Origin: Terriglobus albidus
GTDB taxonomy: Bacteria; Acidobacteriota; Terriglobia; Terriglobales; Acidobacteriaceae
Length of the DNA: 64,000 bases
Assembly: GCF_025685425.1 (NCBI RefSeq)
Contig: NZ_JAGTAS010000020.1
Span: forward strand, 1 to 64,000
Direction of reading: 5' to 3'
In this document: positions 1 through 64,000 of the stretch, piece by piece
Layout: every line of letters begins with the position of its first letter
Position numbering within the stretch: the stretch's first letter is position 1
Notes under the pieces: model-generated
What the model saw: only the letters and a program-made list of their open reading frames with translations
Told to the model about the DNA's origin: nothing
Database searches by the model: none
Position numbers and translations under genes: made by a program

Positions 1-47
1 AGCGTCGGTCGCTGTGACCGCAGGATGAACGGGTGCCGTCCGCCCGC

Positions 48-73
48 GGGGGAGACGATGCCTCGTCTCCCCC
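48..73. other. Strong intergenic hairpin
   Basis: An 11-bp perfect stem (48-58 paired with 63-73) closes a 4-base loop. Neither strand has a clear T-tract after it. It may be the terminator of a gene that ends before the window, or a repeat hairpin. The rest of 1-130 shows no coding signal. Confidence 0.5.
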
Positions 74-130
74 ACCACAACAGTCTCTTACAAACTGCCG
101 CTACCTCAGAGATACAAGGATGACACCCCT

Positions 131-172
131 AGATAACAAAGAAGAAGGGCCGGTTTCTACCGGCCCTTCTTC
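131..172 (-). terminator. Rho-independent terminator of msrA
   Basis: A perfect 13-bp stem (141-153 with 160-172) has a 6-base loop. Read on the minus strand it is followed by TTTGTTATCT, and it lies 32 bases beyond the msrA stop codon, so it fits an intrinsic terminator for that gene. Confidence 0.75.
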
Positions 173-204
173 GATTCGATGCTTGACTTGAGGGAGGCTG
201 ACGC

Positions 205-681
205 TCAGATGTGACAGGCGACCATGCCGCGCTTTTCGAGATATTTCTGGTGATACTCCTCAGCTTTCCAGAAAGTCTGCGCCGGCTCAACGGATGTCAC
301 GATGGGGCGTGGGTAGGTTCCCGAGGCGGACAGGTCGGCGATCTTCGCCTGCGCTGCTTGGGCCTGTTGCTCGGAGTGGGTGAAGATGACAGAACGGTAC
401 TGGGTTCCCCAGTCCGGTCCCTGACGGTTCAACTGCGTTGGGTCGTGCAAGGAGAAAAAGGCATCGAGCAGGCGATCATAGCTGATGCGGCTTGGGTCAA
501 AGGTGACCTGAACCACTTCGGCATGGCCTGTCCGGTCCGTGCAGACCTCTTTATACGTTGGATGTTCAAGGGCGCCGCCCTCATAGCCGACTGCTGTTTC
601 TAACACACCGGAGAGCTCATCGAAGCGTGTTTGCACGCCCCAGAAGCACCCGGCACCAAATGTTGCTTTTTCAATTGGCAC
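205..681 (-). CDS. msrA: Peptide-methionine (S)-S-oxide reductase MsrA
   Basis: MsrA reduces the S-epimer of methionine sulfoxide in proteins, normally in the cytoplasm with thioredoxin as donor. The product is 158 residues. The catalytic motif GCFWG lies at residues 11-15 with Cys12, followed by the family's EYHQ-type block ([12 protein letters not shown]) near the C-terminus. The open frame extends to 840, but the conserved domain begins just after a GTG at 681 that has AAAGGAA seven bases upstream, so I start there; this gives the usual family length and removes 53 residues with no family character. It is a single gene followed by a strong terminator. Confidence 0.9.
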
Positions 682-1122
682 TGCGGTGTTCCTTTCTACA
701 ACTACGAACACGAATAAGATGCCAGCCGAGTATGGTTTGTCATCAACAATCTGATGAAAAATCGAAAGATAGTAACCGGTAGTTCCAGTGTTAACAACAG
801 GTTGCGAGTTGTATGCACACGGGTGTACCCTGCCAGTCATCTGGGCTGCGCCGGACGTTGAAGACGTCCCGCTCTAGAACAATCGTCCGAATTTGAAGAC
901 GCTTTAGCCCGAAAGTTTGGTCACATCGAAAAGGCAAAAAACAAGCGAATCCGGGCAAATTCGTTTTTATGAATGATTCGGAATTCGAGGTTATGCCCGC
1001 CCACCCTAACTTCGTGAGGGTGGGGCACCCGGGCGGGGAAAGTACGTTAGTTGGGCTCCCGGGCAGGGAAATACATTCGTGGGGCGCCAGGGTAGGGAAA
1101 GTACCTCATTAAGCCGCTGGTT
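682..1122. other. Non-coding region with short tandem repeat
   Basis: No convincing gene is present. The first 160 bases hold the msrA leader. A weak A/T-rich hairpin near 940-970, with a T-run on the minus strand, could end rluB transcription. A GC-rich hairpin pairs 1000-1007 with 1017-1024. The remainder is the tandem repeat listed separately. Confidence 0.5.
1021..1109. repeat. Three imperfect tandem copies of a ~30-bp unit
   Basis: Units at 1021-1050, 1051-1079 and 1080-1109 follow the pattern TGGGGCnCCCGGGCGGGGAAAGTAC plus a short variable end. The GGGGCACCC part resembles hairpin repeats elsewhere in the window, for example near 13923 and 37991. The array ends just beyond the rluB stop codon. 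Confidence 0.7.
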
Positions 1123-2013
1123 TTAGCGCGAGCGGCGTCTGGGGCCTGCCGGCTTGAAGCTGGATCTTGCGCCAGGCTTGCGCTTTGGCTTGGCCGGTTC
1201 CTTCAGCTTGGCGGCCTCCGGAAGCACTTTCTTGCGTTCCACCTTGCGGCCCTGGCTGGCACGGCCCAGAGCAGTCACCTCGCCTGGTGTCAGCTCCCGA
1301 AACTCCCCTGGCTCGACGTCCAGGACCAGGCCGCCGTAGGCGATACGGCGAATCTTTTCGACGTGGTGGCCTATCTCTTCAAACATCTTGCGGAGCTGGC
1401 GGTTGCGTCCTTCGGTCAAGGTGACCGAATACCAGGGATTCTCGCCGCCGCGGGTCAGCGTGATCTCTGCCGGCTGCGTCAGCACACGGTTGCGGCGGTC
1501 GCCCTCCTGCAGGCGGCCGCGCTCGATCATGATGCCGCCGCGAAGCTGGTTCAGCGCCTGCTCACTGGGCTGGCCGGAGATCTTCACCAGATATGTCTTC
1601 GCCACACCGCTGGAGGCCTTGGAGAGCGCATTGGCCAGCTCACCATCGTTGGTAAGGATCAGCAGGCCCTCGGAGAGGTAATCAAGACGACCGACCGGAT
1701 ATAAACGCTCGCGTGGAGCCTTTGGCGATTTGGCCAGAAGCTCCATGATGGTCGGCCGGCCCTCAGGATCGGAGAGCGTGGTGACGTAGCCGCGGGGCTT
1801 GTTCAGGACAAAGTACCGGTGGCGCTCCGGACCGTGCAGCAGCTTACCGTCGACTCGGATGTGGTCGCGTTCGGGGTCGGCCTTGGTGCCGAGTTCGGTG
1901 ACGATTTCGCCGTTCAGGGTGACACGGCCGGTGAGAATCAATTCTTCCGCGGCGCGCCGCGAGGCGAGCCCAGCCTGGGCAATGATCTTCTGGAGACGTA
2001 CGGGCTCGCTCAT
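1123..2013 (-). CDS. rluB: Pseudouridine synthase, RsuA/RluB family
   Basis: Enzymes of this family isomerise a uridine in 23S (RluB) or 16S (RsuA) rRNA. The 296-residue product has an S4 RNA-binding domain at about residues 4-50 and the catalytic block GRLDYLSEGLLILTNDG at 108-124, with Asp111 as the expected nucleophile. The C-terminal 50 residues are Lys/Arg/Pro-rich, as is common for the RluB type. The ATG at 2013 follows GGGGAGGAT. It lies directly downstream of scpB on the same strand (57 bp apart), the usual scpB-rluB order. Assignment to RluB rather than RsuA rests on that context. Confidence 0.85.
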   Translation of the reverse strand: MSEPVRLQKIIAQAGLASRRAAEELILTGRVTLNGEIVTELGTKADPERDHIRVDGKLLHGPERHRYFVLNKPRGYVTTLSDPEGRPTIMELLAKSPKAPRERLYPVGRLDYLSEGLLILTNDGELANALSKASSGVAKTYLVKISGQPSEQALNQLRGGIMIERGRLQEGDRRNRVLTQPAEITLTRGGENPWYSVTLTEGRNRQLRKMFEEIGHHVEKIRRIAYGGLVLDVEPGEFRELTPGEVTALGRASQGRKVERKKVLPEAAKLKEPAKPKRKPGARSSFKPAGPRRRSR

Positions 2014-2070
2014 ATCCTCCCCATTATCGCCTGTCAGAGCACAAAGAAAGGAATAACCAATTCCATCGGG

Positions 2071-3345
2071 TTACGCGGTCTCGATGCCGGCAGCGCTCGC
2101 CTTCTCCTCAGCCTCGACATCCTCAGGTTCCGCGGCAGAAGCCGGAGCTTCTTCAGCTACCGCAGCTTCCTGAGCCTCCTCTATCTCGGCGGATATTGCG
2201 CCTTCGGAGGCTTCCTTCGATTCGGCCTCTGAAGACTCGGGGCTCTTCGGGTCCTCGGCTGTTTCTTCCGCGACGGTCTCTTCCATCGCAGCTTCAGATC
2301 CAGGGGCTTCCTGGGATTCGGCCGTCTCTGAAATTTCCGAGACTTCGGAGCCTTCCACGGACTCACCGCTGCCATCGGCCTGCGGCTCGGGGGCGGGAGT
2401 TTCCGGCGTTTCCTCGCCTGCACCCTGCGGCTCAACGTCGGGGTTCGGCGTGCCTTCCGGGTTGGGATTCGTGTCCATCGGCAGATCCTCCTGCTCGGCG
2501 AGTTCGCCGGCCATCTTCTCGAACTCTTCGATGCTGGGAAGCTCGGAGGTGTCTTTCAGGCCAAAGCGGAGCAGGAACTCCTTCGTGGTCTTGTAGAGGA
2601 TGGGGCGGCCGATCACCTGCTTGCGGCCGGCCGTGGTGATGAGCTTGCGGGTCATCAGGCCGCCGAGCACGCCGGCGGAGTCAACTCCTCTGATTTCAGA
2701 GACTTCCGCGGCCGTCACAGGCTGTTTGTAGGCGATCACCGCCAGCGTCTCAAGCGCGGGAAGAGAGAGCTTCAGCGCCGGCTTCAGGCTCTTGGCGAAG
2801 TCGCGGATGAGGTCGTGATACTCGGGCCGGGTGGACATACGGAAGCCGGAGGCAACCTCCGTAATGTAGACGCCACGGTCTTCATAGTTCTCCATCAGGG
2901 CGGCGATTTCGGCCTTCAGGAAGTCGCGCAGGCGGCGCTCGCGCTGCTGGGCAAGCTTCTTTTCATCGACCAGCAGAGGCTCGCTCTCGGAGGCAGCGGG
3001 CTCGGCCGGAGTCACCGATGCGATCTCCGCAGCTACCTCAGCTTTGCCTTCTTCCTGAGCCTGAGGTGCTTCACTCTCCTCTGCCGCTGCCGGGGCAATC
3101 GAAACGCTCTCGGCGTCCTGCGGGGCAACAGCTTCGACAGCCTCCGGAAAGGTCTCGATAGCAGCCTCCCCCGCAGCCGGCGCAGCCGCCTCCTCAGCGA
3201 TGGGGAGCTCGGGCTGCGCTGCGGCGGCGTCCTGCTCCGCCAGCGCCTGTTCGAGGTCGGGACCGAGAAGAGTGATCAACTGGGCGAGCGTAACCGGCTC
3301 TTCCGCAGCGTAGATGATGGCTTCGATCTTGGCTTTAAGGCTCAT
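2071..3345 (-). CDS. scpB: Segregation and condensation protein ScpB with long acidic insert and tail
   Basis: ScpB is the kleisin-associated winged-helix subunit of the SMC-ScpAB chromosome condensation complex. The first winged helix begins at residues 3-30 and resumes at about 127-180 (RGVYITEVASGFRMSTRPEY); the second occupies about 185-265 (KPALKLSLPALETLAVIAYKQP). Between 36 and 125 there is an Ala/Glu/Pro-rich insert, and residues 285-424 form a Glu/Ser/Ala/Pro-rich acidic tail. The total is 424 residues against roughly 180-270 for typical ScpB. AGGAA precedes the ATG. No scpA is visible upstream; the next gene is a trans-sulfuration enzyme. The fold assignment is secure; the role of the extra segments is unknown. 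Confidence 0.9.
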   Translation of the reverse strand: MSLKAKIEAIIYAAEEPVTLAQLITLLGPDLEQALAEQDAAAAQPELPIAEEAAAPAAGEAAIETFPEAVEAVAPQDAESVSIAPAAAEESEAPQAQEEGKAEVAAEIASVTPAEPAASESEPLLVDEKKLAQQRERRLRDFLKAEIAALMENYEDRGVYITEVASGFRMSTRPEYHDLIRDFAKSLKPALKLSLPALETLAVIAYKQPVTAAEVSEIRGVDSAGVLGGLMTRKLITTAGRKQVIGRPILYKTTKEFLLRFGLKDTSELPSIEEFEKMAGELAEQEDLPMDTNPNPEGTPNPDVEPQGAGEETPETPAPEPQADGSGESVEGSEVSEISETAESQEAPGSEAAMEETVAEETAEDPKSPESSEAESKEASEGAISAEIEEAQEAAVAEEAPASAAEPEDVEAEEKASAAGIETA

Positions 3346-3421
3346 TTCCTGTCCGTGACAGTGTAAATGGCGGGATTGAGTGGATTTCTTGGTCTTTTAT
3401 TTGTTCACTACCTACATCGAG

Positions 3422-3463
3422 GCTGAAAGCGGTGGGAGCAGCGGGCTTCAGCCGCTGGACACC
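3422..3463. repeat. Partial copy of the GGTGGGAGC dispersed repeat
   Basis: GGTGGGAGCAGCGGGCTTCAG begins at 3431 and matches the left end of the four full elements at 36441, 40285, 60335 and 62358. No right end is present, so this is a fragment. Confidence 0.6.
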
Positions 3464-3498
3464 AAGAGTGTAGGTTCTCGAATTCGTCGAAATACCCG

Positions 3499-4623
3499 TT
3501 AGAGGCTTTGCTCGAGGGCAGCGATCAGGTCGTCCGCATCTTCGATCCCGAGGGACAGGCGGAGCAGGTCGTCCGGGATCGAGCGGTCGTGTTCGGCGGG
3601 GACGCTGGCGTGCGACATTGCCGCCGGAATGCTGATGGTGGAGTTTACCGAGCCGAAGCTGACAGCGATCTTGAGCAGGTCCGTCTGCTCGGCGATGCGC
3701 TTTGCCGCGGCGCGCGAGCCGGCGCGGAAGGTCAGCAACGAACCTGGACCATTCGCCTGGCGGCGCTGCAGCTCGTAGCCGGGATGCGACGGCAGTCCCG
3801 GATAGTTCACCTCGGCCACACGTGGGTGCGCTGCAAGAAATTCCGCCACCTTGCGCGCATTCGCCTGCTGCGCGTCGATCCGCAGCTTCAATGTCTTGAG
3901 CCCTCGCAACACCAGGTAGCAGTCGAACGGACCCAAGGCCGTTCCCTCAGCGTTCTGCAGAAAGTAGATCTCCTGCGCCAGCTTGTCGTCTTTTACGACG
4001 ATGACACCGCCGGTGACATCCGAGTGTCCGCAGAGAAACTTTGTCGCCGAGTGCAACACGATATCGGCGCCCAGTGTGAGCGGATTCTGCAGATACGGCG
4101 ACATCACGGAGCTGTCGACGCAGACCAGAGCTCCATGGCGATGGGCCACCTCAGCAACGGCAGCCAGATCCAGAATGCGCAGCAATGGATTGGTGGGCGT
4201 CTCGAGATAGACGAGCTTTGTCCTGGGGGTGATGGCACGGTCCAATGCCGCGAGGTCCTGCGCATCGACAAACTTCACGCTCAGGCCGGCCCGGCCAATC
4301 ACCTTACCGAAGAGGCGTGACGCTCCGCCGTAGAGATCGTAATCAGCGACGACCTCATCGCCGGCGGAGAGCAGATGCGTCACCGTGGCGATAGCGGCCA
4401 TGCCGCTGGCAAATGCGAAACCGCGCGTTCCCTGCTCGAGCGCCGCTATCTGGTCTTCCAAGACCTTGCGTGTGGGATTACCGGAGCGGGAGTAATCAAA
4501 CTTCCCGAAGGCATCCGCCTCCTCCTGCGCAAAGGTCGCCGTCTGGTAGATCGGTGTGGCGGAAGGGCGCAGCGGATCGCCGGGAGCAGCGTCAAACTGA
4601 ACCAGCTTTGTTCCGAACTTCAC
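3499..4623 (-). CDS. Trans-sulfuration family PLP enzyme, cystathionine beta-lyase-like
   Basis: This is a Cys/Met-metabolism PLP-dependent enzyme of 374 residues, a full family length. The PLP-binding lysine is expected at Lys195 in SATKFLCGH, and the cofactor phosphate region is the FASGMAAI segment (71-78). The DSSVMSPYLQNPL stretch (170-182) resembles cystathionine beta-lyases, which make homocysteine from cystathionine, but beta- or gamma-lyase activity cannot be told from sequence alone. The start is a GTG whose last two bases overlap the TGA of the upstream gene (GTGA, a 4-base overlap), with GGGAG six bases upstream, so the two genes are translationally coupled. Confidence 0.8.
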   Translation of the reverse strand: MKFGTKLVQFDAAPGDPLRPSATPIYQTATFAQEEADAFGKFDYSRSGNPTRKVLEDQIAALEQGTRGFAFASGMAAIATVTHLLSAGDEVVADYDLYGGASRLFGKVIGRAGLSVKFVDAQDLAALDRAITPRTKLVYLETPTNPLLRILDLAAVAEVAHRHGALVCVDSSVMSPYLQNPLTLGADIVLHSATKFLCGHSDVTGGVIVVKDDKLAQEIYFLQNAEGTALGPFDCYLVLRGLKTLKLRIDAQQANARKVAEFLAAHPRVAEVNYPGLPSHPGYELQRRQANGPGSLLTFRAGSRAAAKRIAEQTDLLKIAVSFGSVNSTISIPAAMSHASVPAEHDRSIPDDLLRLSLGIEDADDLIAALEQSL

Positions 4624-5801
4624 TCCTTGCTCCCAAAGACGGCGGCGAAGGCCTGCTCGAAGTCAGCGATGAGATCCTTTGGCGCCTCAAGACCGACCGA
4701 GAGGCGGATCAGGCGGTCGGAGATGCCCAATGCCTCGCGGGCTTCGCGCGTAAGATCGCAGTGCGATGCCGTGGCCGGATTGGTTGCAAGCGTCTCCACC
4801 GAGCCGAGGCTCTCCGCGCAGGTGCAGAGTTTGAGTGCGTTCATGAAACGCAGTGAATCTTCCGTGCTGGCGTCGAGCTCAAAACTCAGCATGCCGCCGA
4901 AGTCCTTCTGCTGCGAGGCTGCCAGTGCCTTCTGCGCGAAGGAGTCGAGACCCGGATAGTTCACCCTGGCAACACGCGGATGCGCTTCTAGCCATGCCGC
5001 AATCTGCTTGGCGTGATTGCAGTGCACGGCCAAGCGAGCCGGCAGGGTCTTAATGCCCTGTAACGCCAGCCACGAGTCGAAGGGCGTCTGGATAGAACCG
5101 ATGGTCTTGCGGACGAGGCGCAGGCGCTCCACCAGCTTTTCATCGTTGGTCGCCAGCGATCCGCCAATGGTGGCATTGTGGCCGTCGATGTATTTCGTCG
5201 TCGAGAGCATGGAGACATCCGCGCCCAGCGCGAGGCAGTCCTGCAGCAGCGGCGTGAGGAAGGTATTGTCCACGGCGACGAGGATGTTCTCGTGCTTGTG
5301 CGCAACCTCGGAGACACCGCGGATATCGGAGATCTTCAGCGTCGGGTTCGCCGGCGACTCCAGAAAGATGAGCCTTGTGTTCGGTTTGATGGCGGCTTCT
5401 ACTGGCGCGGCGCTGGAGGTATCGACATAGCTGTACTCGATACCGAAGTTGCCCAGCACCTGGTGGAAGAGGCGCATGGTGCCGCCGTAGATCACATCCG
5501 AGAGGATGACGTGATCGCCTGCTTTCAGAATCGCCATACACAGGGTGTGAATGGCTGACATGCCAGACCGGAAACAGAGTGCAGTAGCCGTGTTCTCAAT
5601 CGCGGCGATGGCCTGCTCCAACGCATTCACCGTAGGGTTCGCGCCACGTGAGTAGCCGTATCCCTTGGTGACGCCGACACTCTCATGGATATAAGTCGCC
5701 GTCTGGTGAATGGGAAAAAGGATGGAGTTGGACTGCATCTCGTAGGAGCGATTGGAGTGAATAACGAGTGTAGATGGATCGAAGTCTGGGCGTTCTGACA
5801 C
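4620..5801 (-). CDS. Trans-sulfuration family PLP enzyme, cystathionine gamma-synthase/lyase-like
   Basis: This is the second Cys/Met-metabolism PLP enzyme of an overlapping pair, 393 residues. The Schiff-base lysine is expected at Lys203 in STTKYIDGH, and YGYSRGANPTVNALE is the N-terminal family block. With the downstream beta-lyase-like gene it could form the cysteine-to-homocysteine route of methionine synthesis; that pairing is inference. An ATG at 5831 is in frame, but a GTG at 5801 has AGGGAG seven bases upstream and starts close to the conserved domain, so I prefer it. It is the first gene of the operon. Confidence 0.8.
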   Translation of the reverse strand: MSERPDFDPSTLVIHSNRSYEMQSNSILFPIHQTATYIHESVGVTKGYGYSRGANPTVNALEQAIAAIENTATALCFRSGMSAIHTLCMAILKAGDHVILSDVIYGGTMRLFHQVLGNFGIEYSYVDTSSAAPVEAAIKPNTRLIFLESPANPTLKISDIRGVSEVAHKHENILVAVDNTFLTPLLQDCLALGADVSMLSTTKYIDGHNATIGGSLATNDEKLVERLRLVRKTIGSIQTPFDSWLALQGIKTLPARLAVHCNHAKQIAAWLEAHPRVARVNYPGLDSFAQKALAASQQKDFGGMLSFELDASTEDSLRFMNALKLCTCAESLGSVETLATNPATASHCDLTREAREALGISDRLIRLSVGLEAPKDLIADFEQAFAAVFGSKE

Positions 5802-6316
5802 GGTATGCTCCCTATGTTGATTGAAGCACAAGACGCTTGAATGGGGGTGTAGCGCGGGTTGGATGGGGAAAGACGGGGGTTGAAAGGAAGCAGTTGCCGG
5901 TTAACAGTTGCCGGTTGCCAGTTGGGACTGGGCGGACATAGCTGTTGGGGCTAACATGCCAGATCTCGGCGTGACTGAGTGATGGGCGGCCAGCTTGTCT
6001 GGGCACCCTCGGCACAGACCGCAGCGGCTGAAGCCGCTTTCTCTTTCCGGTTCGGTACTGCATGGCTGAAGCCATGCCCTTAAGCAAAACGGATCGCGGG
6101 CAGCGCGATAGCACTCCTTTCGCAAACAAAAGGAGTGGGTGAGAAGCAGGTCATTCGCTTTGCTCGGGATGACAAGTTCGTGGGCACGCCCTCCCACATC
6201 TCGGCCTAGCCGAGATATGGGGCACCCAAATTTGTGGCACTCAGATTGTGGCTCAACGGAAAGGCCGGCGGTTCGCCGGCCTTTCCAACTAGCAGCCAGG
6301 AACGAGCAACCAGCAA
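5802..6316. other. Repeat-rich intergenic region
   Basis: No gene is supported. The region holds a cluster of AGTTGCCGG repeats at about 5888-5925, short GCTGAAGCC-type hairpins (6030-6085), a TCGCTTTGCTCGGGATGACA-like repeat (6148-6175) that recurs near 20413 and 62520, a GAGATATGGGGCACCC repeat near 6212 that recurs near 37983, and a strong hairpin (listed). A 170-residue minus-strand frame across it is made of repeat sequence and has no family character. Confidence 0.6.
6258..6286 (-). terminator. Hairpin downstream of the propeller-amidohydrolase gene
   Basis: A perfect 12-bp stem (6258-6269 with 6275-6286) closes a 5-base loop 31 bases past the stop codon of the minus-strand gene. There is no T-tract, so it may be a transcript-stabilising hairpin rather than an intrinsic terminator. 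Confidence 0.45.
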
Positions 6317-6319
6317 CTA
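6288..6319 (-). repeat. TAGTTGC-family repeat that supplies a stop codon
   Basis: Read on the minus strand this is TAGTTGCTGGTTGCTCG followed by a degenerate second unit ending CTGCTAGTT. Its first three bases (6319-6317) are the TAG stop codon of the propeller-amidohydrolase gene. The same repeat family occurs at about 5888-5925 and 30404-30493. Confidence 0.7.
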
Positions 6320-9300
6320 TTTCGCTGGGCACATAGTTGCTCCTGTGGTCAGCTTCTCGAAGGGAGCTGCAATCTCCGCCACTGAACGCAGATGTCCGTT
6401 GGTCATGACGCACTGCACGTTGGTGACGTCGTTGATATTGGTCAGCGGGTTGCCGTCGACGATGATGAGGTCCGCGAGCTTGCCCTTTTCCAGCGTGCCC
6501 AGATCCTTGTCCAGCAAGGCAGCCTTGGCGGCGATGCTGGTCACCGTCTCCAGCGCCTGCCAGGGTTGCAGGCCGTACTTCACCTGGCTGCGCAGATTGA
6601 GATGCAATGAGGTGGAGGGCAGGTCCAGCGGTGAGTCGGTTCCACCTATGTACAGGCCCTTGCGATCGAGCACGCCCTTCACCGTGGACTCCTCGCGCAT
6701 GACGCGGTCTTCGCTAGCCGTTGAAGGATTCTTCACCGCAGCGTTGCGCGCATTGACGAGGCGGTTCTTTTCCCAAGGCGGAGCGATGTTGTAACGGCTG
6801 TCATCGGCCATCGCAGGCCAGTTGCCGATGATGGACTGGTTCAGCAGCGTAGAGATAGTCCACATGCCGGACTCGGCCTCGAGCTGCTGCACATCCGAGT
6901 AGCTGAAGCCCGTCAGAGAACGGGAGTATGCCCAGCCAGTGCGAGCCGTCGCCGAGACGTGGCTCATGCCGTCGTTGCCGATCGCCACCGCAGGCAGCAG
7001 ATAGTGCGAGGCCGTCTGCACTCCCATGACGTTATGCGCGAACTCATCGCCTTTCTTCATCCAGCTATAGGGCAGGCGCACATAGAGCTTGAGGAAGTCG
7101 AAGTCCAGGGCGTGCAGGCGCTGAAACTCGCGCTGCAACTGCGCTTCGCTGGTGGTTGCGATCATCATCGGGTAGTAGACGCGTTCGCCATCGACGGCCT
7201 CACCCGTAGCGAAGAGACGCGGGCCAACGGCAGCGCCGGAGACGAAGGCCTCTTTCTCTTCCACAGCGCGATAGGCATTGTCTGCCATGTCACGGAGCGT
7301 GGTGATACCGTAGGCCATCCACAGGCGGCCCATGCGATCGCCGTAGTAGATGGAGTTATCGGAGTTCGGGTGCGCATGGTTCTCCCAGAGGCCGGGCAGC
7401 ACCGTCGAGTTCGGCGCGTCGATCGCCTTCGCGCCAGCAGGCACGGGCTTTGCGCCATGCGGTGTGACGGAGACCACGCGGTTGCCGGTCACCAGCACGT
7501 CAACGTCCGTCCGGACGTCCGGACCGCTTCCCTTCCAGAACCTGGCGGCATGAATCACGGTCGAGCCGGTGGGCTGCTCCGGCGTGTACTTCAGATTGAC
7601 AGCCACAGGTGTAATGGCTTTGGTCTTGCGATCGATCAGCTTCAGCTTGCCGTTGTTCAGATAGAGAAGCTTTGATCCATCGCCGCTATAGGTTGGCGCA
7701 TCGGTCACCTCGTTGTTCAGCGGCTCAGCTTTACCTGTCGGGACGCCGTTCTCATCCACCGGCATGGTGTAGAGCACGTCGCTCATGACGAAGGCCATCT
7801 CCTTGCCGGTAGGCGAGTAGATAGGCCCATCTTCCGTACGCGTCGTCACCGACTCAAACGGAGCCGGCTTATGCCAGGTCTGCTTCTTGGTCGCGATGTC
7901 GACCAGCAGGATATCGCTGGTGCCTTCGCGGAAACGCTTGGTATACGGATGAATCGTCGCAATGGCCAGGGTCTTGCCGTTGGTGGTGAAGCTGGCGCGG
8001 CCCGGGAAGAAGGTCGCCGGTGCAACGATCGAGTCCTTGCCGGTGGCGATCTCCGTCAGGTGTGTCGCTCCGGTCTGGTCCTGCGAGGTAAACCACTTGC
8101 AATCGGGCGAGAGCGCTGGGAAGATCTGCGCCGTGGTCTTCGAGGGAGACGGGTGCTTCTCTTCACCGGTCTTCGGATCGAGCAGGTAGACGTTCTCCAC
8201 TCCATCTTTGTCTGAGACGTAAGCGATCCATTTCCCATCAGCCGACCACATCGGCCCCTGCTTGTAGAAGCTATCGCCGGTCAGCGCCTTGGGAACCGGA
8301 TTGCCAATCGTTAGCAGATAGAGCTGATTCAGCGCAACGAACGCAACCTGCTTGCCATCCGGAGAAAGCGCCGGACCGTAGAGACCGAGCGCCTGGCGCG
8401 GCAGCTTTGAGTCGAAGCGGTAGTCCTTCGATTTGAAGATGGGACGGATGGACTTGATGTCAGCGGTAAATGGGATCTCCGTCTCTGTCTTTGCGGAGAG
8501 GTCGGTTTTCACCAGCTTGCCGTTGGTGGTGTAGAGCAGCGACGTTGGCGAGATCCACGCTGCCTCAAAGGGAAACGCGTCATCGTATTTGCTGGAAACG
8601 GGCTTGCCATCAACGATGAGCTTTGAAGGAAAGAGCGTCTGTCCTGAACCGGAGAAGTAGATATACGCCAGCTTGCCGTCAGGCGAGACCGAAGGTGAAT
8701 CGATGCGGCCGGACTTTACCTCGACCAGGGTCTTCTTTTCGAGGGTCGAAGGATCAACCTGGATCACCTGGCGGCCGGTCGCAACCCGCAGGCCCGGAAT
8801 TATCTCTTCATCGACGGCGGAGACATAAACGATCTTGCCATCAGGCGTCCATCCAGGTTCGTACTCGTCGTTCGTTCCGCTGGTGATCTGCTTGGGTTCT
8901 CCGCCGTCGATGCCGACGGTCCAGATGTCATAGGAGCCTTTGAAGTCGCGATCAGAGGCAAACGCGATCGTCTTGCCGTCAGGAGAGATGCGCGGCTCGC
9001 GGTCGTCGCCGTGGCCGGAGGTCACCTGTTTCAGTCCGGTCCCGTCCGCATTCATCTTCCAGACATGGAAGGTGCCGCCGGCGTACGACTGAAAGACAAC
9101 GGTCTTGCCGTCGGGCGCAAAGCCCGGATAGGCCGCTTCATCCGTAGGCTGCGTAAGCTGCTTCGCTTTGCCGCCCTCGATGCCCAGAGAAAAGAGCATG
9201 CCCTGCAGATCGAGGATGACGGTCTTGCCATCGGGCGAGACCGTCGAGGCCATGTTGGTGCCTTCATGGATGGTGATAGTCCGGTTTTTGGGAGCGGAGG

Positions 9301-9388
9301 CGGGCTTTGCGGTGGCAGGTTTCGCGGGCTGGGAGAATGCCGGTACCGAGAGAAGCAGAGCAGCGGAGGCGAGAGCAGAGAGACGCAT
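6317..9388 (-). CDS. Secreted TolB-type propeller fused to an amidohydrolase domain
   Basis: The product is 1023 residues. A signal peptide (RLSALASAALLLSVPAFSQ) leads into a region of about 600 residues with many TolB/PD40 propeller repeats (ISPDGK, SADGKWIAYVSD). The C-terminal 400 residues are an amidohydrolase: the metal motif is HAH in GLWENHAHP, and the end block is KGKLADLIIVDGNPL. Substrate is unknown; relatives are annotated as imidazolonepropionase-like hydrolases. I use the ATG at 9388; a TTG 21 bases further upstream would add seven residues before the signal peptide. The TonB receptor lies upstream on the same strand, which suggests joint use of an imported or outer-membrane substrate. 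Confidence 0.85.
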   Translation of the reverse strand: MRLSALASAALLLSVPAFSQPAKPATAKPASAPKNRTITIHEGTNMASTVSPDGKTVILDLQGMLFSLGIEGGKAKQLTQPTDEAAYPGFAPDGKTVVFQSYAGGTFHVWKMNADGTGLKQVTSGHGDDREPRISPDGKTIAFASDRDFKGSYDIWTVGIDGGEPKQITSGTNDEYEPGWTPDGKIVYVSAVDEEIIPGLRVATGRQVIQVDPSTLEKKTLVEVKSGRIDSPSVSPDGKLAYIYFSGSGQTLFPSKLIVDGKPVSSKYDDAFPFEAAWISPTSLLYTTNGKLVKTDLSAKTETEIPFTADIKSIRPIFKSKDYRFDSKLPRQALGLYGPALSPDGKQVAFVALNQLYLLTIGNPVPKALTGDSFYKQGPMWSADGKWIAYVSDKDGVENVYLLDPKTGEEKHPSPSKTTAQIFPALSPDCKWFTSQDQTGATHLTEIATGKDSIVAPATFFPGRASFTTNGKTLAIATIHPYTKRFREGTSDILLVDIATKKQTWHKPAPFESVTTRTEDGPIYSPTGKEMAFVMSDVLYTMPVDENGVPTGKAEPLNNEVTDAPTYSGDGSKLLYLNNGKLKLIDRKTKAITPVAVNLKYTPEQPTGSTVIHAARFWKGSGPDVRTDVDVLVTGNRVVSVTPHGAKPVPAGAKAIDAPNSTVLPGLWENHAHPNSDNSIYYGDRMGRLWMAYGITTLRDMADNAYRAVEEKEAFVSGAAVGPRLFATGEAVDGERVYYPMMIATTSEAQLQREFQRLHALDFDFLKLYVRLPYSWMKKGDEFAHNVMGVQTASHYLLPAVAIGNDGMSHVSATARTGWAYSRSLTGFSYSDVQQLEAESGMWTISTLLNQSIIGNWPAMADDSRYNIAPPWEKNRLVNARNAAVKNPSTASEDRVMREESTVKGVLDRKGLYIGGTDSPLDLPSTSLHLNLRSQVKYGLQPWQALETVTSIAAKAALLDKDLGTLEKGKLADLIIVDGNPLTNINDVTNVQCVMTNGHLRSVAEIAAPFEKLTTGATMCPAK

Positions 9389-9416
9389 GAACCTTGAAAG
9401 CTCCTTCAACGGAAGA

Positions 9417-9448
9417 ACGCAGTGCGTCCCCTTGGGAACGCACTGCGT
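9417..9448 (-). terminator. Hairpin between the TonB receptor and amidohydrolase genes
   Basis: A perfect 11-bp stem (9417-9427 with 9438-9448) contains a further short CCC/GGG pairing. On the minus strand it is followed by TCTTCC. It could terminate or attenuate the receptor transcript before the amidohydrolase gene. Confidence 0.5.
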
Positions 9449-9472
9449 GGATTTATGTGAGGCGGAAACAGT

Positions 9473-12463
9473 TTAGAAGCTAATGCGGCCGATGAATTGA
9501 AGCTGACGCGGAGCGAACTCCAGGTATCCGCTGCCGCCGGCCGCTGTTGGCGTGCCGTAGGCGGCGGAGTTGGCGTTGGTGTTGTAGCTGTAGGGATTGA
9601 AATGATTGAAAAGGTTGAAGACCTCGACAGCGACGATCCCCTTAATCTTTTCGCCTATAGGGAAGGTCTCCTGCAGACGGCTGTCGATGCGCTCGTAGGC
9701 GCGGCCGCGGAAGGCGTTGCGGGACATCACCCAGTAGCCGTAGCTCGTGTCGTAGTAGAACTTCGACATCGGAGCATAGACAGAGAGGCAGGGCGCGACG
9801 GCGCAGGTGCTGCCTGCCTGGATCGGTGTCGTACCGGCAGCGACTGTGCGGTTGTAGGTCGGAGTGCCGCCGTTTGGTGAAGCTGTACCCGTTGCCGTTG
9901 CGAAGGCCATGCCCGAACCGAAGCGGAAGAGTGAGGAGAGCGAGAGACCGTACTTCCACTTGTACTCACCGTTCAGGGTGAGCGAGTGGCGCTGATCGTC
10001 GGTGCCGTTGGCCCACTCATCCTTGATGCCTGAGGCAAAGGGCTTGTTCGGATAGTAGAACGGACCTTCCGTCGAGTTCTTGGTCCGTGCCCACGTATAG
10101 GCAAGAGCTCCGGTGAATCCTGCGGTCGTGGAGTGCTTGAGGCCGACCTGCAGGCCATCGTAGATGGAACCCGCTCCGCCCGGCGTGAAGAACTGCGAGA
10201 CCGAGGTGAAGGACTGGTTGCAGACCTGGCGGGTGGTGCTGCTATAGCTGGAGATGGTGTCCACAGCCACCGAGCCGTTACCACAGACGCGGGCAGTGGT
10301 GGATGCGAGCGTCGTGTTTGGGTTCAGGTTGCGTTGCGCATTGGTTGGATCGACCAGGAAGTTGCCGTTGAGGCGGATCCAATCGTCGTATGCGCGAGTA
10401 TGGACGAAATCCACGTTGAGGACGTTCTTCCAGGGCAATTCACGCTGCACACCGAAGGAGAGCTGCAGCGCATAAGGCACCTTGGCATCCTTGGCCAGCG
10501 GCTGTACTGCCTGCGAGTACGCTGAGGGATTGGCCGCCGGGTTGCCGCCCTTGAACGGATCGGAGAAGTTGATCGGGCTCGCCGCCGTACCGCTGACTGA
10601 AGCCTGAATGGTGGAGACACCGTTGAAGATCTGCTGGTCGATGATCTGGTTTGCGGAGATATCGGCAAAGTAGAGACCTGCGCCGCCACGGATGTTGGTC
10701 TTGCCGTCGCCCATCGGATCCCAGGCAAAGCCAACGCGCGGCGCGAAGTTGTTATTGTCGTTCCCCTGTGGCACCAGCAGGCCATTGCTGAGCTTCGGTC
10801 CACCGGTGAAGGCGCCGAAGTCGTTGTCGTAACGAATACCGAGGTTCACGGTCAGGCGTGGAAGGATCTTCCAATCATCCTGGAACCAGAAACCGTAGAT
10901 GGAACGAGGCACGTCGACGGTGAAGTTACCGAAGCCCTTGATGAAGGTTGAAGCACCGCCGCAGACCGAGTTGATCGCCGTGTAGTTCCAGCTCGACGCG
11001 TCCGCAGCGCCGTTGGGGAACATGGCGTTGTACTGGGCTGCCGTGATGGAGGCGCTGCAGGGGTTGATGCGCCCGCGCACGTTCTGCTGGAAGTAGCCGC
11101 CGTGACCGGTGTAGATGTACTCAGCGCCGAACTTGACCGCGTGCTTGCCCTTCAGCCAGAAGAGATCGTCACGGTAGTCCTGGTTATTCTGGGCGAAGAT
11201 TTGCGGATAGTTATAGGGGCCGCCGACCGTGATGTTGGAGAAGATGATCTCCATCGACTGGGTGTAGGGCAGGTTCTGCCAACCGAAGTGGTGATAGCCG
11301 CCGTGGAGATCGTTCACCAGATTGGGCGTGAGATTCGAGTTCCAGTCGGCGACGAAGCCGTAGCTGGTACGGGTTCCCTGATAGGCGCGCGATGGATCGG
11401 CGTTGCCGCTTACGCCCAGGTAGTCGCTCTTGTAGGTAAAGCCATCGCCACGCACGAAGATTCGGTTGGTCGCGTTGATCTGGTAATCGCCACGGCCCAG
11501 GTACTCGTTCACACGCAGTGTGTTCGGATGCGAGAACGCGGCGTTCGTGACCAGGTTGGTCGTGGTGGCGGTATCAGGCTTGCGCTCGCCTTCATAGGAG
11601 CCGAAGAACCAGAGCTTGTCTTTCTTGATCGGGCCGCCCATGCTGCCGCCGAACTGCTGGTCGCTGAAGGGCAGCACCTTCTTGGCCACAGGGTCCGGAG
11701 CATTCAGGGAGTCGTTGCGGAAGTAGCCGAATGCGCCGCCATGGTAGGAGTTCGATCCTGACTTCGACTGCGAGTTCACATAGACACCGGCGGAGCGGCC
11801 CAGCGTGGCGTCGAAGCGGTTGGTAATGATCTGGAACTGTGAGATCGCATCCTGGGAGAAGCGGGGCTGACCAAAAGCGGCGCCGGCGGTGTCCTGCGAG
11901 ACCTGCAGACCGTCCATGGTGATCATGAACTTGCCCGACTCCGATGCGGAGCCGACGGGAACATCCGAGGTGACGGCGTTGATCTTGATGCCTGGTACCA
12001 GTGTGGCCAGCGACATGTAGTTGCGGCCGTTGATCGGTACACCCTGAACCTCCTGCGGGGTTACGTTTCCAGCTACGACCGACGAGGTCGTATCGATGGC
12101 AACCGATTCGGCCTCGACGACGATTGAGGTCGTTGTGGAGGCGACGGGAAGCTGCAGATCGAGGGTCACGAGCTGACCGACGAGCAGCGTGACCGGTTTC
12201 TTAACCGGTGTAAAGCCGGAAGCGGAGGCGGTGATCTCGTAGTCGGCCGCGACCAGCGAGGGAATCAGGTAGATGCCCTCCGCGTTCGTGGTGGCGCGAA
12301 ACGCAGCACCGCCGACGCGAAGGGCCTCGACGGTGACGCCTGGGATCGCAGCGCCTTGCGTATCCGTGACCTTTCCGGTGAAGCCGGTTTGCTGGGCGCG
12401 GCCGACCATGGTGACCACGGAGAGTGCAACAAGGAGAAGCAGGGAGCGAAGGAACATCTTCAT
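9473..12463 (-). CDS. TonB-dependent receptor, Oar-like, with carboxypeptidase regulatory-like domain
   Basis: This 996-residue outer-membrane protein has a signal peptide (MFLRSLLLLVALSVVTMVGRAQ), a carboxypeptidase-like beta-sandwich at about residues 25-110 (GKVTDTQGAAIPGVTVEA), a plug with PINGRNYMSLATLVPG, and a large beta-barrel ending in RQLQFIGRISF with a terminal aromatic residue. This architecture is typical of acidobacterial Oar-like receptors; the ligand is not evident. The open frame continues to 12781, but the ATG at 12463 directly precedes the signal peptide and has GAGG upstream. It is transcribed divergently from a LysR gene. Confidence 0.9.
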   Translation of the reverse strand: MKMFLRSLLLLVALSVVTMVGRAQQTGFTGKVTDTQGAAIPGVTVEALRVGGAAFRATTNAEGIYLIPSLVAADYEITASASGFTPVKKPVTLLVGQLVTLDLQLPVASTTTSIVVEAESVAIDTTSSVVAGNVTPQEVQGVPINGRNYMSLATLVPGIKINAVTSDVPVGSASESGKFMITMDGLQVSQDTAGAAFGQPRFSQDAISQFQIITNRFDATLGRSAGVYVNSQSKSGSNSYHGGAFGYFRNDSLNAPDPVAKKVLPFSDQQFGGSMGGPIKKDKLWFFGSYEGERKPDTATTTNLVTNAAFSHPNTLRVNEYLGRGDYQINATNRIFVRGDGFTYKSDYLGVSGNADPSRAYQGTRTSYGFVADWNSNLTPNLVNDLHGGYHHFGWQNLPYTQSMEIIFSNITVGGPYNYPQIFAQNNQDYRDDLFWLKGKHAVKFGAEYIYTGHGGYFQQNVRGRINPCSASITAAQYNAMFPNGAADASSWNYTAINSVCGGASTFIKGFGNFTVDVPRSIYGFWFQDDWKILPRLTVNLGIRYDNDFGAFTGGPKLSNGLLVPQGNDNNNFAPRVGFAWDPMGDGKTNIRGGAGLYFADISANQIIDQQIFNGVSTIQASVSGTAASPINFSDPFKGGNPAANPSAYSQAVQPLAKDAKVPYALQLSFGVQRELPWKNVLNVDFVHTRAYDDWIRLNGNFLVDPTNAQRNLNPNTTLASTTARVCGNGSVAVDTISSYSSTTRQVCNQSFTSVSQFFTPGGAGSIYDGLQVGLKHSTTAGFTGALAYTWARTKNSTEGPFYYPNKPFASGIKDEWANGTDDQRHSLTLNGEYKWKYGLSLSSLFRFGSGMAFATATGTASPNGGTPTYNRTVAAGTTPIQAGSTCAVAPCLSVYAPMSKFYYDTSYGYWVMSRNAFRGRAYERIDSRLQETFPIGEKIKGIVAVEVFNLFNHFNPYSYNTNANSAAYGTPTAAGGSGYLEFAPRQLQFIGRISF

Positions 12464-12506
12464 GCCAAGTGACCTCACAAAAACAAATTCAGAGAGGACC
12501 TCCGCC

Positions 12507-12534
12507 CCGCGATATCGATAACGGGATATCGCGG
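12507..12534. promoter_or_regulatory. Perfect 10-bp inverted repeat upstream of the TonB receptor
   Basis: CCGCGATATC (12507-12516) and GATATCGCGG (12525-12534) are separated by 8 bases, 44 bp upstream of the receptor start. It may be an operator or an mRNA leader hairpin. No protein is assigned to it. Confidence 0.5.
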
Positions 12535-12730
12535 AAATGGGCCCTTGTATGTGGTTTCTTTGTGTGCCTGTACTGCTGGGTGGCGGTGACTCAGGGAGCT
12601 GATCCGCCGAATGCTGCAAAGGGGCGGAAGGAAGACCATCCCCGGAAACAGCACATTTTCGATCGTGTGTGAGAGCAGCGTAAAAGCGGAGCGGCAGGAT
12701 GTCTAATCGAAAAATTTTCAGACGTGATTG

Positions 12731-12754
12731 ATAAAAGGAGAATTCATCTTTTAT
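12731..12754. promoter_or_regulatory. Candidate LysR-type binding site
   Basis: ATAAAAG (12731-12737) and CTTTTAT (12748-12754) form a 7-bp inverted repeat with 10 bases between. It ends at the first base of a TTGACA box ahead of lysR, a position expected for autoregulation. The general T-N11-A form of LysR boxes fits loosely. Confidence 0.35.
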
Positions 12755-12846
12755 TGACAAGCGGGAAATACGAGGCAACACTAAGACTCAACCGCAACCA
12801 CAAGCACGACAACCAAAGCAGAAATCTGGACTGGGAGAAGAGGGTT

Positions 12847-13809
12847 TTGGACTTTCGTATCCGGCAGTTGCAGTGTTTTCTCACCCTGGCCGAAGTGTTG
12901 AACTACGGTAAAACCGCACGTTCGCTCTACATCAGCCAGCCGACGCTGACCTTCCAGATCAAGGGTCTGGAGCACGCACTCGGCGTGAAGTTGTTCGAGC
13001 GGACACGGCAGCACGTGCGTCTGACCGAGGCCGGTGCGGCTTTCCGTGAATACGCCAAATCTATTCTGGACACGGTTGACTCTGCCCGTGACTGTCTGCA
13101 ATCGCTGGACTCTCGTCTGCGACTGACCATCGCCTGCGGCCCGGTTGGGCAGTTTGTCCTGTTGCCGAATGTGATCCGCATGCTCGCGGACGAATATCCG
13201 ACCTTTGAGCTGGAAGTCGTCGAGATGACGACTGAGCAGCAGATGGCGGCGCTACCGGAAGGCAAGGTCGACGCTCTGCTGATGATGCCTGCGCTGCCGA
13301 TCGAGGGCATCCATTTCGATCCCCTGCGGCAGGAGAAGATGATGGCCGTGGTCAGCGCTGAGAGTCAGTTGGCACGGCAGAGCGCGATCAGCGTGCAGGT
13401 CTTCCGCTCGACACCGATCATTGCCTCGCGATTAAAGGATTGCCGCTTCCATCAGCCTGCGCTGCATAGCATGCTGGCGCCCTTCGGCATTACACCGAAG
13501 TTCACAGAGAGCCCGCAGTCCTGCTCGGTGCAGTTCGCGTATGCATCCGCAGGCGAAGGAATTGCCATCACGACCGAAGGTATCCGTACCTGCGTGGTGC
13601 CTGGAGTGACGATGCTTCCGATGGAAGAAGAACTTCCTCCGGTGACACTCGGACTAGCGTTTCTGGAGAGCAATCTGTCGCCGGCGATGAAGATCTTCCG
13701 TAAGGTAGTGCTGGTGGCCAGCCGCAGACTGGCCGCCACGGCGCGCACGTCACGCCTGGCTCCGGTGGTGGTGAAGGAGTTCGCTTCGCGGCGCGAGATG
13801 GCTGTTTAG
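12847..13809 (+). CDS. LysR-family transcriptional regulator
   Basis: The 320-residue product has an N-terminal winged helix-turn-helix (about residues 1-60: FRIRQLQCFLTLAEVLNYGKTA, then SQPTLTFQIKGLE) and a periplasmic-binding-like effector domain. The frame opens at 12724, but residues before the helix-turn-helix have no family character. A TTG at 12847 with GGGAGAAGAGG upstream gives the usual family length. It reads away from the TonB receptor gene, so that receptor is the likely target. The effector is unknown. Confidence 0.85.
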   Translation: MDFRIRQLQCFLTLAEVLNYGKTARSLYISQPTLTFQIKGLEHALGVKLFERTRQHVRLTEAGAAFREYAKSILDTVDSARDCLQSLDSRLRLTIACGPVGQFVLLPNVIRMLADEYPTFELEVVEMTTEQQMAALPEGKVDALLMMPALPIEGIHFDPLRQEKMMAVVSAESQLARQSAISVQVFRSTPIIASRLKDCRFHQPALHSMLAPFGITPKFTESPQSCSVQFAYASAGEGIAITTEGIRTCVVPGVTMLPMEEELPPVTLGLAFLESNLSPAMKIFRKVVLVASRRLAATARTSRLAPVVVKEFASRREMAV

Positions 13810-14182
13810 GGGTAAGTCGACGTATTCAGTTTGAGGCTTGTTTGAACCTGAGATAACCCTAGCCCAGCCTAGCGTTGCGAGCGTTCACCCCAACGAACAA
13901 GTTCGTTGGGGACCCCGAGGGTGGGGCACCCCGGTAGAGAAAAAGGCAAGCATCGTCGCAAAAGAATTGGCAGGGATGTAATCGCGTTTTGCGGTGTGTC
14001 GTCTCTCACCTGCGGGGGGATTTTCGGGGATCTCTGAAGACCTCCTGAGTGGGTGGTGTGTGGCCGTTCGTGGGGGACGAGCGGCCCCCCGCCATACAGC
14101 GTTACGGCAGCTTCCCTGTCGCTTCCCTATCCATCCAACAACCTCATTGTGGTTGTCCCATCGCGGCAAATTCCTGCCAGTC
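13810..14182. other. Intergenic region with GGGGACCCC hairpin repeat
   Basis: No intact gene is seen. A dispersed hairpin is at 13888-13917 (CCCCAACGAACAAGTTCGTTGGGGACCCC) followed by GAGGGTGGGGCACCCC. The rest, including a 99-residue minus-strand frame, lacks recognisable family sequence. Confidence 0.5.
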
Positions 14183-14314
14183 ATTAATAGCGATTCGACC
14201 TACCCGGGAACGTATACCGTGACGGTGAGGGCCATCGATGGCGGCGCCTTGACGAGGCCGGCCTCCTACACCATGACCGTAACCGCTAAGTGGCTGTCAA
14301 TACGAGCTTTGTGA
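14183..14314 (+). pseudogene. C-terminal remnant of an Ig-like-domain secreted protein
   Basis: The last 43 residues of an open frame read GTYTVTVRAIDGGALTRP then ASYTMTVTAKW and stop at 14314. This is the closing strand pattern of bacterial Ig-like domains found at the ends of secreted acidobacterial proteins. The upstream part of the frame (from 13994) has no such character, and a good terminator follows the stop. I infer the 3' end of a gene whose body has been lost. Confidence 0.55.
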
Positions 14315-14317
14315 GCA

Positions 14318-14357
14318 GACGGGGTGGCCTGGCGTGCCGGTTGCCCCGTCCTTTTTT
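14318..14357 (+). terminator. Rho-independent terminator
   Basis: The stem GACGGGG/CCCCGTC (14318-14324 with 14344-14350) has some further inner pairing and is followed by CTTTTTTG. It ends the Ig-like remnant and insulates the cys operon. Confidence 0.75.
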
Positions 14358-14486
14358 GCTAGAATAAAGACGTGATGCGCCGCGTCCTTACCGACCGCTG
14401 TTGTTGTCTCCTCTAGCGCCCTCTTCCTTCGCGCTCGCGCATCGTTCTCTTGTCCCACATCATCTTTTCTGGAAGTACCGGAGTCT

Positions 14487-15440
14487 ATGAGTACCCTTCT
14501 TCCCACTGACGCTACATCGTCCGTCGCCGAGCTTCTGACGCCGCGCAAGATGGACCACCTGCGCGCGTTGGAGGCCGAAAGCATCTTCATCCTGCGTGAG
14601 GCCGTCGCCGAGTTCGCACGGCCGGTCATGCTGTATTCCATCGGCAAAGACTCGAGCGTCATGCTGCGGCTGGCGCAAAAGGCCTTTTACCCCGGCAAGA
14701 TTCCCTTCCCTCTGCTGCACATCGATACGAGTTACAAGTTCCCGGAGATGATCTCCTTCCGCGATAACTACGCGAAGGAGATCGGCGCCGACCTGATCGT
14801 GCACCGCAATGAGAAGGCCATTGCCGACGGAGCGAATCCGCACGACCTGGGAACACAGAACTGCTGCGGCCTGCTGAAGACACGTGCTCTGCTGGACGGC
14901 CTGGAGGCGGGCGGCTTCGATGCAGCCTTCGGTGGAGCGCGCCGCGATGAAGAGAAGAGCCGCGCCAAGGAACGGGTTTACAGCTTCCGCGATGGCAACG
15001 GACAGTGGGATCCGAAGAACCAGCGGCCTGAGCTCTGGCAGATCTACAACTCACGTCTGAGAAAAGGCGAGAGCATTCGCGTCTTCCCGCTCTCGAACTG
15101 GACCGAGCTCGACATCTGGCTCTATCTCTACACCGAGCAGATTCCCATCGTGCCGCTCTACTTCGCGCGCGAGCGTGAAGCCGTCATTCGCGCCGGACAG
15201 ATCACACTCACCTATCCGGAGACGCGCCTGCTGCCTGGAGAAAAGATTGAGACAGTCATGTGCCGCATGCGCTCGCTGGGCTGCATGCCCTGCACCGGAG
15301 CAATCCGCAGCGAAGCGGACACCCTTGAAAAGATCATCGCGGAGCTGATCAGCTTCCGCCGCTCGGAGCGCGAGAACCGCGCCATCGATCACGACGAAGA
15401 GGGTTCCATGGAGACCAAGAAGCGGGAGGGCTACTTCTAA
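14487..15440 (+). CDS. cysD: Sulfate adenylyltransferase subunit 2 (CysD)
   Basis: CysD is the PP-loop ATP pyrophosphatase-type subunit that, with the GTPase CysN, makes adenosine 5'-phosphosulfate (APS) from sulfate and ATP. The 317-residue product has the PP-loop [10 protein letters not shown] (about residues 51-60) and the family blocks [16 protein letters not shown] and [15 protein letters not shown]. Length is close to the usual 300. It is the first gene of cysD-cysN-cysH; its TAA overlaps the ATG of cysN (TAATG). Confidence 0.95.
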
Positions 15441-17017
15441 TGGCCACCGCATCCGCAGTTACTGACTTCCGCGCATTTCTGGACTCGCATCTCGACCGCG
15501 AGCTGCTGCGCTTTACCACGGCAGGTTCCGTTGATGACGGCAAGAGCACACTCATCGGCCGTCTGCTGCACGATACCAAGAGCGTCTACGAAGACCAGCT
15601 CGCCTCTGTCGCCAAGAGCCGCGTTAACCGCGCCGGCAGTGGACGCGTCGATCTTTCGCTGCTGACCGACGGCCTGCGCGCGGAACGTGAACAGGGCATC
15701 ACCATCGATGTGGCCTACCGCTACTTCGCCACCGCGAAACGCAAGTTCATCATTGCGGACACGCCCGGCCACGAGCAGTACACGCGCAACATGGCTACGG
15801 GGGCATCGACGGCTGACGTTGCGATTGTGCTCGTGGATGGAAGCAAGGGAATTCTTCCGCAGTCTCGCCGCCACAGTTTTATCGCGTCACTGCTAGGCAT
15901 TCCGCACGTCGTCGCCGCAGTGAACAAGATGGATCTTGTGGGCTATGACGAGGCGAAGTTCCGCGCCATCGAAGCCGACTTCCGCACACTGGCAAAACGG
16001 CTGGGTCTGCGCAGCGTGCAGATCATCCCCGTCTCGGCTCTGGAGGGCGACAATGTCGTCACCGCGTCGGCCAACATGCCGTGGTACACCGGACCGACGC
16101 TGCTCGATTATCTGGAGACTGTGCCGCTGCGCGAGCATGTCGCCGACCAGCCGCTTCGTTTCCCGGTACAGCTCGTCGTTCGCCCTGACCGCACCTTCCG
16201 CGGCTTTGCAGGACAGGTGGCCAGCGGTATTGTCCGCGCCGGCCAGCACGTCGTTGCGCTGCCCAGCGGCCGCCGCACCCAGGTGAAGCGCATCGTGACC
16301 TGGGATGGCGACCTGAAGGCCGCCGGCCCGGGTGAGAGTGTCACGCTGGAGCTGGCGGACGAGATCGATCTCAGCCGCGGCGAGATGCTGATCTCGCCCG
16401 ACGCGCACTCCAACTCCGTTCCGACGGTGAGCACTGCCTTCGGGGCGAAGGTAGTGTGGATGCACGAGGAGCCGCTCGAGGTGGGCAAGACCTACCTTCT
16501 GAAGCAGACCTCGCGCGTCGTCCGTGCCGAGGTGAAACGCATTTCCTATCGTGTCGATGTCAACTCGCTGGAGCATCTGGACGCCACTGAGTTGAAGATG
16601 AACGACATCGCGGAAGTAGAGTTTGAGACCAATCTGCCCCTCTTCTTCGATGCCTATCGCGAGAACCGCGTAACAGGTGCGGCGATCCTGATCGATCCGC
16701 TCTCAAACGCGACCGTCGGCGCGCTGATGATCGACCGTGCCGTAAGCACGGCAACGCGCAGCGATCTGCCTGCGCTGCTCGCCGCCGCTCACATCGATCT
16801 GGCCGAGCGCCTGCGGGAGATGCTGGCCGCTGCCGGGCATCGTGCGGTGGTGCTGCATGGCTTCTCTCCGGAGGAAGTTCCGGTCGCCGTGCGTGCCCTG
16901 CAGCTTGCGGGTGTATTGGCAATCGTCGCCGGAGCAGTCGAAGGCGCCACTGTCCTCAATGCCTCGGACGATGCCGGACTGATTGCCGCCCTGGCGGAGA
17001 TGGGAGTAACCGTATGA
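15440..17017 (+). CDS. cysN: Sulfate adenylyltransferase subunit 1 (CysN) with a degenerate CysC-like tail
   Basis: CysN is the GTPase that drives APS synthesis by CysD. The 525-residue product has the P-loop GSVDDGKST (about 29-37), the DTPGHEQYTRNM switch and NKMD; elongation-factor-like domains follow to about residue 430. The remaining ~90 residues are extra compared with stand-alone CysN (about 475). They contain LAERLREMLAAAGHRAVVLHG and FSPEEVPVAVRALQLAG, which resemble the middle of APS kinase, but the kinase P-loop (GLSGSGKST-type) is missing. I read this as a decayed CysC domain. The gene is translationally coupled to cysD and to cysH (ATGA overlap). Confidence 0.92.
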   Translation: MATASAVTDFRAFLDSHLDRELLRFTTAGSVDDGKSTLIGRLLHDTKSVYEDQLASVAKSRVNRAGSGRVDLSLLTDGLRAEREQGITIDVAYRYFATAKRKFIIADTPGHEQYTRNMATGASTADVAIVLVDGSKGILPQSRRHSFIASLLGIPHVVAAVNKMDLVGYDEAKFRAIEADFRTLAKRLGLRSVQIIPVSALEGDNVVTASANMPWYTGPTLLDYLETVPLREHVADQPLRFPVQLVVRPDRTFRGFAGQVASGIVRAGQHVVALPSGRRTQVKRIVTWDGDLKAAGPGESVTLELADEIDLSRGEMLISPDAHSNSVPTVSTAFGAKVVWMHEEPLEVGKTYLLKQTSRVVRAEVKRISYRVDVNSLEHLDATELKMNDIAEVEFETNLPLFFDAYRENRVTGAAILIDPLSNATVGALMIDRAVSTATRSDLPALLAAAHIDLAERLREMLAAAGHRAVVLHGFSPEEVPVAVRALQLAGVLAIVAGAVEGATVLNASDDAGLIAALAEMGVTV

Positions 17018-17706
17018 GCGTCGCCCTTCCGGTGGACTACGAATCGTTGAACGCAGAGCAGTTGGCGGAACAGGTCTTCGCTGAGTTTGACGGCGTGCCT
17101 GCCTGCTTTACCTGCAGCTTCCAGATCGAGGATATGGTCGTGCTGGATATCCTGCGGAAGATTCAGCCGGAGATCGCGGTCATCTTCCTGGAGACCGGCT
17201 ATCACTTCTCGGAGACCTATGCCTACCGCGACCAGATGGTGGCGGCCTGGAATCTGAACCTCATCAACGCGCTGCCGGACGAGACTCGCGCAGAGCACGA
17301 GGCAAAACGCGGCCTGCTACACATCGTGAATCCGACCGAGTGCTGCAATCTGCGCAAGGTGGGACCTTTGATGAAGTCTCTGGAGCCTTACGGTGTGTGG
17401 TTCACCGGCCTGCGCCGCGAGCAGTCGCCGACGCGCGCCAACCTCAAGAAGGTTGAGGATCACCGTACTCCCAATGGCCACCAGTTGAAGAAGATCTCGC
17501 TGCTGGCGGACTGGAACTGGGAGCAGGTCACCGCGTACGCCAAGGCCCACGAGATCCCTGAGCTGCCGTTGTACGCCAAGGGATATACCTCCATCGGATG
17601 CGAGCCGTGCACCGCAATCTCGAGTGACCCCAACAACGCCCGTGCGGGGCGCTGGGGTGGAAAGAAGCTGGAGTGCGGCATTCACACCTTCAGCGAGAAA
17701 CAATAG
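17014..17706 (+). CDS. cysH: Adenylyl-sulfate (APS) reductase, CysH family
   Basis: The enzyme reduces activated sulfate to sulfite. The 230-residue protein has paired cysteines at 110-111 (TECCNLRK) and CxxC at 196/199 (GCEPC), the iron-sulfur signature that marks APS rather than PAPS reductases, and the catalytic ECGIH motif with Cys221. Its start overlaps the cysN stop by four bases. Direct use of APS would make an APS kinase unnecessary, which fits the broken kinase-like tail on CysN. Confidence 0.92.
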   Translation: MSVALPVDYESLNAEQLAEQVFAEFDGVPACFTCSFQIEDMVVLDILRKIQPEIAVIFLETGYHFSETYAYRDQMVAAWNLNLINALPDETRAEHEAKRGLLHIVNPTECCNLRKVGPLMKSLEPYGVWFTGLRREQSPTRANLKKVEDHRTPNGHQLKKISLLADWNWEQVTAYAKAHEIPELPLYAKGYTSIGCEPCTAISSDPNNARAGRWGGKKLECGIHTFSEKQ

Positions 17707-17754
17707 CGCAGGCGCTACACGTTCTCGCACGACTGCGCTAGCATCTCACTACAC

Positions 17755-18837
17755 ATGAAAGAGCGCCGAGACATTGTCGCGCTTTCCGGCCAGGCGGGCG
17801 GTGGAGTTCTGGTCACGCTGGTGCGCGTGCATGGGTCCAGCTATCGCCGCCCCGGAGCCCGTCTGCTGATTCTGCCGGACGGACGCACCGCGGGCACCAT
17901 CAGCGGTGGCTGCCTGGAGGCGGAGATCCTGCGCAAAGCGCTCTGGAAGGTGCGTGATGGCGCCGTGATCGAACGCTTCTCCACTGCCTTCGACGACACC
18001 GCCGAGATTCCCTATGGCCTGGGTTGTGGCGGCATCGTGGACCTGCTGCTGGAGCCTGTGGACTCCGAGGCCTGTAAGGCTCTTCTAGGCGCAATGGCAG
18101 CAGCGCTGCACGGATATCCCTGCGAGGTCGTGACCTGGCTCCCACGTCCCGGCGGCGCCGGACTGAAGCGGTTGATCCGCTCAGCGCGTGGTGAAGAGCT
18201 CTTTGCGGACACCAACTTTTCCGGCTGCGACGAAGCTGATCCCGAACACTGTTTTGAAGAGACCCTCGCCGCACCGCAGCGGCTGGTCGTACTGGGAGCC
18301 GGGGAAGACGCCCGTCCTGTGGTGCGCATGGCCAACGAACTCGGTTGGAGCGTGATGGTCGCCGATGGCCGGCCTCAGCTCGCGAAACGGGAACGCTTCC
18401 CCGGCGCGGAGGCTGTCGAAGTCGCCGAGACACTCGCTGACGTGAAGGTGAGTCGCAACGATGCGGTGATCCTGATGACGCACAGCTACGAGCAGGATCG
18501 CCACTGGTTGACGGAACTTCTGCCGCTGGCGCCGAAGTATCTCGGTCTGCTGGGTGCGAGGCATCGTTCAAGCCTGTTGATCGAAGAGGCGGCGCAACGC
18601 GCAGGGCTCACTCTGCAGCAGGCCTGTGACCGTGTGCATGCACCGATCGGTCTCGACCTTGGCGGCGATGGTCCGGAAGCAGTCGCGCTCGCCATTCTTG
18701 CTGAAGTGCAGGCGGTGTTGCATGAACGTCCCGCCGGCTTACGCCAGCTCACCGCCGAGAAGGTGAGGACCATCATCGACGAAGGTCCGGCGGTCCGCTA
18801 TGAAGATGTGGTGTGCGCTCTGGATGTGCAGCCATGA
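17755..18837 (+). CDS. XdhC/CoxI family molybdoenzyme maturation protein
   Basis: XdhC-type proteins bind molybdenum cofactor and help insert its sulfurated form into xanthine-dehydrogenase-class enzymes. The 360-residue product has the N-terminal XdhC/CoxI block (residues about 10-75: VHGSSYRRPGARLLILPDG, SGGCLEAEI) and a C-terminal Rossmann-like XdhC domain (VVLGAGEDARPVVRMANELGW; LGLLGARHR). It sits 48 bp behind cysH and overlaps the MocA-like gene by ATGA. The matching molybdoenzyme is encoded about 1.6 kb further on, on the other strand. Confidence 0.88.
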   Translation: MKERRDIVALSGQAGGGVLVTLVRVHGSSYRRPGARLLILPDGRTAGTISGGCLEAEILRKALWKVRDGAVIERFSTAFDDTAEIPYGLGCGGIVDLLLEPVDSEACKALLGAMAAALHGYPCEVVTWLPRPGGAGLKRLIRSARGEELFADTNFSGCDEADPEHCFEETLAAPQRLVVLGAGEDARPVVRMANELGWSVMVADGRPQLAKRERFPGAEAVEVAETLADVKVSRNDAVILMTHSYEQDRHWLTELLPLAPKYLGLLGARHRSSLLIEEAAQRAGLTLQQACDRVHAPIGLDLGGDGPEAVALAILAEVQAVLHERPAGLRQLTAEKVRTIIDEGPAVRYEDVVCALDVQP

Positions 18838-19388
18838 AAACCGCGGCTTTGATTCTGGCGGCAGGGGCATCGACACGTCTGGGTCAGCCGAAGCAGCTGG
18901 TGCGCCTCGGTGAGGAGACACTGCTCCAACGATCGATCCGCGTCGCCAACGAGGCAGGATGCGAGCCCATCGTTGTCGTCCTGGGAGCCAATAAGGAAGA
19001 GATTGAAGCCGTGGTTTCGCTTGGCTCCATCCATGTGGTGCATAACCAGGAGTGGCAGGAAGGCATGGCCTCCTCCATCCGCGCGGGCCTGCGCGACCTT
19101 GCTATTGGAATGGCGGAAGGTGTGCTGGTGATGGCCTGTGACCAACCCGGCGTCACGGTAGAACATCTGCGAGCACTGCTCGGCGTGAATGGTCTTGCCT
19201 CCAGTGGATACGCGGGACGGCGTGGCGTTCCGGCAGTATTTCCACGTGATTTGTTCTCAGAGCTGATGCATCTGCAGGGAGATGCGGGAGCCAGAGATAT
19301 TCTGCAGCGCGAGACAGTGACGGTGATTGAGCTTCCAGGTGGCGAGGTGGATATCGATACGCCTGCGGATTTGGAGAAGCTTAACTAG
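18834..19388 (+). CDS. MobA-like nucleotidyltransferase, molybdenum cofactor cytidylyltransferase (MocA-like)
   Basis: MocA-type enzymes add CMP to molybdopterin to give the MCD cofactor used by xanthine-dehydrogenase-family enzymes. The 184-residue protein has the nucleotide-binding motif LILAAGASTRLGQPKQLV near the start and the later GYAGRRGVPAVFPRDLF block. The ATG at 18834 overlaps the stop of the XdhC-like gene, so I prefer it to an upstream in-frame codon at 18813. Function is inferred from the family and from the xdhC neighbour. Confidence 0.85.
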   Translation: MKTAALILAAGASTRLGQPKQLVRLGEETLLQRSIRVANEAGCEPIVVVLGANKEEIEAVVSLGSIHVVHNQEWQEGMASSIRAGLRDLAIGMAEGVLVMACDQPGVTVEHLRALLGVNGLASSGYAGRRGVPAVFPRDLFSELMHLQGDAGARDILQRETVTVIELPGGEVDIDTPADLEKLN

Positions 19389-19437
19389 TTTTCTTCTGTT
19401 CGTGTCACCTAAGGTGCCCCACCCGGACGGGGATGCT

Positions 19438-19905
19438 CTATCGCTCCGATGATCTGCCGAATAAACGATGATCCCAATGCACGGGCTCCGGTACTGAAGC
19501 AGTAATTCGCGGAAAATCCGGATGGAGAGGATTGATCAGGATGTTGCTCTCTCGGCCTTCCGTCACGACACTCGGCACCCGAAGTACTGCGGTCCGCATT
19601 GCGTTGAGCCAGCGATCGCCGGCCGCTCGAGCTTCGGTCAGATCTTCTGCGTCCCAGTACTGTAATTGCGAGGGCAAAATCGTCTGGACACGGAGGGAAT
19701 CTGGAATCGTAATACGAACTACTCGGTGGTGCTTTGGTGGAATCGAGAGATTCGCATGCACAAGCACCTCGAGCATCGCGCCCGCGTAGCTCTCGGCGGC
19801 GTAGATCACGCGCTGTCCTACAGAATTCCAACGGCCGCCATGCAACATAGCACCCGTTCCGTCGTAGATCGGGTGTCTGGAGTCAGCGATTCGATAGGCA
19901 AACAT
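19438..19905 (-). CDS. RES-domain toxin
   Basis: RES toxins deplete cellular NAD+ and are neutralised by Xre/MbcA/ParS-type antitoxins. The 155-residue product is a full RES domain: YRIADSRHPIYDGTGA, GGRWNSVGQRVIYAAES (23-39), AGAMLEVLVH (41-50) and the C-terminal NILINPLHPDF. It begins two bases after the antitoxin stop codon. Its TAG stop is the start of TAGAGCATCCCC, resembling the first eight bases of the 115-bp repeat found elsewhere. The pair lies between the molybdenum-cofactor genes and the molybdoenzyme they would serve. Confidence 0.88.
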   Translation of the reverse strand: MFAYRIADSRHPIYDGTGAMLHGGRWNSVGQRVIYAAESYAGAMLEVLVHANLSIPPKHHRVVRITIPDSLRVQTILPSQLQYWDAEDLTEARAAGDRWLNAMRTAVLRVPSVVTEGRESNILINPLHPDFPRITASVPEPVHWDHRLFGRSSER

Positions 19906-19907
19906 CG

Positions 19908-20330
19908 CTAAACAGGAAGACCGTAAAAAAGCTTATCGAGCAAATCCTCCACACGCCGGGCTCCGAGTTCAGTACGTGCCACTTCAAGTGGAGTCATATC
20001 ACCGAGCTCCCGGTGAGGTTTATTCATCCACTCGCGAGCCTGTTCACGATCGTCCCACACATACTCTGCCTGTGCCAGGACACGTGCGAGACGCTCAGTG
20101 CGCTCGCTTTCATCCACGGAGAGGCGTCGTACACGTCGCTTCCAGGTTGCCGCCGGAACCACCTTGAATTTGTAGGCACTGGCAACGCGCGGATCTTCAT
20201 AAAGCCGCGCTGAGAGCCTCTCCAAGGACCGCTTTGGGAGCCCTGCCGAAACAGCAGACTCCAGCTCACGGACCGTTCGGATGGACGCGCTGAGACCGAG
20301 AATCTCAGCGATCGATTGCGGCTCAACCAT
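19908..20330 (-). CDS. Xre/MbcA/ParS-type antitoxin (DUF2384)
   Basis: This is the antitoxin partner of the RES toxin. The 140-residue protein has an N-terminal helical region (LSARLYEDPRVAS is not family-diagnostic) and a C-terminal MbcA/ParS-like toxin-binding domain: ERTERLARVLAQAEYVW, then AREWMNKPHRELGDMTPLEVARTELGARRVEDLL. The ATG at 20330 has GAGG eight bases upstream; a GTG nine bases earlier is less likely. The order antitoxin then toxin, almost touching, is typical. Such antitoxins usually also repress their own promoter. Confidence 0.88.
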   Translation of the reverse strand: MVEPQSIAEILGLSASIRTVRELESAVSAGLPKRSLERLSARLYEDPRVASAYKFKVVPAATWKRRVRRLSVDESERTERLARVLAQAEYVWDDREQAREWMNKPHRELGDMTPLEVARTELGARRVEDLLDKLFYGLPV

Positions 20331-20463
20331 ACCGGGCACCTCAGGCTCAGTATAGCCCTAAAAAAGGCTCAGATGGAGTACCCATCCAGCAGGGCAGGCG
20401 GGGTAAGCGGGTCCTTCGCTTACGCTCAGGATGACAGCTTTATTTAGATAGCCGTAGCGACGA

Positions 20464-21318
20464 TCACAGCGATAGCAAGAACTCATCCAGCAGATTGCAT
20501 GCGACCGCAATGCGGTACTTTGCTGTCGAGCGAATGTCATCGATCGGCTTGATCTCCGACGCCAACACGGCAGCAGCCTGTGTCCTCAGCTCCGGTGTTA
20601 TGGCCTTGCCAAGTAATAGTGCTTCGGTCGCATGCAGGCGGACGGGGCGGTCGATCAGGCTTGCTCCCGCGAGGCGAATCTCGCGAACCATCGCTTCATC
20701 GATCAACGCGGTCGCCGCAAGCGCAATCTTCGCGATGGCCTGTGCGTTGCGTGTGCCAACCTTGCGGACATACTGGCGGTGTTGCGCGAAACGGCGCGGC
20801 AGATGAATCGCGTAGATCAGCTCGCCCGGCTGCAAGACAGTCTTCTTGTAGCCAAGATGGAACTCGTCGTACGGCAGCGTGCGGCGGCCGGTTGCGCTTA
20901 CCAGCTCGATCGATGCGTCATAGGCGAGAAGCGCCGGCGGATTGTCCGCCGCGGGGGACGCATTTGCGATATTGCCGCCGAGTGTTCCGCGGTTCTGATT
21001 GGCGATCGAGCCGGTCCATGATGCAGTCTGCGCAAGCAGGGGAAACTCGCGTGCGATGGCCGCATTGCGGCGGATATCGGTGAAGGTCGCTCCGGCGCCG
21101 AGTATGAGCGTTTCAGGCCTCTCTTCGATAAAGCGCAGTTCTTTGAGGCCATCGAGCGAGATGAGCTCGTGCCGTCCAAGCCGGCCAACGCCGAGCGCTA
21201 CCATCAACTCGGTTCCGCCGGCGATAGGCGTAAGGCGGGGATTCGCCGCGAGTGCCGAGAGCACGGCGTCAAGCGAACCCGGAGCAGTGAGCGTGTAATC
21301 GCGAACGTCAGATCGCAT
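20464..21318 (-). CDS. Xanthine dehydrogenase family FAD-binding subunit
   Basis: This is the medium subunit of a molybdenum hydroxylase; it passes electrons from the iron-sulfur subunit to FAD. The 284-residue product has TPIAGGTELMVALGVGRL for FAD binding (about 31-48), GSIANQNRGTLGGNIANASPAADNPPALLAYDA (about 104-136) and the C-terminal CO-dehydrogenase flavoprotein domain. It is last in the three-gene operon and starts three bases after the preceding stop codon. Xanthine is the likely but unproven substrate. Confidence 0.9.
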   Translation of the reverse strand: MRSDVRDYTLTAPGSLDAVLSALAANPRLTPIAGGTELMVALGVGRLGRHELISLDGLKELRFIEERPETLILGAGATFTDIRRNAAIAREFPLLAQTASWTGSIANQNRGTLGGNIANASPAADNPPALLAYDASIELVSATGRRTLPYDEFHLGYKKTVLQPGELIYAIHLPRRFAQHRQYVRKVGTRNAQAIAKIALAATALIDEAMVREIRLAGASLIDRPVRLHATEALLLGKAITPELRTQAAAVLASEIKPIDDIRSTAKYRIAVACNLLDEFLLSL

Positions 21319-21321
21319 GGC

Positions 21322-21795
21322 TTACTTCCCTGCCTCCGCCAGCTTCGCCGTCTGCTGCACGGCTTCGAAGATACGCATGTAACCGGTGCAGCGACAGAGA
21401 TTGCCCGAGAGGCCTTCCCGAATCTCATCCAGTGTCGGAGCAGGATGCTTCTCCAGCAGATGGTGCGTCGCCAGGATCATGCCCGGAGTACAGATACCGC
21501 ACTGCGCTCCTCCCTCTTCCAGAAAGCACTGCTGAATGGGATGAAGATGCGTATGCTCGCCGAGACCTTCGATGGTGGTGACGGTTGCTCCCTGAACCTG
21601 CAGCGTGGGTACCAGGCAGGAGTTGACGAGCTCGCCATTCAGTAACACGGAACAGGAGCCGCACTCGCCTTCGCCGCAGCCCTCCTTGGTTCCGGTAAGG
21701 TGCAGATGCTCGCGCAGCAGGTCGAGCAGGCGCGTCATCGGAGGCGCATCGACGGTGACCTGGCTGTTGTTGAGAGTGAAGGTGATGGTGCTCAT
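21322..21795 (-). CDS. Xanthine dehydrogenase family 2Fe-2S subunit
   Basis: This is the small iron-sulfur subunit with two [2Fe-2S] clusters. The 157-residue product has the plant-type ferredoxin cysteines C40, C45, C48 and C60 ([14 protein letters not shown]) and the C-terminal [2Fe-2S]-binding pair of motifs [10 protein letters not shown] and [10 protein letters not shown]. Length is normal. I use the ATG at 21795; an in-frame TTG twelve bases upstream is weaker. It lies between the molybdopterin and FAD genes. Confidence 0.92.
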
Positions 21796-21857
21796 GTGTG
21801 ATTCCAATTCTGGGAAGCAGATCTCTCCGCTGGGCTATGGTGCTGTATCGCCGAAGG

Positions 21858-24173
21858 CTAGGGTGTTGTACCGCTAAAGACCGGACCAGCAACCGCAGGC
21901 TGCAACTGGGAACTATCGGCGGATATCAATGTCGGATTCGCCAGCTTGTCGAAGATGTCTTCGGGCAAGAGCGGGCAATGGTTGAAGCGAACACCTGTCG
22001 CTTCTTCAATCGCATTCAGAATCGCCGGAGCAGGGCCATCCATCGGAAGCTCACCGATGCCCTTCGCTCCAAAGGGTCCGTGAATGCTGGGGACCTCTTC
22101 GAAGAGCACATGGATCGGCGGAAGATCGGCGCTGGTGGGCATGATGTAGTTGGTCATCTGGTTGTTGGCCATTACGCCGTCTTTCCAGACGCACTTCTCA
22201 TAGATGGCATAACCGATGCCCTGCGCGACGCCGCCCTCGACCTGGCCTTTGGCGAGCACGGGGTTCAGCACCTTGCCGACCTCCTGCAGCGCCCAGAAGT
22301 TCTTCACCTCGGCCATGTAGGTGCGGGTATCCACCGCGACCTCGGCGACATACACCGCCCAGGCATACGCCGGGTAGGCGTCGCCGTGATACTTATCGTC
22401 ATCCCAGAAGATATCGTCTGGCGCCTGATACCGTGCGGTGGCGCGCAGCTCGCCATGTTGCTGTTTGTAGGCAAGCGCGGCATGGCAGAACTGTTCCGGC
22501 GTGTACGTCTCTTCCAGAAGACCGCTTGCACGCATGCAGGTCAGCAGGTTGTGCGATGCATCCTCCACCAGCTTGCCGACGATCATTGCGGTACGCGACG
22601 CGACCGTGGGTCCGCTGTTGGGTACGCGATCTGTATCGGGCTGGGCGATGCGGACATCTTTATAGGAAATGTGCAGCGTCTGCGCCGCTACCTGGCAGAG
22701 GATCGTATTCGTGCCCTGTCCGAACTCGGTGGACGAAACCAGAATCTCCGGTTTGCCTTCGTCGTCGACTTCAATCGCCACCAGCGAGTTTAACCGCCGC
22801 TCGCCGCTGCCGGTAAATCCGGCGCCATGCATGAAGGTTGCAAAGCCGATGCCGCGCTTGATGGGTGAGGTTGGATTCGTCTTGGCGAACTCTGCGCGCT
22901 TGGCGTGATATCCGCTCTCCTCCAGCGCACGTGTCAGCATGCCGTTAAGGTCGATGGGATCTTTGATCAACTGCCCTGTCGCTGTCGTGCCGCCAGGCTG
23001 AAGGAAGTTGCGGCGGCGAAGTTCTTCGGGCGTGATGCCCACGGTCTTCGCGATCAGGTCCATGTGGCGTTCGAGACCGAAGATCGACTGCGGCGCGCCG
23101 AAGCCGCGGAAGGCTCCATGGGGAGGACAGTTCGTTGCCACCGCCTTGGCGCGGATACGCAGATGCGGCCAGTTGTACGGTCCGGCAGCATGAATGGTGC
23201 CGCGCGAGAGCACGACGGGCGACAGCGTTACGTACGCTCCACCATCGATGGCAAACTCAATTTCGCCGCCCAGTAGTTTGCCGTCCTTTGAGACAGCGGT
23301 GCGGTGGCGCGTGCGCGAGGGATGGCGCTTGGTGGTCGCCGCCATATCCTCCATGCGGTCGTAGACCATCTTCACCGGCCTGCCGCTCTTCATTGCAAGC
23401 AATGCCGCATGGCAGCCGATCACCGAGGGATAGTCTTCCTTGCCGCCGAAGGCTCCGCCGGTCTCCACCTGGATGACACGGCACTTCTGTTCCGGCAGGC
23501 CAAACGCGAGCTGCAGCGCGTGATGCAGGTAATACGGACACTGCATCGATCCCCATACCGTGACACCCTGTTCGCTGTACTCCGCGATGACGCCGTTGTT
23601 CTCGATGTAGAACTGTTCCTGCGCTCCCGTGGAGTACTCGCCTTCGATGATGTAATCGGCAGTCGCCCACACATCCTCGACGTGGCCTTTCTCCATCAGG
23701 TAGGTCTTGAAGACATTGGGCGAGTCACCGGCTTCGCTATTCCAGATCACCGGCGCGTCGGGAGCTTCTGATTCTTCGATGGTAAAGACAGCGGGCAGCG
23801 GCTCATACTCGATGGTCACCGCATCGACGGCCTTGCGCAGCAGCGCTTTATCCGGATGTGCCAGGAGTACGATCGGCTCCTCCGGATGGTTCACGATCTC
23901 CTGCACCAGGCAAGGATGGTCCTTGAGCAGATGAACGATGGTGTTCTCGCCGGGGATGTCCTTCCAGGTAACGATGGTGAACTCGTCCCATGGAATGCCT
24001 TCGCCATAGCGGATGGCGGTAATACGCCCACGTGGAAATTTAGAGCGCACGGTGGCGCCGTGGATCATCTGCGGGAAGTGAAGATCGTCAATGTACTTGG
24101 CGTATCCAAGCACTTTGGCTTCGCCTTCATAGCGAAGCGCCGGTGAGCCGACAATGGATTCCTTGGCTGCCAT
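21858..24173 (-). CDS. Xanthine dehydrogenase family molybdopterin-binding subunit
   Basis: This is the large catalytic subunit that carries the molybdenum cofactor and hydroxylates purine or N-heterocycle substrates. The 771-residue protein has the family landmarks ETGGAFGGKEDYP, NCPPHGAFRGFGAPQ and GAKGIGE, the last containing the catalytic glutamate. The FGGK and AFRGFG motifs are those of xanthine-dehydrogenase-class enzymes. It is the first gene of the operon. The neighbouring purine nucleoside permease supports a purine substrate; this is inference. Confidence 0.92.
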   Translation of the reverse strand: MAAKESIVGSPALRYEGEAKVLGYAKYIDDLHFPQMIHGATVRSKFPRGRITAIRYGEGIPWDEFTIVTWKDIPGENTIVHLLKDHPCLVQEIVNHPEEPIVLLAHPDKALLRKAVDAVTIEYEPLPAVFTIEESEAPDAPVIWNSEAGDSPNVFKTYLMEKGHVEDVWATADYIIEGEYSTGAQEQFYIENNGVIAEYSEQGVTVWGSMQCPYYLHHALQLAFGLPEQKCRVIQVETGGAFGGKEDYPSVIGCHAALLAMKSGRPVKMVYDRMEDMAATTKRHPSRTRHRTAVSKDGKLLGGEIEFAIDGGAYVTLSPVVLSRGTIHAAGPYNWPHLRIRAKAVATNCPPHGAFRGFGAPQSIFGLERHMDLIAKTVGITPEELRRRNFLQPGGTTATGQLIKDPIDLNGMLTRALEESGYHAKRAEFAKTNPTSPIKRGIGFATFMHGAGFTGSGERRLNSLVAIEVDDEGKPEILVSSTEFGQGTNTILCQVAAQTLHISYKDVRIAQPDTDRVPNSGPTVASRTAMIVGKLVEDASHNLLTCMRASGLLEETYTPEQFCHAALAYKQQHGELRATARYQAPDDIFWDDDKYHGDAYPAYAWAVYVAEVAVDTRTYMAEVKNFWALQEVGKVLNPVLAKGQVEGGVAQGIGYAIYEKCVWKDGVMANNQMTNYIMPTSADLPPIHVLFEEVPSIHGPFGAKGIGELPMDGPAPAILNAIEEATGVRFNHCPLLPEDIFDKLANPTLISADSSQLQPAVAGPVFSGTTP

Positions 24174-24235
24174 GGTGCAAAAAGTATTCGCATAGCATAC
24201 GTCGCCCCAGACGATTGCGGAAGTAGGGATTCCGT

Positions 24236-24271
24236 TAGAGCATTTTCCCTGTTGCTGCGGAAAATGCCCTA
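24236..24271. repeat. 36-bp mini copy of the TAGAGCATTTTC palindromic element
   Basis: TAGAGCATTTTCCCTGTTGC runs into GCGGAAAATGCCCTA, forming a 9-bp perfect stem (GCATTTTCC/GGAAAATGC). It carries only the two ends of the 115-bp element. Read on the minus strand, its first three bases (24271-24269) are the TAG stop codon of the macrodomain gene. It could also act as a terminator hairpin. Confidence 0.75.
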
Positions 24272-24769
24272 GCGCAGCAGCGCGGCGTACGCTTGCTCTG
24301 CCTCGTCGCTAAAGGCGACGAAGAGGATGCGATCGAGCAGCGGTGTATGGGCGTGCGCGCGTACGGTAGGCACGGCGATCTCCGCCGCCCGTTCTAATGG
24401 GAAACGATAGACCCCGGTCGAGATCGCTGGGAAGGCGATGCTTTGGGCGCCATGCTCCCTCGCCAGGTCGAGGCAACGGTTGTAACAACTTGCAAGCAGG
24501 TCGTCTTCGCCGCTGCCGCCTCCGTTCCATACCGGACCAACCGTATGGAAGACCCACTTCGCCGGGAGACGGAAGCCTGATGTTGGCTTGGCGTCACCGG
24601 TTTTGCAGCCGCCCAGCAGACGGCAGGCATGCAGCAGATCGGGCCCGGCCGCGCGGTGGATGGCTCCATCGACTCCTCCACCGCCCAGCAGCGAGGAGTT
24701 GGCGGCGTTCACAATGGCGTCGACCGCCAGTTTGGTGATGTCTCCGCGGTGGATCTCAAGCGATGCCAT
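24269..24769 (-). CDS. Macrodomain protein, O-acetyl-ADP-ribose deacetylase type
   Basis: Proteins of this type bind ADP-ribose and remove acetyl or ADP-ribosyl groups. The 166-residue product is a single macrodomain: [34 protein letters not shown] (8-41) contains the catalytic [17 protein letters not shown] loop, and [12 protein letters not shown] is the second ligand-binding loop. It is divergent from the purine nucleoside permease gene, with 43 bp between starts. Its stop codon is the first triplet of the mini repeat. A link to the RES NAD-depleting toxin 4 kb away is possible but unproven. Confidence 0.92.
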
Positions 24770-24812
24770 ACGTCTTCAGATGCTATTCTCGCCGTAACCA
24801 GGAGCTATTTTC

Positions 24813-25871
24813 ATGTTGCCGTACCTTCGTCGCGCCGCCGTCTGTCTGCTTTCCTTTGCTGCCCCCATGCTCTGTGCCCAATCGACTCAGAAGCCGTGGC
24901 CTATCAAGGCTGTGATTGTTACCACGTTTGAGATCGGTAAGGACGAGGGCGATGTTCCCGGTGAGTTCCAGCTCTGGGTGGAGCGCGAACATCTGACCGA
25001 AACGCTCGACTTTCCGGGCGGCATCCATCCCATCCGCACCAACCCGGAGCACACCGTTCTGGGCATCCTGAGCGGTACTACGCTGGTGAACGCCACCACT
25101 TCGCTGATGGCGCTGGGCACAGACCCGCGGTTCGACCTCACGCACGCCTATTGGCTGGTGAACGGCATTGCCGGCGTCGATCCGGCAGATGCCGGAATCG
25201 GCTCCGCCGCTTGGGCGAACTACGTTGTCAACGACATCTCGCGTTACATCGATCCACGAGAGATGCCGAAGGACTGGCCGACCGGCTACTTCGCTATCGG
25301 CGCCCACGAGCCGAATAAGCTGCCGCCCTCCGGCGGCGTGATCCGCGACCGCGTCAATGCCTACAAGCTCAACACCAGGCTGACCGCCTGGGCCTACAAC
25401 CTCACCAAGGACACGCAGCTTCTGGACTCGCCCGAGGTTGCCGAGTTCCGTAAGGGCTTCACCGGCTATCCCAATGCCCAGAAGCCGCCCATGGTGATGA
25501 TCGGCGACACCTTCGCCTCTGACAGCTACTGGCACGGCAAGCTGATGACCGACTTTGCCAATGACTGGGTAAAGCTTTTCACTGACGGCCAGGGCAACTT
25601 CGTCATGACCGAGATGGAGGATTCCGGCTTCACCGAGGCGATGAAGCGTCTGGATCGCATGAAGCGTGTCGACTACCAGCGGTTGATGGTGCTGCGCACG
25701 GGATCGAACTTTTCCATGCCCCGCCCGGGTCATACTGCGATTGAGAGCGTGAACTCGCCCTACATCGGCACCCGGCCGGCGGTTGAGAACGCATGGCGCG
25801 TCGGCAGCAGGGTGCTGCATGAGCTGACCTCCAAGTGGGAGACCTACGCGACTCACATCCCCGGGGAATAA
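24813..25871 (+). CDS. Purine nucleoside permease (NUP family), exported
   Basis: NUP-family proteins take part in purine nucleoside uptake and are related to nucleoside phosphorylases. The 352-residue protein starts with a signal peptide (LRRAAVCLLSFAAPMLCAQ) and carries the family sequence GEFQLWVEREHLTETLDFPGG, LGTDPRFDLTHAYWLVNGIAGVDP and TEMEDSGFTEAMKRL. AGGAG lies nine bases ahead of the ATG. Its position beside the xanthine-dehydrogenase-type operon suggests purine scavenging. Confidence 0.88.
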   Translation: MLPYLRRAAVCLLSFAAPMLCAQSTQKPWPIKAVIVTTFEIGKDEGDVPGEFQLWVEREHLTETLDFPGGIHPIRTNPEHTVLGILSGTTLVNATTSLMALGTDPRFDLTHAYWLVNGIAGVDPADAGIGSAAWANYVVNDISRYIDPREMPKDWPTGYFAIGAHEPNKLPPSGGVIRDRVNAYKLNTRLTAWAYNLTKDTQLLDSPEVAEFRKGFTGYPNAQKPPMVMIGDTFASDSYWHGKLMTDFANDWVKLFTDGQGNFVMTEMEDSGFTEAMKRLDRMKRVDYQRLMVLRTGSNFSMPRPGHTAIESVNSPYIGTRPAVENAWRVGSRVLHELTSKWETYATHIPGE

Positions 25872-25881
25872 GCTGGAGGAT

Positions 25882-26460
25882 GTGAGTCTTACGCATCCGT
25901 TCCCCGCAGACTGGCGGGCCCAGGTTCTCGGCGGGCCGCCACTCATCGCTCCAGCGCGGCAATTCATCTATCCCCGTGCGGTTCCGGGCGAAGAAGAGGC
26001 GCTTGCGCGTGGCGCCATGTATGTCCTGGTGAAGCCCTCATCCGGTGGCGAGTTCCTGGCGACCTGCGCTCGGGGATTTGCTGATCCCGGCTTACCGTCC
26101 GGCATCTGGAGCTGCCCCCGCCCGCAGGAGCTATGCCTGATCGCCGGTGGCTACGCCTGCATTGTGGACACGCTGGCTCCCGAACGGGCCGCTCTGGTAC
26201 CGCAACGTCCTGTTATCGAAGTAGTGCCTGCCATCGAGGCCGGTCTGCTGCTCTTCGCTGGTTTCCACACCGTGATTGCCTGGGGAGCGAATGGCCTGGC
26301 CTGGGAGACCGGAAAGCTAACCTGGGAGGGTCTGACTCTGGGCGCAGTCGACGGGAACATCCTGAACGGGATGGGGTGGGACATGATGGCCGACAAAGAG
26401 GTGCCGTTTGAGGTGGACCTTAGGACGGGGAAGCATACGGGTGGTGGGTTTCGCGGGTAG
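25882..26460 (+). CDS. Conserved-looking hypothetical protein
   Basis: I do not recognise a named family. The 192-residue product starts at a GTG with GGAGG just upstream, ten bases after the permease stop, so it is probably co-transcribed. It has no signal peptide or membrane segment. It is rich in Gly, Ala and Trp, and the middle part (IAGGYACIVDT, VIEVVPAIEAGLLLFAGFH, GLAWETGKLTWEGL) looks like a compact beta-rich domain. Codon use matches its neighbours. Confidence 0.65.
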   Translation: MSLTHPFPADWRAQVLGGPPLIAPARQFIYPRAVPGEEEALARGAMYVLVKPSSGGEFLATCARGFADPGLPSGIWSCPRPQELCLIAGGYACIVDTLAPERAALVPQRPVIEVVPAIEAGLLLFAGFHTVIAWGANGLAWETGKLTWEGLTLGAVDGNILNGMGWDMMADKEVPFEVDLRTGKHTGGGFRG

Positions 26461-26783
26461 GATTTGCGAAAAGTCAAGCGCTGAAGGCGCGTTCTATACC
26501 AGCCTGGGGCAACGCCCCAGGTTTTGGCGCCCCAAAAGATGGTTAAAGGGCTGAAAGCCCGCCCTATATAACAGCCTTCAATCCGAGCTTATCGTTTGTG
26601 ACGATTGGGAATTATAGATCGGGCTTTCAGCCCTCTTACGTTTCCTTAGCTCCGTACCTGGGGCGTTGCCCCAGGCTGGTATAGGTCGCGCCTTCAGCGC
26701 TCAACAAAGAAGGGCTGAAGCCCGCTGCTCCCACCCAATTCCTCAAAAAGGGATCGAGCTTGGTCTTCTTGGCTCGGCTGTCT
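26461..26783. other. Gene-free region occupied by a nested palindrome
   Basis: Nearly the whole interval is the 225-bp inverted repeat at 26477-26701, followed by a fragment GGGCTGAAGCCCGCTGCTCCCACCC (about 26713-26737), the right end of the GGTGGGAGC family. No gene is supported; short frames here translate to the repeat peptide LGQRPRY and similar. Confidence 0.7.
26477..26701. repeat. 225-bp nested inverted repeat
   Basis: The outer arms 26477-26522 and 26656-26701 are 46 bp with only about two mismatches. Each arm holds its own hairpin (CCTGGGGC/GCCCCAGG). Inner arms 26547-26561 and 26620-26634 (AGGGCTGAAAGCCCG and complement) are perfect. The pattern looks like two inverted copies of a dispersed unit. 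Confidence 0.85.
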
Positions 26784-27416
26784 TTAGGTCGTCGGCTGCA
26801 GTTTGCGCCGCTCGGTTTCGAGATAGGTGAACCGGATGCGGTGGATGACCGTGATGGTCGAGAGCACCGCCAGCACCCATAGAGCGGGAGCCATTGTTCC
26901 CCAGTGGTTGAACAGGGCGCCAAGGATGATGAGCACGATGCGCTCCGGCCGTTCCATGAAGCCGACCTTGCACTGGCCGATCAGGGCTTCAGCGCGGGCG
27001 CGGGTGTAACTGACCATCAGGCTGGCCGTCATGACGAAAGCCGCCAGGAAGACATAGAAGAACCGGTTACCGCGGGCGTAAAAGACCAGCAGCCCGAAGA
27101 AGAGCGCCACGTCGGAGTAGCGGTCGATCACGGAGTCGAAGAAGGCTCCGAAGACCGAGACCTGATTGGTCTGCCGGGCGACACGGCCGTCGACCATATC
27201 GAAGAGACCTGCACCGATGATCACCAGGCCGGCATAGAGAAACATGCGATCGGCATTGGCCCGGCGCGCGTACCCAAAGAAGAAGGCAGCGACGATGTTG
27301 ATGATCAAACCGATGAAGGTTAGGGTGTTCGGGGAGATACGGGAGAGCGCCAGACCGTTCACGATCTTCTGCAGCAACCAGCCGCAGGCTCGTCCAAATG
27401 CACTTGTCCAGGTCAT
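26784..27416 (-). CDS. CDP-alcohol phosphatidyltransferase
   Basis: This membrane enzyme joins a CDP-diacylglycerol or similar donor to an alcohol to build phospholipid head groups. The 210-residue product has the diagnostic motif D-x2-D-G-x2-A-R-x8-G-x3-D-x3-D as DMVDGRVARQTNQVSVFGAF then FDSVIDRYSD, and several hydrophobic helices. The VGFMERPERIV segment is common in phosphatidylinositol-phosphate synthase-like members, but the acceptor cannot be named. The ATG at 27416 follows GAGAG; the frame's earlier TTG at 27461 lacks a good site. It is 107 bp downstream of greA on the same strand. Confidence 0.9.
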   Translation of the reverse strand: MTWTSAFGRACGWLLQKIVNGLALSRISPNTLTFIGLIINIVAAFFFGYARRANADRMFLYAGLVIIGAGLFDMVDGRVARQTNQVSVFGAFFDSVIDRYSDVALFFGLLVFYARGNRFFYVFLAAFVMTASLMVSYTRARAEALIGQCKVGFMERPERIVLIILGALFNHWGTMAPALWVLAVLSTITVIHRIRFTYLETERRKLQPTT

Positions 27417-27480
27417 TGTGGTACCGCTCTCTAGTCTAAATGCCCGCGGGAACTGAGCCAAAATCGGGCCCAGCCGGAAC

Positions 27481-27504
27481 GCGGCTCTCCCACTGGAGAA
27501 CCGC
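27481..27504 (-). terminator. Hairpin downstream of greA
   Basis: A 10-bp stem with one G-U pair and a 4-base loop lies 19 bases past the greA stop codon. It lacks a T-tract, so termination is uncertain. Confidence 0.4.
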
Positions 27505-27522
27505 AGGCAGGTCCGGTTTCTG

Positions 27523-27996
27523 CTATTCCGACGCTTCGTGAATGGTGGTGAGCTTCAGGATTTCCAGCTCCCGCTTGCCGCTAGGGGTAACCACGGTGGC
27601 GATATCGCCGACTTCCTTACCTACCAGAGAGCGGCCGATCGGCGAGGTCGTTGAGATCAGCCCCTTGGCCACGTCCGACTCCTCGCTGGTGACCAGCTTG
27701 TAGGTCAGCTCTTCGTCCTTACTGGAATCAAAAACGACTACGGTCGAGCCGAAACCGACCTTGTCGTTGGGAATATTCGCCAGGTTGACCAGCGACAGCT
27801 CGGCCATGCGCTTCTTCAATTGGCCGAGGCGGGCGTTTACGAACTCCTGCCGCTGCTTGGCCATGTGATATTCAGCGTTTTCGCTCAGGTCGCCAAGGGC
27901 AACCGCCTTCTTGATTTCAGCCGGTAGCTCGGTCGTCAGCTCGTACTCCAACTGCTTGATCTCTTCTTCGAGCCTCTTTTTGATGTGTTCGGGCAT
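27523..27996 (-). CDS. greA: Transcription elongation factor GreA
   Basis: GreA enters the RNA polymerase secondary channel and stimulates cleavage of backtracked RNA. The 157-residue product has the coiled-coil N-terminal domain (EEEIKQLEYELTTELPAEI; ALGDLSENAEYHMAKQRQEF), with the acidic tip residues in the DLSENAEY loop, and a C-terminal FKBP-like domain ending TPSGKRELEILKLTTI. Length is normal. Confidence 0.95.
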   Translation of the reverse strand: MPEHIKKRLEEEIKQLEYELTTELPAEIKKAVALGDLSENAEYHMAKQRQEFVNARLGQLKKRMAELSLVNLANIPNDKVGFGSTVVVFDSSKDEELTYKLVTSEESDVAKGLISTTSPIGRSLVGKEVGDIATVVTPSGKRELEILKLTTIHEASE

Positions 27997-28093
27997 TCGC
28001 TTCGGGCCTTTGAAATGAAATAAGCGCTTCCCCTCGCGCTGTTGGAACCACGCGAGGGCAGCGCCCGCATGCGGCTAGTCCTTGGAAACCTGA

Positions 28094-28561
28094 TTATACG
28101 ACGGGTGGCGTTTCGCGGGCGGCCCGGTAAACCTTCTCGGCAAGGTAGCTTTCGAGCAGCACAACAGCCGCCACCTGGTCCAGCACCTCTTTGCGGTTCT
28201 GTGTCCCGTAGCCTGCCTGGTTCAGGCGTTCATGTGCCTCGCGCGTCGTCAACCGTTCATCGAAATACACCACGGCGATCCCGGCAGCCTGGGCAACAGC
28301 CTCGGCGAACTCCCGTGACGCGAGAGCGCGTTTGCCTTCGGTCCCGTCCATGTTGAGCGGCAGCCCGGCAACGATCTCGGTGACTTCATGCTTGCGGACA
28401 AGACGAGCGATGTTCTTTGCGTCGTCTTTCAGCCGGGTGCGGCGCAACGTGAACAGAGGCTCGATCGTCACTCCCAACCGGTCCGTCATAGCCAGGCCGA
28501 CAAAGGTGTCTCCGATATCGATTGCGAGTGTGCGAGAAAACTGCTGAGTCACTTCTGCCAC
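28094..28561 (-). CDS. ruvX: YqgF/RuvX family putative Holliday-junction resolvase or rRNA-processing nuclease
   Basis: The family has an RNase H fold and acts in pre-16S rRNA processing and possibly junction resolution. The 155-residue product has the first acidic motif AIDIGDTFVGLAMTD (about 13-27), GLPLNMDGTEG (about 66-76) and the last catalytic region DERLTTREAHERL with DQVAAVVLLESYL. The start is GTG with GGAGG six bases upstream. It lies about 100 bp upstream of greA on the same strand. Confidence 0.92.
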   Translation of the reverse strand: MAEVTQQFSRTLAIDIGDTFVGLAMTDRLGVTIEPLFTLRRTRLKDDAKNIARLVRKHEVTEIVAGLPLNMDGTEGKRALASREFAEAVAQAAGIAVVYFDERLTTREAHERLNQAGYGTQNRKEVLDQVAAVVLLESYLAEKVYRAARETPPVV

Positions 28562-28743
28562 TCTAATCCTCCAAACGTGTCATTTCGTTCCGCCCGCCGG
28601 GGAAAATCTGACGCGTATCTCTCTAAATTTTTCGTGCCGGCTGCCGATAACAAAGTTGAAATCACGTGAAATCAGAGGTTTGCGCTTTGGCCCATTACAT
28701 GCACCACTATCCCCAAATCCGGCGAAGGAGAATGTTTAGCTGC

Positions 28744-29001
28744 ATGATGCGCAATCCGGCAACGGCCATTTGCCCGAACTGCCGCCAAGGCCATTTCAAC
28801 CGCCGGGGTACGGAAACGGCCCTGCAACGGTATTTTTGCCAGATCTTCCGGCTGTTTCCGTGGGCGTGTTCTCAGTGTGAGTACACCGTCTACAGCCGGG
28901 ATCGTGGCCATGTGCGGTATACCCCCAAGGTGGACGGTCTGACCCCAGCGGCAGTCAATGATCGCGTACTGCGACGTGAGCGATCCGACTCCTGGGCGTA
29001 A
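28744..29001 (+). CDS. Small zinc-ribbon-like protein
   Basis: An 85-residue protein has two Cys pairs, CPNC (about residues 8-11) and CSQC (about 41-44), separated by HFNRRG and a hydrophobic YFCQIFRLFPWA stretch, the layout of a zinc ribbon. The start is uncertain: ATG codons at 28732, 28744 and 28747 follow GAAGGAG at 28725-28730; the first is too close to it, and the frame opens at a GTG at 28666. No function is known. Zinc-ribbon proteins of this size with an L-rich middle occur in Acidobacteria. Confidence 0.55.
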   Translation: MMRNPATAICPNCRQGHFNRRGTETALQRYFCQIFRLFPWACSQCEYTVYSRDRGHVRYTPKVDGLTPAAVNDRVLRRERSDSWA

Positions 29002-29028
29002 TTCCCACCCTTTCAAAACAGATTCGTG

Positions 29029-29874
29029 TCAGCGCCCTCTGGAAGGATCAGGGGAGTTGCTGACATTTAAATCGAGGTGCACCCCTGGCATCTCCGGAAC
29101 ATAACACTCCCCGTCGCTGGCGTACGTCTTCGCGCAGCTCGCCGTGATGTCCTTCCGTTGTGGCGACTGGGCAAACTGCCACACCGTTGCATTCGGGGTT
29201 CCGCTGTCGCTAAGCTTCGGTGCATTCAACACGCATCCAGGCGCGGGCCCGACCGGAGCACAAGCATCCTGCGCCACCCACAGTACGACGTCGTGCAGCT
29301 TGAGCTTCTTCACCCAGGTGGAGATATCTTCCGCGGTCGTAATGTGCACGCCTCCGCCCTCATCCACCGGGCGCCCGCTGCAGTATGCGCCGGGTGTATA
29401 TCCAGCGGCTGCCACCGCCTCAGTCCATCCCAGTGTGTAGGCGCGCTGTTCTTCGAGCAGGCGTCCGCCCTCTTCGAGGTCGAGAAAGATCACCGCACCT
29501 GCGGGGAAACCTTCACGCTTCGCGGCTGCAACCGCCGCAATGCCTTCCCGTTTGCCCAGCATCTCAGGCTTAACACCGCGTTTCGCGGCAGCCTTGATCT
29601 GCGGATCCAGCTTTCCGTTCCAGAGGATCAGGAAACCGTAGCCCATGCCGCGGATGATCGCGCGCTTGCCCACCCATGTGTTGCCGGTCTCGCCGGGAGG
29701 ATTGTTAAGCCAGTAGCCGGTGAAGGCGAACCGCGATTTTCCGGCTCGCATGGCGGCGTCTCCGGGATAGTCGTTGCGATCGAAGCCGAGCTTTCCCTGA
29801 GCGTGCGCCAGTGTGGAAGCACCCATCGTCAGCGCCAATAGAAACCATCGAAACTTCCGCGAAATCACCTGCAT
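29029..29874 (-). CDS. Exported Rv2525c-like glycoside hydrolase-like protein (DUF1906)
   Basis: The domain is a TIM-barrel related to GH25 lysozymes and probably acts on cell-wall or other glycans outside the cytoplasm. The 281-residue product has a signal peptide (RWFLLALTMGASTLAHA), then GFDRNDYPGD at the barrel entry, GAVIFLDLEEGGRL with candidate acidic catalytic residues, YCSGRPVDEGGG and VWQFAQSP. It reads away from a DinB-family gene with only 22 bp between start codons. Confidence 0.8.
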   Translation of the reverse strand: MQVISRKFRWFLLALTMGASTLAHAQGKLGFDRNDYPGDAAMRAGKSRFAFTGYWLNNPPGETGNTWVGKRAIIRGMGYGFLILWNGKLDPQIKAAAKRGVKPEMLGKREGIAAVAAAKREGFPAGAVIFLDLEEGGRLLEEQRAYTLGWTEAVAAAGYTPGAYCSGRPVDEGGGVHITTAEDISTWVKKLKLHDVVLWVAQDACAPVGPAPGCVLNAPKLSDSGTPNATVWQFAQSPQRKDITASCAKTYASDGECYVPEMPGVHLDLNVSNSPDPSRGR

Positions 29875-29896
29875 ATGCTCATGCTACCGTGAGCGC

Positions 29897-30427
29897 ATGA
29901 CTACAGCCGTTGCCGATCCGCGTTATCCCATCGGGAAGTTTTCACGTCCCGAAACCATCACGCCCGCGCACCGCAAGGAAGCGATCGCCGAGATTGCCGC
30001 ACTTCCGGAGAAACTCTCCGCTGCCCTGGCCAAACTGCGCCAAGCACAGCTTGACACGCCTTATCGCGAAGGCGGATGGACAGTACGTCAGCTCGTGCAC
30101 CACATCGCAGACTCGCACCTGAACGCCATCACCCGGCTGAAGCTGGCACTAACAGAAGAGACGCCCGTGATTCGTCCTTACGACGAAAAGTCCTGGGCGG
30201 AGTTGCCGGATAACAGCCTCGATGTCGAGGTCAGCGTCAATCTCCTGAAAGCTCTTCACACCCGCTGGGCCACGGTTCTCGAATCACTCAATGACGCGCA
30301 GTGGCAGCGGCTGCTGCAGCATCCGGAACAAACAACGCCATGGACTGTGGAGCACCTGACGTTGATCTACGCATGGCACTCGAAGCACCATGTAGCCCAC
30401 GTCGAGTTGCTAGTTGCTGGTTCCTAG
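29897..30427 (+). CDS. DinB/YfiT-type metal-dependent protein
   Basis: DinB-fold proteins of the YfiT branch bind a metal with three histidines and include thiol transferases and putative hydrolases. The 176-residue product matches the family: DPRYPIGKFSRPETITPAHR, VRQLVHHIADSH (first His), and WHSKHHVAHVELL (two His). The ATG at 29897 is preferred; the frame extends upstream into the divergent gene. The stop codon TAG (30425-30427) lies in a TAGTTGC repeat, so the last residues (LLVAGS) are encoded by repeat sequence. Confidence 0.88.
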   Translation: MTTAVADPRYPIGKFSRPETITPAHRKEAIAEIAALPEKLSAALAKLRQAQLDTPYREGGWTVRQLVHHIADSHLNAITRLKLALTEETPVIRPYDEKSWAELPDNSLDVEVSVNLLKALHTRWATVLESLNDAQWQRLLQHPEQTTPWTVEHLTLIYAWHSKHHVAHVELLVAGS

Positions 30428-30493
30428 TTGCTAGTTGTTGCTTGGTTGCTTGGAGCTTCTAACTAGCAACCAGCAACTAGAATCCAGCAACTG
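30404..30493. repeat. TAGTTGC/GCAACTA inverted repeat cluster
   Basis: Left units (GTTGCTAGTTGCTGGTTCC and TAGTTGCTAGTTG) and right units (AACTAGCAACCAGCAACTAG) pair over at least 11 perfect bp (30412-30422 with 30468-30478). The left part overlaps the end of the DinB-family gene and supplies its TAG stop. It sits between convergent genes, where a two-way terminator would be useful. Confidence 0.75.
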
Positions 30494-30496
30494 CCT

Positions 30497-31540
30497 TTAT
30501 TCAATTGGTTTCCGTATCCCCAGCGTCGCCTTCTTCCGTTCCTGCGGCTTAATCGCTTCGCGGTTTTCGGGGGCGTTGGGGTGAACGCCGAAGTCCCACA
30601 CGCCGAGGTTGATCTCTTTCTCGCTGAGGATTTCCATCAGGGCGTACTCGCCGAAGTCGAGCTGCTCCTTTGGTGTGAGCTTCATCCAGTGACCGCCGGG
30701 TAGCATCTCGGCAGTAGTGGGGATCACATCTTCCTGCCGTTTGGTCGTCCCGATCATTGAGATGTTGAAGCTGGAGACGATGCGTACATCACGCCGCACG
30801 TCACAACGGACGATGACGTAGGTGCTCTTATCCGATCCACCGGTCGGGGCCTGCTGTTGTTTGGAGCCGTGCGTGTTGACCTCGAAGGCGTTTGAGGGCA
30901 CGTCGGTGTCATCGTCTCCGACACGGATATACAGTGGGCCGTCCGGTACATGCAGTTGGATGGGCGAGCGTGAGCCCTTCAGCTCCACAACCTGATGTGA
31001 GGTGGAGAGCGGGTTGATCACTGCCTTCAGGATGTTGTGCGCCGTCTGCTTATTCAGCTCTCCGGAGGACTGAGCCAGCGGCACCAGCTCAGGCGTGCCA
31101 TGGAAGGTATCCAAAGCAAGAACCGAAGTGTCTTCGGGCAGACGCAGGTTGGGCGCGACCTCGGGAGTGCGGGCCCGCAGGTCAGCCTCCTCCTTCTGGA
31201 GCTCGGGGTCGAGTTGCACCTTATTTTGTGCAGCCTGAGCTGCGCCGGGGGCGTGATCTTTCTGATATCTCTCGGTCGCGTCCCAATCAATCAGGTTGGC
31301 GGGGATCTCTTCCTTGACTCCGCCGCGCTCAGCCGAGGTGTAGACCACGTTGCTGCCGGAGATGCGGTAGCTGGTCACTACCTGGTAACTGCCGTCTTTC
31401 AGGATGAGACGGGTGCGCTGGGGTCCGTTATAGGGCTGCTGCGCGACAGCAAAATCGGTAAAGCAAGCCAAACCACCGCTCAAGCAGAAGATAAGCGCCA
31501 GGGCGCGCGACATTTTCGTACGTAGAAGCGTCTTGAACAT
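30497..31540 (-). CDS. Exported protein of unknown function
   Basis: I do not recognise a named family. The 347-residue product has a signal peptide (ALALIFCLSGGLACFTDFAVAQ). Residues about 40-85 (TRLILKDGSYQVVTSYRI; VVYTSAERGGVKEEIP; LIDWDATERY) resemble the small beta-domain often seen in acidobacterial exported proteins. The rest is a beta-rich region with LDFGEYALMEILSEKEINLGVWDFGV. The open frame continues to 31696; I chose the ATG at 31540, though one at 31513 is also possible. It is divergent from the small membrane protein gene (61 bp). Confidence 0.65.
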   Translation of the reverse strand: MFKTLLRTKMSRALALIFCLSGGLACFTDFAVAQQPYNGPQRTRLILKDGSYQVVTSYRISGSNVVYTSAERGGVKEEIPANLIDWDATERYQKDHAPGAAQAAQNKVQLDPELQKEEADLRARTPEVAPNLRLPEDTSVLALDTFHGTPELVPLAQSSGELNKQTAHNILKAVINPLSTSHQVVELKGSRSPIQLHVPDGPLYIRVGDDDTDVPSNAFEVNTHGSKQQQAPTGGSDKSTYVIVRCDVRRDVRIVSSFNISMIGTTKRQEDVIPTTAEMLPGGHWMKLTPKEQLDFGEYALMEILSEKEINLGVWDFGVHPNAPENREAIKPQERKKATLGIRKPIE

Positions 31541-31601
31541 AGGCAGCCACACGATTAGACGTATTCGTGTGTGCTTTCGCAACTGTGATACGGTCAGTGC
31601 T

Positions 31602-31949
31602 ATGAGCATGCTACGACAGATCAATGCTGGTGAGCGGCGCACGTGGATGCGCTGGGTCGCCGTGTTGTGCATGCTTTTGATTATGGTGGCCAGCACGGTT
31701 GAGCTGTGCCATACGCACCCGGATTCGGTGCAGCAGACACGCGATCAGCGCCAGTCTGGGCCCACCGACCATTGCCCGCTGTGCGTGGCCATGCACTCGG
31801 CGCTGCCCACTTCCCTGCATGTGACTCCCGAACCTGTAATGCAGGTGGGAACGGTACAGGGACCCGCGATCGATACGCGCCGTCGTCTGTTGTGGGCGCA
31901 TGGACTCGCCAGCCGTCCTCCTCCCTCCGTGACAACGATCGCTCTGTAG
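31602..31949 (+). CDS. Small membrane-anchored His/Cys-rich protein upstream of the TonB receptor
   Basis: The 115-residue product has one N-terminal hydrophobic helix (WVAVLCMLLIMVAST), then ELCHTHPDS and CPLCVAMHSALP. His-Thr-His, Cys-x2-Cys and Met-His are candidate metal ligands. The gene lies 73 bp ahead of a TonB receptor on the same strand and is probably co-transcribed. I infer a role in metal sensing or uptake but do not recognise a characterised family. Start chosen at 31602; an ATG at 31608 is equally possible. Confidence 0.6.
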   Translation: MSMLRQINAGERRTWMRWVAVLCMLLIMVASTVELCHTHPDSVQQTRDQRQSGPTDHCPLCVAMHSALPTSLHVTPEPVMQVGTVQGPAIDTRRRLLWAHGLASRPPPSVTTIAL

Positions 31950-32022
31950 GCGAGGGCTGCCATCGCTCATCTGCGAAGGCTCCCTTACATGGCGTGTTTT
32001 TCATCAGAAGACAGGAGTTCCC

Positions 32023-34536
32023 ATGAAGAAGCTTTTTCTGCTCGTCCTGAGCGGAATTGTTCTGCTTTCCGCTCGCGTATACGCCCAGGGTACGGCGGGC
32101 AGTGTCAGTGGCGTTGTTACCGATTCCACCGGAGCCGTAATCCCCGGCGCGGTGGTCACCATTACCAACCCGGTGAGCGGTCACGCTCAGACCGCAACGA
32201 CGGGCAGTGACGGCCGCTACATCGTCAGCAATCTTCCCTTTGGCCGCTACCACACCAGTGCCGCCGCACAGGGATTTCAGCCGCAGGCCTCGGACGTGCA
32301 ACTGCGCTCGGCAGCGATTGTCTCGCTGGACTTCCATCTGACTGTCTTTGCCGGAAATACGGTTGTGACCGTGGAAGCCGATGCCGAAGACCTGATCAAC
32401 CGCGATCCGGTTGCCAGCACCGCGATCGACCGCAGCCTCTATGAGAAGCTGCCGACCGAGAGCACGGCCGCTCCGCTCAGCTCGCTGGTCACACTCAGCA
32501 CACCGGGCATTGCTTCGGACTCGAACGGACTCTTCCATCCGATGGGCGAGCACGCTGACACTACTTACTCCATCGATGGTCAGCCGGTCAGCGACCAGCA
32601 GAGCCGCGTCTTCGGCAACCAGCTCAGCCTGAACGCCATTCAGTCCGTCAACGTGATTGATGGTATCCCTCCGGCAGAGTACGGCGATAAGGCGAGCCTG
32701 GTGGTACAGACCACGACCCGTTCCGGACTGGACTCCAAGCATCCGACAGGGACCATCTCGGCCAGCTACGGCAGCTTCGGATCGGCAACGCTCTCTGGCT
32801 CGGTCGGTATCGGCAGCCAGCACTTCGGCAACTTCGTCAGCCTGGACGGTGTGAACAGCGGCCGTTATCTGGATACGCCGGAGTTCCGTCCGCTGCATGC
32901 GCACGGCAACAACCAGAACTTCTTCGACCGCTTTGATTTCAAACCGGACGACCGCGATACCTTCCAGCTCAATCTCTCAGCCTCGCGCTCGTGGTTCCAG
33001 ACACCGAACCAGTACGACCAGGAGGCCGCCGGACAGGATCAGCGCGCCAAGATCCTGAGCTACAACCTCTCGCCGAGCTGGACTCATGTGCTGAATCCCA
33101 GCGCACTATTCAGCGTGAATCCGTACCTGCGTCAGGACAACTTCCACTACTATCCGTCGAATAACGTCTTCAACGATCTGCCGGCAACGCTGTCGCAGTC
33201 GCGCCGCCTGCAGAACGCCGGCATCAAGACCGACTTCTCCTGGACCAAAGGCATCAACACGCTGAAGGCAGGCGCCAACTTCTACCATACCTTCCTGCAT
33301 GAGGGCTTCTCGCTGGGCATCACGGATCCCAGTTATAACGACCCCAGCAGCGACAGCTATAACCCCAATCTGGCTCCCTACGACCTGACCCGGGGTGGAT
33401 CGTTCTATCGCTTCAATGGCCGTACCGACATCAAGCAGGAGGCCCTCTATGTGCAGGACTCGCTGTTGTGGCGCGGTATCGAGCTGCAGCTTGGAGTCCG
33501 CGCGGACAACTATAGCGGCCTGAGCAGCCGGTCGATGGTGCAGCCACGGCTTGGTCTCAGTTACCAGGTCAAGCAGACCAACACGGTGCTGCGCGCCGGT
33601 TACGGCAAGCTGTTCCTGACTCCGTATAACGAGAACCTCATCGCCTCCAGCTCGACTGGCGTCGGCGGCCTTTCCAATGGTGTCTTCGCCGCCGAAGCAT
33701 TGAAGCCCGCCGGCCGCGACCAGTACAACGTCGGCTTCGAGCAGGGCTTTGGCAAGCACCTTGTCGTAAGCGGAGAGTACTTCTGGAAGTACACCGACCG
33801 CGACTTCGACTTCAGCGTGCTGTTCAACACACCGCTGGCGTTCCCGATCCAGTGGAAGAAGTCGAAGATCGACGGCTTCGGTATCAAGGTCAACGTCCCG
33901 AACGTGAAGGGCTTCTCGGCTTACTCTGTCCTGGGTCACACCCGTTCCCGCTTCTTTGGGCCGGAGGTTGGCGGCATCCTGTTCAACGATCCCAGCGTGA
34001 CCGATGCTACCGTCTTCCGCATCGATCACGATCAGGCCTTCCAGCAGACCACGCATCTGCAGTGGCAACCGAAGAAGGAAGGCGGATGGGCAGGCCTGAC
34101 GTGGCGGTATGAGAGCGGCCTGGTCGCCGGCAATGCTCCCTTCGCCACGGACACAACATCGCCGGTGGATCTGACCTTCCTGACCGCCGATCAGCAGCAG
34201 CAGATCGCGCTGGCCTGCAACGGCGTACGCGCAACCCTGAATGCGCCGCTCTCGAGCTGTGCGCCCAACTTGCTCTCTTCTCCCCTGGTCTCAATCCCGG
34301 CGCCAGGGACAGAGGACGATGACCGCAACCCGCCCCGCATCGCTCCGCGCACCATGTTCGATGCCGGCCTGGGATGGGACAACCTTTTCCATAAAGACCG
34401 AATCAAAACGAACATAAGCCTGACAGTTGTGAATTTGACAAACAAGTACGCGTTGTACAACTTTTTGTCGACGTTCAGCGGAACCCATTTTGTTTCGCCA
34501 CGCACAATCAACGGGCAGGTGTCGTTCAACTTCTAA
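32023..34536 (+). CDS. TonB-dependent receptor with carboxypeptidase regulatory-like domain
   Basis: This 837-residue outer-membrane receptor has a signal peptide (LFLLVLSGIVLLSARVYAQ), a carboxypeptidase-like domain at about 28-112 (VSGVVTDSTGAVIPGAVVTI), a plug (TYSIDGQPVSDQQSR; GIPPAEYGDKASLVVQTTT) and a beta-barrel ending RTINGQVSFNF with a terminal Phe. AGGAG lies six bases upstream of the ATG. The preceding His/Cys-rich small protein hints at a metal or metal-complex ligand. It is shorter than the 996-residue receptor and its sequence is clearly different. Confidence 0.9.
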   Translation: MKKLFLLVLSGIVLLSARVYAQGTAGSVSGVVTDSTGAVIPGAVVTITNPVSGHAQTATTGSDGRYIVSNLPFGRYHTSAAAQGFQPQASDVQLRSAAIVSLDFHLTVFAGNTVVTVEADAEDLINRDPVASTAIDRSLYEKLPTESTAAPLSSLVTLSTPGIASDSNGLFHPMGEHADTTYSIDGQPVSDQQSRVFGNQLSLNAIQSVNVIDGIPPAEYGDKASLVVQTTTRSGLDSKHPTGTISASYGSFGSATLSGSVGIGSQHFGNFVSLDGVNSGRYLDTPEFRPLHAHGNNQNFFDRFDFKPDDRDTFQLNLSASRSWFQTPNQYDQEAAGQDQRAKILSYNLSPSWTHVLNPSALFSVNPYLRQDNFHYYPSNNVFNDLPATLSQSRRLQNAGIKTDFSWTKGINTLKAGANFYHTFLHEGFSLGITDPSYNDPSSDSYNPNLAPYDLTRGGSFYRFNGRTDIKQEALYVQDSLLWRGIELQLGVRADNYSGLSSRSMVQPRLGLSYQVKQTNTVLRAGYGKLFLTPYNENLIASSSTGVGGLSNGVFAAEALKPAGRDQYNVGFEQGFGKHLVVSGEYFWKYTDRDFDFSVLFNTPLAFPIQWKKSKIDGFGIKVNVPNVKGFSAYSVLGHTRSRFFGPEVGGILFNDPSVTDATVFRIDHDQAFQQTTHLQWQPKKEGGWAGLTWRYESGLVAGNAPFATDTTSPVDLTFLTADQQQQIALACNGVRATLNAPLSSCAPNLLSSPLVSIPAPGTEDDDRNPPRIAPRTMFDAGLGWDNLFHKDRIKTNISLTVVNLTNKYALYNFLSTFSGTHFVSPRTINGQVSFNF

Positions 34537-34605
34537 CAGCCCTCCCCCGGTTTCGTTCGAGTTGCCCTCCCCCGGCACCTCAACAACGGTTGGATGACAC
34601 CACAG

Positions 34606-34637
34606 CGGCTCCGGAGCGAACCTCCGGAGCCGTTTTT
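34606..34637 (+). terminator. Rho-independent terminator of the TonB receptor gene
   Basis: A perfect 11-bp GC-rich stem (34606-34616 with 34622-34632), a 5-base loop and TTTTT follow the receptor gene by about 70 bp. Confidence 0.9.
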
Positions 34638-34692
34638 GTGCTCCCGGAAAACAGCTATAATGGATCGTGCACCCCTGTGGAGCCAATCCTGA

Positions 34693-36369
<1,677 letters not shown>

Positions 36370-36390
36370 CGAATAAGCAATTCACACAAT

Positions 36391-36425
36391 AGAAAACCAT
36401 CGTGATGAGCGGTGGTTCTTTATTG
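36391..36425 (+). terminator. Probable terminator of pyrG
   Basis: AACCATCG (36395-36402) pairs with CGGTGGTT (36410-36417) with one G-U pair, followed by CTTTATTG. It lies 25 bases after the pyrG stop codon. Confidence 0.55.
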
Positions 36426-36440
36426 CACCCTGTAAACCAC

Positions 36441-36592
36441 GGTGGGAGCAGCGGGCTTCAGCCCGCTGATTTAAGCAGTAAAGAAATTGGGCTTCAGCCC
36501 TGGGCTCTTCAATGTCATTCAAAGGCCCAGGGCTAAAAGCCCGATCTGGTTGTTATTTCTAAACCGTGGTCTGAAAGCCCACGGCTCCCACC
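36441..36592. repeat. GGTGGGAGC-bounded palindromic element, copy 1
   Basis: This 152-bp element has perfect 9-bp inverted ends, GGTGGGAGC and GCTCCCACC. Inside are nested hairpins: GCGGGCTTCAGCCCGC, and GCCCTGGGC with GGCCCAGGGC. It fills the gap between pyrG and the RcnB-like gene. The copy at 62358-62513 is the closest relative. Confidence 0.85.
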
Positions 36593-36643
36593 GCGCTCTT
36601 CTCGAGAATTCCGGCCTATTCCCGATACAACAAGGACACGCTC

Positions 36644-37096
36644 CTAGCGGCCGGTAAAAGCTCCGACCAGATCCACCACATCGGCGATCACGCGGGTGGT
36701 CGGGTCATAGGCCACTACATAACCCTCGTAGTAGCCATACCGGTATCCCGGCGGAGGCGGCTGCAGGCCGCTGTAGTAGGCGGGAGGTACAGCCTCCACC
36801 ACATAAGTGCGGGGAATCGTGTAACCGGCGTAAAAGTTCGGACGACGGCGGTTCTGCCACCGGCGAGCATCGTTTTCGTAGTAGCCACGGAAGTGCTCAC
36901 GCTCGTCACCACGGAAACGCCAGTCCATCTTTTTAGCCTGGCCCGGTGGGATATTGCCGTCCATCTTCTTGGCTTGACCTGGTGGGATTCCGCCATGCCC
37001 CGGCGGAGGCTGACCATGACCTGGCTGAGCAAACGCGGTAGCGGTCGCCGCCGCAAATAAAAGTGCTGCACGGAGAGACTTCAAGGGGGAATACAT
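36644..37096 (-). CDS. RcnB-like exported protein
   Basis: The RcnB family comprises small periplasmic proteins, of which E. coli RcnB takes part in nickel/cobalt homeostasis. The 150-residue product has a signal peptide (LRAALLFAAATATAFAQ), two copies of G-x-IPPGQAKKMD (about 36-58), and the RcnB-like block RPNFYAGYTIPRTYVVEAVP then PPAYYSGLQPPPPGYRYGYY with DVVDLV near the end. The ATG at 37096 follows AAGGAAGG; the frame extends 51 codons upstream without family character. It is divergent from the DUF4230 gene. Confidence 0.75.
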   Translation of the reverse strand: MYSPLKSLRAALLFAAATATAFAQPGHGQPPPGHGGIPPGQAKKMDGNIPPGQAKKMDWRFRGDEREHFRGYYENDARRWQNRRRPNFYAGYTIPRTYVVEAVPPAYYSGLQPPPPGYRYGYYEGYVVAYDPTTRVIADVVDLVGAFTGR

Positions 37097-37178
37097 TTTC
37101 TTACCTTCCTTCTTACTATTTTCATTAGATGCAAATTTCTGTTCAAACACCAAGAAAACGAGCATCCAACTTCTTGCC

Positions 37179-37823
37179 ATGGTCGATGAGCGGAAGCGAA
37201 GTGGAGGAGCAGGTCGCGTTGTCATAGCGCTGGTCATTGTCTTTCTCATGGGGACGATAGCGACAGTCCTCTATCTGCGGCACGCGGTTACGGGCGTTTC
37301 CGGGCGCATCGCCACTCTACTGCTCGGCCGACCGGTGAGCTATGACACTTCAGTACCCGTGGTCATCGAGAAGATCCAGTCGCTGCGGCGGTTGGAAACG
37401 GTCTCCTACTCCATGGACACCATCGTCGAAGGGAAACGCAGCAACGATGTGTTGCCCGATCTGCTCTTTGGTGACCGCTTGCTGCTGGTCGTGCACGGGC
37501 AGGCAATCGCCGGTGTCGATCTTGCCAAGCTGAAACCTGAAGATGTGAGAGTCGCTAACGGCGCTATTCACGTAGAGTTGCCGGCCTCTGAACTCTTCTC
37601 CGCCAATATCGACAACCAGAAGACACGCGTCTATCTGAGAACGACAGGTCTCTTCGTGCCGGCAGATCAGAACCTTGAGACAGAGACCCGCGCCAAAGCC
37701 GAGGACCAGTTGAAGCAAGCGGCATTGAAAGACGGCATCCTCGATAATGCCAAGCGCAATGCGCAGGCGACCGTGACCACGATGTTGAATGGGTTAGGAT
37801 TTACGCGGGTTGATGTAAAGTAG
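37179..37823 (+). CDS. DUF4230 membrane-anchored protein
   Basis: The family is widespread and uncharacterised. The 214-residue product has one N-terminal membrane helix (VVIALVIVFLMGTIATVLYL) followed by an extracytoplasmic domain with the typical LRRLETVSYSMDTIVEGK and LLLVVHGQAIAGVDLAKLKPEDV blocks, IHVELPASELF, and an amphipathic helix near the C-terminus (AKAEDQLKQAAL). The start codon is 82 bp from the divergent RcnB-like start. Confidence 0.85.
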   Translation: MVDERKRSGGAGRVVIALVIVFLMGTIATVLYLRHAVTGVSGRIATLLLGRPVSYDTSVPVVIEKIQSLRRLETVSYSMDTIVEGKRSNDVLPDLLFGDRLLLVVHGQAIAGVDLAKLKPEDVRVANGAIHVELPASELFSANIDNQKTRVYLRTTGLFVPADQNLETETRAKAEDQLKQAALKDGILDNAKRNAQATVTTMLNGLGFTRVDVK

Positions 37824-38222
37824 CGATTCGATTCGTCGGAGGCTCCGCAAGAACCCGGAGTATGACCTGATTCGAGCTGCGCTCGAATAGTTCACTCCAG
37901 CGAACCAAGTTCGCCGGGGGCCCCGAATATCCCACATCTGCTTGCACCCCAACGAACAAAGTTCGTTGAGGACCCCGCGGCGCAGATATGGGGCACCCAG
38001 GCGGAGAAGATGCAGCAACGGTCCCAGGTTTCGGAGCCGTTGAAGATCAGACGGCTGAAGACCCGCTCTATAACTCCCCATGACAACGACATGTTGCATC
38101 TGCTGAGAAAGTAAAGGCCGGGCCCAGGTCCCTAAGGGGAGCCGGGGCACCCGGTGCATGGGTTATCGGGAATATGTCGATACGCCACTAGCTTTCATGA
38201 CTATTCTTCTTGACGAAATCAT
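37824..38222. other. Gene-free region with three types of short hairpin repeat
   Basis: The region holds ATTCGAGC-tgc-GCTCGAAT (37870-37888), two CCCC-type hairpins (about 37894-37924 with core CGAACCAAGTTCG, and about 37948-37977 with core CGAACAAAGTTCG), and GCAGATATGGGGCACCC (37983-37999), which recurs near 6212. The frames over it are repeat translations. Confidence 0.65.
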
Positions 38223-38240
38223 AACCATTTGGCTATGGTT
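38223..38240. promoter_or_regulatory. Candidate ArsR operator
   Basis: AACCAT (38223-38228) and ATGGTT (38235-38240) form a perfect 6-bp inverted repeat with a 6-base spacer, ending five bases before the GTG start of the ArsR gene. Position and AT-rich palindromic form fit autoregulation. Confidence 0.55.
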
Positions 38241-38245
38241 TTGAT

Positions 38246-38572
38246 GTGAAAGCGGCCCATGCCAATCACGTCTTTCGGGCTCTCGCGGATCCGACTCGCA
38301 GGTCGATTTTTGAGGAGCTGAGCCTGCGGGGAGAACAGACCGTTCACGCATTGACTCGCTATGCGGGCGTATCGCAGCCTGCTGTCTCCAAACACCTGAC
38401 GGTGTTGAAGCGGGCGAAGCTGGTACGGCATCGTCGCGAAGGACGTGAGACGCATTATCGTGCGCAGCCTGATGCGCTGGCGCCGATGGTGGACTGGCTG
38501 CACCACTACGGCACCTTCTGGAGCGACAAGTTCGATCGCCTGGAAGCCCTTCTAGAAAGGATGGAACCATGA
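38246..38572 (+). CDS. ArsR-family transcriptional regulator
   Basis: The 108-residue product is a complete winged helix-turn-helix: FRALADPTRRSIFEELSLRGEQ (about 10-31) and VSQPAVSKHLTVLKRAKLVRHRREGRE as recognition helix and wing. No cysteine metal site is seen, so it belongs to the type that pairs with SRPBCC partners rather than metal sensors. It starts at GTG and overlaps the next gene by ATGA. Confidence 0.9.
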   Translation: MKAAHANHVFRALADPTRRSIFEELSLRGEQTVHALTRYAGVSQPAVSKHLTVLKRAKLVRHRREGRETHYRAQPDALAPMVDWLHHYGTFWSDKFDRLEALLERMEP

Positions 38573-38997
38573 GCACTTCCACAGAGAATACGCGCACCCT
38601 TGTGATCGAGAGAGTCTTTCCCCACACACCGGAGAAGCTGTGGCGGGCGCTCACCGAAAGCCCGCTCGTCGCACAGTGGCTGTTGAAGAACGATTTCGCG
38701 CCAACCATTGGACATAAGTTCCAGTTCCGTTCCGAACCGATGCCGCAGTGGGATGGCGTGATCGATTGCGAAGTGCTGGTAGTCGATCCGTTGAAACAGC
38801 TCTCGTATAGCTGGAATGCTCTTGGGCTTGAAAGTGTGGTGCTCTTCACCCTCGCGCCAACACAGGGAGGCACGCATCTTCGCATGGAGCACTCCGGCTT
38901 CCGTGCCGATCAGCAGACGGCATATAACGGAGCGAACTACGGATGGCAGAAGTTTCTTGGCGGTTTGGAGCGCGTGCTCGCAGGAGAGATGCAATGA
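38569..38997 (+). CDS. SRPBCC/AHSA1-family protein
   Basis: The START-like fold binds hydrophobic ligands. The 142-residue product has the family opening LVIERVFPHTPEKLWRALTESPLVAQWL and a closing segment GWQKFLGGLERVL. It overlaps the ArsR gene upstream and the DoxX-like gene downstream, both by four bases, so the three proteins are made from one coupled message. Function is unknown; a small-molecule or stress role is usual speculation. Confidence 0.9.
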   Translation: MSTSTENTRTLVIERVFPHTPEKLWRALTESPLVAQWLLKNDFAPTIGHKFQFRSEPMPQWDGVIDCEVLVVDPLKQLSYSWNALGLESVVLFTLAPTQGGTHLRMEHSGFRADQQTAYNGANYGWQKFLGGLERVLAGEMQ

Positions 38998-39395
38998 AAG
39001 CCTCGAAAGCATTCGTCATAGGCTTCTGGATCTCCACGGTGATCTTCGCGTTGCAGATGGGCTTCACCGCGTACGCTCAATTGAAGCTGCCTCAGGTTGC
39101 AGAGACCTTCACTCATCTCGGCTTTCCTGGCTACTTCCGGGTCGAGCTCTCATGGGCCAAGTTCGCAGGTTTGGCTGCATTGCTCATCCCGATGGTTCCG
39201 GCGCGGCTCAAGGAGTGGGCCTACGCCGGATTCGCCATCACGCTCGTCTCGGCATTGATCGCTCATCTCGCCGTCGGCGATGGAGCCGCAGCATGGAGCT
39301 GGTCGGTAGGAACCGGTGTACTGTGGGCTGTGTCCTACTTTTTCTTTCGCCGGCTGCAGCGCGACGCCGTCCTTTCTGCGGTAAGAGGTGTGTAA
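38994..39395 (+). CDS. DoxX-like membrane protein
   Basis: A 133-residue protein with four hydrophobic segments (AFVIGFWISTVIFALQMGF; FAGLAALLIPMVP; WAYAGFAITLVSALIAHLA; WSWSVGTGVLWAVSYFFF) matches the DoxX-like family. It is the third gene of the ArsR-SRPBCC-DoxX operon. Activity is unknown. Confidence 0.8.
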   Translation: MKASKAFVIGFWISTVIFALQMGFTAYAQLKLPQVAETFTHLGFPGYFRVELSWAKFAGLAALLIPMVPARLKEWAYAGFAITLVSALIAHLAVGDGAAAWSWSVGTGVLWAVSYFFFRRLQRDAVLSAVRGV

Positions 39396-39407
39396 GATAC
39401 ACCTGCG

Positions 39408-40262
39408 ATGACGAAAGCTGTTCTTCTGCTCGAATGCCCTGACCGCAAGGGCCTGGTTGCGGCCATCATGAACTTTCTCGTGTCGGAATACGACGCGAAT
39501 ATTCTTCATGCCGGCCAGCACCAGGATGCGGAGCTCGCGCGTTTCTTCATGCGCATCGAGTTCGAGTGCGCCAGCGAGCTGATTCACGAACGCGTTTTCG
39601 CCGAGCGCTTCCGCAAGATCGCGGATGAATACAACATGCGGTGGCAGCTTGCTGAAAGTGATGTCAAACTGCGCGTCTGTCTCTTCGTCTCGCAGCACCT
39701 GCACTGCCTTGCCGACCTGTTGCAGCGCTACCAGGCCGGCGAGCTCGAGTGTGAGATCGCACTGATCATCGGCAATCACCCCGACGGCGGAAAGCTGGCG
39801 AGCTTCTATGGCGTGCCCTTCGTTCATCTGCCAATCGATCGCGAAAATAAGTCGCAGGTGGAGCAGGAGCAGCAACGCCTGCTTGCAGAACATCGCATCG
39901 ATCTGGTGGTGCTGGCGCGCTACATGCAGATCCTGTCACCGGAGTTTGTCGCAAAATGGCCGGCGCGCATCATCAACGTGCATCATTCGTTCCTGCCCGC
40001 CTTTATCGGAGCGAAGCCTTATCACGCAGCCTTCAATCGCGGAGTGAAGCTGATCGGCGCAACGAGCCACTATGTCACCAGCGATCTGGATGAAGGACCC
40101 ATCATCGAACAGGATGTCGTCCGAGTCACCCAGGGAGATACCATCCCTGACCTCGTCCGCAAGGGCCGCGATCTGGAACGTATTGTTCTCTCCCGCGCCG
40201 TCCGCTGGCATCTGGAGCACAGGATTCTCTACTACGGGAACAAGACTGTGATCTTTGATTAG
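39408..40262 (+). CDS. purU: Formyltetrahydrofolate deformylase
   Basis: PurU hydrolyses 10-formyl-THF to formate and THF, balancing one-carbon pools for purine synthesis. The 284-residue product has an N-terminal ACT domain (LLECPDRKGLVAAIMNFL; DANILHAGQHQD) and a C-terminal formyltransferase-like domain with LARYMQILS, the catalytic-type INVHHSFLPAFIGAKPYHAAFNRGVKLIGAT segment and DEGPIIEQD. Length is normal. The TAG stop is immediately followed by the hairpin ATTCGAGC-gta-GCTCGAAT. Confidence 0.95.
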   Translation: MTKAVLLLECPDRKGLVAAIMNFLVSEYDANILHAGQHQDAELARFFMRIEFECASELIHERVFAERFRKIADEYNMRWQLAESDVKLRVCLFVSQHLHCLADLLQRYQAGELECEIALIIGNHPDGGKLASFYGVPFVHLPIDRENKSQVEQEQQRLLAEHRIDLVVLARYMQILSPEFVAKWPARIINVHHSFLPAFIGAKPYHAAFNRGVKLIGATSHYVTSDLDEGPIIEQDVVRVTQGDTIPDLVRKGRDLERIVLSRAVRWHLEHRILYYGNKTVIFD

Positions 40263-40281
40263 ATTCGAGCGTAGCTCGAAT
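40263..40281. repeat. ATTCGAGC hairpin directly after the purU stop
   Basis: ATTCGAGC (40263-40270) and GCTCGAAT (40274-40281) form a perfect 8-bp stem with a 3-base loop. Similar hairpins are at 37870-37888 and about 60520-60534. Confidence 0.75.
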
Positions 40282-40284
40282 GGA

Positions 40285-40476
40285 GGTGGGAGCCGAGTGC
40301 TTTGGCGCGCGGTTTTACTGGATAAAGAGAGGTCGGGCTTTAGCCCTGGGTCCTTTCCTAACGGACTAGAGGAGGCCCAGGGCTAAAGCCCGATTATTTT
40401 TATGTCTTTATCAGCGGGCTGAAGCCCGCCGAACACCCCAGCCAGCAAGCTGGCCGGGGACCCCGCTGCTCCCACC
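40285..40476. repeat. GGTGGGAGC-bounded palindromic element, copy 2
   Basis: This 192-bp element has perfect 9-bp inverted ends. It contains GGGCTTTAGCCC with GGCCCAGGGC hairpins and, near the right end, a second repeat type: CCCCAGCCAGCAAGC then TGGCCGGGGACCCC (about 40437-40464). Confidence 0.85.
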
Positions 40477-40531
40477 CAGCACGACCGCTGTCGTTCGGCG
40501 AAAACTGTTCTAATGTTTTTGCCGAGGAACC

Positions 40532-43500
40532 ATGAAGTTGCCGGATCAATTACAACTTCGTTTGCCTTCGAGGAGATCGCATCGGGGGCGAAGATCATGG
40601 CTTTGCCTCATGGTCTTGTTTCTCTGTATCCCGCTATACGGGATCGATCGTGACCGCACGGTCGCGCAGCTTCATCACACAGGCTGGACTTACATCGAAG
40701 GAGCGCCGGGCCAGGTGCGCGCGTTGGCCCAGACTACCGATGGTTATCTGTGGCTGGGAACCGCAACCGGCCTTTTCCGTTACGACGGCATTCAATTCGA
40801 AGCCTACAAGCCGCCATCCGGTCAGGCCTTTCCGCAACGCAATGTGGTCTCTCTTCTCGCCACTCCAGATGGCGGATTATGGGTGGGTTATTGGTATGGA
40901 GGAGTCAGCTTCATCAAGAACGGAAGCGTCACCGACTATGGAAAGCCTGACGGACTTCCTGCGAATCAGGTGCTGGCGTTTACACGCGACCGGCAAGGTG
41001 TGATCTGGCTTGCGGCGGGGAAGGATGGACTTGCCCGGCTGGAAGGTTCGCGCTGGAAAAAGGTCGGAATGGATATGGGGTTCTCCGGCCCTGCTAATAC
41101 CGTTTTTACAAGTCGCGACGGTACCGTTTGGGTGGGAACACCGACCAGCGTCGCTTATCTCGTCGAGGGAGCAAGCCAGTTCCAACTCGCCGCGCAGGGC
41201 TTGTTTCGTGTCAGAAACTTTGCTGAAGCCTCTGACGGCACATTGTGGATGGCAGAAACGGGCTATGGCGTGCGGCCTGTTCCGTTGCCCGGAAAGAACA
41301 GCGGCAAGCGGGGACCGGCCGTCCTTGTAGGATCACAGGCAATTACATTTGACCATCAGGGAAGCCTTTGGATTACCAGTCTGGGCAATGGAATCCGCCG
41401 CGTTCCGTACCCGGATCACCTTCGTCGGCCTAAGGTCGAAGGGCCATCTGCATGGCAGTTCCACGATCCTGATGTGGAGGAGTTCACCCCGCAGGACGGC
41501 CTGACAAGCGATTACGTGTCTTGCGTGTTGGAAGACCGCGAGGGCGACCTTTGGGTTGGCACCAGTGGGGGCCTGGATCGCTTCCGGCAGAGCCCCGTTG
41601 TCTCAATCACGGTTCAGCCCGTTGCGAATCAAGGTGCTCTTCCGATTCCATCGTTGCAATCGTTCACAACCAGCGCGGTGGCTGCGGGAGATAAGGGTGC
41701 GCTTTGGGCTGCAGGGATCGGGCCGCAGGTTCTGGTGAAGATTCAGGATGGCAAGATCGTCACACAGCTCCGCGACCGGTACATTGATTCCATCTATCGC
41801 GCTCCAAACGGCGCTGTGTGGCTGGCAACTCCGTGGTCGATCTTCCGCCTCTCCAGGGAACATGCAGCTGATCCGATGCAGGGAGCCGTAGCGTACAGCT
41901 ATGACGCCACCGTGCCTGTGGGACAAGGACAGGCACTGCATCGGCTTCATCTGCCAACTACAGACGGTATCGGTGTGAACCTGCAATCGCGCGTCAAGGC
42001 GATGACCCAGGACCGGTCGGGTCGGCTGTGGGTATCGATGGAGTCAGGGACCTTTCGACTGGAGAGGTCTGGATGGACCAGTCTTGAAAATCTTGGAGGC
42101 CCGCGCGGTACCGCGACCGCTGAGTTCACTGATTCCCAGGGGCGTATCTGGTTCGGATTCGCTAACACCATCGCGATGCTGGATCGAGATGGGGTAAGAA
42201 CCTATTCCAGAAAAGACGGTATCCAGGTGGGCACTATCACGTCGATCCAGGGCAAAGGATCGACGATCTGGATCGGCGGCGAGTTCGGTCTGGAGTTCTG
42301 GGAGGGCAACCGGTTTCAACCTGTAAGTCCAGCAGACGGAAGCACCTTCGGCGGTGTCTCTGGAATCCTCACCGATTCTGATGACGGGCTATGGTTCGCC
42401 GAGCAACGGGGAGTAATTCACATTCGCGAAGCTCAGTTGCGACAACCGAAATCCGGCAAAGTGGAGTTCGAGAGTTTTGGTTTGCTGGATGGCTTCACTG
42501 CTGCACTGAGGGGATCCCTTGCCTCACCATCCGCCGCGCAAACAACCGATGGCCACCTTTGGTTCGCGACCACAAAGGGCCTGGCCTGGATCGACCCCAG
42601 GCGCGTTGTTCGGAATACAGTGCCTCCGCCGGTATTGATTGAGTCCGTTCTTGCGAATGGCAGGAGATACGAGAGCTCCGCATCTTTCAAGCTGCCACCC
42701 CGGACGAGAAATTTGCAGATCGTCTATACGGCTACAAGTCTCACCATTCCCGAACGCGTTCGCTTTCGCTACAAGCTCGAAGGCCAGGATAAGGATTGGC
42801 AAGACGTAGGAACTCGCCGGGAGGCGTTCTACACCAACCTCGATCCGGGCACCTATCGATTCCGCGTGATTGCATGCAACAACGATGGAGTCTGGAATGA
42901 AGCCGGATCGACGCTGGACTTTGCTGTAACGCCGGCATTCGATCAGACGTTATGGTTCAGACTTCTATGCGTCATCGTTCTGGCTGGATGCCTGTGGTTG
43001 CTCTACCTGCGACGGCTGAGGCAAGCAACAGCCCATGTCCGGGAGCGGCTTGGGGCACGACTGGAAGAGCGAGTGCGCATCGCACGTGAGCTGCACGACA
43101 CCCTGCTGCAGGGCTTTCAGGGTCTCTTATTGCGGTTTGATGCCGTGAAGAAGGCAATCCCTCAAGACCACCCTGCACGCAGCCAGATGGAGAGCGTGCT
43201 CGACCGCGCCGACGAAGTTCTGCATGAAGGGCGAGAACGTGTCCGCGATCTTCGCCATGATGAGATCTCGGCGAATGAGCTGCCTGACAAGTTGGCGGCA
43301 GCCGGAGAGGAGTTTAGAAAAGGCCATGCAATCGGATTCAGCTTGAGCGTGATCGGAACGCAACAGCCGCTTGATGCCACAGTCGGTGACGAAGTGGTGA
43401 GGATAGGACAGGAGGCATTGGCGAATGCGTTCCGGCATTCCAAAGCATCAAAGATCGAAGTTGAAATCACATATGATCCCAGCCGGGTAAGGCTGAGGGT

Positions 43501-43738
43501 TCGCGATGACGGCATGGGGATCAGTCAGGATGTCCTGCTTCGTGGCCGGGACGGCCATTGGGGACTGATTGGAATGCGCGAGCGAACCCAGAAGATCGGC
43601 GGACAACTGAAGATCTGGAGCCAGGAAAGTGCAGGCACAGAGATTGAGCTCACGATTCCGGCGGCGATTGCATATCCACTTTCGCACAAGACGGTACGTT
43701 GGCACTGGGTTAAGCGTCTTCTCAGTCCGGGGGGCTAG
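40532..43738 (+). CDS. Orphan propeller sensor histidine kinase
   Basis: The 1068-residue kinase has an N-terminal hydrophobic segment (LCLMVLFLCIPLYGI), two-component-regulator propeller repeats over about residues 45-690 (GYLWLGTATGLFRYDG; GDLWVGTSGGLDRF), a Y_Y_Y domain (about 700-790), one membrane helix (FRLLCVIVLAGCLWLLYL) and a cytoplasmic HisKA_3 dimerisation domain with His855 in ARELHDTLLQGFQGLL, then HATPase (EALANAFRHSKA; DDGMGI; GLIGMRER). It probably senses an extracellular carbohydrate-like signal. No response regulator is adjacent. GAGGAA precedes the ATG. The TAG stop is the first triplet of the 115-bp element. Confidence 0.9.
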   Translation: MKLPDQLQLRLPSRRSHRGRRSWLCLMVLFLCIPLYGIDRDRTVAQLHHTGWTYIEGAPGQVRALAQTTDGYLWLGTATGLFRYDGIQFEAYKPPSGQAFPQRNVVSLLATPDGGLWVGYWYGGVSFIKNGSVTDYGKPDGLPANQVLAFTRDRQGVIWLAAGKDGLARLEGSRWKKVGMDMGFSGPANTVFTSRDGTVWVGTPTSVAYLVEGASQFQLAAQGLFRVRNFAEASDGTLWMAETGYGVRPVPLPGKNSGKRGPAVLVGSQAITFDHQGSLWITSLGNGIRRVPYPDHLRRPKVEGPSAWQFHDPDVEEFTPQDGLTSDYVSCVLEDREGDLWVGTSGGLDRFRQSPVVSITVQPVANQGALPIPSLQSFTTSAVAAGDKGALWAAGIGPQVLVKIQDGKIVTQLRDRYIDSIYRAPNGAVWLATPWSIFRLSREHAADPMQGAVAYSYDATVPVGQGQALHRLHLPTTDGIGVNLQSRVKAMTQDRSGRLWVSMESGTFRLERSGWTSLENLGGPRGTATAEFTDSQGRIWFGFANTIAMLDRDGVRTYSRKDGIQVGTITSIQGKGSTIWIGGEFGLEFWEGNRFQPVSPADGSTFGGVSGILTDSDDGLWFAEQRGVIHIREAQLRQPKSGKVEFESFGLLDGFTAALRGSLASPSAAQTTDGHLWFATTKGLAWIDPRRVVRNTVPPPVLIESVLANGRRYESSASFKLPPRTRNLQIVYTATSLTIPERVRFRYKLEGQDKDWQDVGTRREAFYTNLDPGTYRFRVIACNNDGVWNEAGSTLDFAVTPAFDQTLWFRLLCVIVLAGCLWLLYLRRLRQATAHVRERLGARLEERVRIARELHDTLLQGFQGLLLRFDAVKKAIPQDHPARSQMESVLDRADEVLHEGRERVRDLRHDEISANELPDKLAAAGEEFRKGHAIGFSLSVIGTQQPLDATVGDEVVRIGQEALANAFRHSKASKIEVEITYDPSRVRLRVRDDGMGISQDVLLRGRDGHWGLIGMRERTQKIGGQLKIWSQESAGTEIELTIPAAIAYPLSHKTVRWHWVKRLLSPGG

Positions 43739-43851
43739 AGCATTTTCTCTGTAGGTGTAGCGCAGGGATTCTCATCTATGGGCGTTTTTCCGCAAAGAAA
43801 ACGCCGCTGCACTCCTCTTCCGGGATGCCCAGCAACAGGGGAAATGCTCTA
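43736..43851 (+). repeat. 115-bp TAGAGCATTTTC element, copy A
   Basis: It runs from TAGAGCATTTTCTCTG to CAACAGGGGAAATGCTCTA, so the ends pair over about 16 bases. The centre has its own 8-bp hairpin (GGCGTTTT/AAAACGCC). Bases 43736-43738 are the stop codon of the histidine kinase gene. Same orientation as copy C. Confidence 0.9.
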
Positions 43852-43872
43852 AGACAATCGACATATTCGCCT

Positions 43873-43910
43873 TAGAGCATTTTCCTGTAGGTGTAGAGTA
43901 GTGCATCCTC
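43873..43910 (+). repeat. Partial copy of the 115-bp element
   Basis: TAGAGCATTTTCCTGTAGG then TGTAGAGTAGTGCATCCTCGC matches the left half of copies A and C. It lies 20 bases upstream of the gamma-glutamyltransferase start, the only copy at a gene's 5' side. Confidence 0.75.
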
Positions 43911-43930
43911 GCTGCAAGGTTCTGGCTATC

Positions 43931-45700
43931 ATGTCTCTTCATCCTCTGCGTTCCGGCATTCTTTTACTCTGTCTGACATCTGCCATGCAGGCACAGTTTG
44001 GCTCCGCACCGGCCGGCGGCACTCAGACGCCCGATGCAGCCGGCGGATCTATTCGTGACTCCCGCCAGCATCCTGCTGAACCTTCCCGCGACAACGCATT
44101 CTCCATGACGATTAATCGTTACGGCATCGCGGCCACATTACAGACACTTGCGTCGCAGGCCAGCGCCACGATCCTTGCCCGAGGAGGTAATGCCGTCGAT
44201 GCGGCGATCGCAGCGAATGCGGCGGTGGGTGTGATTGAGCCGATGATGAACGGCATCGGAGGAGATCTCTTCGCCATCGTCTGGGATCCGAAGGAAAAGA
44301 AGATGTACGCCCTGAACGCGAGCGGCTGGTCTGCCAAGGACGAGACCATCGATGCCATGAAGGCGCGTGGCGTGACCACGATGGACGGCACCAGCATCTA
44401 TGCCGTCACCGTTCCCGGCGCCGTAGCCGGATGGGCGGCGCTGCATGCGAAGTTCGGCAAGCTGCCGCTTGCGGTAGATCTCGCACCTGCTATTGCTCTG
44501 GCTGAGAACGGCTTTCCCGTCACCGAGACCGACTCCGCCACGTGGGCGCAGTACGGCATGCCCTTCAAGGACCGCGCAGCCTTTGCCTCCATCTATCTTC
44601 CCAAGGGAACCTATCCGCGCGAGGGAGAGATCTTCCGCAATCCGGATCTGGCCAACAGTCTTCGTCTGATTGCGAAGAATGGGGCCGATGCCTTCTACCG
44701 CGGCCCTATTGCTGATGCGATTGTGAAACTCTCCGACCAGAACAACGGCTTTCTCACCAAAGCTGATTTCGCGGAATACAAAGCGGAATGGGTCGAGCCT
44801 ATCTCGACGACCTATCACGGCTGGCGTGTCTACGAAACTCCGCCGAATACCCAGGGCGTCGCCGCTCTCTCGATGCTCAACGTCATGGAGCTCTATCCAC
44901 TGCGCGATTGGGGGCATGACTCGGCGAAGACCCTGCACATAGAAATGGAAGCCAAGGCGCTTGCCTATGCCGACATGCTTCACTACGTTGGCGATCCGAA
45001 TACGGATGACATTCCTACGAAGAAGCTCATCTCGAAGGAACTTGCCAAAGAACGCGCCCAGGGCATCACCGATAAAGCCAACTGCAAGGTGCTTCCGTCG
45101 GACCGCAAGGCGCAGCTCGACAAGCTGCAATCGGACACGACTTACCTCGCCACCGTCGATCGCGATGGCATGGTGGTCTCATTCATTCAATCGGATGCCG
45201 GCAGCTTCGGCTCGGGCCTGGTCGCGGAGCATACCGGCTTTGTGCTGCATAACCGTGCCGGCGGCTTCTACATGCAGCCCGGTCAGCCCAACTCACTGGC
45301 CGGGCACAAACGCCCGCTGCACACCATCATTCCAGCCATGATGCAGAAGGACGGTAAGACCATCGGCTTCGGCATCATGTCAGGCTTTAACCAAGCCCAG
45401 GCTCATGCGCAGTTCGTTGCCAATGTGGTGGACTTCGGCATGAACATCCAGGCGGCGATGGATGCTGCCCGCTTCAACAAAGGCAACTCCGGCTGCACTG
45501 TAAGCATTGAGGATGGTTATCCGCATGAGGTGCTGGAGCAGCTCGCCTCGCAGGGACACCAGATTATCCTGGTGCCGCGCTACTCGCAGGTGATGGGACG
45601 CGGCAATGCCGTGATGCGCGACGCGACACGCGACGTAAACTTCGGCGCGACCGATCCGCGGGCAGATGGGCAGGCCACTCCGGAGCAGCCGCCCTTCTAG
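43931..45700 (+). CDS. ggt: Gamma-glutamyltransferase, exported
   Basis: The enzyme cleaves or transfers gamma-glutamyl groups of glutathione in the periplasm and self-cleaves into two subunits. The 589-residue product has a signal peptide (LRSGILLLCLTSAMQA), the large-subunit block ILARGGNAVDAAIAANAAVGVIEP and GIGGDLFAIVWD, and the candidate catalytic threonine at 403/404 in SDTTYLATVDRDG. The HTIIPAMMQKDGKT region follows in the small subunit. The start at 43931 is preferred over a GTG inside the repeat at 43901. Its TAG stop is the first triplet of element copy B, and it is flanked by inverted element copies. Confidence 0.92.
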   Translation: MSLHPLRSGILLLCLTSAMQAQFGSAPAGGTQTPDAAGGSIRDSRQHPAEPSRDNAFSMTINRYGIAATLQTLASQASATILARGGNAVDAAIAANAAVGVIEPMMNGIGGDLFAIVWDPKEKKMYALNASGWSAKDETIDAMKARGVTTMDGTSIYAVTVPGAVAGWAALHAKFGKLPLAVDLAPAIALAENGFPVTETDSATWAQYGMPFKDRAAFASIYLPKGTYPREGEIFRNPDLANSLRLIAKNGADAFYRGPIADAIVKLSDQNNGFLTKADFAEYKAEWVEPISTTYHGWRVYETPPNTQGVAALSMLNVMELYPLRDWGHDSAKTLHIEMEAKALAYADMLHYVGDPNTDDIPTKKLISKELAKERAQGITDKANCKVLPSDRKAQLDKLQSDTTYLATVDRDGMVVSFIQSDAGSFGSGLVAEHTGFVLHNRAGGFYMQPGQPNSLAGHKRPLHTIIPAMMQKDGKTIGFGIMSGFNQAQAHAQFVANVVDFGMNIQAAMDAARFNKGNSGCTVSIEDGYPHEVLEQLASQGHQIILVPRYSQVMGRGNAVMRDATRDVNFGATDPRADGQATPEQPPF

Positions 45701-45812
45701 AGCATTTTCACTGTTGCTGGGTATCCCGGAAAAGGCGTGCAGCGGCGTTTTCATTGCGGAAAACGCCCATAGATGCGGATCCTCTGGGTACACCTGCAGT
45801 GAAAATGCTCTA
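45698..45812 (-). repeat. 115-bp TAGAGCATTTTC element, copy B (inverted)
   Basis: It runs from TAGAGCATTTTCACTGTTGC to GCAGTGAAAATGCTCTA. Its reverse complement aligns with copies A and C along its whole length. The outer stem has A opposite T (TTTTCACTG/CAGTGAAAA) where copy C has C opposite G, a compensatory change. Bases 45698-45700 are the ggt stop codon. Confidence 0.92.
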
Positions 45813-45880
45813 ATTCCCGGTTAGGTGTGCGATCGACATGATCGATGACAGGGAACTTTGACTCCCGAGATGGTCTTTGC

Positions 45881-45931
45881 TTGACACCCCTAAACATCTA
45901 GGCTAACTTTGATGCCAAGTTGTTTAGGGGT
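45881..45931 (+). promoter_or_regulatory. Promoter and candidate operator of the first PadR gene
   Basis: TTGACA (45881-45886) and TAACTT (45904-45909) are spaced 17 bp. ACCCCTAAACA (45886-45896) and TGTTTAGGGGT (45921-45931) form a perfect 11-bp inverted repeat that flanks the -10 box; the downstream arm contains the AGGGG ribosome-binding site of the GTG start at 45937. Binding there would block both transcription and translation. Confidence 0.65.
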
Positions 45932-45936
45932 ACATC

Positions 45937-46263
45937 GTGGCGAAAAACGATTTACAGGGAACACTGGATCTGCTGGTCTTGAAGACTCTCTCGCAGAAAG
46001 GCGAGTGCCATGGCTACGGCATTGTGCTTCATATTCAACAGGCGTCTGACGATCTGCTGCGTGTGGAAGAGGGCTCTTTGTATCCTGCACTGCACCGGAT
46101 GGAACAGCGTGGATGGATCTCTTCGGACTGGGCGCTTACAGAGACGAAACGGAAAGCAAAGTATTACAAGCTGACCTCTGCCGGCAGAAAGAAACTCGTG
46201 GAAGTCGAGAAGGATTTCGAGCACCTGGTAAAAGGTGTTCGCGCAATTTTGCGTTATGCCTAG
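45937..46263 (+). CDS. PadR-family transcriptional regulator (ADOP-linked)
   Basis: The 108-residue product is a PadR winged helix: DLQGTLDLLVLKTLSQKGECHGYGI, EEGSLYPALHRMEQRGWISSDWA, and YYKLTSAGRKKLVEVEKDF. GTG start with AGGGG seven bases upstream. It precedes the permease gene by 8 bases, the standard PadR-ADOP layout in Acidobacteria, and probably represses the pair through the inverted repeat at its promoter. Confidence 0.92.
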   Translation: MAKNDLQGTLDLLVLKTLSQKGECHGYGIVLHIQQASDDLLRVEEGSLYPALHRMEQRGWISSDWALTETKRKAKYYKLTSAGRKKLVEVEKDFEHLVKGVRAILRYA

Positions 46264-46271
46264 GAGGAGAG

Positions 46272-48902
46272 ATGTCGATGTTCCGTCGCATTTTCAACCT
46301 TTTCTCTCGATCGCACATGGAGCGCGAGATCGATGCTGAACTTCGTTCGCATATCGAGATGCGCATCGAAGACAACATCGCTTCCGGAATGTCGCCCGAC
46401 GAGGCTCGCCGCGATGCTCATCTACGCTTTGGCAATCTGATCAGCACGAAAGAACACGTAACTCATGCAGATGCGACTCTAACGCTCTACAGCATCTGGC
46501 TCGATATACGATTTGGGCGCCGTCAGTTGCGCAAAAATTTCGGCTTCTCCTGCACGGCCATCCTCGTATTGTCGCTGGGTATGTGCGCAAGTGTCGCCCT
46601 TTTTGCTTTCGTTGACGCCGTACTGATCAGACCGTTGCCCTACCAGAGTTCATCACGGCTGGTTGCTTTATTTGAGAGCACTCCCCTTGGATCGCGCTTC
46701 CATCTCTCGTATCTGGACTATCTGGACTGGAAGAAGCAGAACAAAGTCTTTGAGTCGCTGGAGGCATATGACAAAGTCTATTTTGCTCTGAATACCGCCA
46801 CGGAAACGCAGCTTGTCGATGGCGCCACCGTAAGTGCAGGCTTCTTTCGAACGTTAGGTGTCACCCCAGTGATTGGGCGTGATTTCCGTGAAGGCGAAGA
46901 TACTCCGAGCGTGCCGCGCACAGTGATGCTGAGCTATGCCGCATGGCAGAGCCGGTATGGGGGACGGCAGGATGTGTTGGAGCGCACGCTGACGATAGAG
47001 GGAGTTCCATATGTTGTCATCGGCGTGCTGCCGCGTGAGTTTCACTTTGCACCTGCGGGGCCGGCCGAGTTCTGGACATCGCTTCACGAATCCTCTAATC
47101 CGAACAATCGCGGAAATCATGGACTCCTGGCGATTGCTCGTCTGAAGAACAACGTGTCGGTCGAGTCAGCGGCCTCGGACATGACCTCGATTACTCAGCA
47201 GCTTGCAAAACAGTACCCAGACTCCGATGAGGGACGCGGCGCAACCGTGCTGCCGCTGACCGAAGTCATTGTGGGCAGGCTTCGGCCGGTACTATGGCTG
47301 CTTTTGTGCGGGGCAACCTTGCTGCTCCTGATTGCATGCGTGAATGTCTCAGGCCTGATTCTGGTCCGTTCCGAAAATCGCCGTCATGAGACAGCGGTTC
47401 GCGCCGCGCTGGGTGCGTCACGCATGCGGCTCATACGTCAGTTTGCGACGGAAGGGGTCATCCTCGCCGCGGCCGGCAGCCTGCTCGGCATATCGGCGAC
47501 ATATGGAGCCATTAGTCTGCTGTTGCAACTCGTACCGGTTAACATGCTGCGGGAGATGCCCTATCTACAGCATCTTGGGCTGACTCCCCACGTGCTTCTG
47601 TTCGCGGCACTCGTTGGCCTGGTGATGGCAACCCTATTCTCGCTCACCCCCATTCTTTGTCTATCGTTGTCAGACATGCGGGCCGGTTTGGTGGAGAGCG
47701 GCCGCTCCGGTGCAAAGACAGCCTGGAAGCATCTTGGAGCAAATCTTGTGGTGCTGGAGCTCTGCACCGCAATGGTGCTGCTGGCAGGAGCGGGTTTGCT
47801 AGGCAAAAGCTTCTATCGGCTGCTGCACGCTGATATCGGCATAGAGCCGGATCATCTGGCAATGATGCGGCTCAGAGCGCCACACTCCCGCTATCCAAAG
47901 GATGAACAGATCGTTGCCCTGGCGCAGCGCTTCATGGATGAAGCCGGCCGCTTACCCGGCGTACAGTCGGTTGCCGTTGCCCATCAGATCCCTGCGGCCG
48001 ACATCGCTGGAGGGAATACGACCTTCGAGATCATCGGAAGGCCGCAGCATGGCAGCACCAATGAATCGAGCGGCCGCCAGGTAAGCGCGAACTACTTCAA
48101 CACGATGCAAGCGCGGCTGGCACGTGGACGCTACTTTGCTCAGACAGACGATGCTTCGAAGTCTCGTGTCATGATTGTGAACCAGGCCTTCGCGCGGAAA
48201 TTCTTCCCTGGAGAGGACGCGATTGGAAAGCACATCCGCTACGATGCATCGACGCCACCAATCGAGATCGTCGGCATCGTTAACGACATCAAAGAGGGTC
48301 CGCTGGATACAGAGGTACAGCCTGTACTCTACACGCCGTTCAGCCAGGAACCGGACAATGCCTTCTACGTCATCCTCAGAACTGCTCATGCTCCTCAGGA
48401 GCTGTTGCAGCCGCTGGAAAGAACAGCTCACAGCATCGATCCCAATATTCTGACCTTTGGCCCGGAAACCATGGACGACCGGATCAGCCACTTACAGTCG
48501 ACCTATCTGCATCGCTCCTCCGCCTGCCTCATAGGCGGCTTCGCCGGGGCGGCGCTGCTGCTGGGTGTAGTGGGCTTATATGGAGTGATCGCGTATTCAG
48601 TGAGCCAGCGGACCAAAGAGATTGGAGTACGCATGGCGCTCGGAGCGCAGCGTCATGCTGTCTACCGGCTGATTCTGAAAGAGGCTGGACGGCTCGCGGC
48701 TATTGGTATCAGCACGGGAATTCTCTGCTCGGTAGCAACTGCAAGCCTGATACGTAATCTCCTGTTCGGCACGCAGCCGTGGGATGCGGCTACTCTTGCC
48801 GGAGTGTCAATTCTGCTGGCAACCGCAGCGCTTCTTGCCAGCTACATTCCCGCACGACGTGCGGCCTCAGTAAACCCAGTGGAGGCTTTACGCGCAGAAT
48901 AG
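46272..48902 (+). CDS. ADOP-type ABC transporter permease (MacB/FtsX-like)
   Basis: The family is a single-chain permease with two FtsX-like halves; no ATPase gene is adjacent. The 876-residue product has an N-terminal cytoplasmic helix region with MEREIDAELRSHIEMRIEDNIASGMSPDEAR, a first membrane helix near residue 95, a MacB-like periplasmic domain, a three-helix core (VLWLLLCGATLLLLIACVNVSGL; EDFAVRAALGAS-type ETAVRAALGASRMR), a second periplasmic domain (FARKFFPGEDAIGKHIRYD) and the closing KEIGVRMALGAQ helix set. TAGGAGGAG precedes the ATG. The substrate is unknown. The TAG stop is the first triplet of element copy C. Confidence 0.9.
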   Translation: MSMFRRIFNLFSRSHMEREIDAELRSHIEMRIEDNIASGMSPDEARRDAHLRFGNLISTKEHVTHADATLTLYSIWLDIRFGRRQLRKNFGFSCTAILVLSLGMCASVALFAFVDAVLIRPLPYQSSSRLVALFESTPLGSRFHLSYLDYLDWKKQNKVFESLEAYDKVYFALNTATETQLVDGATVSAGFFRTLGVTPVIGRDFREGEDTPSVPRTVMLSYAAWQSRYGGRQDVLERTLTIEGVPYVVIGVLPREFHFAPAGPAEFWTSLHESSNPNNRGNHGLLAIARLKNNVSVESAASDMTSITQQLAKQYPDSDEGRGATVLPLTEVIVGRLRPVLWLLLCGATLLLLIACVNVSGLILVRSENRRHETAVRAALGASRMRLIRQFATEGVILAAAGSLLGISATYGAISLLLQLVPVNMLREMPYLQHLGLTPHVLLFAALVGLVMATLFSLTPILCLSLSDMRAGLVESGRSGAKTAWKHLGANLVVLELCTAMVLLAGAGLLGKSFYRLLHADIGIEPDHLAMMRLRAPHSRYPKDEQIVALAQRFMDEAGRLPGVQSVAVAHQIPAADIAGGNTTFEIIGRPQHGSTNESSGRQVSANYFNTMQARLARGRYFAQTDDASKSRVMIVNQAFARKFFPGEDAIGKHIRYDASTPPIEIVGIVNDIKEGPLDTEVQPVLYTPFSQEPDNAFYVILRTAHAPQELLQPLERTAHSIDPNILTFGPETMDDRISHLQSTYLHRSSACLIGGFAGAALLLGVVGLYGVIAYSVSQRTKEIGVRMALGAQRHAVYRLILKEAGRLAAIGISTGILCSVATASLIRNLLFGTQPWDAATLAGVSILLATAALLASYIPARRAASVNPVEALRAE

Positions 48903-49014
48903 AACATTTTCCCTGTAGGTTGGTCCAGAGCATCCGCATCTATGGGCGTTTTCCGCAAAGAAAACGCCACTGCACTCCTCTTCCGGGATACCCAGCAACA
49001 GGGAAAATGCTCTA
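48900..49014 (+). repeat. 115-bp TAGA(G/A)CATTTTC element, copy C
   Basis: It runs from TAGAACATTTTCCCTGTAGG to CAACAGGGAAAATGCTCTA, same orientation as copy A, with the central hairpin GGCGTTTTCCGCAAAGAAAACGCC. Bases 48900-48902 are the stop codon of the ADOP permease. Confidence 0.92.
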
Positions 49015-49053
49015 GAACTGTGCACACAAGCATCCCGCGGCACACCATACCTT

Positions 49054-49794
49054 CTAGTTCTCGGTCGGTGTGCGATCGACGCGATCGATGACGAGAAACT
49101 CGACAGGTACGTTTTGCGGTTCCAGCTTCAGGCCCAGTGTCTTCTGAATCGCGGTGAAGATAGAAGGAAGGCCGTCGTCGGCTGATGATATGTTCGACGC
49201 AAAATCGAGCTTGATGTCGTAGCCGCCGCTGAGTCCCGTTTTATCGATGACAGGGCGCCCAGCAGGATGTTGCAGCATACCTGCGAGGTACGGCATGGAC
49301 CAGTCGAGTCCATTCAGTTGCTTGTCCGTAACGCTTATACGATATCCAGGAAATTTCGCCCCCTTGGTCGGCTCAAGTCTGGGGCCGTCTTTCGCAACCA
49401 CGAGCGCATAGCCGGGCATCTGCCTGGTCTCAGTGTGAGTGACAAGATGAAACCGCTCCTGCAGTAGAGACTGAAGCAGGGGTCTGAGCTCTTCGCGGCT
49501 GAGAGCAATGTTGCCGGAGGGCCGGGCGTCTACATCGAAGTGCGTTGCCCCTAGCCACGATGGCTTGTTGGCGATCTGATTCGCGTCGATGCCGTAGGCC
49601 AGAACTATTAACCATTGCAGAGATAAGTTGTGCGCCGTGAACTTGCCCGTACCGGGCGGGCTCCACGAGCCATCAAGCTCGCTTCCCGTTGATTCCCGAA
49701 TGGATGCAACATCAAACGAAGGATGCGATTGAGCGGAACAGACAGTTCCCACAACAAGGGCGAGCAAGAGAACGGTCAGTGCCTTGGCAGACAT
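49054..49794 (-). CDS. TIGR03435-type exported protein
   Basis: This family of unknown function is greatly expanded in Acidobacteria. The 246-residue product has a signal peptide (ALTVLLLALVVGTVCSA), the opening PSFDVASIRES, the LSLQWLIVLAYGID block (residues about 53-66), RPLLQSLLQERFHLVTHTETRQMPGYALVVAKDGP, and the closing PVEFLVIDRVDRTPTEN. It is divergent from an alpha/beta hydrolase gene (65 bp). No Shine-Dalgarno is evident ahead of the ATG. Confidence 0.88.
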   Translation of the reverse strand: MSAKALTVLLLALVVGTVCSAQSHPSFDVASIRESTGSELDGSWSPPGTGKFTAHNLSLQWLIVLAYGIDANQIANKPSWLGATHFDVDARPSGNIALSREELRPLLQSLLQERFHLVTHTETRQMPGYALVVAKDGPRLEPTKGAKFPGYRISVTDKQLNGLDWSMPYLAGMLQHPAGRPVIDKTGLSGGYDIKLDFASNISSADDGLPSIFTAIQKTLGLKLEPQNVPVEFLVIDRVDRTPTEN

Positions 49795-49859
49795 ATAAAG
49801 TTGATTGGGCCTATGATGCTTCCTGATAGCAGGACTATGTCAAGAGATAACGGTGAAGC

Positions 49860-50825
49860 ATGATGAAATTCCCCTACTCGCTGTTCGCCGGGATAATTTT
49901 CCTGCTGCCACTGCCCTGCGGGGCACAGATGGCGCCGCTTGATCCCGTACCAACCGGTGAGATGGTCGACCTTGGCGGGCGGCGGATCCATTTGAACTGT
50001 GTCGGAACAGGTTCGCCCACGATAGTGATCGAAAGTGGCGGCGGCAGCTTCGCGGTCGAGTGGACGCTGGTGCAGAGAGCAGTAGCAACGCGTTACCGCA
50101 TCTGCGCATATGACCGGGCTGGGTATGCATGGAGCGAAGGAGGAGCTGTCGATGAAGGCATCGAGCAGACGGTGGACGACCTTCATCTGCTTTTGCAGAA
50201 AGGCCGCATCAGGACACCGGTCGTTGTCGTTTGCCAATCGCTCGGATGTATCTACGCTCGTGCCTATCAACGACGATTCCCCGAACAGGTTGCCGGATTT
50301 GTCTTTGTCGATGGCTCCCATGACGAGGGCATTTCGCTTGTGCTGCACGGTACAAGAACGCCCATCAGTCTTCTATCACACGAAGATCTGCCGCAGGCCT
50401 ATGAGGAATACCGGAGATCGCTGCCGCCATTGAAAGCCGGCGGAGCCTCGGCTGCTCCCTTCGACCGTCTTCCGCCGGACATTCAAACAACCAGGCACTG
50501 GGCGTTTATGAAGATGTTGGATGAGATCGGGTGGCTTCCTAATAGCGCTGTAGCCGCTGAGTCCTGGAGAGAAGAGTTTGCTGCCTTGAGGTCGCAACGA
50601 CTCAGCGAACCCCATCCGCTTGGAGACCTTCCATTGGTTGTGTTGGAGCGGTCAAAGAACCCTGATCCAGTCTGGCATACCCAGCAGGTGCAGCTTGCCG
50701 CTCTCTCCTCCAGGGGACAATTGATTCGCGCGGAAAACAGCGGACACATGATCCATCTGGAAAGACCGGACCTGGTGGCCGAAGCTATCCACCGTGTCGT
50801 CTCCCAGCTCCGAGAAAAGCATTGA
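49860..50825 (+). CDS. Exported alpha/beta hydrolase
   Basis: The 321-residue product has a signal peptide (YSLFAGIIFLLPLPCGAQ) and an alpha/beta-hydrolase fold: GGRRIHLNCVGTGSPTIVIESGGG, YDRAGYAWSEGG, the nucleophile elbow VVCQSLGCIYAR with Ser127 (the usual first Gly is Cys125), and a late His in NSGHMIHLERPDLVAEA. Esterase or peptidase activity is possible; the substrate is unknown. Confidence 0.85.
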   Translation: MMKFPYSLFAGIIFLLPLPCGAQMAPLDPVPTGEMVDLGGRRIHLNCVGTGSPTIVIESGGGSFAVEWTLVQRAVATRYRICAYDRAGYAWSEGGAVDEGIEQTVDDLHLLLQKGRIRTPVVVVCQSLGCIYARAYQRRFPEQVAGFVFVDGSHDEGISLVLHGTRTPISLLSHEDLPQAYEEYRRSLPPLKAGGASAAPFDRLPPDIQTTRHWAFMKMLDEIGWLPNSAVAAESWREEFAALRSQRLSEPHPLGDLPLVVLERSKNPDPVWHTQQVQLAALSSRGQLIRAENSGHMIHLERPDLVAEAIHRVVSQLREKH

Positions 50826-50979
50826 TTTGCCAGGCCTGTGGTCACGCTTCTCACGAAATCCAGCTTCTCCTTCCGTATACTGGGTCGGCCATTCGACTAT
50901 GGCTTCTGTTCCTTCTGATACCGTCGGGTAGCTTCTTTATCCCATGTGATTGCTATAGAGCGCCACAGGCCTGAAATAT

Positions 50980-51945
50980 ATGTCACACCTCCGCATCGTC
51001 CTGCTGATCTTCTTCACCACGACCCTCTGTGCTGCCCAAAGCACACCTCTGATCGACTATCACCAGCACTTGCTCAGTCCTGATGTGGCAAAGCTGATTG
51101 GAGAATCCAGGACCTTTGCCGCAAGCGATCTCATCGCAGAGATGGATCGTGCGGGTCTGCGGAAGGCCGTCGTTCTCTCACTCGCATATCAGTTCGGAAA
51201 TCCGAATCGCCCTCCCGTACAGGATGAGTATGCCAGGGTGAAAGCGGAGAATGACTGGACCGCAGAGCAGGTCAAGCAATACCCGCAGAGGCTCGTGGGT
51301 GTCTGCGGCGTTGATCCGCTCCGTGAATATGCGATGGCTGAAATCGAGCGATGCGCCGCGGACCCTTATCTCAGAACTGGGATAAAGCTTCACTTTGGAA
51401 ACTCCGATGTCGATCTCGACAATCCGGCTCACGTCGCTATGCTCCGCAAGGCCTTCCAGACGGCCGACCGGCATCGCATGGCGATCATTGTTCACATGCA
51501 TGCGAACGTGACGCATCATCGGCCCTACGGGAAGAAAGAAGCTGAGGCCTTTCTAAACCAACTGCTGCCGGCAGCGCCACACAGCGTGGTGCAGATTGCT
51601 CATCTTGCTGGGAGCGGAGGATGGGACGATCCTGCGAGCGATGAGGCGCTTTCAGTCTTTCTTCTTGCAATGGCGCAGCACGATCGACGCGTCGCGCACA
51701 TCTACTTCGATATCTCTGGTGTAGCCGGCCTGGGCGATGCATGGGAAGGGAACAAGGAAGAGATCGCGTTGAGAATCCGGCAGGTTGGCGTGCGTCGCGT
51801 TCTGTTTGGAAGCGATGGCGCATGGACAGGCTTTACTCCGGTAAAGGCTATTGCTGCATATCGTCAGCTCCCGCTGACGAAGGATGAGATGTCCGTGATC
51901 GACAACAACCTTGCTCCTTACATGAAAGCGAGCAAGGGCCATTGA
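50980..51945 (+). CDS. Exported amidohydrolase-family protein
   Basis: The 321-residue product has a signal peptide (LRIVLLIFFTTTLCAAQ) and a TIM-barrel metal hydrolase domain of the amidohydrolase-2 type: DYHQHL holds the HxH metal site (about residues 27-30), VVLSLAYQF, IKLHFGNSDVDLDNP, IIVHMHAN, VQIAHLAGSGGWDDP and VLFGSDGAW. Substrate unknown. It converges on the GH43 gene with four bases between stop codons. Confidence 0.82.
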   Translation: MSHLRIVLLIFFTTTLCAAQSTPLIDYHQHLLSPDVAKLIGESRTFAASDLIAEMDRAGLRKAVVLSLAYQFGNPNRPPVQDEYARVKAENDWTAEQVKQYPQRLVGVCGVDPLREYAMAEIERCAADPYLRTGIKLHFGNSDVDLDNPAHVAMLRKAFQTADRHRMAIIVHMHANVTHHRPYGKKEAEAFLNQLLPAAPHSVVQIAHLAGSGGWDDPASDEALSVFLLAMAQHDRRVAHIYFDISGVAGLGDAWEGNKEEIALRIRQVGVRRVLFGSDGAWTGFTPVKAIAAYRQLPLTKDEMSVIDNNLAPYMKASKGH

Positions 51946-51949
51946 AGTT

Positions 51950-53014
51950 CTAATGGATTACCGGCCAGCCATCGACCCAGCTCACCTCTTTGATCCAAAG
52001 CGTGGCGCGGCCGCCTTCAGTGATCTTCTGCCCATGGAAGACGATCATCGTCTTACCGGTCCCAGGATCGTCATAGACCGTTCCACCGCCCACACCGACC
52101 CATTGCCCGCTTCCCTCCAGGATCACGGTAGAACCGCCGTCCATCATGAGTGTGCCATCTTTGGCGAGGAAGGGGCCGTTGGGGCTCTTTGATCGTCCGA
52201 CAGCCATCTTGTAGTTGTTGGTGGTGATGTCGGCGTTGCAGCAGCGATCGATGGAGACAAACAGATAGTACCAACCGTCATGCCAAAGCTGTGAGGAGCC
52301 TTCGATGGGATGCACCGCAACCCATGGACGTGCCGCCATCTCATGAACCTGGCCGGGCTTCAACATGCCGGTGGCGGGATCGATCTCACGCTGGCGGATG
52401 CCGTCCCAGTAACTGCCGTAACTAAGCCAGACACGGTCACCATCGACAAGGACGTTTGGATCGAGATCGTTGATCTCTGCCCCGGCAAAGGACTCCGTGA
52501 CCATGCCGCGGTCGACCCAGTGATAGCGAGGGTCCTGCGCATCGAGTGTAACGTTCGTTGCCAGCCCAATGACCGTGCGGGTCGTATTCACGATGGAGGC
52601 AGAGTAGTAGACGTGATATTCGCCGTTGAAGTAGGAGATATCCGGAGCCCAGATCTCGGTGAGTCCTGGAAGCTTTGCATGCAGCCACTCGGGCACCGCG
52701 GGAAAGACACTGCCGCAGTAACGCCAGACAGCTCGATCGCTGGAGCATAGAAACGGGAGCGAACCATTCCATGCGCCGGCGGCGTCGGTAACAAAAAGGT
52801 AGTAGGTTCCGCCGGCATAGATCACGCTGGGATCGCGTACCGGAGCGATATCACCGCTCACCGAGGTCTGGCCGGAGGCAATCGCCGGCTGGTCGCCATA
52901 CGAAAGCGGATTCGTCGCGATGCCGGAGGCACGGACACCTGAGCCGCAGCTTGCAAGCAAGGCAGAAAACACACTGAGGGCGCAAAGGGCCAGGACCCTT
53001 CGGAGGGGAGACAT
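51950..53014 (-). CDS. GH43-type arabinanase-like lipoprotein
   Basis: Family 43 glycosidases hydrolyse arabinan and xylan side chains. The 354-residue product has a lipoprotein signal (LALCALSVFSALLASCGS, lipobox with Cys near residue 23), followed by a five-bladed propeller with catalytic-type segments PVRDPSVIYAGGTYYLF (Asp base), EIWAPDISYFNGEYHVYYS (pKa-modulating Asp) and EGSSQLWHDGWYYLF (Glu acid). Endo-arabinanase-like spacing suggests arabinan as the substrate. I start at the ATG at 53014 because it directly precedes the lipobox; AGGTG lies upstream. Confidence 0.87.
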   Translation of the reverse strand: MSPLRRVLALCALSVFSALLASCGSGVRASGIATNPLSYGDQPAIASGQTSVSGDIAPVRDPSVIYAGGTYYLFVTDAAGAWNGSLPFLCSSDRAVWRYCGSVFPAVPEWLHAKLPGLTEIWAPDISYFNGEYHVYYSASIVNTTRTVIGLATNVTLDAQDPRYHWVDRGMVTESFAGAEINDLDPNVLVDGDRVWLSYGSYWDGIRQREIDPATGMLKPGQVHEMAARPWVAVHPIEGSSQLWHDGWYYLFVSIDRCCNADITTNNYKMAVGRSKSPNGPFLAKDGTLMMDGGSTVILEGSGQWVGVGGGTVYDDPGTGKTMIVFHGQKITEGGRATLWIKEVSWVDGWPVIH

Positions 53015-53139
53015 AACAACACCTGCAAAAAACGCTGTACTCCGATTATCACTGATCACAGGACGCACATGTGCGTCAAAACTGTGACTCAGCCTGGTAT
53101 GCGGTTCCAGGATGGGAAAAACGCAAAAAGCGAAAGGAC

Positions 53140-53182
53140 TTGACATCTTCCGGCCATAGGCATAGATAATCTATGCCTATGG
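53140..53182 (+). promoter_or_regulatory. Promoter and perfect operator of the second PadR gene
   Basis: TTGACA (53140-53145) and TAGATA (53163-53168) are spaced 17 bp. CCATAGGCATAGA (53154-53166) and TCTATGCCTATGG (53170-53182) form a perfect 13-bp inverted repeat with a 3-base spacer. It covers the -10 box and both candidate ATG codons (53173 and 53179), so the transcript is probably leaderless and repressor binding would cover the start site. Confidence 0.8.
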
Positions 53183-53514
53183 AATCTATCTCTAAACAGT
53201 CGATGCCTTCCGGCGCTCTCGCAATGTTGATCCTGCGTGTACTGAGGGCGGGGCCGCTCCACGGATATGCCATCGCCCAGAAGATTCATGTGCTCTCCAA
53301 CGAAGTGCTGGAGGTGGAGGAGGGCTCTCTCTATCCGGCGCTGCAGAAGATCCTGCTCAAGGGTTGGGTGAGCGCGGAGTGGGGCATCTCGGAGACGAGC
53401 CGGAAGGTGCGTTTCTACAAGCTGACGGCGGCGGGCCGCAAACAGTTGGAAGCAGAGCTTCGGGACTATGACCGGGTCACCGAGGCGATCAAGGCGATTC
53501 TGCGGACGGCATAG
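53173..53514 (+). CDS. PadR-family transcriptional regulator (ADOP-linked)
   Basis: The 113-residue product is a PadR winged helix: LAMLILRVLRAGPLHGYAIAQKI, EEGSLYPALQKILLKGWVSAEWG and YKLTAAGRKQLEAELRDYDR. The ATG at 53173 or 53179 lies inside the operator and there is no Shine-Dalgarno, which fits leaderless translation. It ends nine bases before the permease gene. It is only 31% or so identical by eye in the variable parts to the other PadR here, so the pairs are diverged paralogues. Confidence 0.92.
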   Translation: MPMESISKQSMPSGALAMLILRVLRAGPLHGYAIAQKIHVLSNEVLEVEEGSLYPALQKILLKGWVSAEWGISETSRKVRFYKLTAAGRKQLEAELRDYDRVTEAIKAILRTA

Positions 53515-53523
53515 GGGACGAGT

Positions 53524-56052
53524 ATGGGCGAGCTTTGGCGGAGACTCTGGTACCTGCTGCATCGCAGGCAGATGCAGCGCGAGCTGCAGGACGAGATGGC
53601 CTTTCATCGCGAGATGCTGGAACGCGGCGGCACGCCGCGCAGACGCTTCGGCAATGAAACCCGGCTGCAGGAACAGGCCCATGAAACCTGGGGATGGACG
53701 TGGATCGAAAGGCTGGCACAGGACCTGCGCTACGGCATGCGAACGCTGATGCGGTCGCCGGCGTTTTCCATCGCCGCAGTGCTGGTGCTTGCCGTAGGTA
53801 TCGGTGTCAACGTCGCCGCCTTCGGCCTGTTCAATATGTTTGTCCTGAAGCCGCTGCCGGTCCGCGATCCTGATACGCTGGTCCGGCTGCAGCGAAGCGC
53901 TCCCGGCACTTTTTCTTCCTCGGTTCCCTATCCCTCGATTGCGTTCTATCGCGATCACGCGAAGACGCTGCATGCGGTGATCGCCAGCACGGACCGCGAT
54001 GTGATCCTTGAGCGGGAAAACCTACCGGCTCGTACGCGGTTTGTGACGAGCAATTTATTTCACGAATTGGGAGCGGAGACCGGACTGGGGCGCGTATTCG
54101 ATCCTGCGCTCGACGACCGCAAAGATGCTCCTCCTGTCGTAATGCTGAGCCACACCTTCTGGGAACAGCGCTATGACAGTGATCCTACTGTCGTAGGCCG
54201 TGTCGTGCATCTGAACCACAAACCGGCGACGGTGATAGGCGTAGCTCCGCGTAACTTCAGCGGTCTGGGACTGCCACATGAGCCTGCATTCTGGGCGCCG
54301 CTCGTGCAGCAACCCTACTTCGTGGAGGGCAGCACTGTCCTAACCGATACCTCTCTTGGCGGACTGGTCGATATGTGGGCTCGGCTGGAAAAGGGAGTCT
54401 CACCGAAGATGGCCGAGCAGGAGCTGCTTGCGCTAACCAATGAGCTCCGCAGGCAATCGCCGAACTCTGTGTGGGACAACGAGAGGCTGGTCAGCGAACC
54501 CGGAGGATATCTGCAGGCGGTGCGGAAGGATGATGTACCGATGCTGATGCTGGTCGCGACACTGGTGCTGCTTATCCTTACTGTCGCGTGCAGTAATCTT
54601 GGCGGCTTGATGCTGGCGCGCGGTGTAACCCGCTCGCACGAGATATCCATTCGCTTTGCTCTGGGTGCAAGCCGGCGGCGCATTGTGCGGCAACTCCTGA
54701 CAGAAAGTCTACTGCTGGCAGCTATGGCAGCACTGGCTGGACTCGGTATGGGATACGTGTGCCTGCGCGTCTTCCTCTCGCGAGTGAATGCTCCGCCGTG
54801 GCTCAATCCTGCTCCGGATTGGAGAGTCGTGCTCTTCGCCGGAGGTGTGGGACTCATTGCCGCTGTGGTCTTCGGTCTGGCTCCGGCGCTGCAACTCACG
54901 GCGAAACGCAGAAGGGGAACGCGATCGAGACAGATCCTGGTAACGGCGCAGATTGCGGCAAGCTGTGTGCTGCTGATCGTTGCCGGTCTTCTGGTGCGTG
55001 CCCTGCATTTCGCAGTCTCGAGCGACGCCGGGTATGACCATGAACACATTCTGGTCGTGGATCCTGACCTCGCGGCCCACGGATATTCAGCGACGACGGC
55101 GAGAAGCTATCTGGACACAGCACAGACAAGAGTGCGGCAACTGCCTGGAGTGATCTCTGTTGGCCTGACGTCCATGGCCCCGCTGGGCCATAAGAATGTG
55201 ACCTCGCTTGGGGGATACCCCTTCGGAATCTATGTCAGCCGCGTGGAGCCTGGCTTCTTCAGCACCATGGGCATCGCACGCCTCAGCGGACGCGACGTGC
55301 AGCGGGAGGACAAGAACGAGATCGTTGTCAGCGAGTCGCTGGCCCGGCGCATGTGGCCGGGACAGAGCCCTCTCGGCAAGCAGTTCCTTCTCGACCCGTC
55401 GAATGCACTCTCAGAGAAGCTCACCGTGGTAGGCGTTGTGGCCAATGCCCGCACGATGTCGATGCATGATCCCGATGCGACAGAGCTCTATCAGATGAGT
55501 GACGACGCATCACTGCCGCACATGGTGCTGCTGGTACGTACTCAGGGAAAGCCTGAGGATCTTGCAACCGCGGTGCGGACGGTAACCTCCAGCATCGATA
55601 GCGGTCTCTTCCCTACAGTCCGTCGCTTGAGCGAGTCATTCCAGGACGAGGTCGGGACAGTCGAGAAGGGCGCCTTGATCGCGAGCCTGATGGGAGCCTC
55701 TGCCGTGTTGCTGGCCGCCGTAGGCCTGCTTGGGCTGGTCGCGTATGCCGTCTCCCAAAAGACGCGGGAGATTGCGGTTCGCCTGGCGCTCGGAGCGAAG
55801 AGGACCCATGTGATCAGAGCCATGCTGCGGCAGTTTGTGGGGCCTGTAGCGGTTGGCCTGGTCGGCGGCGCAGGACTGGCCGCCGCTGCTTCGCAACTGC
55901 TGCGACGCATTCTGTATGGGGTGAGCGGCCTCGATCCCGCGGCCTATCTTGGTGCAATCGGATTGCTGACCATCATCATCGCATTTGCAGCATGGCTGCC
56001 GGCACGCAGGGCTCTTGCAGTTGATGCGATGCGGGTCTTGCGACACGAATAG
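53524..56052 (+). CDS. ADOP-type ABC transporter permease (MacB/FtsX-like)
   Basis: The 842-residue product has the same plan as the first ADOP protein: RQMQRELQDEMAFHREML at the N-terminus, RYGMRTLMRSPAFSIAAVLVLAVGIGVN (first helix), a MacB-like domain, ISIRFALGASRRRIVRQLLTESLLLA in the core, a second periplasmic domain and REIAVRLALGAKRTHVIRAML at the end. The N-terminal region is shorter. No ABC ATPase gene is close. Transported molecule unknown. Confidence 0.9.
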   Translation: MGELWRRLWYLLHRRQMQRELQDEMAFHREMLERGGTPRRRFGNETRLQEQAHETWGWTWIERLAQDLRYGMRTLMRSPAFSIAAVLVLAVGIGVNVAAFGLFNMFVLKPLPVRDPDTLVRLQRSAPGTFSSSVPYPSIAFYRDHAKTLHAVIASTDRDVILERENLPARTRFVTSNLFHELGAETGLGRVFDPALDDRKDAPPVVMLSHTFWEQRYDSDPTVVGRVVHLNHKPATVIGVAPRNFSGLGLPHEPAFWAPLVQQPYFVEGSTVLTDTSLGGLVDMWARLEKGVSPKMAEQELLALTNELRRQSPNSVWDNERLVSEPGGYLQAVRKDDVPMLMLVATLVLLILTVACSNLGGLMLARGVTRSHEISIRFALGASRRRIVRQLLTESLLLAAMAALAGLGMGYVCLRVFLSRVNAPPWLNPAPDWRVVLFAGGVGLIAAVVFGLAPALQLTAKRRRGTRSRQILVTAQIAASCVLLIVAGLLVRALHFAVSSDAGYDHEHILVVDPDLAAHGYSATTARSYLDTAQTRVRQLPGVISVGLTSMAPLGHKNVTSLGGYPFGIYVSRVEPGFFSTMGIARLSGRDVQREDKNEIVVSESLARRMWPGQSPLGKQFLLDPSNALSEKLTVVGVVANARTMSMHDPDATELYQMSDDASLPHMVLLVRTQGKPEDLATAVRTVTSSIDSGLFPTVRRLSESFQDEVGTVEKGALIASLMGASAVLLAAVGLLGLVAYAVSQKTREIAVRLALGAKRTHVIRAMLRQFVGPVAVGLVGGAGLAAAASQLLRRILYGVSGLDPAAYLGAIGLLTIIIAFAAWLPARRALAVDAMRVLRHE

Positions 56053-56084
56053 GATGGTCCACCGGCGAATGCGGGGAGAGGTGC

Positions 56085-56936
56085 TCACCCCACAATAGCA
56101 ACGTGACCAAGAACACCTTCTGCCAGCGTCTCATCGCCGTCGATTGCGATCTGCGACTTGGCCACATCGCGATCGATCCCCTTGGTGAAGAGCATCCATG
56201 CGATCTCCTCCGGTACCGTAATGCTGCACGCGATCTGCGAAGGCATCTCCCGAAGAAAATGCCAGCGATGCTCCTCTCGCGAGAGCACCCAGCGTCCGCC
56301 ACACTCTCCTGAGATCTCAAGCAGGAGATTGGTTCCAGGAGACGCATCCACATGCCGATAGGCGAATGGAAGCCCGCGAATGAAGCAATCCAGCACAGGA
56401 TGATAGAGCTCTCGCGTTAGAATTCCCGGCCTGCCCGTTGCCAGACGGATCTGCTGCTGGTGGTGCCAACGCTCCGTCAACTCTCGTGCCGTATCGAACC
56501 AGTTCGCTGAGATTTCTTCTCCGGCCCAACTGACATTGAAGGTCGCCTGGGCAAACGGGTCGAGCGACTCATGAAAGTCCGCCGACTGCTCGCAGGCGGT
56601 CTCCATCAACTCAATCAATATTGACGGACTGAGCCTCCGAAAGACGGATACGCCCTCATCGTTCAGCCGATTGACCAGAGAGACGACCTCCCGCGGCGTC
56701 TGCGGAATCTGCTTCTCCACAAACCATGTGTCGCGCACCATGGAGAGTTTCCGCAAGGCGGTATCCAGAAGATGAGCGGCAACATCACGCACCTCCCACC
56801 GCGGCGATACGGTGCGGTATCCCCATTCTTCTGCGGTGAGAGAGCTCAACAGACGCAGCAGTTCGCGATCGACCTTTCGCAGAAGGGGAGCGCAAAGGAT
56901 CGGTTCGTACCCTTCCAAGCGGCGGTGCGTTTCCAT
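56085..56936 (-). CDS. DinB-fold maleylpyruvate isomerase-like protein
   Basis: The 283-residue product has a DinB-like four-helix domain of the mycothiol-dependent maleylpyruvate isomerase type: WEVRDVAAHLLDTALRKL (first His), and RELTERWHHQQQIRLATG with the paired metal histidines. The C-terminal half is a beta-rich SCP2-like region. A thiol transferase or isomerase role is possible. The last codon is 32 bases from the stop of the convergent ADOP gene. Confidence 0.75.
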   Translation of the reverse strand: METHRRLEGYEPILCAPLLRKVDRELLRLLSSLTAEEWGYRTVSPRWEVRDVAAHLLDTALRKLSMVRDTWFVEKQIPQTPREVVSLVNRLNDEGVSVFRRLSPSILIELMETACEQSADFHESLDPFAQATFNVSWAGEEISANWFDTARELTERWHHQQQIRLATGRPGILTRELYHPVLDCFIRGLPFAYRHVDASPGTNLLLEISGECGGRWVLSREEHRWHFLREMPSQIACSITVPEEIAWMLFTKGIDRDVAKSQIAIDGDETLAEGVLGHVAIVG

Positions 56937-56959
56937 CGCGTCATACTACCAAAAGATCT

Positions 56960-57604
56960 TCAGGCCGATTGTTGCTCCGAATCGCGGCCGCGTTTTCTAC
57001 GTTGATAGGCCGCAACTTTGATCTTGTTGCCGCAGATATTCATGCTGCACCAGCGGCGTGATCCCTTCTTGCTGGTATCGAAGAAGTGAACGATGCACGA
57101 TTCGCATTGACGGATACGCGAGGTCTCAGTCTCGGCCAGAAGATCAGCGGCTCCATCAATGATAGGCGCCCATAGATCCCCAGGTTCGGCAGGGTCAAAG
57201 AAAGTCTCGCGCACGACACCACCATCACGCCTGCGAAGCGCGGTGTGAAGAGGATATTGCAGCAGCCGCGCATTGACGTCTTTCAGGAAGTCGTCGGACG
57301 GAGCCGAGCCGGCTTCCATGCGTACGACCGCATCTCTTAGGCGCTCGCGGAAGGCGATGAGATCTTTCCGGAAGGCTTCCGCTTCTGAGGATTGCCGCCA
57401 GCTACGCAGAAGCGACTTTGTCTTCGGAGAAGTCACGGTACCGGACGCAATAAGCCACCGCTCCAGGGCATACACGTCCGGCAGAAGCTCGGTCGGGCCG
57501 TTTGCCAGGATCGGTTTCGTGTTGAGGAAGTCCAGGATGGGCCGGTTGGCGACGAACAAAAAGCCATCGACCCATTCGCCGGCATCTGGAGAAACAGTAC
57601 GCAT
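56960..57604 (-). CDS. CGNR zinc-finger (ABATE-domain) regulator
   Basis: Proteins of this family have an N-terminal ABATE domain and a C-terminal CGNR zinc finger and are thought to bind DNA. The 214-residue product has VANRPILDFLNTKPI near the N-terminus and the finger RQCESCIVHFFDTSKKGSRRWCSMNICGNK, with CGNK in place of the canonical CGNR. The ATG at 57604 has GGAAGGGAGAG upstream; the longer frame to 58231 overlaps the divergent hydrolase. It is divergent from two alpha/beta hydrolases and probably controls them. Confidence 0.85.
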   Translation of the reverse strand: MRTVSPDAGEWVDGFLFVANRPILDFLNTKPILANGPTELLPDVYALERWLIASGTVTSPKTKSLLRSWRQSSEAEAFRKDLIAFRERLRDAVVRMEAGSAPSDDFLKDVNARLLQYPLHTALRRRDGGVVRETFFDPAEPGDLWAPIIDGAADLLAETETSRIRQCESCIVHFFDTSKKGSRRWCSMNICGNKIKVAAYQRRKRGRDSEQQSA

Positions 57605-57636
57605 GGCTCTCCCTTCCAAAATATCGCAATAATTTA

Positions 57637-57676
57637 TAACACCGTTATTGACAGTTTTATCGGTGTTAAATAATCT
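57637..57676 (+). promoter_or_regulatory. Promoter and candidate operator between the CGNR gene and the hydrolase operon
   Basis: TTGACA (57648-57653) and TAATCT (57671-57676) are spaced 17 bp and drive the hydrolase operon. TAACACCG (57637-57644) and CGGTGTTA (57661-57668) form a perfect 8-bp inverted repeat with 16 bases between, enclosing the -35 box. Its position between divergent genes suggests the CGNR protein or another repressor binds here. Confidence 0.65.
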
Positions 57677-57718
57677 GAGTTCGTTCCGCTGGAAAGCGGG
57701 CCAAAAGGAGGAAACATT

Positions 57719-58567
57719 ATGACCACGTTTCAACACGCCGATGTCCGCGGCCTGAAGGTCTTCTACCGGGAGGCTGGCTCTGCCTCTTCCCCAACCATCG
57801 TGTTGCTGCATGGCTTTCCCAGCTCGTCGCATATGTTTCGCGACCTGATCCCGAAGCTCGCGGAGAAGTTCCATGTCATCGCTCCGGATTACATCGGCTT
57901 CGGCTACAGCGATATGCCCTCGGTGAAAGAGTTCGAGTACACCTTCGACCGGCTTGCTGACTACACTGAGGAGCTTCTCTTCGGCGTTCTGGGATTGAAG
58001 AAGTTCAGCATTTACGTGCAGGACTATGGTGCGCCGGTTGGCTATCGCATCGCTTATAGACACCTCGAAGCCATTGAAGGCATCGTTGTGCAGAACGGCA
58101 ATGCCTATATTGAGGGCATCGGACCGGGCTTCGACGCAATGAAGCCGTTCTGGGCAGACCGCAATGCGGAGACGGAGAAGCCGGTCCGCGGACTGCTTAC
58201 CAAAGAAATGACCGTCTTCCAGTACACACACGGCGTGAAGGATCTCTCCCGCATCAATCCCGACTCCTACACCGTTGATCAGTTCTTCCTCGATCGTCCC
58301 GGCAATGACGCTATCCAGCTAAGCCTGTTTCACAACTATCAGTCGAACCTGACCCACTACGACGAATGGCATGAGTTCTTCCGCGGCCGGCAGCCAAAGA
58401 TGCTGATCGTGTGGGGCAAAAACGATCCGTTCTTCACCGTCGAAGGCGCAAAGGCTTATCTGCGCGACATCCCAGCAGCCCAACTGCACCTTCTCGATAC
58501 CGGCCACTTCGCGCTGGAAGATTCGGTTGACTTCATCGCGCAAGAGATCACAAAGGTTCTCGGCTGA
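57719..58567 (+). CDS. Alpha/beta hydrolase with Asp nucleophile (dehalogenase/epoxide hydrolase type)
   Basis: The 282-residue product has the oxyanion region LLHGFPSSSHMF, DYIGFGYSD, and the nucleophile elbow YVQDYGAPVG with Asp102, as in haloalkane dehalogenases and epoxide hydrolases; WGKNDPFF and DTGHFALED carry the other triad residues. AAAGGAGGAAACATT precedes the ATG. It is the first gene of the operon controlled from the CGNR intergenic region. Confidence 0.88.
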   Translation: MTTFQHADVRGLKVFYREAGSASSPTIVLLHGFPSSSHMFRDLIPKLAEKFHVIAPDYIGFGYSDMPSVKEFEYTFDRLADYTEELLFGVLGLKKFSIYVQDYGAPVGYRIAYRHLEAIEGIVVQNGNAYIEGIGPGFDAMKPFWADRNAETEKPVRGLLTKEMTVFQYTHGVKDLSRINPDSYTVDQFFLDRPGNDAIQLSLFHNYQSNLTHYDEWHEFFRGRQPKMLIVWGKNDPFFTVEGAKAYLRDIPAAQLHLLDTGHFALEDSVDFIAQEITKVLG

Positions 58568-58626
58568 GCTAAACCCGACCTGACTTCACTCGTCGTTACA
58601 AGACAAAAGGAAAGAGGAGATACACC

Positions 58627-59322
58627 ATGTCGTACACAAAAGATGCCACCATCGTTCTGGTTCACGGTGCGTGGGCCGACGGATCAAGCTGGGAGCTCGT
58701 TATTCGCAAACTGCAGCAGCAGGGTTGGAATGTTGTCACCGCGCCCTTACCCCTTACCTCACTCAGTGATGATGCCGCTGCCCTTCGCCGCACTATCGAG
58801 CGAACCGAAGGCCCCATCATTCTTGCAGGACACGCCTATGCGGGAGCTGTCATTGGAACCGCGCATGAAGAACGCGTCAAAGCGCTGGTCTACATTGCTG
58901 CGTTGGCGCCCGACGAAGGAGAGACCGTTGCCCAGGTCTTCTATCGCGATGAACCTCATCCTGACGCGCCGAAGCTCGCGCCCGATGCCGACGGCTTCAT
59001 CTGGATGCCGGATACCGGCTTTGAACAGGCCTTTGCGCAGAACGCCACCGACGAACAGATCGCCGTTACCCGGGCTGTACAACGCCCGATTGAACTGAAG
59101 AGCATTCAGGAACCGGTGGCCGCTCCCGCATGGAAGTCCAAACCGTCGTGGTATCTCATCGCGGAAGACGACCGCATGATCAACCGCAAGACACAACGTT
59201 TCATGGCGGAACGCATGAATGCCATGATGGAGTCCTTCGCTGTGGATCACACGCCGCTGCTGACCGCACCAGAGAAGGTCGTGGACATCATTCTGGAAGC
59301 CGCACAGTCGACGCTGGCTTGA
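58627..59322 (+). CDS. Alpha/beta-hydrolase-fold protein lacking the usual nucleophile
   Basis: The 231-residue product has the fold of small plant-esterase-like hydrolases: VLVHGAWADGSSWELVIRKLQQQGW, LAGHAYAGAVIG, VYIAALAPDEGETV, WYLIAEDDRMI and a late HTPLLTAPEKV. The elbow normally reads GHSYGG, but here residue 70 is Ala (GHAYAG), so serine hydrolase chemistry is not expected. Similar proteins with Ala at this place are known as unassigned alpha/beta hydrolases. AAAGAGGAG precedes the ATG. It lies 59 bp behind the previous hydrolase. Confidence 0.85.
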   Translation: MSYTKDATIVLVHGAWADGSSWELVIRKLQQQGWNVVTAPLPLTSLSDDAAALRRTIERTEGPIILAGHAYAGAVIGTAHEERVKALVYIAALAPDEGETVAQVFYRDEPHPDAPKLAPDADGFIWMPDTGFEQAFAQNATDEQIAVTRAVQRPIELKSIQEPVAAPAWKSKPSWYLIAEDDRMINRKTQRFMAERMNAMMESFAVDHTPLLTAPEKVVDIILEAAQSTLA

Positions 59323-59332
59323 GGAGGTTCCC

Positions 59333-59931
59333 ATGCTGGACAGGAAGACGACATCGGAACGTCTGGCAACATTTTCTGACGGAGTCTTCGCCGTCATCAT
59401 CACCATCATGGTGCTGGATCTGAAACCACCGGAGGAGCCGACGCTGCATGCGCTGGCTCCTCTCTGGCCGCTGCTGCTGAGTTATGCGGTCAGCTATCTG
59501 TTCATCGCGATCATCTGGGTCAACCATCATCACCTTTTCCGCTTTGCCCGCATCGCAACGCCGGAGCTGATCTGGTGGAACTTCGCACACTCTTCATGAT
59601 CTCGCTGGTGCCTGTTACCACCCGATGGATGGCCGGCTCCCGCTTAGCGGCAGCTCCGGTCTTTATCTATGCACTGGTCTTCGTGTTGGTCGAGATCGCC
59701 TACATCGCCTTCGAGCGGACAGCATTCTCGCAGGCGACCGAGATGGATATTCCTCCGCGGATGCGGCGCGTCGCGAAGATTCGCTCGTATATCGCGCTCT
59801 GCATCTTCGCTACGGCGGCAGCCATCTCTTTCTCGTCGCCGGTCTGGGGATTGAGCCTGGTGTGCTGTGTCCTGCTGATCTATCTAAGCCCTCGGACGCC
59901 GGAACTGTTTCATAGATTCCTGCATCGCTAA
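59333..59931 (+). pseudogene. TMEM175-family potassium channel gene, frameshifted
   Basis: The first half (59333-59599) reads RLATFSDGVFAVIITIMVLDL, the first-helix signature of TMEM175 channels, and continues to WWNFAH, then SS and a stop. The second half is in another frame (from about 59593) and continues with LFMISLVPVTTRWM and three more membrane segments to 59931. One added base near 59591 (CAC-CTC for CACTC) would rejoin NFAH-LFMISL, so a single-base deletion splits the gene. It could be a true pseudogene or a sequencing error. It is third in the CGNR-linked operon. Confidence 0.8.
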
Positions 59932-60603
59932 GAACAGTGTCGCGGTTGTTATGAGCGAGGCTTAGGGTTATGGTTTTTTGTTTGTCATTTCGGAGCGCTC
60001 GGGTCCCCGGCCAGCGTTGCTGGCTGGGGTGAAGAGTAGCGGAGAAATCTGCTTTTCTACCGATGCTTCTACCCGCGCAAAGGCGGAAAAGCAGATCCCT
60101 ACCCGCCCCAATCAGCAGAGCTGGTCGGGGACCCCATTTCGGATGACAAAAAACTATCGCGCGAATCGCGATAACCTACGCTAAGCCCCAGCGAACAAGT
60201 TCGCCGGGGGTCCCACCCTTCGCTGTGCGAAGAATGGGGCAACGGGTGTATTGGCTCAGTAGATTTGTCGATACATGTAGCAACCACGGCGTATCGACAA
60301 ATTCCAGTTGATCTGACAGAGGATGACTGAAACTGGTGGGAGCAGCGGGGTCCCCATCCAGCCTTGCTGGATGGGGTGTTCAGCGGGCTTCAGCCCTGGG
60401 CCTCCTCTGTACGCGAAGAAAAAGCCCATTTCATATCGAGCCGATATACCGTGGGCTGAAAGTCCACGCCTTTACCCCAGCCAGCAACGCTGGCCGGGGA
60501 CCCCGATGCTCCCACCGAATCGAGCTTCGCTCGAACATTCCACCCTTCGCTATGCGAAGAATGGGGCAACGGATGTATTGGCTCGCCGGATTCGTCGATA
60601 CAT
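59932..60603. other. Gene-free region packed with hairpin repeats
   Basis: It contains CCCC-type hairpins at about 60001-60033 (GGGTCCCCGGCCAGCG then TTGCTGGCTGGGG), 60104-60135, 60186-60214, the 60335-60516 element, and ATTCGAGC-type and TTCGCTATGCGAA hairpins after it. A TATTGGCTC.GTAGATTTGTCGATACAT unit (60249-60276) recurs at 60575-60602. No gene is supported. Confidence 0.7.
60335..60516. repeat. GGTGGGAGC-bounded palindromic element, copy 3
   Basis: This 182-bp element has perfect 9-bp inverted ends. CCCC-type hairpins sit just inside both ends (CCCCATCCAGCCTTGCTGGATGGGG with a leading GGGGT, and CCCCAGCCAGCAACGC then TGGCCGGGGACCCC), so one repeat family is nested in the other. Confidence 0.85.
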
Positions 60604-62148
60604 CTAGCCTTTCGTTTTATGTTGTTCAAGGATCTCCAGCACCTCCGGAGTAGCTTCGAGCGGCCGTTCCGGTTTAGGAACCTGCGCACCCGCGGCGAGC
60701 AGCGCCCGTGTTACCTCGGGATAGTCTCCCTTTTCGCGGTGCCAGCTATTCAAGGAGCCGTGGAGTGCCCAGGCAAGCGGGCTGCCGCCGTGTTCGGTCT
60801 CAAAGATATTCACCACGGCATGGTGGCGTAACAATGCATTGACCATCTCGAGATTCCCATGCCATGCGGCGTAGTGCAGGGCGGTCTGGTTGTTCTCAAG
60901 GGTAGCGGTTGCCGGCCATCCGCCGGCAACCAATAGCTCGATGGCACGTGCATTGTTACGCAATGCTGTTCCCACGATGCGGCGGGCGGCGTTGGGAGAG
61001 AGTTTCTGAAACAGGTTGGGATGCTCGGAAAGGATGCTCTGAACGCGAGCTCCTTCTCCGATCTCGGCTGCATTGATGAGGCGAAGCCACGCGGGGCTGC
61101 GCTGCATAAGCAGCTCGAAGACCTCGGTGTGTCCGAACTCATGCGCGATCATGTGCGGTGACTTCGTCATCCCGAAGCCGTAGAAATAGATCGATCCCCC
61201 GGAGTGCAGATTCTGCTTGGGAAAATAACGTTCACTGACCGTGGTGCGGATAGTTTCAGGGTCATGATTGAGAATGCGCTCCACCAGCGACAGATCCCCG
61301 ATGGCCGATGCCATAAGGATGTCGGTCTTTGCTCCGAATTCGATCAGGAAACGGACGATATCGTGCCGATAGGGTTCGCGCCATTCCAACATCTGGCGCG
61401 TGCAGGCCATGTACTGGGCCGCGGTGGACTCATGATCGATGTCGCGTGCATCGATCTCCGCGCCACGATGAACCAGAAGCGAGGCGATCTCATAGGTCGC
61501 CGCAAAGTGCAGCGGAAGTTGTCCGTCCCCTCCACGGGCATGAACCAGCTTCGGATCAACAGCCAGCAGCTCGCGGACGCGATCGATCATGCCCAGCCTC
61601 GCGGCGGCGTGGATGTCCACCGTCGCTCCGCGTGAGATGAGATACGTGGCAAGCTCACTGTTGGCGAGGTCAAGCACACCGAAGCTGCCCGCCCACCAGC
61701 GTGTTCGCGCATTGACATCGGCTCCGGCATCGAGCAGCGCATCGATCATCTCGCGATTGTTGCGCTGCACCGCAGCAACGATTGCAGGGGTATCGAAGCT
61801 GTAGTCCGGCAAAGGCTCGTTGATCGTCGACCTGAGCGAAGGATGACGCGTTACAACTTCGCGTACGAGTGCTGCCTGATCGGACTTGATGGCGGCTGAG
61901 AGCGCCTTCATGGGGTCTTCCGAGCTGAGTTCGACGTGGAGCTTTAGTGCAGGCCAGGTATCGAAGCCGTACTCGCGGGCGATGACATGGAGCGCGTCGG
62001 CGAGCTTTGGTTTCGGTGAGGTAACGCCCCAGGCAGTGAAACGAGCGGTCGCGGATGAGTCCGCGGCCTGCGATTGCTGCAGCAGCATACGTGCCTGGTT
62101 CTTGAGGTGTTCGAGGTTAGGGCGCGCGGGAAGTTCGCGGATAGACAT
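60604..62148 (-). CDS. Ankyrin-repeat protein
   Basis: The 514-residue product has an N-terminal helical region (PNLEHLKNQARMLLQQSQAA) seen in a group of soil-bacterial ankyrin proteins, then ankyrin repeats from about residue 110 to the end: DTPAIVAAVQRNNREMIDALLDAGADVNAR, GQLPLHFAATYEIASLLVHRGAEIDARD, QTALHYAAWHGNLEMVNALLRHHAVVN and SPLAWALHGSLN. No signal peptide or catalytic domain is seen. AAGGAG precedes the ATG. The partner is unknown. Confidence 0.88.
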   Translation of the reverse strand: MSIRELPARPNLEHLKNQARMLLQQSQAADSSATARFTAWGVTSPKPKLADALHVIAREYGFDTWPALKLHVELSSEDPMKALSAAIKSDQAALVREVVTRHPSLRSTINEPLPDYSFDTPAIVAAVQRNNREMIDALLDAGADVNARTRWWAGSFGVLDLANSELATYLISRGATVDIHAAARLGMIDRVRELLAVDPKLVHARGGDGQLPLHFAATYEIASLLVHRGAEIDARDIDHESTAAQYMACTRQMLEWREPYRHDIVRFLIEFGAKTDILMASAIGDLSLVERILNHDPETIRTTVSERYFPKQNLHSGGSIYFYGFGMTKSPHMIAHEFGHTEVFELLMQRSPAWLRLINAAEIGEGARVQSILSEHPNLFQKLSPNAARRIVGTALRNNARAIELLVAGGWPATATLENNQTALHYAAWHGNLEMVNALLRHHAVVNIFETEHGGSPLAWALHGSLNSWHREKGDYPEVTRALLAAGAQVPKPERPLEATPEVLEILEQHKTKG

Positions 62149-62587
62149 AACTCACTCCTTCTTATAGGCCCGCGATCCGCTTCGTCGGGCGAGAAGAGAG
62201 TGGGTTGTGAGATCACGCAAAAGCAAAGGTGGGATAATCCCTTTCCGCGGACGGGGTGCACCCTTGGTGTGCGTTACGAGTGTAGCAGTATTTGGGTGAT
62301 CCAAGGCCGACCGAAAGTGCACAGGGCCGCCAGGGATTTAAGCCGAAGAATAGATTGGGTGGGAGCAGCGGGCTTCAGCCCGCTGATTGAAACCATAAGA
62401 CGACGCCTCTAAGCCCTGGGCCTTCTCCTGGAATCGAAATAAAGGCCCAGGGCTAAAAGCCCAGCTTTTCTTGTATCCAGTAAACCGCGGGCTGAAAGCC
62501 CGCGGCTCCCACCGGTCCCTTGCTTCGCCCAGGATGACGCACATGATTGATGCGGGCGGACTATATGATGATCAGGCACTTGATAAC
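62149..62587. other. Gene-free region with a GGTGGGAGC element
   Basis: The first 200 bases hold the leader of the ankyrin gene and no clear repeats. The 62358-62513 element follows, then a CCTTGCTTCGCCCAGGATGAC repeat fragment and the short leader of the GH92 gene. No gene is supported. Confidence 0.65.
62358..62513. repeat. GGTGGGAGC-bounded palindromic element, copy 4
   Basis: This 156-bp element has perfect 9-bp inverted ends and the same inner hairpins as copy 1 (GCGGGCTTCAGCCCGC; GCCCTGGGC and GGCCCAGGGC; CCGCGGGCTGAAAGCCCGCGG). The middle segments between hairpins differ freely, so the paired parts are conserved and the spacers are not. Confidence 0.88.
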
Positions 62588-64000
62588 ATGAGGTTTCCCG
62601 TGGCATTGCCGATCTCCGCAAAGCTTCTGTCTCGCATCACCTGCCTGTCCGCTCTTTTCATTGCGGCTGTTTCGGTGCAGGCACAGGTGGAGTATGTCGA
62701 TCCGACCATCGGTAATGTCGGCATCTTGCTTGTACCGACTCGGCCTGCCGTCTACTTGCCCAACAGCATGGTGCGTATGTATCCGTTACGGTCGGATGCA
62801 ATGGATGACCGTATTCATTCCTTTCCGCTGACGATCAGCTCGCATCGCATCAGCGAGCTATTCAGCATCATGCCCGGCGATGGTTCTGCTGCTGCCTACG
62901 ACCAGGAGACGACTACACCGTATTACTATTCCGCCCGATTCCGGACATCGGGTATCGTCACGGAGTTCACGGCGACTGAGCGCTGCGGCTACTTCCGCTT
63001 TACCTTCCCTTCCGGTAAAGCCGGCTTAATACTGGCTAACCGCATTGCAGGGACACTCGCCGTCCACGGCGGCAACCTGGTCGAGGGCGAGGAGCGCTTC
63101 GATGGGATGAAGGCGTATGTGTATGGCGAGTTCAGTAAGCCGGTGACCGCGACCTCTTATGAGGTGAGCAGCAAACAGAGCCTCGCTATTGCAGCCAAGG
63201 CCGGCACGCTCGAGTTCCGCTACGGCATCTCGTTCATCAGCGTGGAGCAAGCGAAGAAGAACCTGCAGCATGAGATTCCGTCGGCGAACTTCGAAGGCAT
63301 CAAGTCTGCCGGCAAAGCTCACTGGAATCAAACACTGGGACGTATCGCAGTCGAGGGCGGGACTGAGGCACAAAAGAAGGTGTTCTATACCGCGCTCTAT
63401 CGCAGTTCAGAGCGAATGATCAATATCACCGAAGACGGCCAATATTACAGCGGCTTTGATCACAAGGTTCATACCGACAACCGTCCGTTCTACGTCGATA
63501 ACTGGCTGTGGGATACCTTCCGCGCGCTGGAGCCGTTGCAGACCATCCTGAATCCGGAGATGGAAGCGGACAAGCTGCAGTCCTATGTGCGGATGTATCA
63601 ACAGAGCGGCATCATGCCGACCTTCGCTATCCTTACCGGTCCGTATGCGTGCATGAATGGCAACCACTCCGCTCCGTGGTTTGCAGATGCATGGTTCAAA
63701 GGTGTGCGCAACTTCGATTTGCCGACCGCCTATGAAGGCATTCGCAAACGATCGCTGGAGACCACGCTGCTTCCCTGGCGGCTGGGACCGAAGACATCGC
63801 TCGACGACTTTTATGCAGAGCACGGCTATATGCCGGCGCTGCGGCCTGGCGAAACTGAAACTGTCGCACAGGTGCATCCCTTCGAGAAACGTCAGCCGGT
63901 GCCGGTCACATTAGGTAACAGCTTCGATGACTGGGCTATCGCACAGCTTGCGCGTGAGTTGAAGAAGCCGCAGGACGAAGCGCTCTTTCTAAAGCGCGCG
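62588..64000 (+). CDS. GH92-type alpha-mannosidase, 5' part (runs off the window)
   Basis: The open frame continues to the last base (471 codons visible). A signal peptide (LSRITCLSALFIAAVSVQAQ) is followed by YVDPTIGNVG, the usual GH92 opening, an N-terminal beta-sandwich (SSHRISELFSIMPGDG), and the start of the alpha/alpha-barrel: FYTALYRSSERMINITEDGQYYSGF, NRPFYVDNWLWDTFRALEPL, RMYQQSGIMPTF and GNHSAPWFADAWFKG. GH92 enzymes are calcium-dependent exo-alpha-mannosidases. The ATG at 62588 lacks a clear Shine-Dalgarno; a GTG at 62600 with GAGG six bases upstream is a good alternative. Confidence 0.88.
   Translation, partial: MRFPVALPISAKLLSRITCLSALFIAAVSVQAQVEYVDPTIGNVGILLVPTRPAVYLPNSMVRMYPLRSDAMDDRIHSFPLTISSHRISELFSIMPGDGSAAAYDQETTTPYYYSARFRTSGIVTEFTATERCGYFRFTFPSGKAGLILANRIAGTLAVHGGNLVEGEERFDGMKAYVYGEFSKPVTATSYEVSSKQSLAIAAKAGTLEFRYGISFISVEQAKKNLQHEIPSANFEGIKSAGKAHWNQTLGRIAVEGGTEAQKKVFYTALYRSSERMINITEDGQYYSGFDHKVHTDNRPFYVDNWLWDTFRALEPLQTILNPEMEADKLQSYVRMYQQSGIMPTFAILTGPYACMNGNHSAPWFADAWFKGVRNFDLPTAYEGIRKRSLETTLLPWRLGPKTSLDDFYAEHGYMPALRPGETETVAQVHPFEKRQPVPVTLGNSFDDWAIAQLARELKKPQDEALFLKRA

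Follow-up and report, generated by a model that had tools for sequence, protein, structure and literature searches.

The 64,000-nt window analysed here (positions 1 to 64,000 of Terriglobus albidus contig NZ_JAGTAS010000020.1) contains four complete copies of a palindromic repeat, each overlapping the 3' end of a gene. On the plus strand, genes encoding a two-component histidine kinase (40610-43738, open reading frame from 40532), a gamma-glutamyltranspeptidase (ggt; 43985-45700, open reading frame from 43901) and an ADOP-like MacB/FtsX permease (46317-48902, open reading frame from 46113) end in copy 1 (43736-43851, 116 bp), copy 2 (45698-45812, 115 bp) and copy 3 (48900-49014, 115 bp), respectively, and a macrodomain gene on the minus strand (24269-24769) ends in a 36-bp mini copy (24236-24271), which is probably internally deleted. 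None of the four repeats is assigned a strand. Genes and their starts were called with an in-house codon-usage caller rather than a standard annotator, and Pfam identifies the products as a histidine kinase, a gamma-glutamyltranspeptidase, a MacB/FtsX permease and a Macro domain protein, in agreement with the names given in the first-pass annotation. The open reading frames finish at 43738, 45700, 48902 and 24269 (minus strand), so that the terminal TAG of each copy (43736-43738, 45698-45700, 48900-48902 and, on the minus strand, 24271-24269) is the stop codon of the adjacent gene, just as that annotation had described. This holds for these complete copies, but a partial copy that it omitted (43873-43905, plus strand, single end only, right limit approximate) lies between the kinase and ggt genes and not on a stop codon. 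The common ends that it reported reflect a real family, but on its stop side the mini copy reads TAGGGCATTTTC instead of TAGAGC or TAGAAC.

The window copies (36-116 bp) are too short to hold a transposase gene, and their arms form long inverted repeats, matching the definition of a miniature inverted-repeat transposable element (MITE), which is under ~300 bp long, has terminal inverted repeats and lacks a transposase gene. A target duplication of TA borders the element on both sides, at 43736-43737 and 43850-43851 for copy 1 and at 45698-45699 and 45811-45812 for copy 2. Both ends read TAGAGC, the base preceding the TA varies, and the motif GGTGTAG is present in just one of the two ends. Predicted hairpins are strong, one at -55.8 kcal/mol (z -6.6, the value of copy 2) and one at -48.5 kcal/mol (z -4.9), and an Rfam search of 43000-49500 gave no match at any copy, the sole match up to E = 5 lying at 44239-44261 (E = 3). 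The repeat is very probably a non-autonomous MITE of the IS630/Tc1-mariner type, presumably pasted into TA by the DDE transposase of an IS630-family insertion sequence.

The family extends well beyond the window and is not due to chance. The exact end motif TAGARCATTTTC occurs 320 times in the 6.1 Mb of the host genome, compared with once for a reversed-pattern control, and the window alone holds 9 matches with at most one mismatch, against 0.33 expected. Amplification is patchy within the genus: among 19 members, including the host genome, four contain 311, 149, 128 and 122 ends and the remaining 15 contain 0-3. A scan of named genomes with 29 bases of the element, which may omit records of the window's own genome, returned 28 stretches, every one titled as an acidobacterial metagenome-assembled genome. 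In 1.2 Mb of a contig of the host genome (C28), a profile search located 98 places in one run and 94 in another, a difference probably due to an E-value cut-off that varies with the size of the search. Among the 73 full-length copies there, 27 lack the TA at one or both ends, which is read as decay.

Comparison with relatives reveals the sites before insertion. For 25 of 70 copies on C28, a sequence joining the two flanks was found in the relative G002, and in 18 of these the junction is a TA (all 10 stop-located copies and 8 of the 15 others); 11 of the 18 TA-junction alignments are gap-free within 10 bp and 7 are gapped, whereas the other 7 of the 25 empty-site alignments have no TA at the junction. 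Filled and empty sites display insertion into TA with duplication of the target. In all 10 comparable stop-located cases, the G002 reading frame stays open for 67-70 codons and then ends in TAA (5) or TAG (5), so the stop codons were present before the element. The genes of the window agree. At ggt, the host sequence TTC TA[element]TA ATTCC corresponds to TTC TAA TTC in G002 and TTC TAA TTG in G015, and the element-free kinase orthologues of G002 and G012 terminate in frame with TAA at this point; in G015 the aligned TAA is present, but a 1-base frameshift just upstream gives an earlier TAG. The macrodomain gene of G015 has an empty site and ends in TAG. For copy 3, the best G002 match to the permease (75% protein identity) lies at another locus and ends in TGA, and so does not reveal the pre-insertion codon. 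The reverse comparison, of G002 copies with the host genome, is a weak test with small numbers (6 of 37 matched, 4 with TA); of two stop-located G002 copies, one shows TAA and the other alignment is unusable. Stop codons have also been hit repeatedly: the ggt stop codon of G012 carries a copy with other arm bases, which appears to be an insertion independent of that in the window, and the macrodomain stop codon of G002 is occupied by a MITE of a second family. One copy of this second family is flanked by TC, not TA.

The sequence context of the target was examined in copies away from stop codons. Purine-TA-pyrimidine is found at 0 of 62 such copies, compared with 3313 of 11900 background TAs, whereas pyrimidine-TA-purine is found at 31 of 62, compared with 2249 of 11900. 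A paper title (Tenzen and Ohtsubo 1991) names a preference of IS630 for the TA in CTAG, and CTAG is the target of 10 of 45 copies bounded by TA on both sides, against a background of 5.9%. Because copies outside stops have the same context, the preference seen is for pyrimidine-TA-purine rather than for the stop codon itself. Every TAA or TAG stop consists of TA followed by a purine. Very probably, the DDE transposase of an IS630-family element with ends GAGCATTTTC-N6-GGTGTA pasted the MITE into TA, preferably between a pyrimidine and a purine, and the TA was duplicated on insertion. In a stop codon, the target TA and the first base of the element, G, form a new TAG, with the old third base moved to the far side; the protein is unchanged because the element begins with G, and landing in stop signals is frequent since TAA and TAG are the stops of many genes. 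Insertions into coding TAs have presumably been removed by selection. The first-pass proposal that the enzyme targets TAG stops and restores them therefore survives in its second half, since the duplicated TA plus G rebuilds TAG, but the preference itself is for a TA context.

Beyond the window, stop codons are common but far from universal landing sites, in conflict with the idea that every copy sits on one: 28 of the 73 full-length copies on C28, and 45 of 107 full-length noncoding copies on C28 plus 1.2 Mb of G002, are located on a stop. Partial copies (25 of the 98 places on C28), copies mainly within called genes (2 of 73 on C28) and copies less than 1.6 kb from the end of a fetched stretch were excluded before the 107-copy counts, and some second-family copies caught by the profile (e.g. 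C28:552227) stay among the 107. When only copies with TA at both ends are considered, the stop counts are 23 of 45 and 39 of 73 (within-region expectation for the latter 24.6 +/- 2.7), but these are biased upward because the stop-side TA is protected from decay, and all full-length copies were used as the basis instead. If insertion sites are drawn by weight from all TAs of the intergenic regions concerned, 32.7 +/- 3.3 of 107 copies are expected on stops when context class and GC are taken into account and 29.8 +/- 3.2 with a finer context and no GC. The argument of the first-pass annotation that chance placement would not produce such a pattern is thus largely wrong, because near gene ends no TA/TAG is more common than that of the stop codon, although 45 observed copies exceed both expectations and some excess remains. 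Target context together with the TA within TAA and TAG stops explains most of the pattern.

One reading of this excess, which we consider unlikely though worth weighing, is that stop codons or the 3' ends of genes are actively sought, by the element itself or by its enzyme, over and above the TA context; terminating ribosomes, sites where transcription ends or a broader sequence preference might, for instance, guide it there. Besides the within-region excess, the weighted genome-wide expectation is 14.9% on stops (45 of 107 observed), and element ends fall on stops more often (45 of 214) than noncoding TAGs do (555 of 6003; p = 3.6e-7); the second MITE family in the macrodomain stop of G002 points the same way. 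However, a marginal excess is left in the comparison that the first-pass annotation had suggested, with sense-strand TAG triplets from the 100 bp that follow a stop as the control (45 of 87 ends versus 555 of 1363; odds ratio 1.56, p = 0.056), non-stop copies share the TA context, and GC-richer flanks (0.59 at stop copies versus 0.55 at stop TAs in general) together with gene-calling errors could explain the remainder. There is a small chance that the residual excess reflects real targeting of the IS630 group to gene 3' ends or to terminating ribosomes or transcripts, with the first G having evolved as a stop-restoring device; if so, stop codons would be a safe-haven niche common to several element families of this lineage.

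Alternatively, selection might keep the element at gene ends as a combined stop codon and terminator, or as a stabiliser of mRNA 3' ends, which is improbable on present evidence. The strong hairpins are in keeping with such a role, matched changes in both arms number 51 against a mean of 15 in shuffles and are slightly denser in stop-located copies (23 across 38 copies) than in the others (26 across 54), and few copies lie between divergent genes (13 of 107, against an intergenic share of 27%). However, a native TAA or TAG was already present in 10 of 10 comparable cases, and stop-located and other copies alike show the matched arm changes, many of which look like inherited variants. Profile scores are no higher at stops (medians 113.1 versus 111.6 bits, p = 0.79), leaving the earlier proposal of a selected stop codon and terminator without support. 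A scan of 43000-50000 that sees loops of 3-8 nt only reported no T-run terminator-like site at the three elements, and occupancy differs between the host genome and its relative (25 or 26 empty versus 6 shared sites). It is less probable still that in-frame insertions into coding sequence truncated the genes, with the element supplying a premature TAG. Locally, every in-frame insertion would look the same, and one third should be in frame by chance, but element-free orthologues end at the same codon in the 10 testable cases on C28 and for the kinase (G002, G012), ggt (G002, G015) and macrodomain (G015) genes; truncation is rejected for the cases tested, a set to which the permease copy does not belong. 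Mobilization as a GTAG-tagged REP by a RAYT tyrosine transposase, to which the stop-forming end TAG, the palindromic structure, the mostly intergenic location and the hundreds of end motifs might point, is the least credible reading, given the TA target duplication, the two equal ends with a variable base before TAG instead of a single-ended GTAG tag, a length of 115 bp rather than the 20-40 bp of REPs with an unpaired GTAG at one end, and the existence of IS630 elements with the same ends.

Such IS630 elements are present in related genomes and support the MITE assignment. A 1024-bp IS630 element in G014 with a DDE_3 domain, and a 1026-bp element in G030 with DDE_3 and HTH_Tnp_IS630 domains, are both bounded by TA|GAGCATTTTC on each side, the terminal decamer being exact at both ends, as expected of autonomous partners. 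Three more relatives were inspected: G129 and G155 contain similar ends adjoining TA on both sides, with GGTGTATA from position 17 in 3 of 4 ends, where one MITE end has GGTGTAG, and G085 shows just one similar end. An IS630-type transposase with these ends likely mobilized the copies in trans. Domain and transposase searches found no IS630 with such ends in the host genome or G002, so the mobilizing enzyme is absent, lost or unassembled there (the host assembly consists of 58 contigs): PF13358 has two matches in each genome, the G014 transposase as query has none in either, and PF01609 (DDE_Tnp_1) has none in the host genome. One host PF13358 match, an IS630 copy on C35, was rejected as a partner, its locus being without GAGCATTTTC even with up to 2 mismatches, and the other is a 72-aa fragment on C58. 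MITEs often share a genome with their IS partner but need not do so.

No paper describing this acidobacterial repeat was found in the open PMC literature, and the closest described counterpart may be RUP, a MITE of Streptococcus pneumoniae linked to IS630-Spn1. According to the portion of PMC2229807 available, RUP is 107 bp long, has 108 copies and resembles the present element in its TA target, IS630-like terminal repeats, intergenic location and similar length, a likeness by description rather than by sequence comparison; it differs in its host and in having a partner IS, whereas none was found in the same genome here, and that portion gives no stop-codon rule. Insertion into TA with TA duplication is likewise described in part of PMC2170065 for IS630 of Shigella sonnei and for ISY100, which differ in being autonomous, with a transposase gene. 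The claim that no described repeat family has the stop-supplying property is contradicted by excerpts on two families. Di Nocera et al. 2013 (PMC3733652) describe GTAG-tagged REPs in which a flanking ORF often takes its stop codon from the terminal TAG; these repeats are palindromic and lie close to the 3' ends of genes, chiefly where the neighbouring genes converge or run in the same direction, but are linked to tyrosine transposases, unlike the TA-duplicating, IS630-type element here. In S. pneumoniae, BOX repeats encode the stop codon of 36 CDSs, with no strong evidence of truncation in the excerpt (Croucher et al. 2011, PMC3049150), although BOX is modular and has another proposed IS partner (ISSpn2). 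The present element is a further, very probably IS630-type case, for which a simple tested account is at hand: a TA-duplicating element that starts with G turns TAA or TAG into TAG without altering the protein. An observation that all copies in a small window sit at stops can be mostly a matter of target availability. Stop codons are apparently neutral landing sites open to repeated hits, as the filled and empty sites in relatives suggest. The YPALs of Yersinia insert just downstream of stop codons. YPAL/RU-2, as far as the same portion of PMC2229807 describes it, is likewise a palindromic intergenic MITE with filled and empty sites in relatives, but has no TA termini and generates target duplications of 3-26 bp.

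The window holds three full copies of the palindromic repeat, each starting at a gene's stop codon, namely that of a histidine kinase (43736-43851), of gamma-glutamyltranspeptidase (ggt; 45698-45812) and of a MacB/FtsX permease (48900-49014), and a 36-bp copy (24236-24271) starting at the stop codon of a Macro-domain gene on the minus strand. The first-pass annotation placed these four copies at stop codons, which holds; a partial copy from 43873 is not on any stop codon. Across the genome's 58 contigs (6.1 Mb), exact TAGARCATTTTC motifs number 162 + 158, against 1 for the reversed control. The motif TAGAGCATTTTC was matched in 21 of 61 genomes searched, the window's own included. Only 4 of 19 genus members are rich in it (311, 149, 128 and 122 counts), the remaining 15 holding 0-3; outside the genus, 20 occur in G056, from another family of the class, and 7 in the related genome G030.

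Orthologous gene ends in related genomes point to the origin of the TAG. The histidine kinase genes of G002 and G012 have an in-frame TAA at their ends; a TAA aligns in G015 too, but there the frame slips by one base slightly upstream, so that a TAG is reached sooner. Orthologues of ggt end in TAA in G002 and G015, and in G012 a copy with different arm bases occupies the same stop. In G015 the last codon of the macrodomain gene is TAG, and in G002 exactly this codon is occupied by a MITE of a second family; the permease's closest counterpart in G002, at another locus, has a TGA end. When both flanks of each copy in contig C28 of the window's genome were joined in silico and matched to G002, 25 spanning matches were obtained for 70 copies (26/73 in an earlier pass), with TA at the junction in 18, including all 10 stop-located copies. 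In the reverse test, 6 of 37 G002 copies matched C28, 4 of them with TA at the junction; of two stop-located G002 copies, one shows TAA and the other alignment is unusable. Orthologue ends and empty sites therefore show that the TAG stop is the TA of the target plus the G of the element. The suggestion that the enzyme targets TAG stops and restores them is correct in part: a TAG is rebuilt, but the preference seen is for the pyrimidine-TA-purine context rather than for stop codons. In the 10 stop-located cases the G002 frame stays open for 67-70 codons to the junction and then reads TAA (5) or TAG (5).

In its mode of action the element matches RUP/IS630-Spn1 and further TA-duplicating MITEs, as portrayed in passages of PMC2229807, and it showed every IS630-type MITE feature tested apart from a partner IS within its own genome. 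Purine-TA-pyrimidine contexts are absent from non-stop copies (0/62, versus 3313/11900 background TAs) and pyrimidine-TA-purine is favoured (31/62 versus 2249/11900); an IS630 preference for CTAG is in print, going by a title cited in PMC2170065. G014 and G030 carry IS630 elements (1024 and 1026 bp, respectively) that encode DDE_3 proteins and have TA abutting GAGCATTTTC at each end. With the G014 transposase as query, 37 of 150 family genomes gave a match. Among three of these fetched, two have near-identical ends adjoining TA on both sides, and just one such end was seen in the third; in three of the four ends of the first two, GGTGTATA runs from position 17, where GGTGTAG stands in one MITE end. 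Searches of the window's genome and of G002 turned up no IS630 with these ends, so that movement of the copies by an IS630-type transposase is inferred rather than observed.

A profile search of 1.2 Mb of C28 returned 98 places; full-length copies account for 73 of them, and in 28 of these an end coincides exactly with a neighbouring gene's stop codon. In a combined sample of 107 full-length copies outside genes (70 from C28, 37 from 1.2 Mb of G002), 45 are stop-located. Stop-codon TAs make up 8.9% of noncoding TA dinucleotides, or 14.9% once weighted for context and GC; the expected number on stops is 32.7 +/- 3.3 of 107 when TAs are picked within the same intergenic region, and 29.8 +/- 3.2 if context is weighted more finely and GC is left out. 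In the control proposed by the first-pass annotation, TAG triplets near gene ends, 555 of the 1363 sense-strand TAGs (40.7%) in the 100 bp that follow a stop are stop codons, versus 45/87 (51.7%) element ends in that range (odds ratio 1.56, p = 0.056); when every noncoding TAG of either strand is counted, the figures are 555/6003 versus 45/214 ends (p = 3.6e-7). Copies are scarce between divergent genes (13/107), while such regions form 27% of intergenic length. Taken together, the association, though real, is mostly set by the location of TA sites, and the supposed exclusion of chance placement reduces to a modest excess.

Selection of the element as a combined stop codon and terminator gains no support from the profile scores, which are similar (stop-located median 113.1, others 111.6, p = 0.79). 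Changes matched between the arms are seen at stops and elsewhere alike: 23 among 38 stop copies and 26 among 54 others, or 0.29 and 0.21 of the changed pairs. Stop-located copies show no build-up with age, albeit in small numbers: 2 of the 6 C28 copies that G002 shares in place, its alignment running through the element, are at stops, versus 10/25 empty-site copies. Separately, the two arms of a copy share consensus departures far more often than shuffled arms (51, versus a shuffled mean of 15 and maximum of 26; 92/107 copies, C28 and G002), which suggests either that variants with matched ends are inherited or that one arm is corrected from the other.

The statement that no described family has such a property is contradicted by passages on GTAG REPs (PMC3733652) and BOX (PMC3049150), which already report repeat ends supplying stop codons. 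The literature search found no report of this element, nor an empty-site demonstration of a TA-duplicating MITE regenerating a stop codon.

The second MITE family has ends GAGCAATTCTCC and is mostly 111-149 bp long (e.g. C28:552229-552340 and C28:561431-561542). Among 14 paired copies in C28 and G002, 8 lie between two TAs, an end falls at a stop codon in 5, and one, in G002, has a first-family interior. At C28:626008-626119 a second-family copy is nested in a first-family copy, with TC, not TA, on both flanks. G056 carries a different MITE of ~222 bp that shares the first family's terminal decamer, and 4 of 10 of its ends examined are at called stop codons. Beside ggt, 45824-45857 repeats 49067-49100 (85% alike), near the 3' end of a DUF3738 gene (49054-49794, minus strand), and DUF3738-end-like sequence lies directly 3' of ggt in G002 and G015; the permease segment between the two repeats resembles an insertion by which the end of the gene was duplicated. 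Other short palindromic repeats, of GGTGGGAGCAGCGGGCTTCAGCCC and CCCCAGC types, lie at 26477-26739, 36441-36600, 40285-40476, 59992-60529 and 62354-62521.
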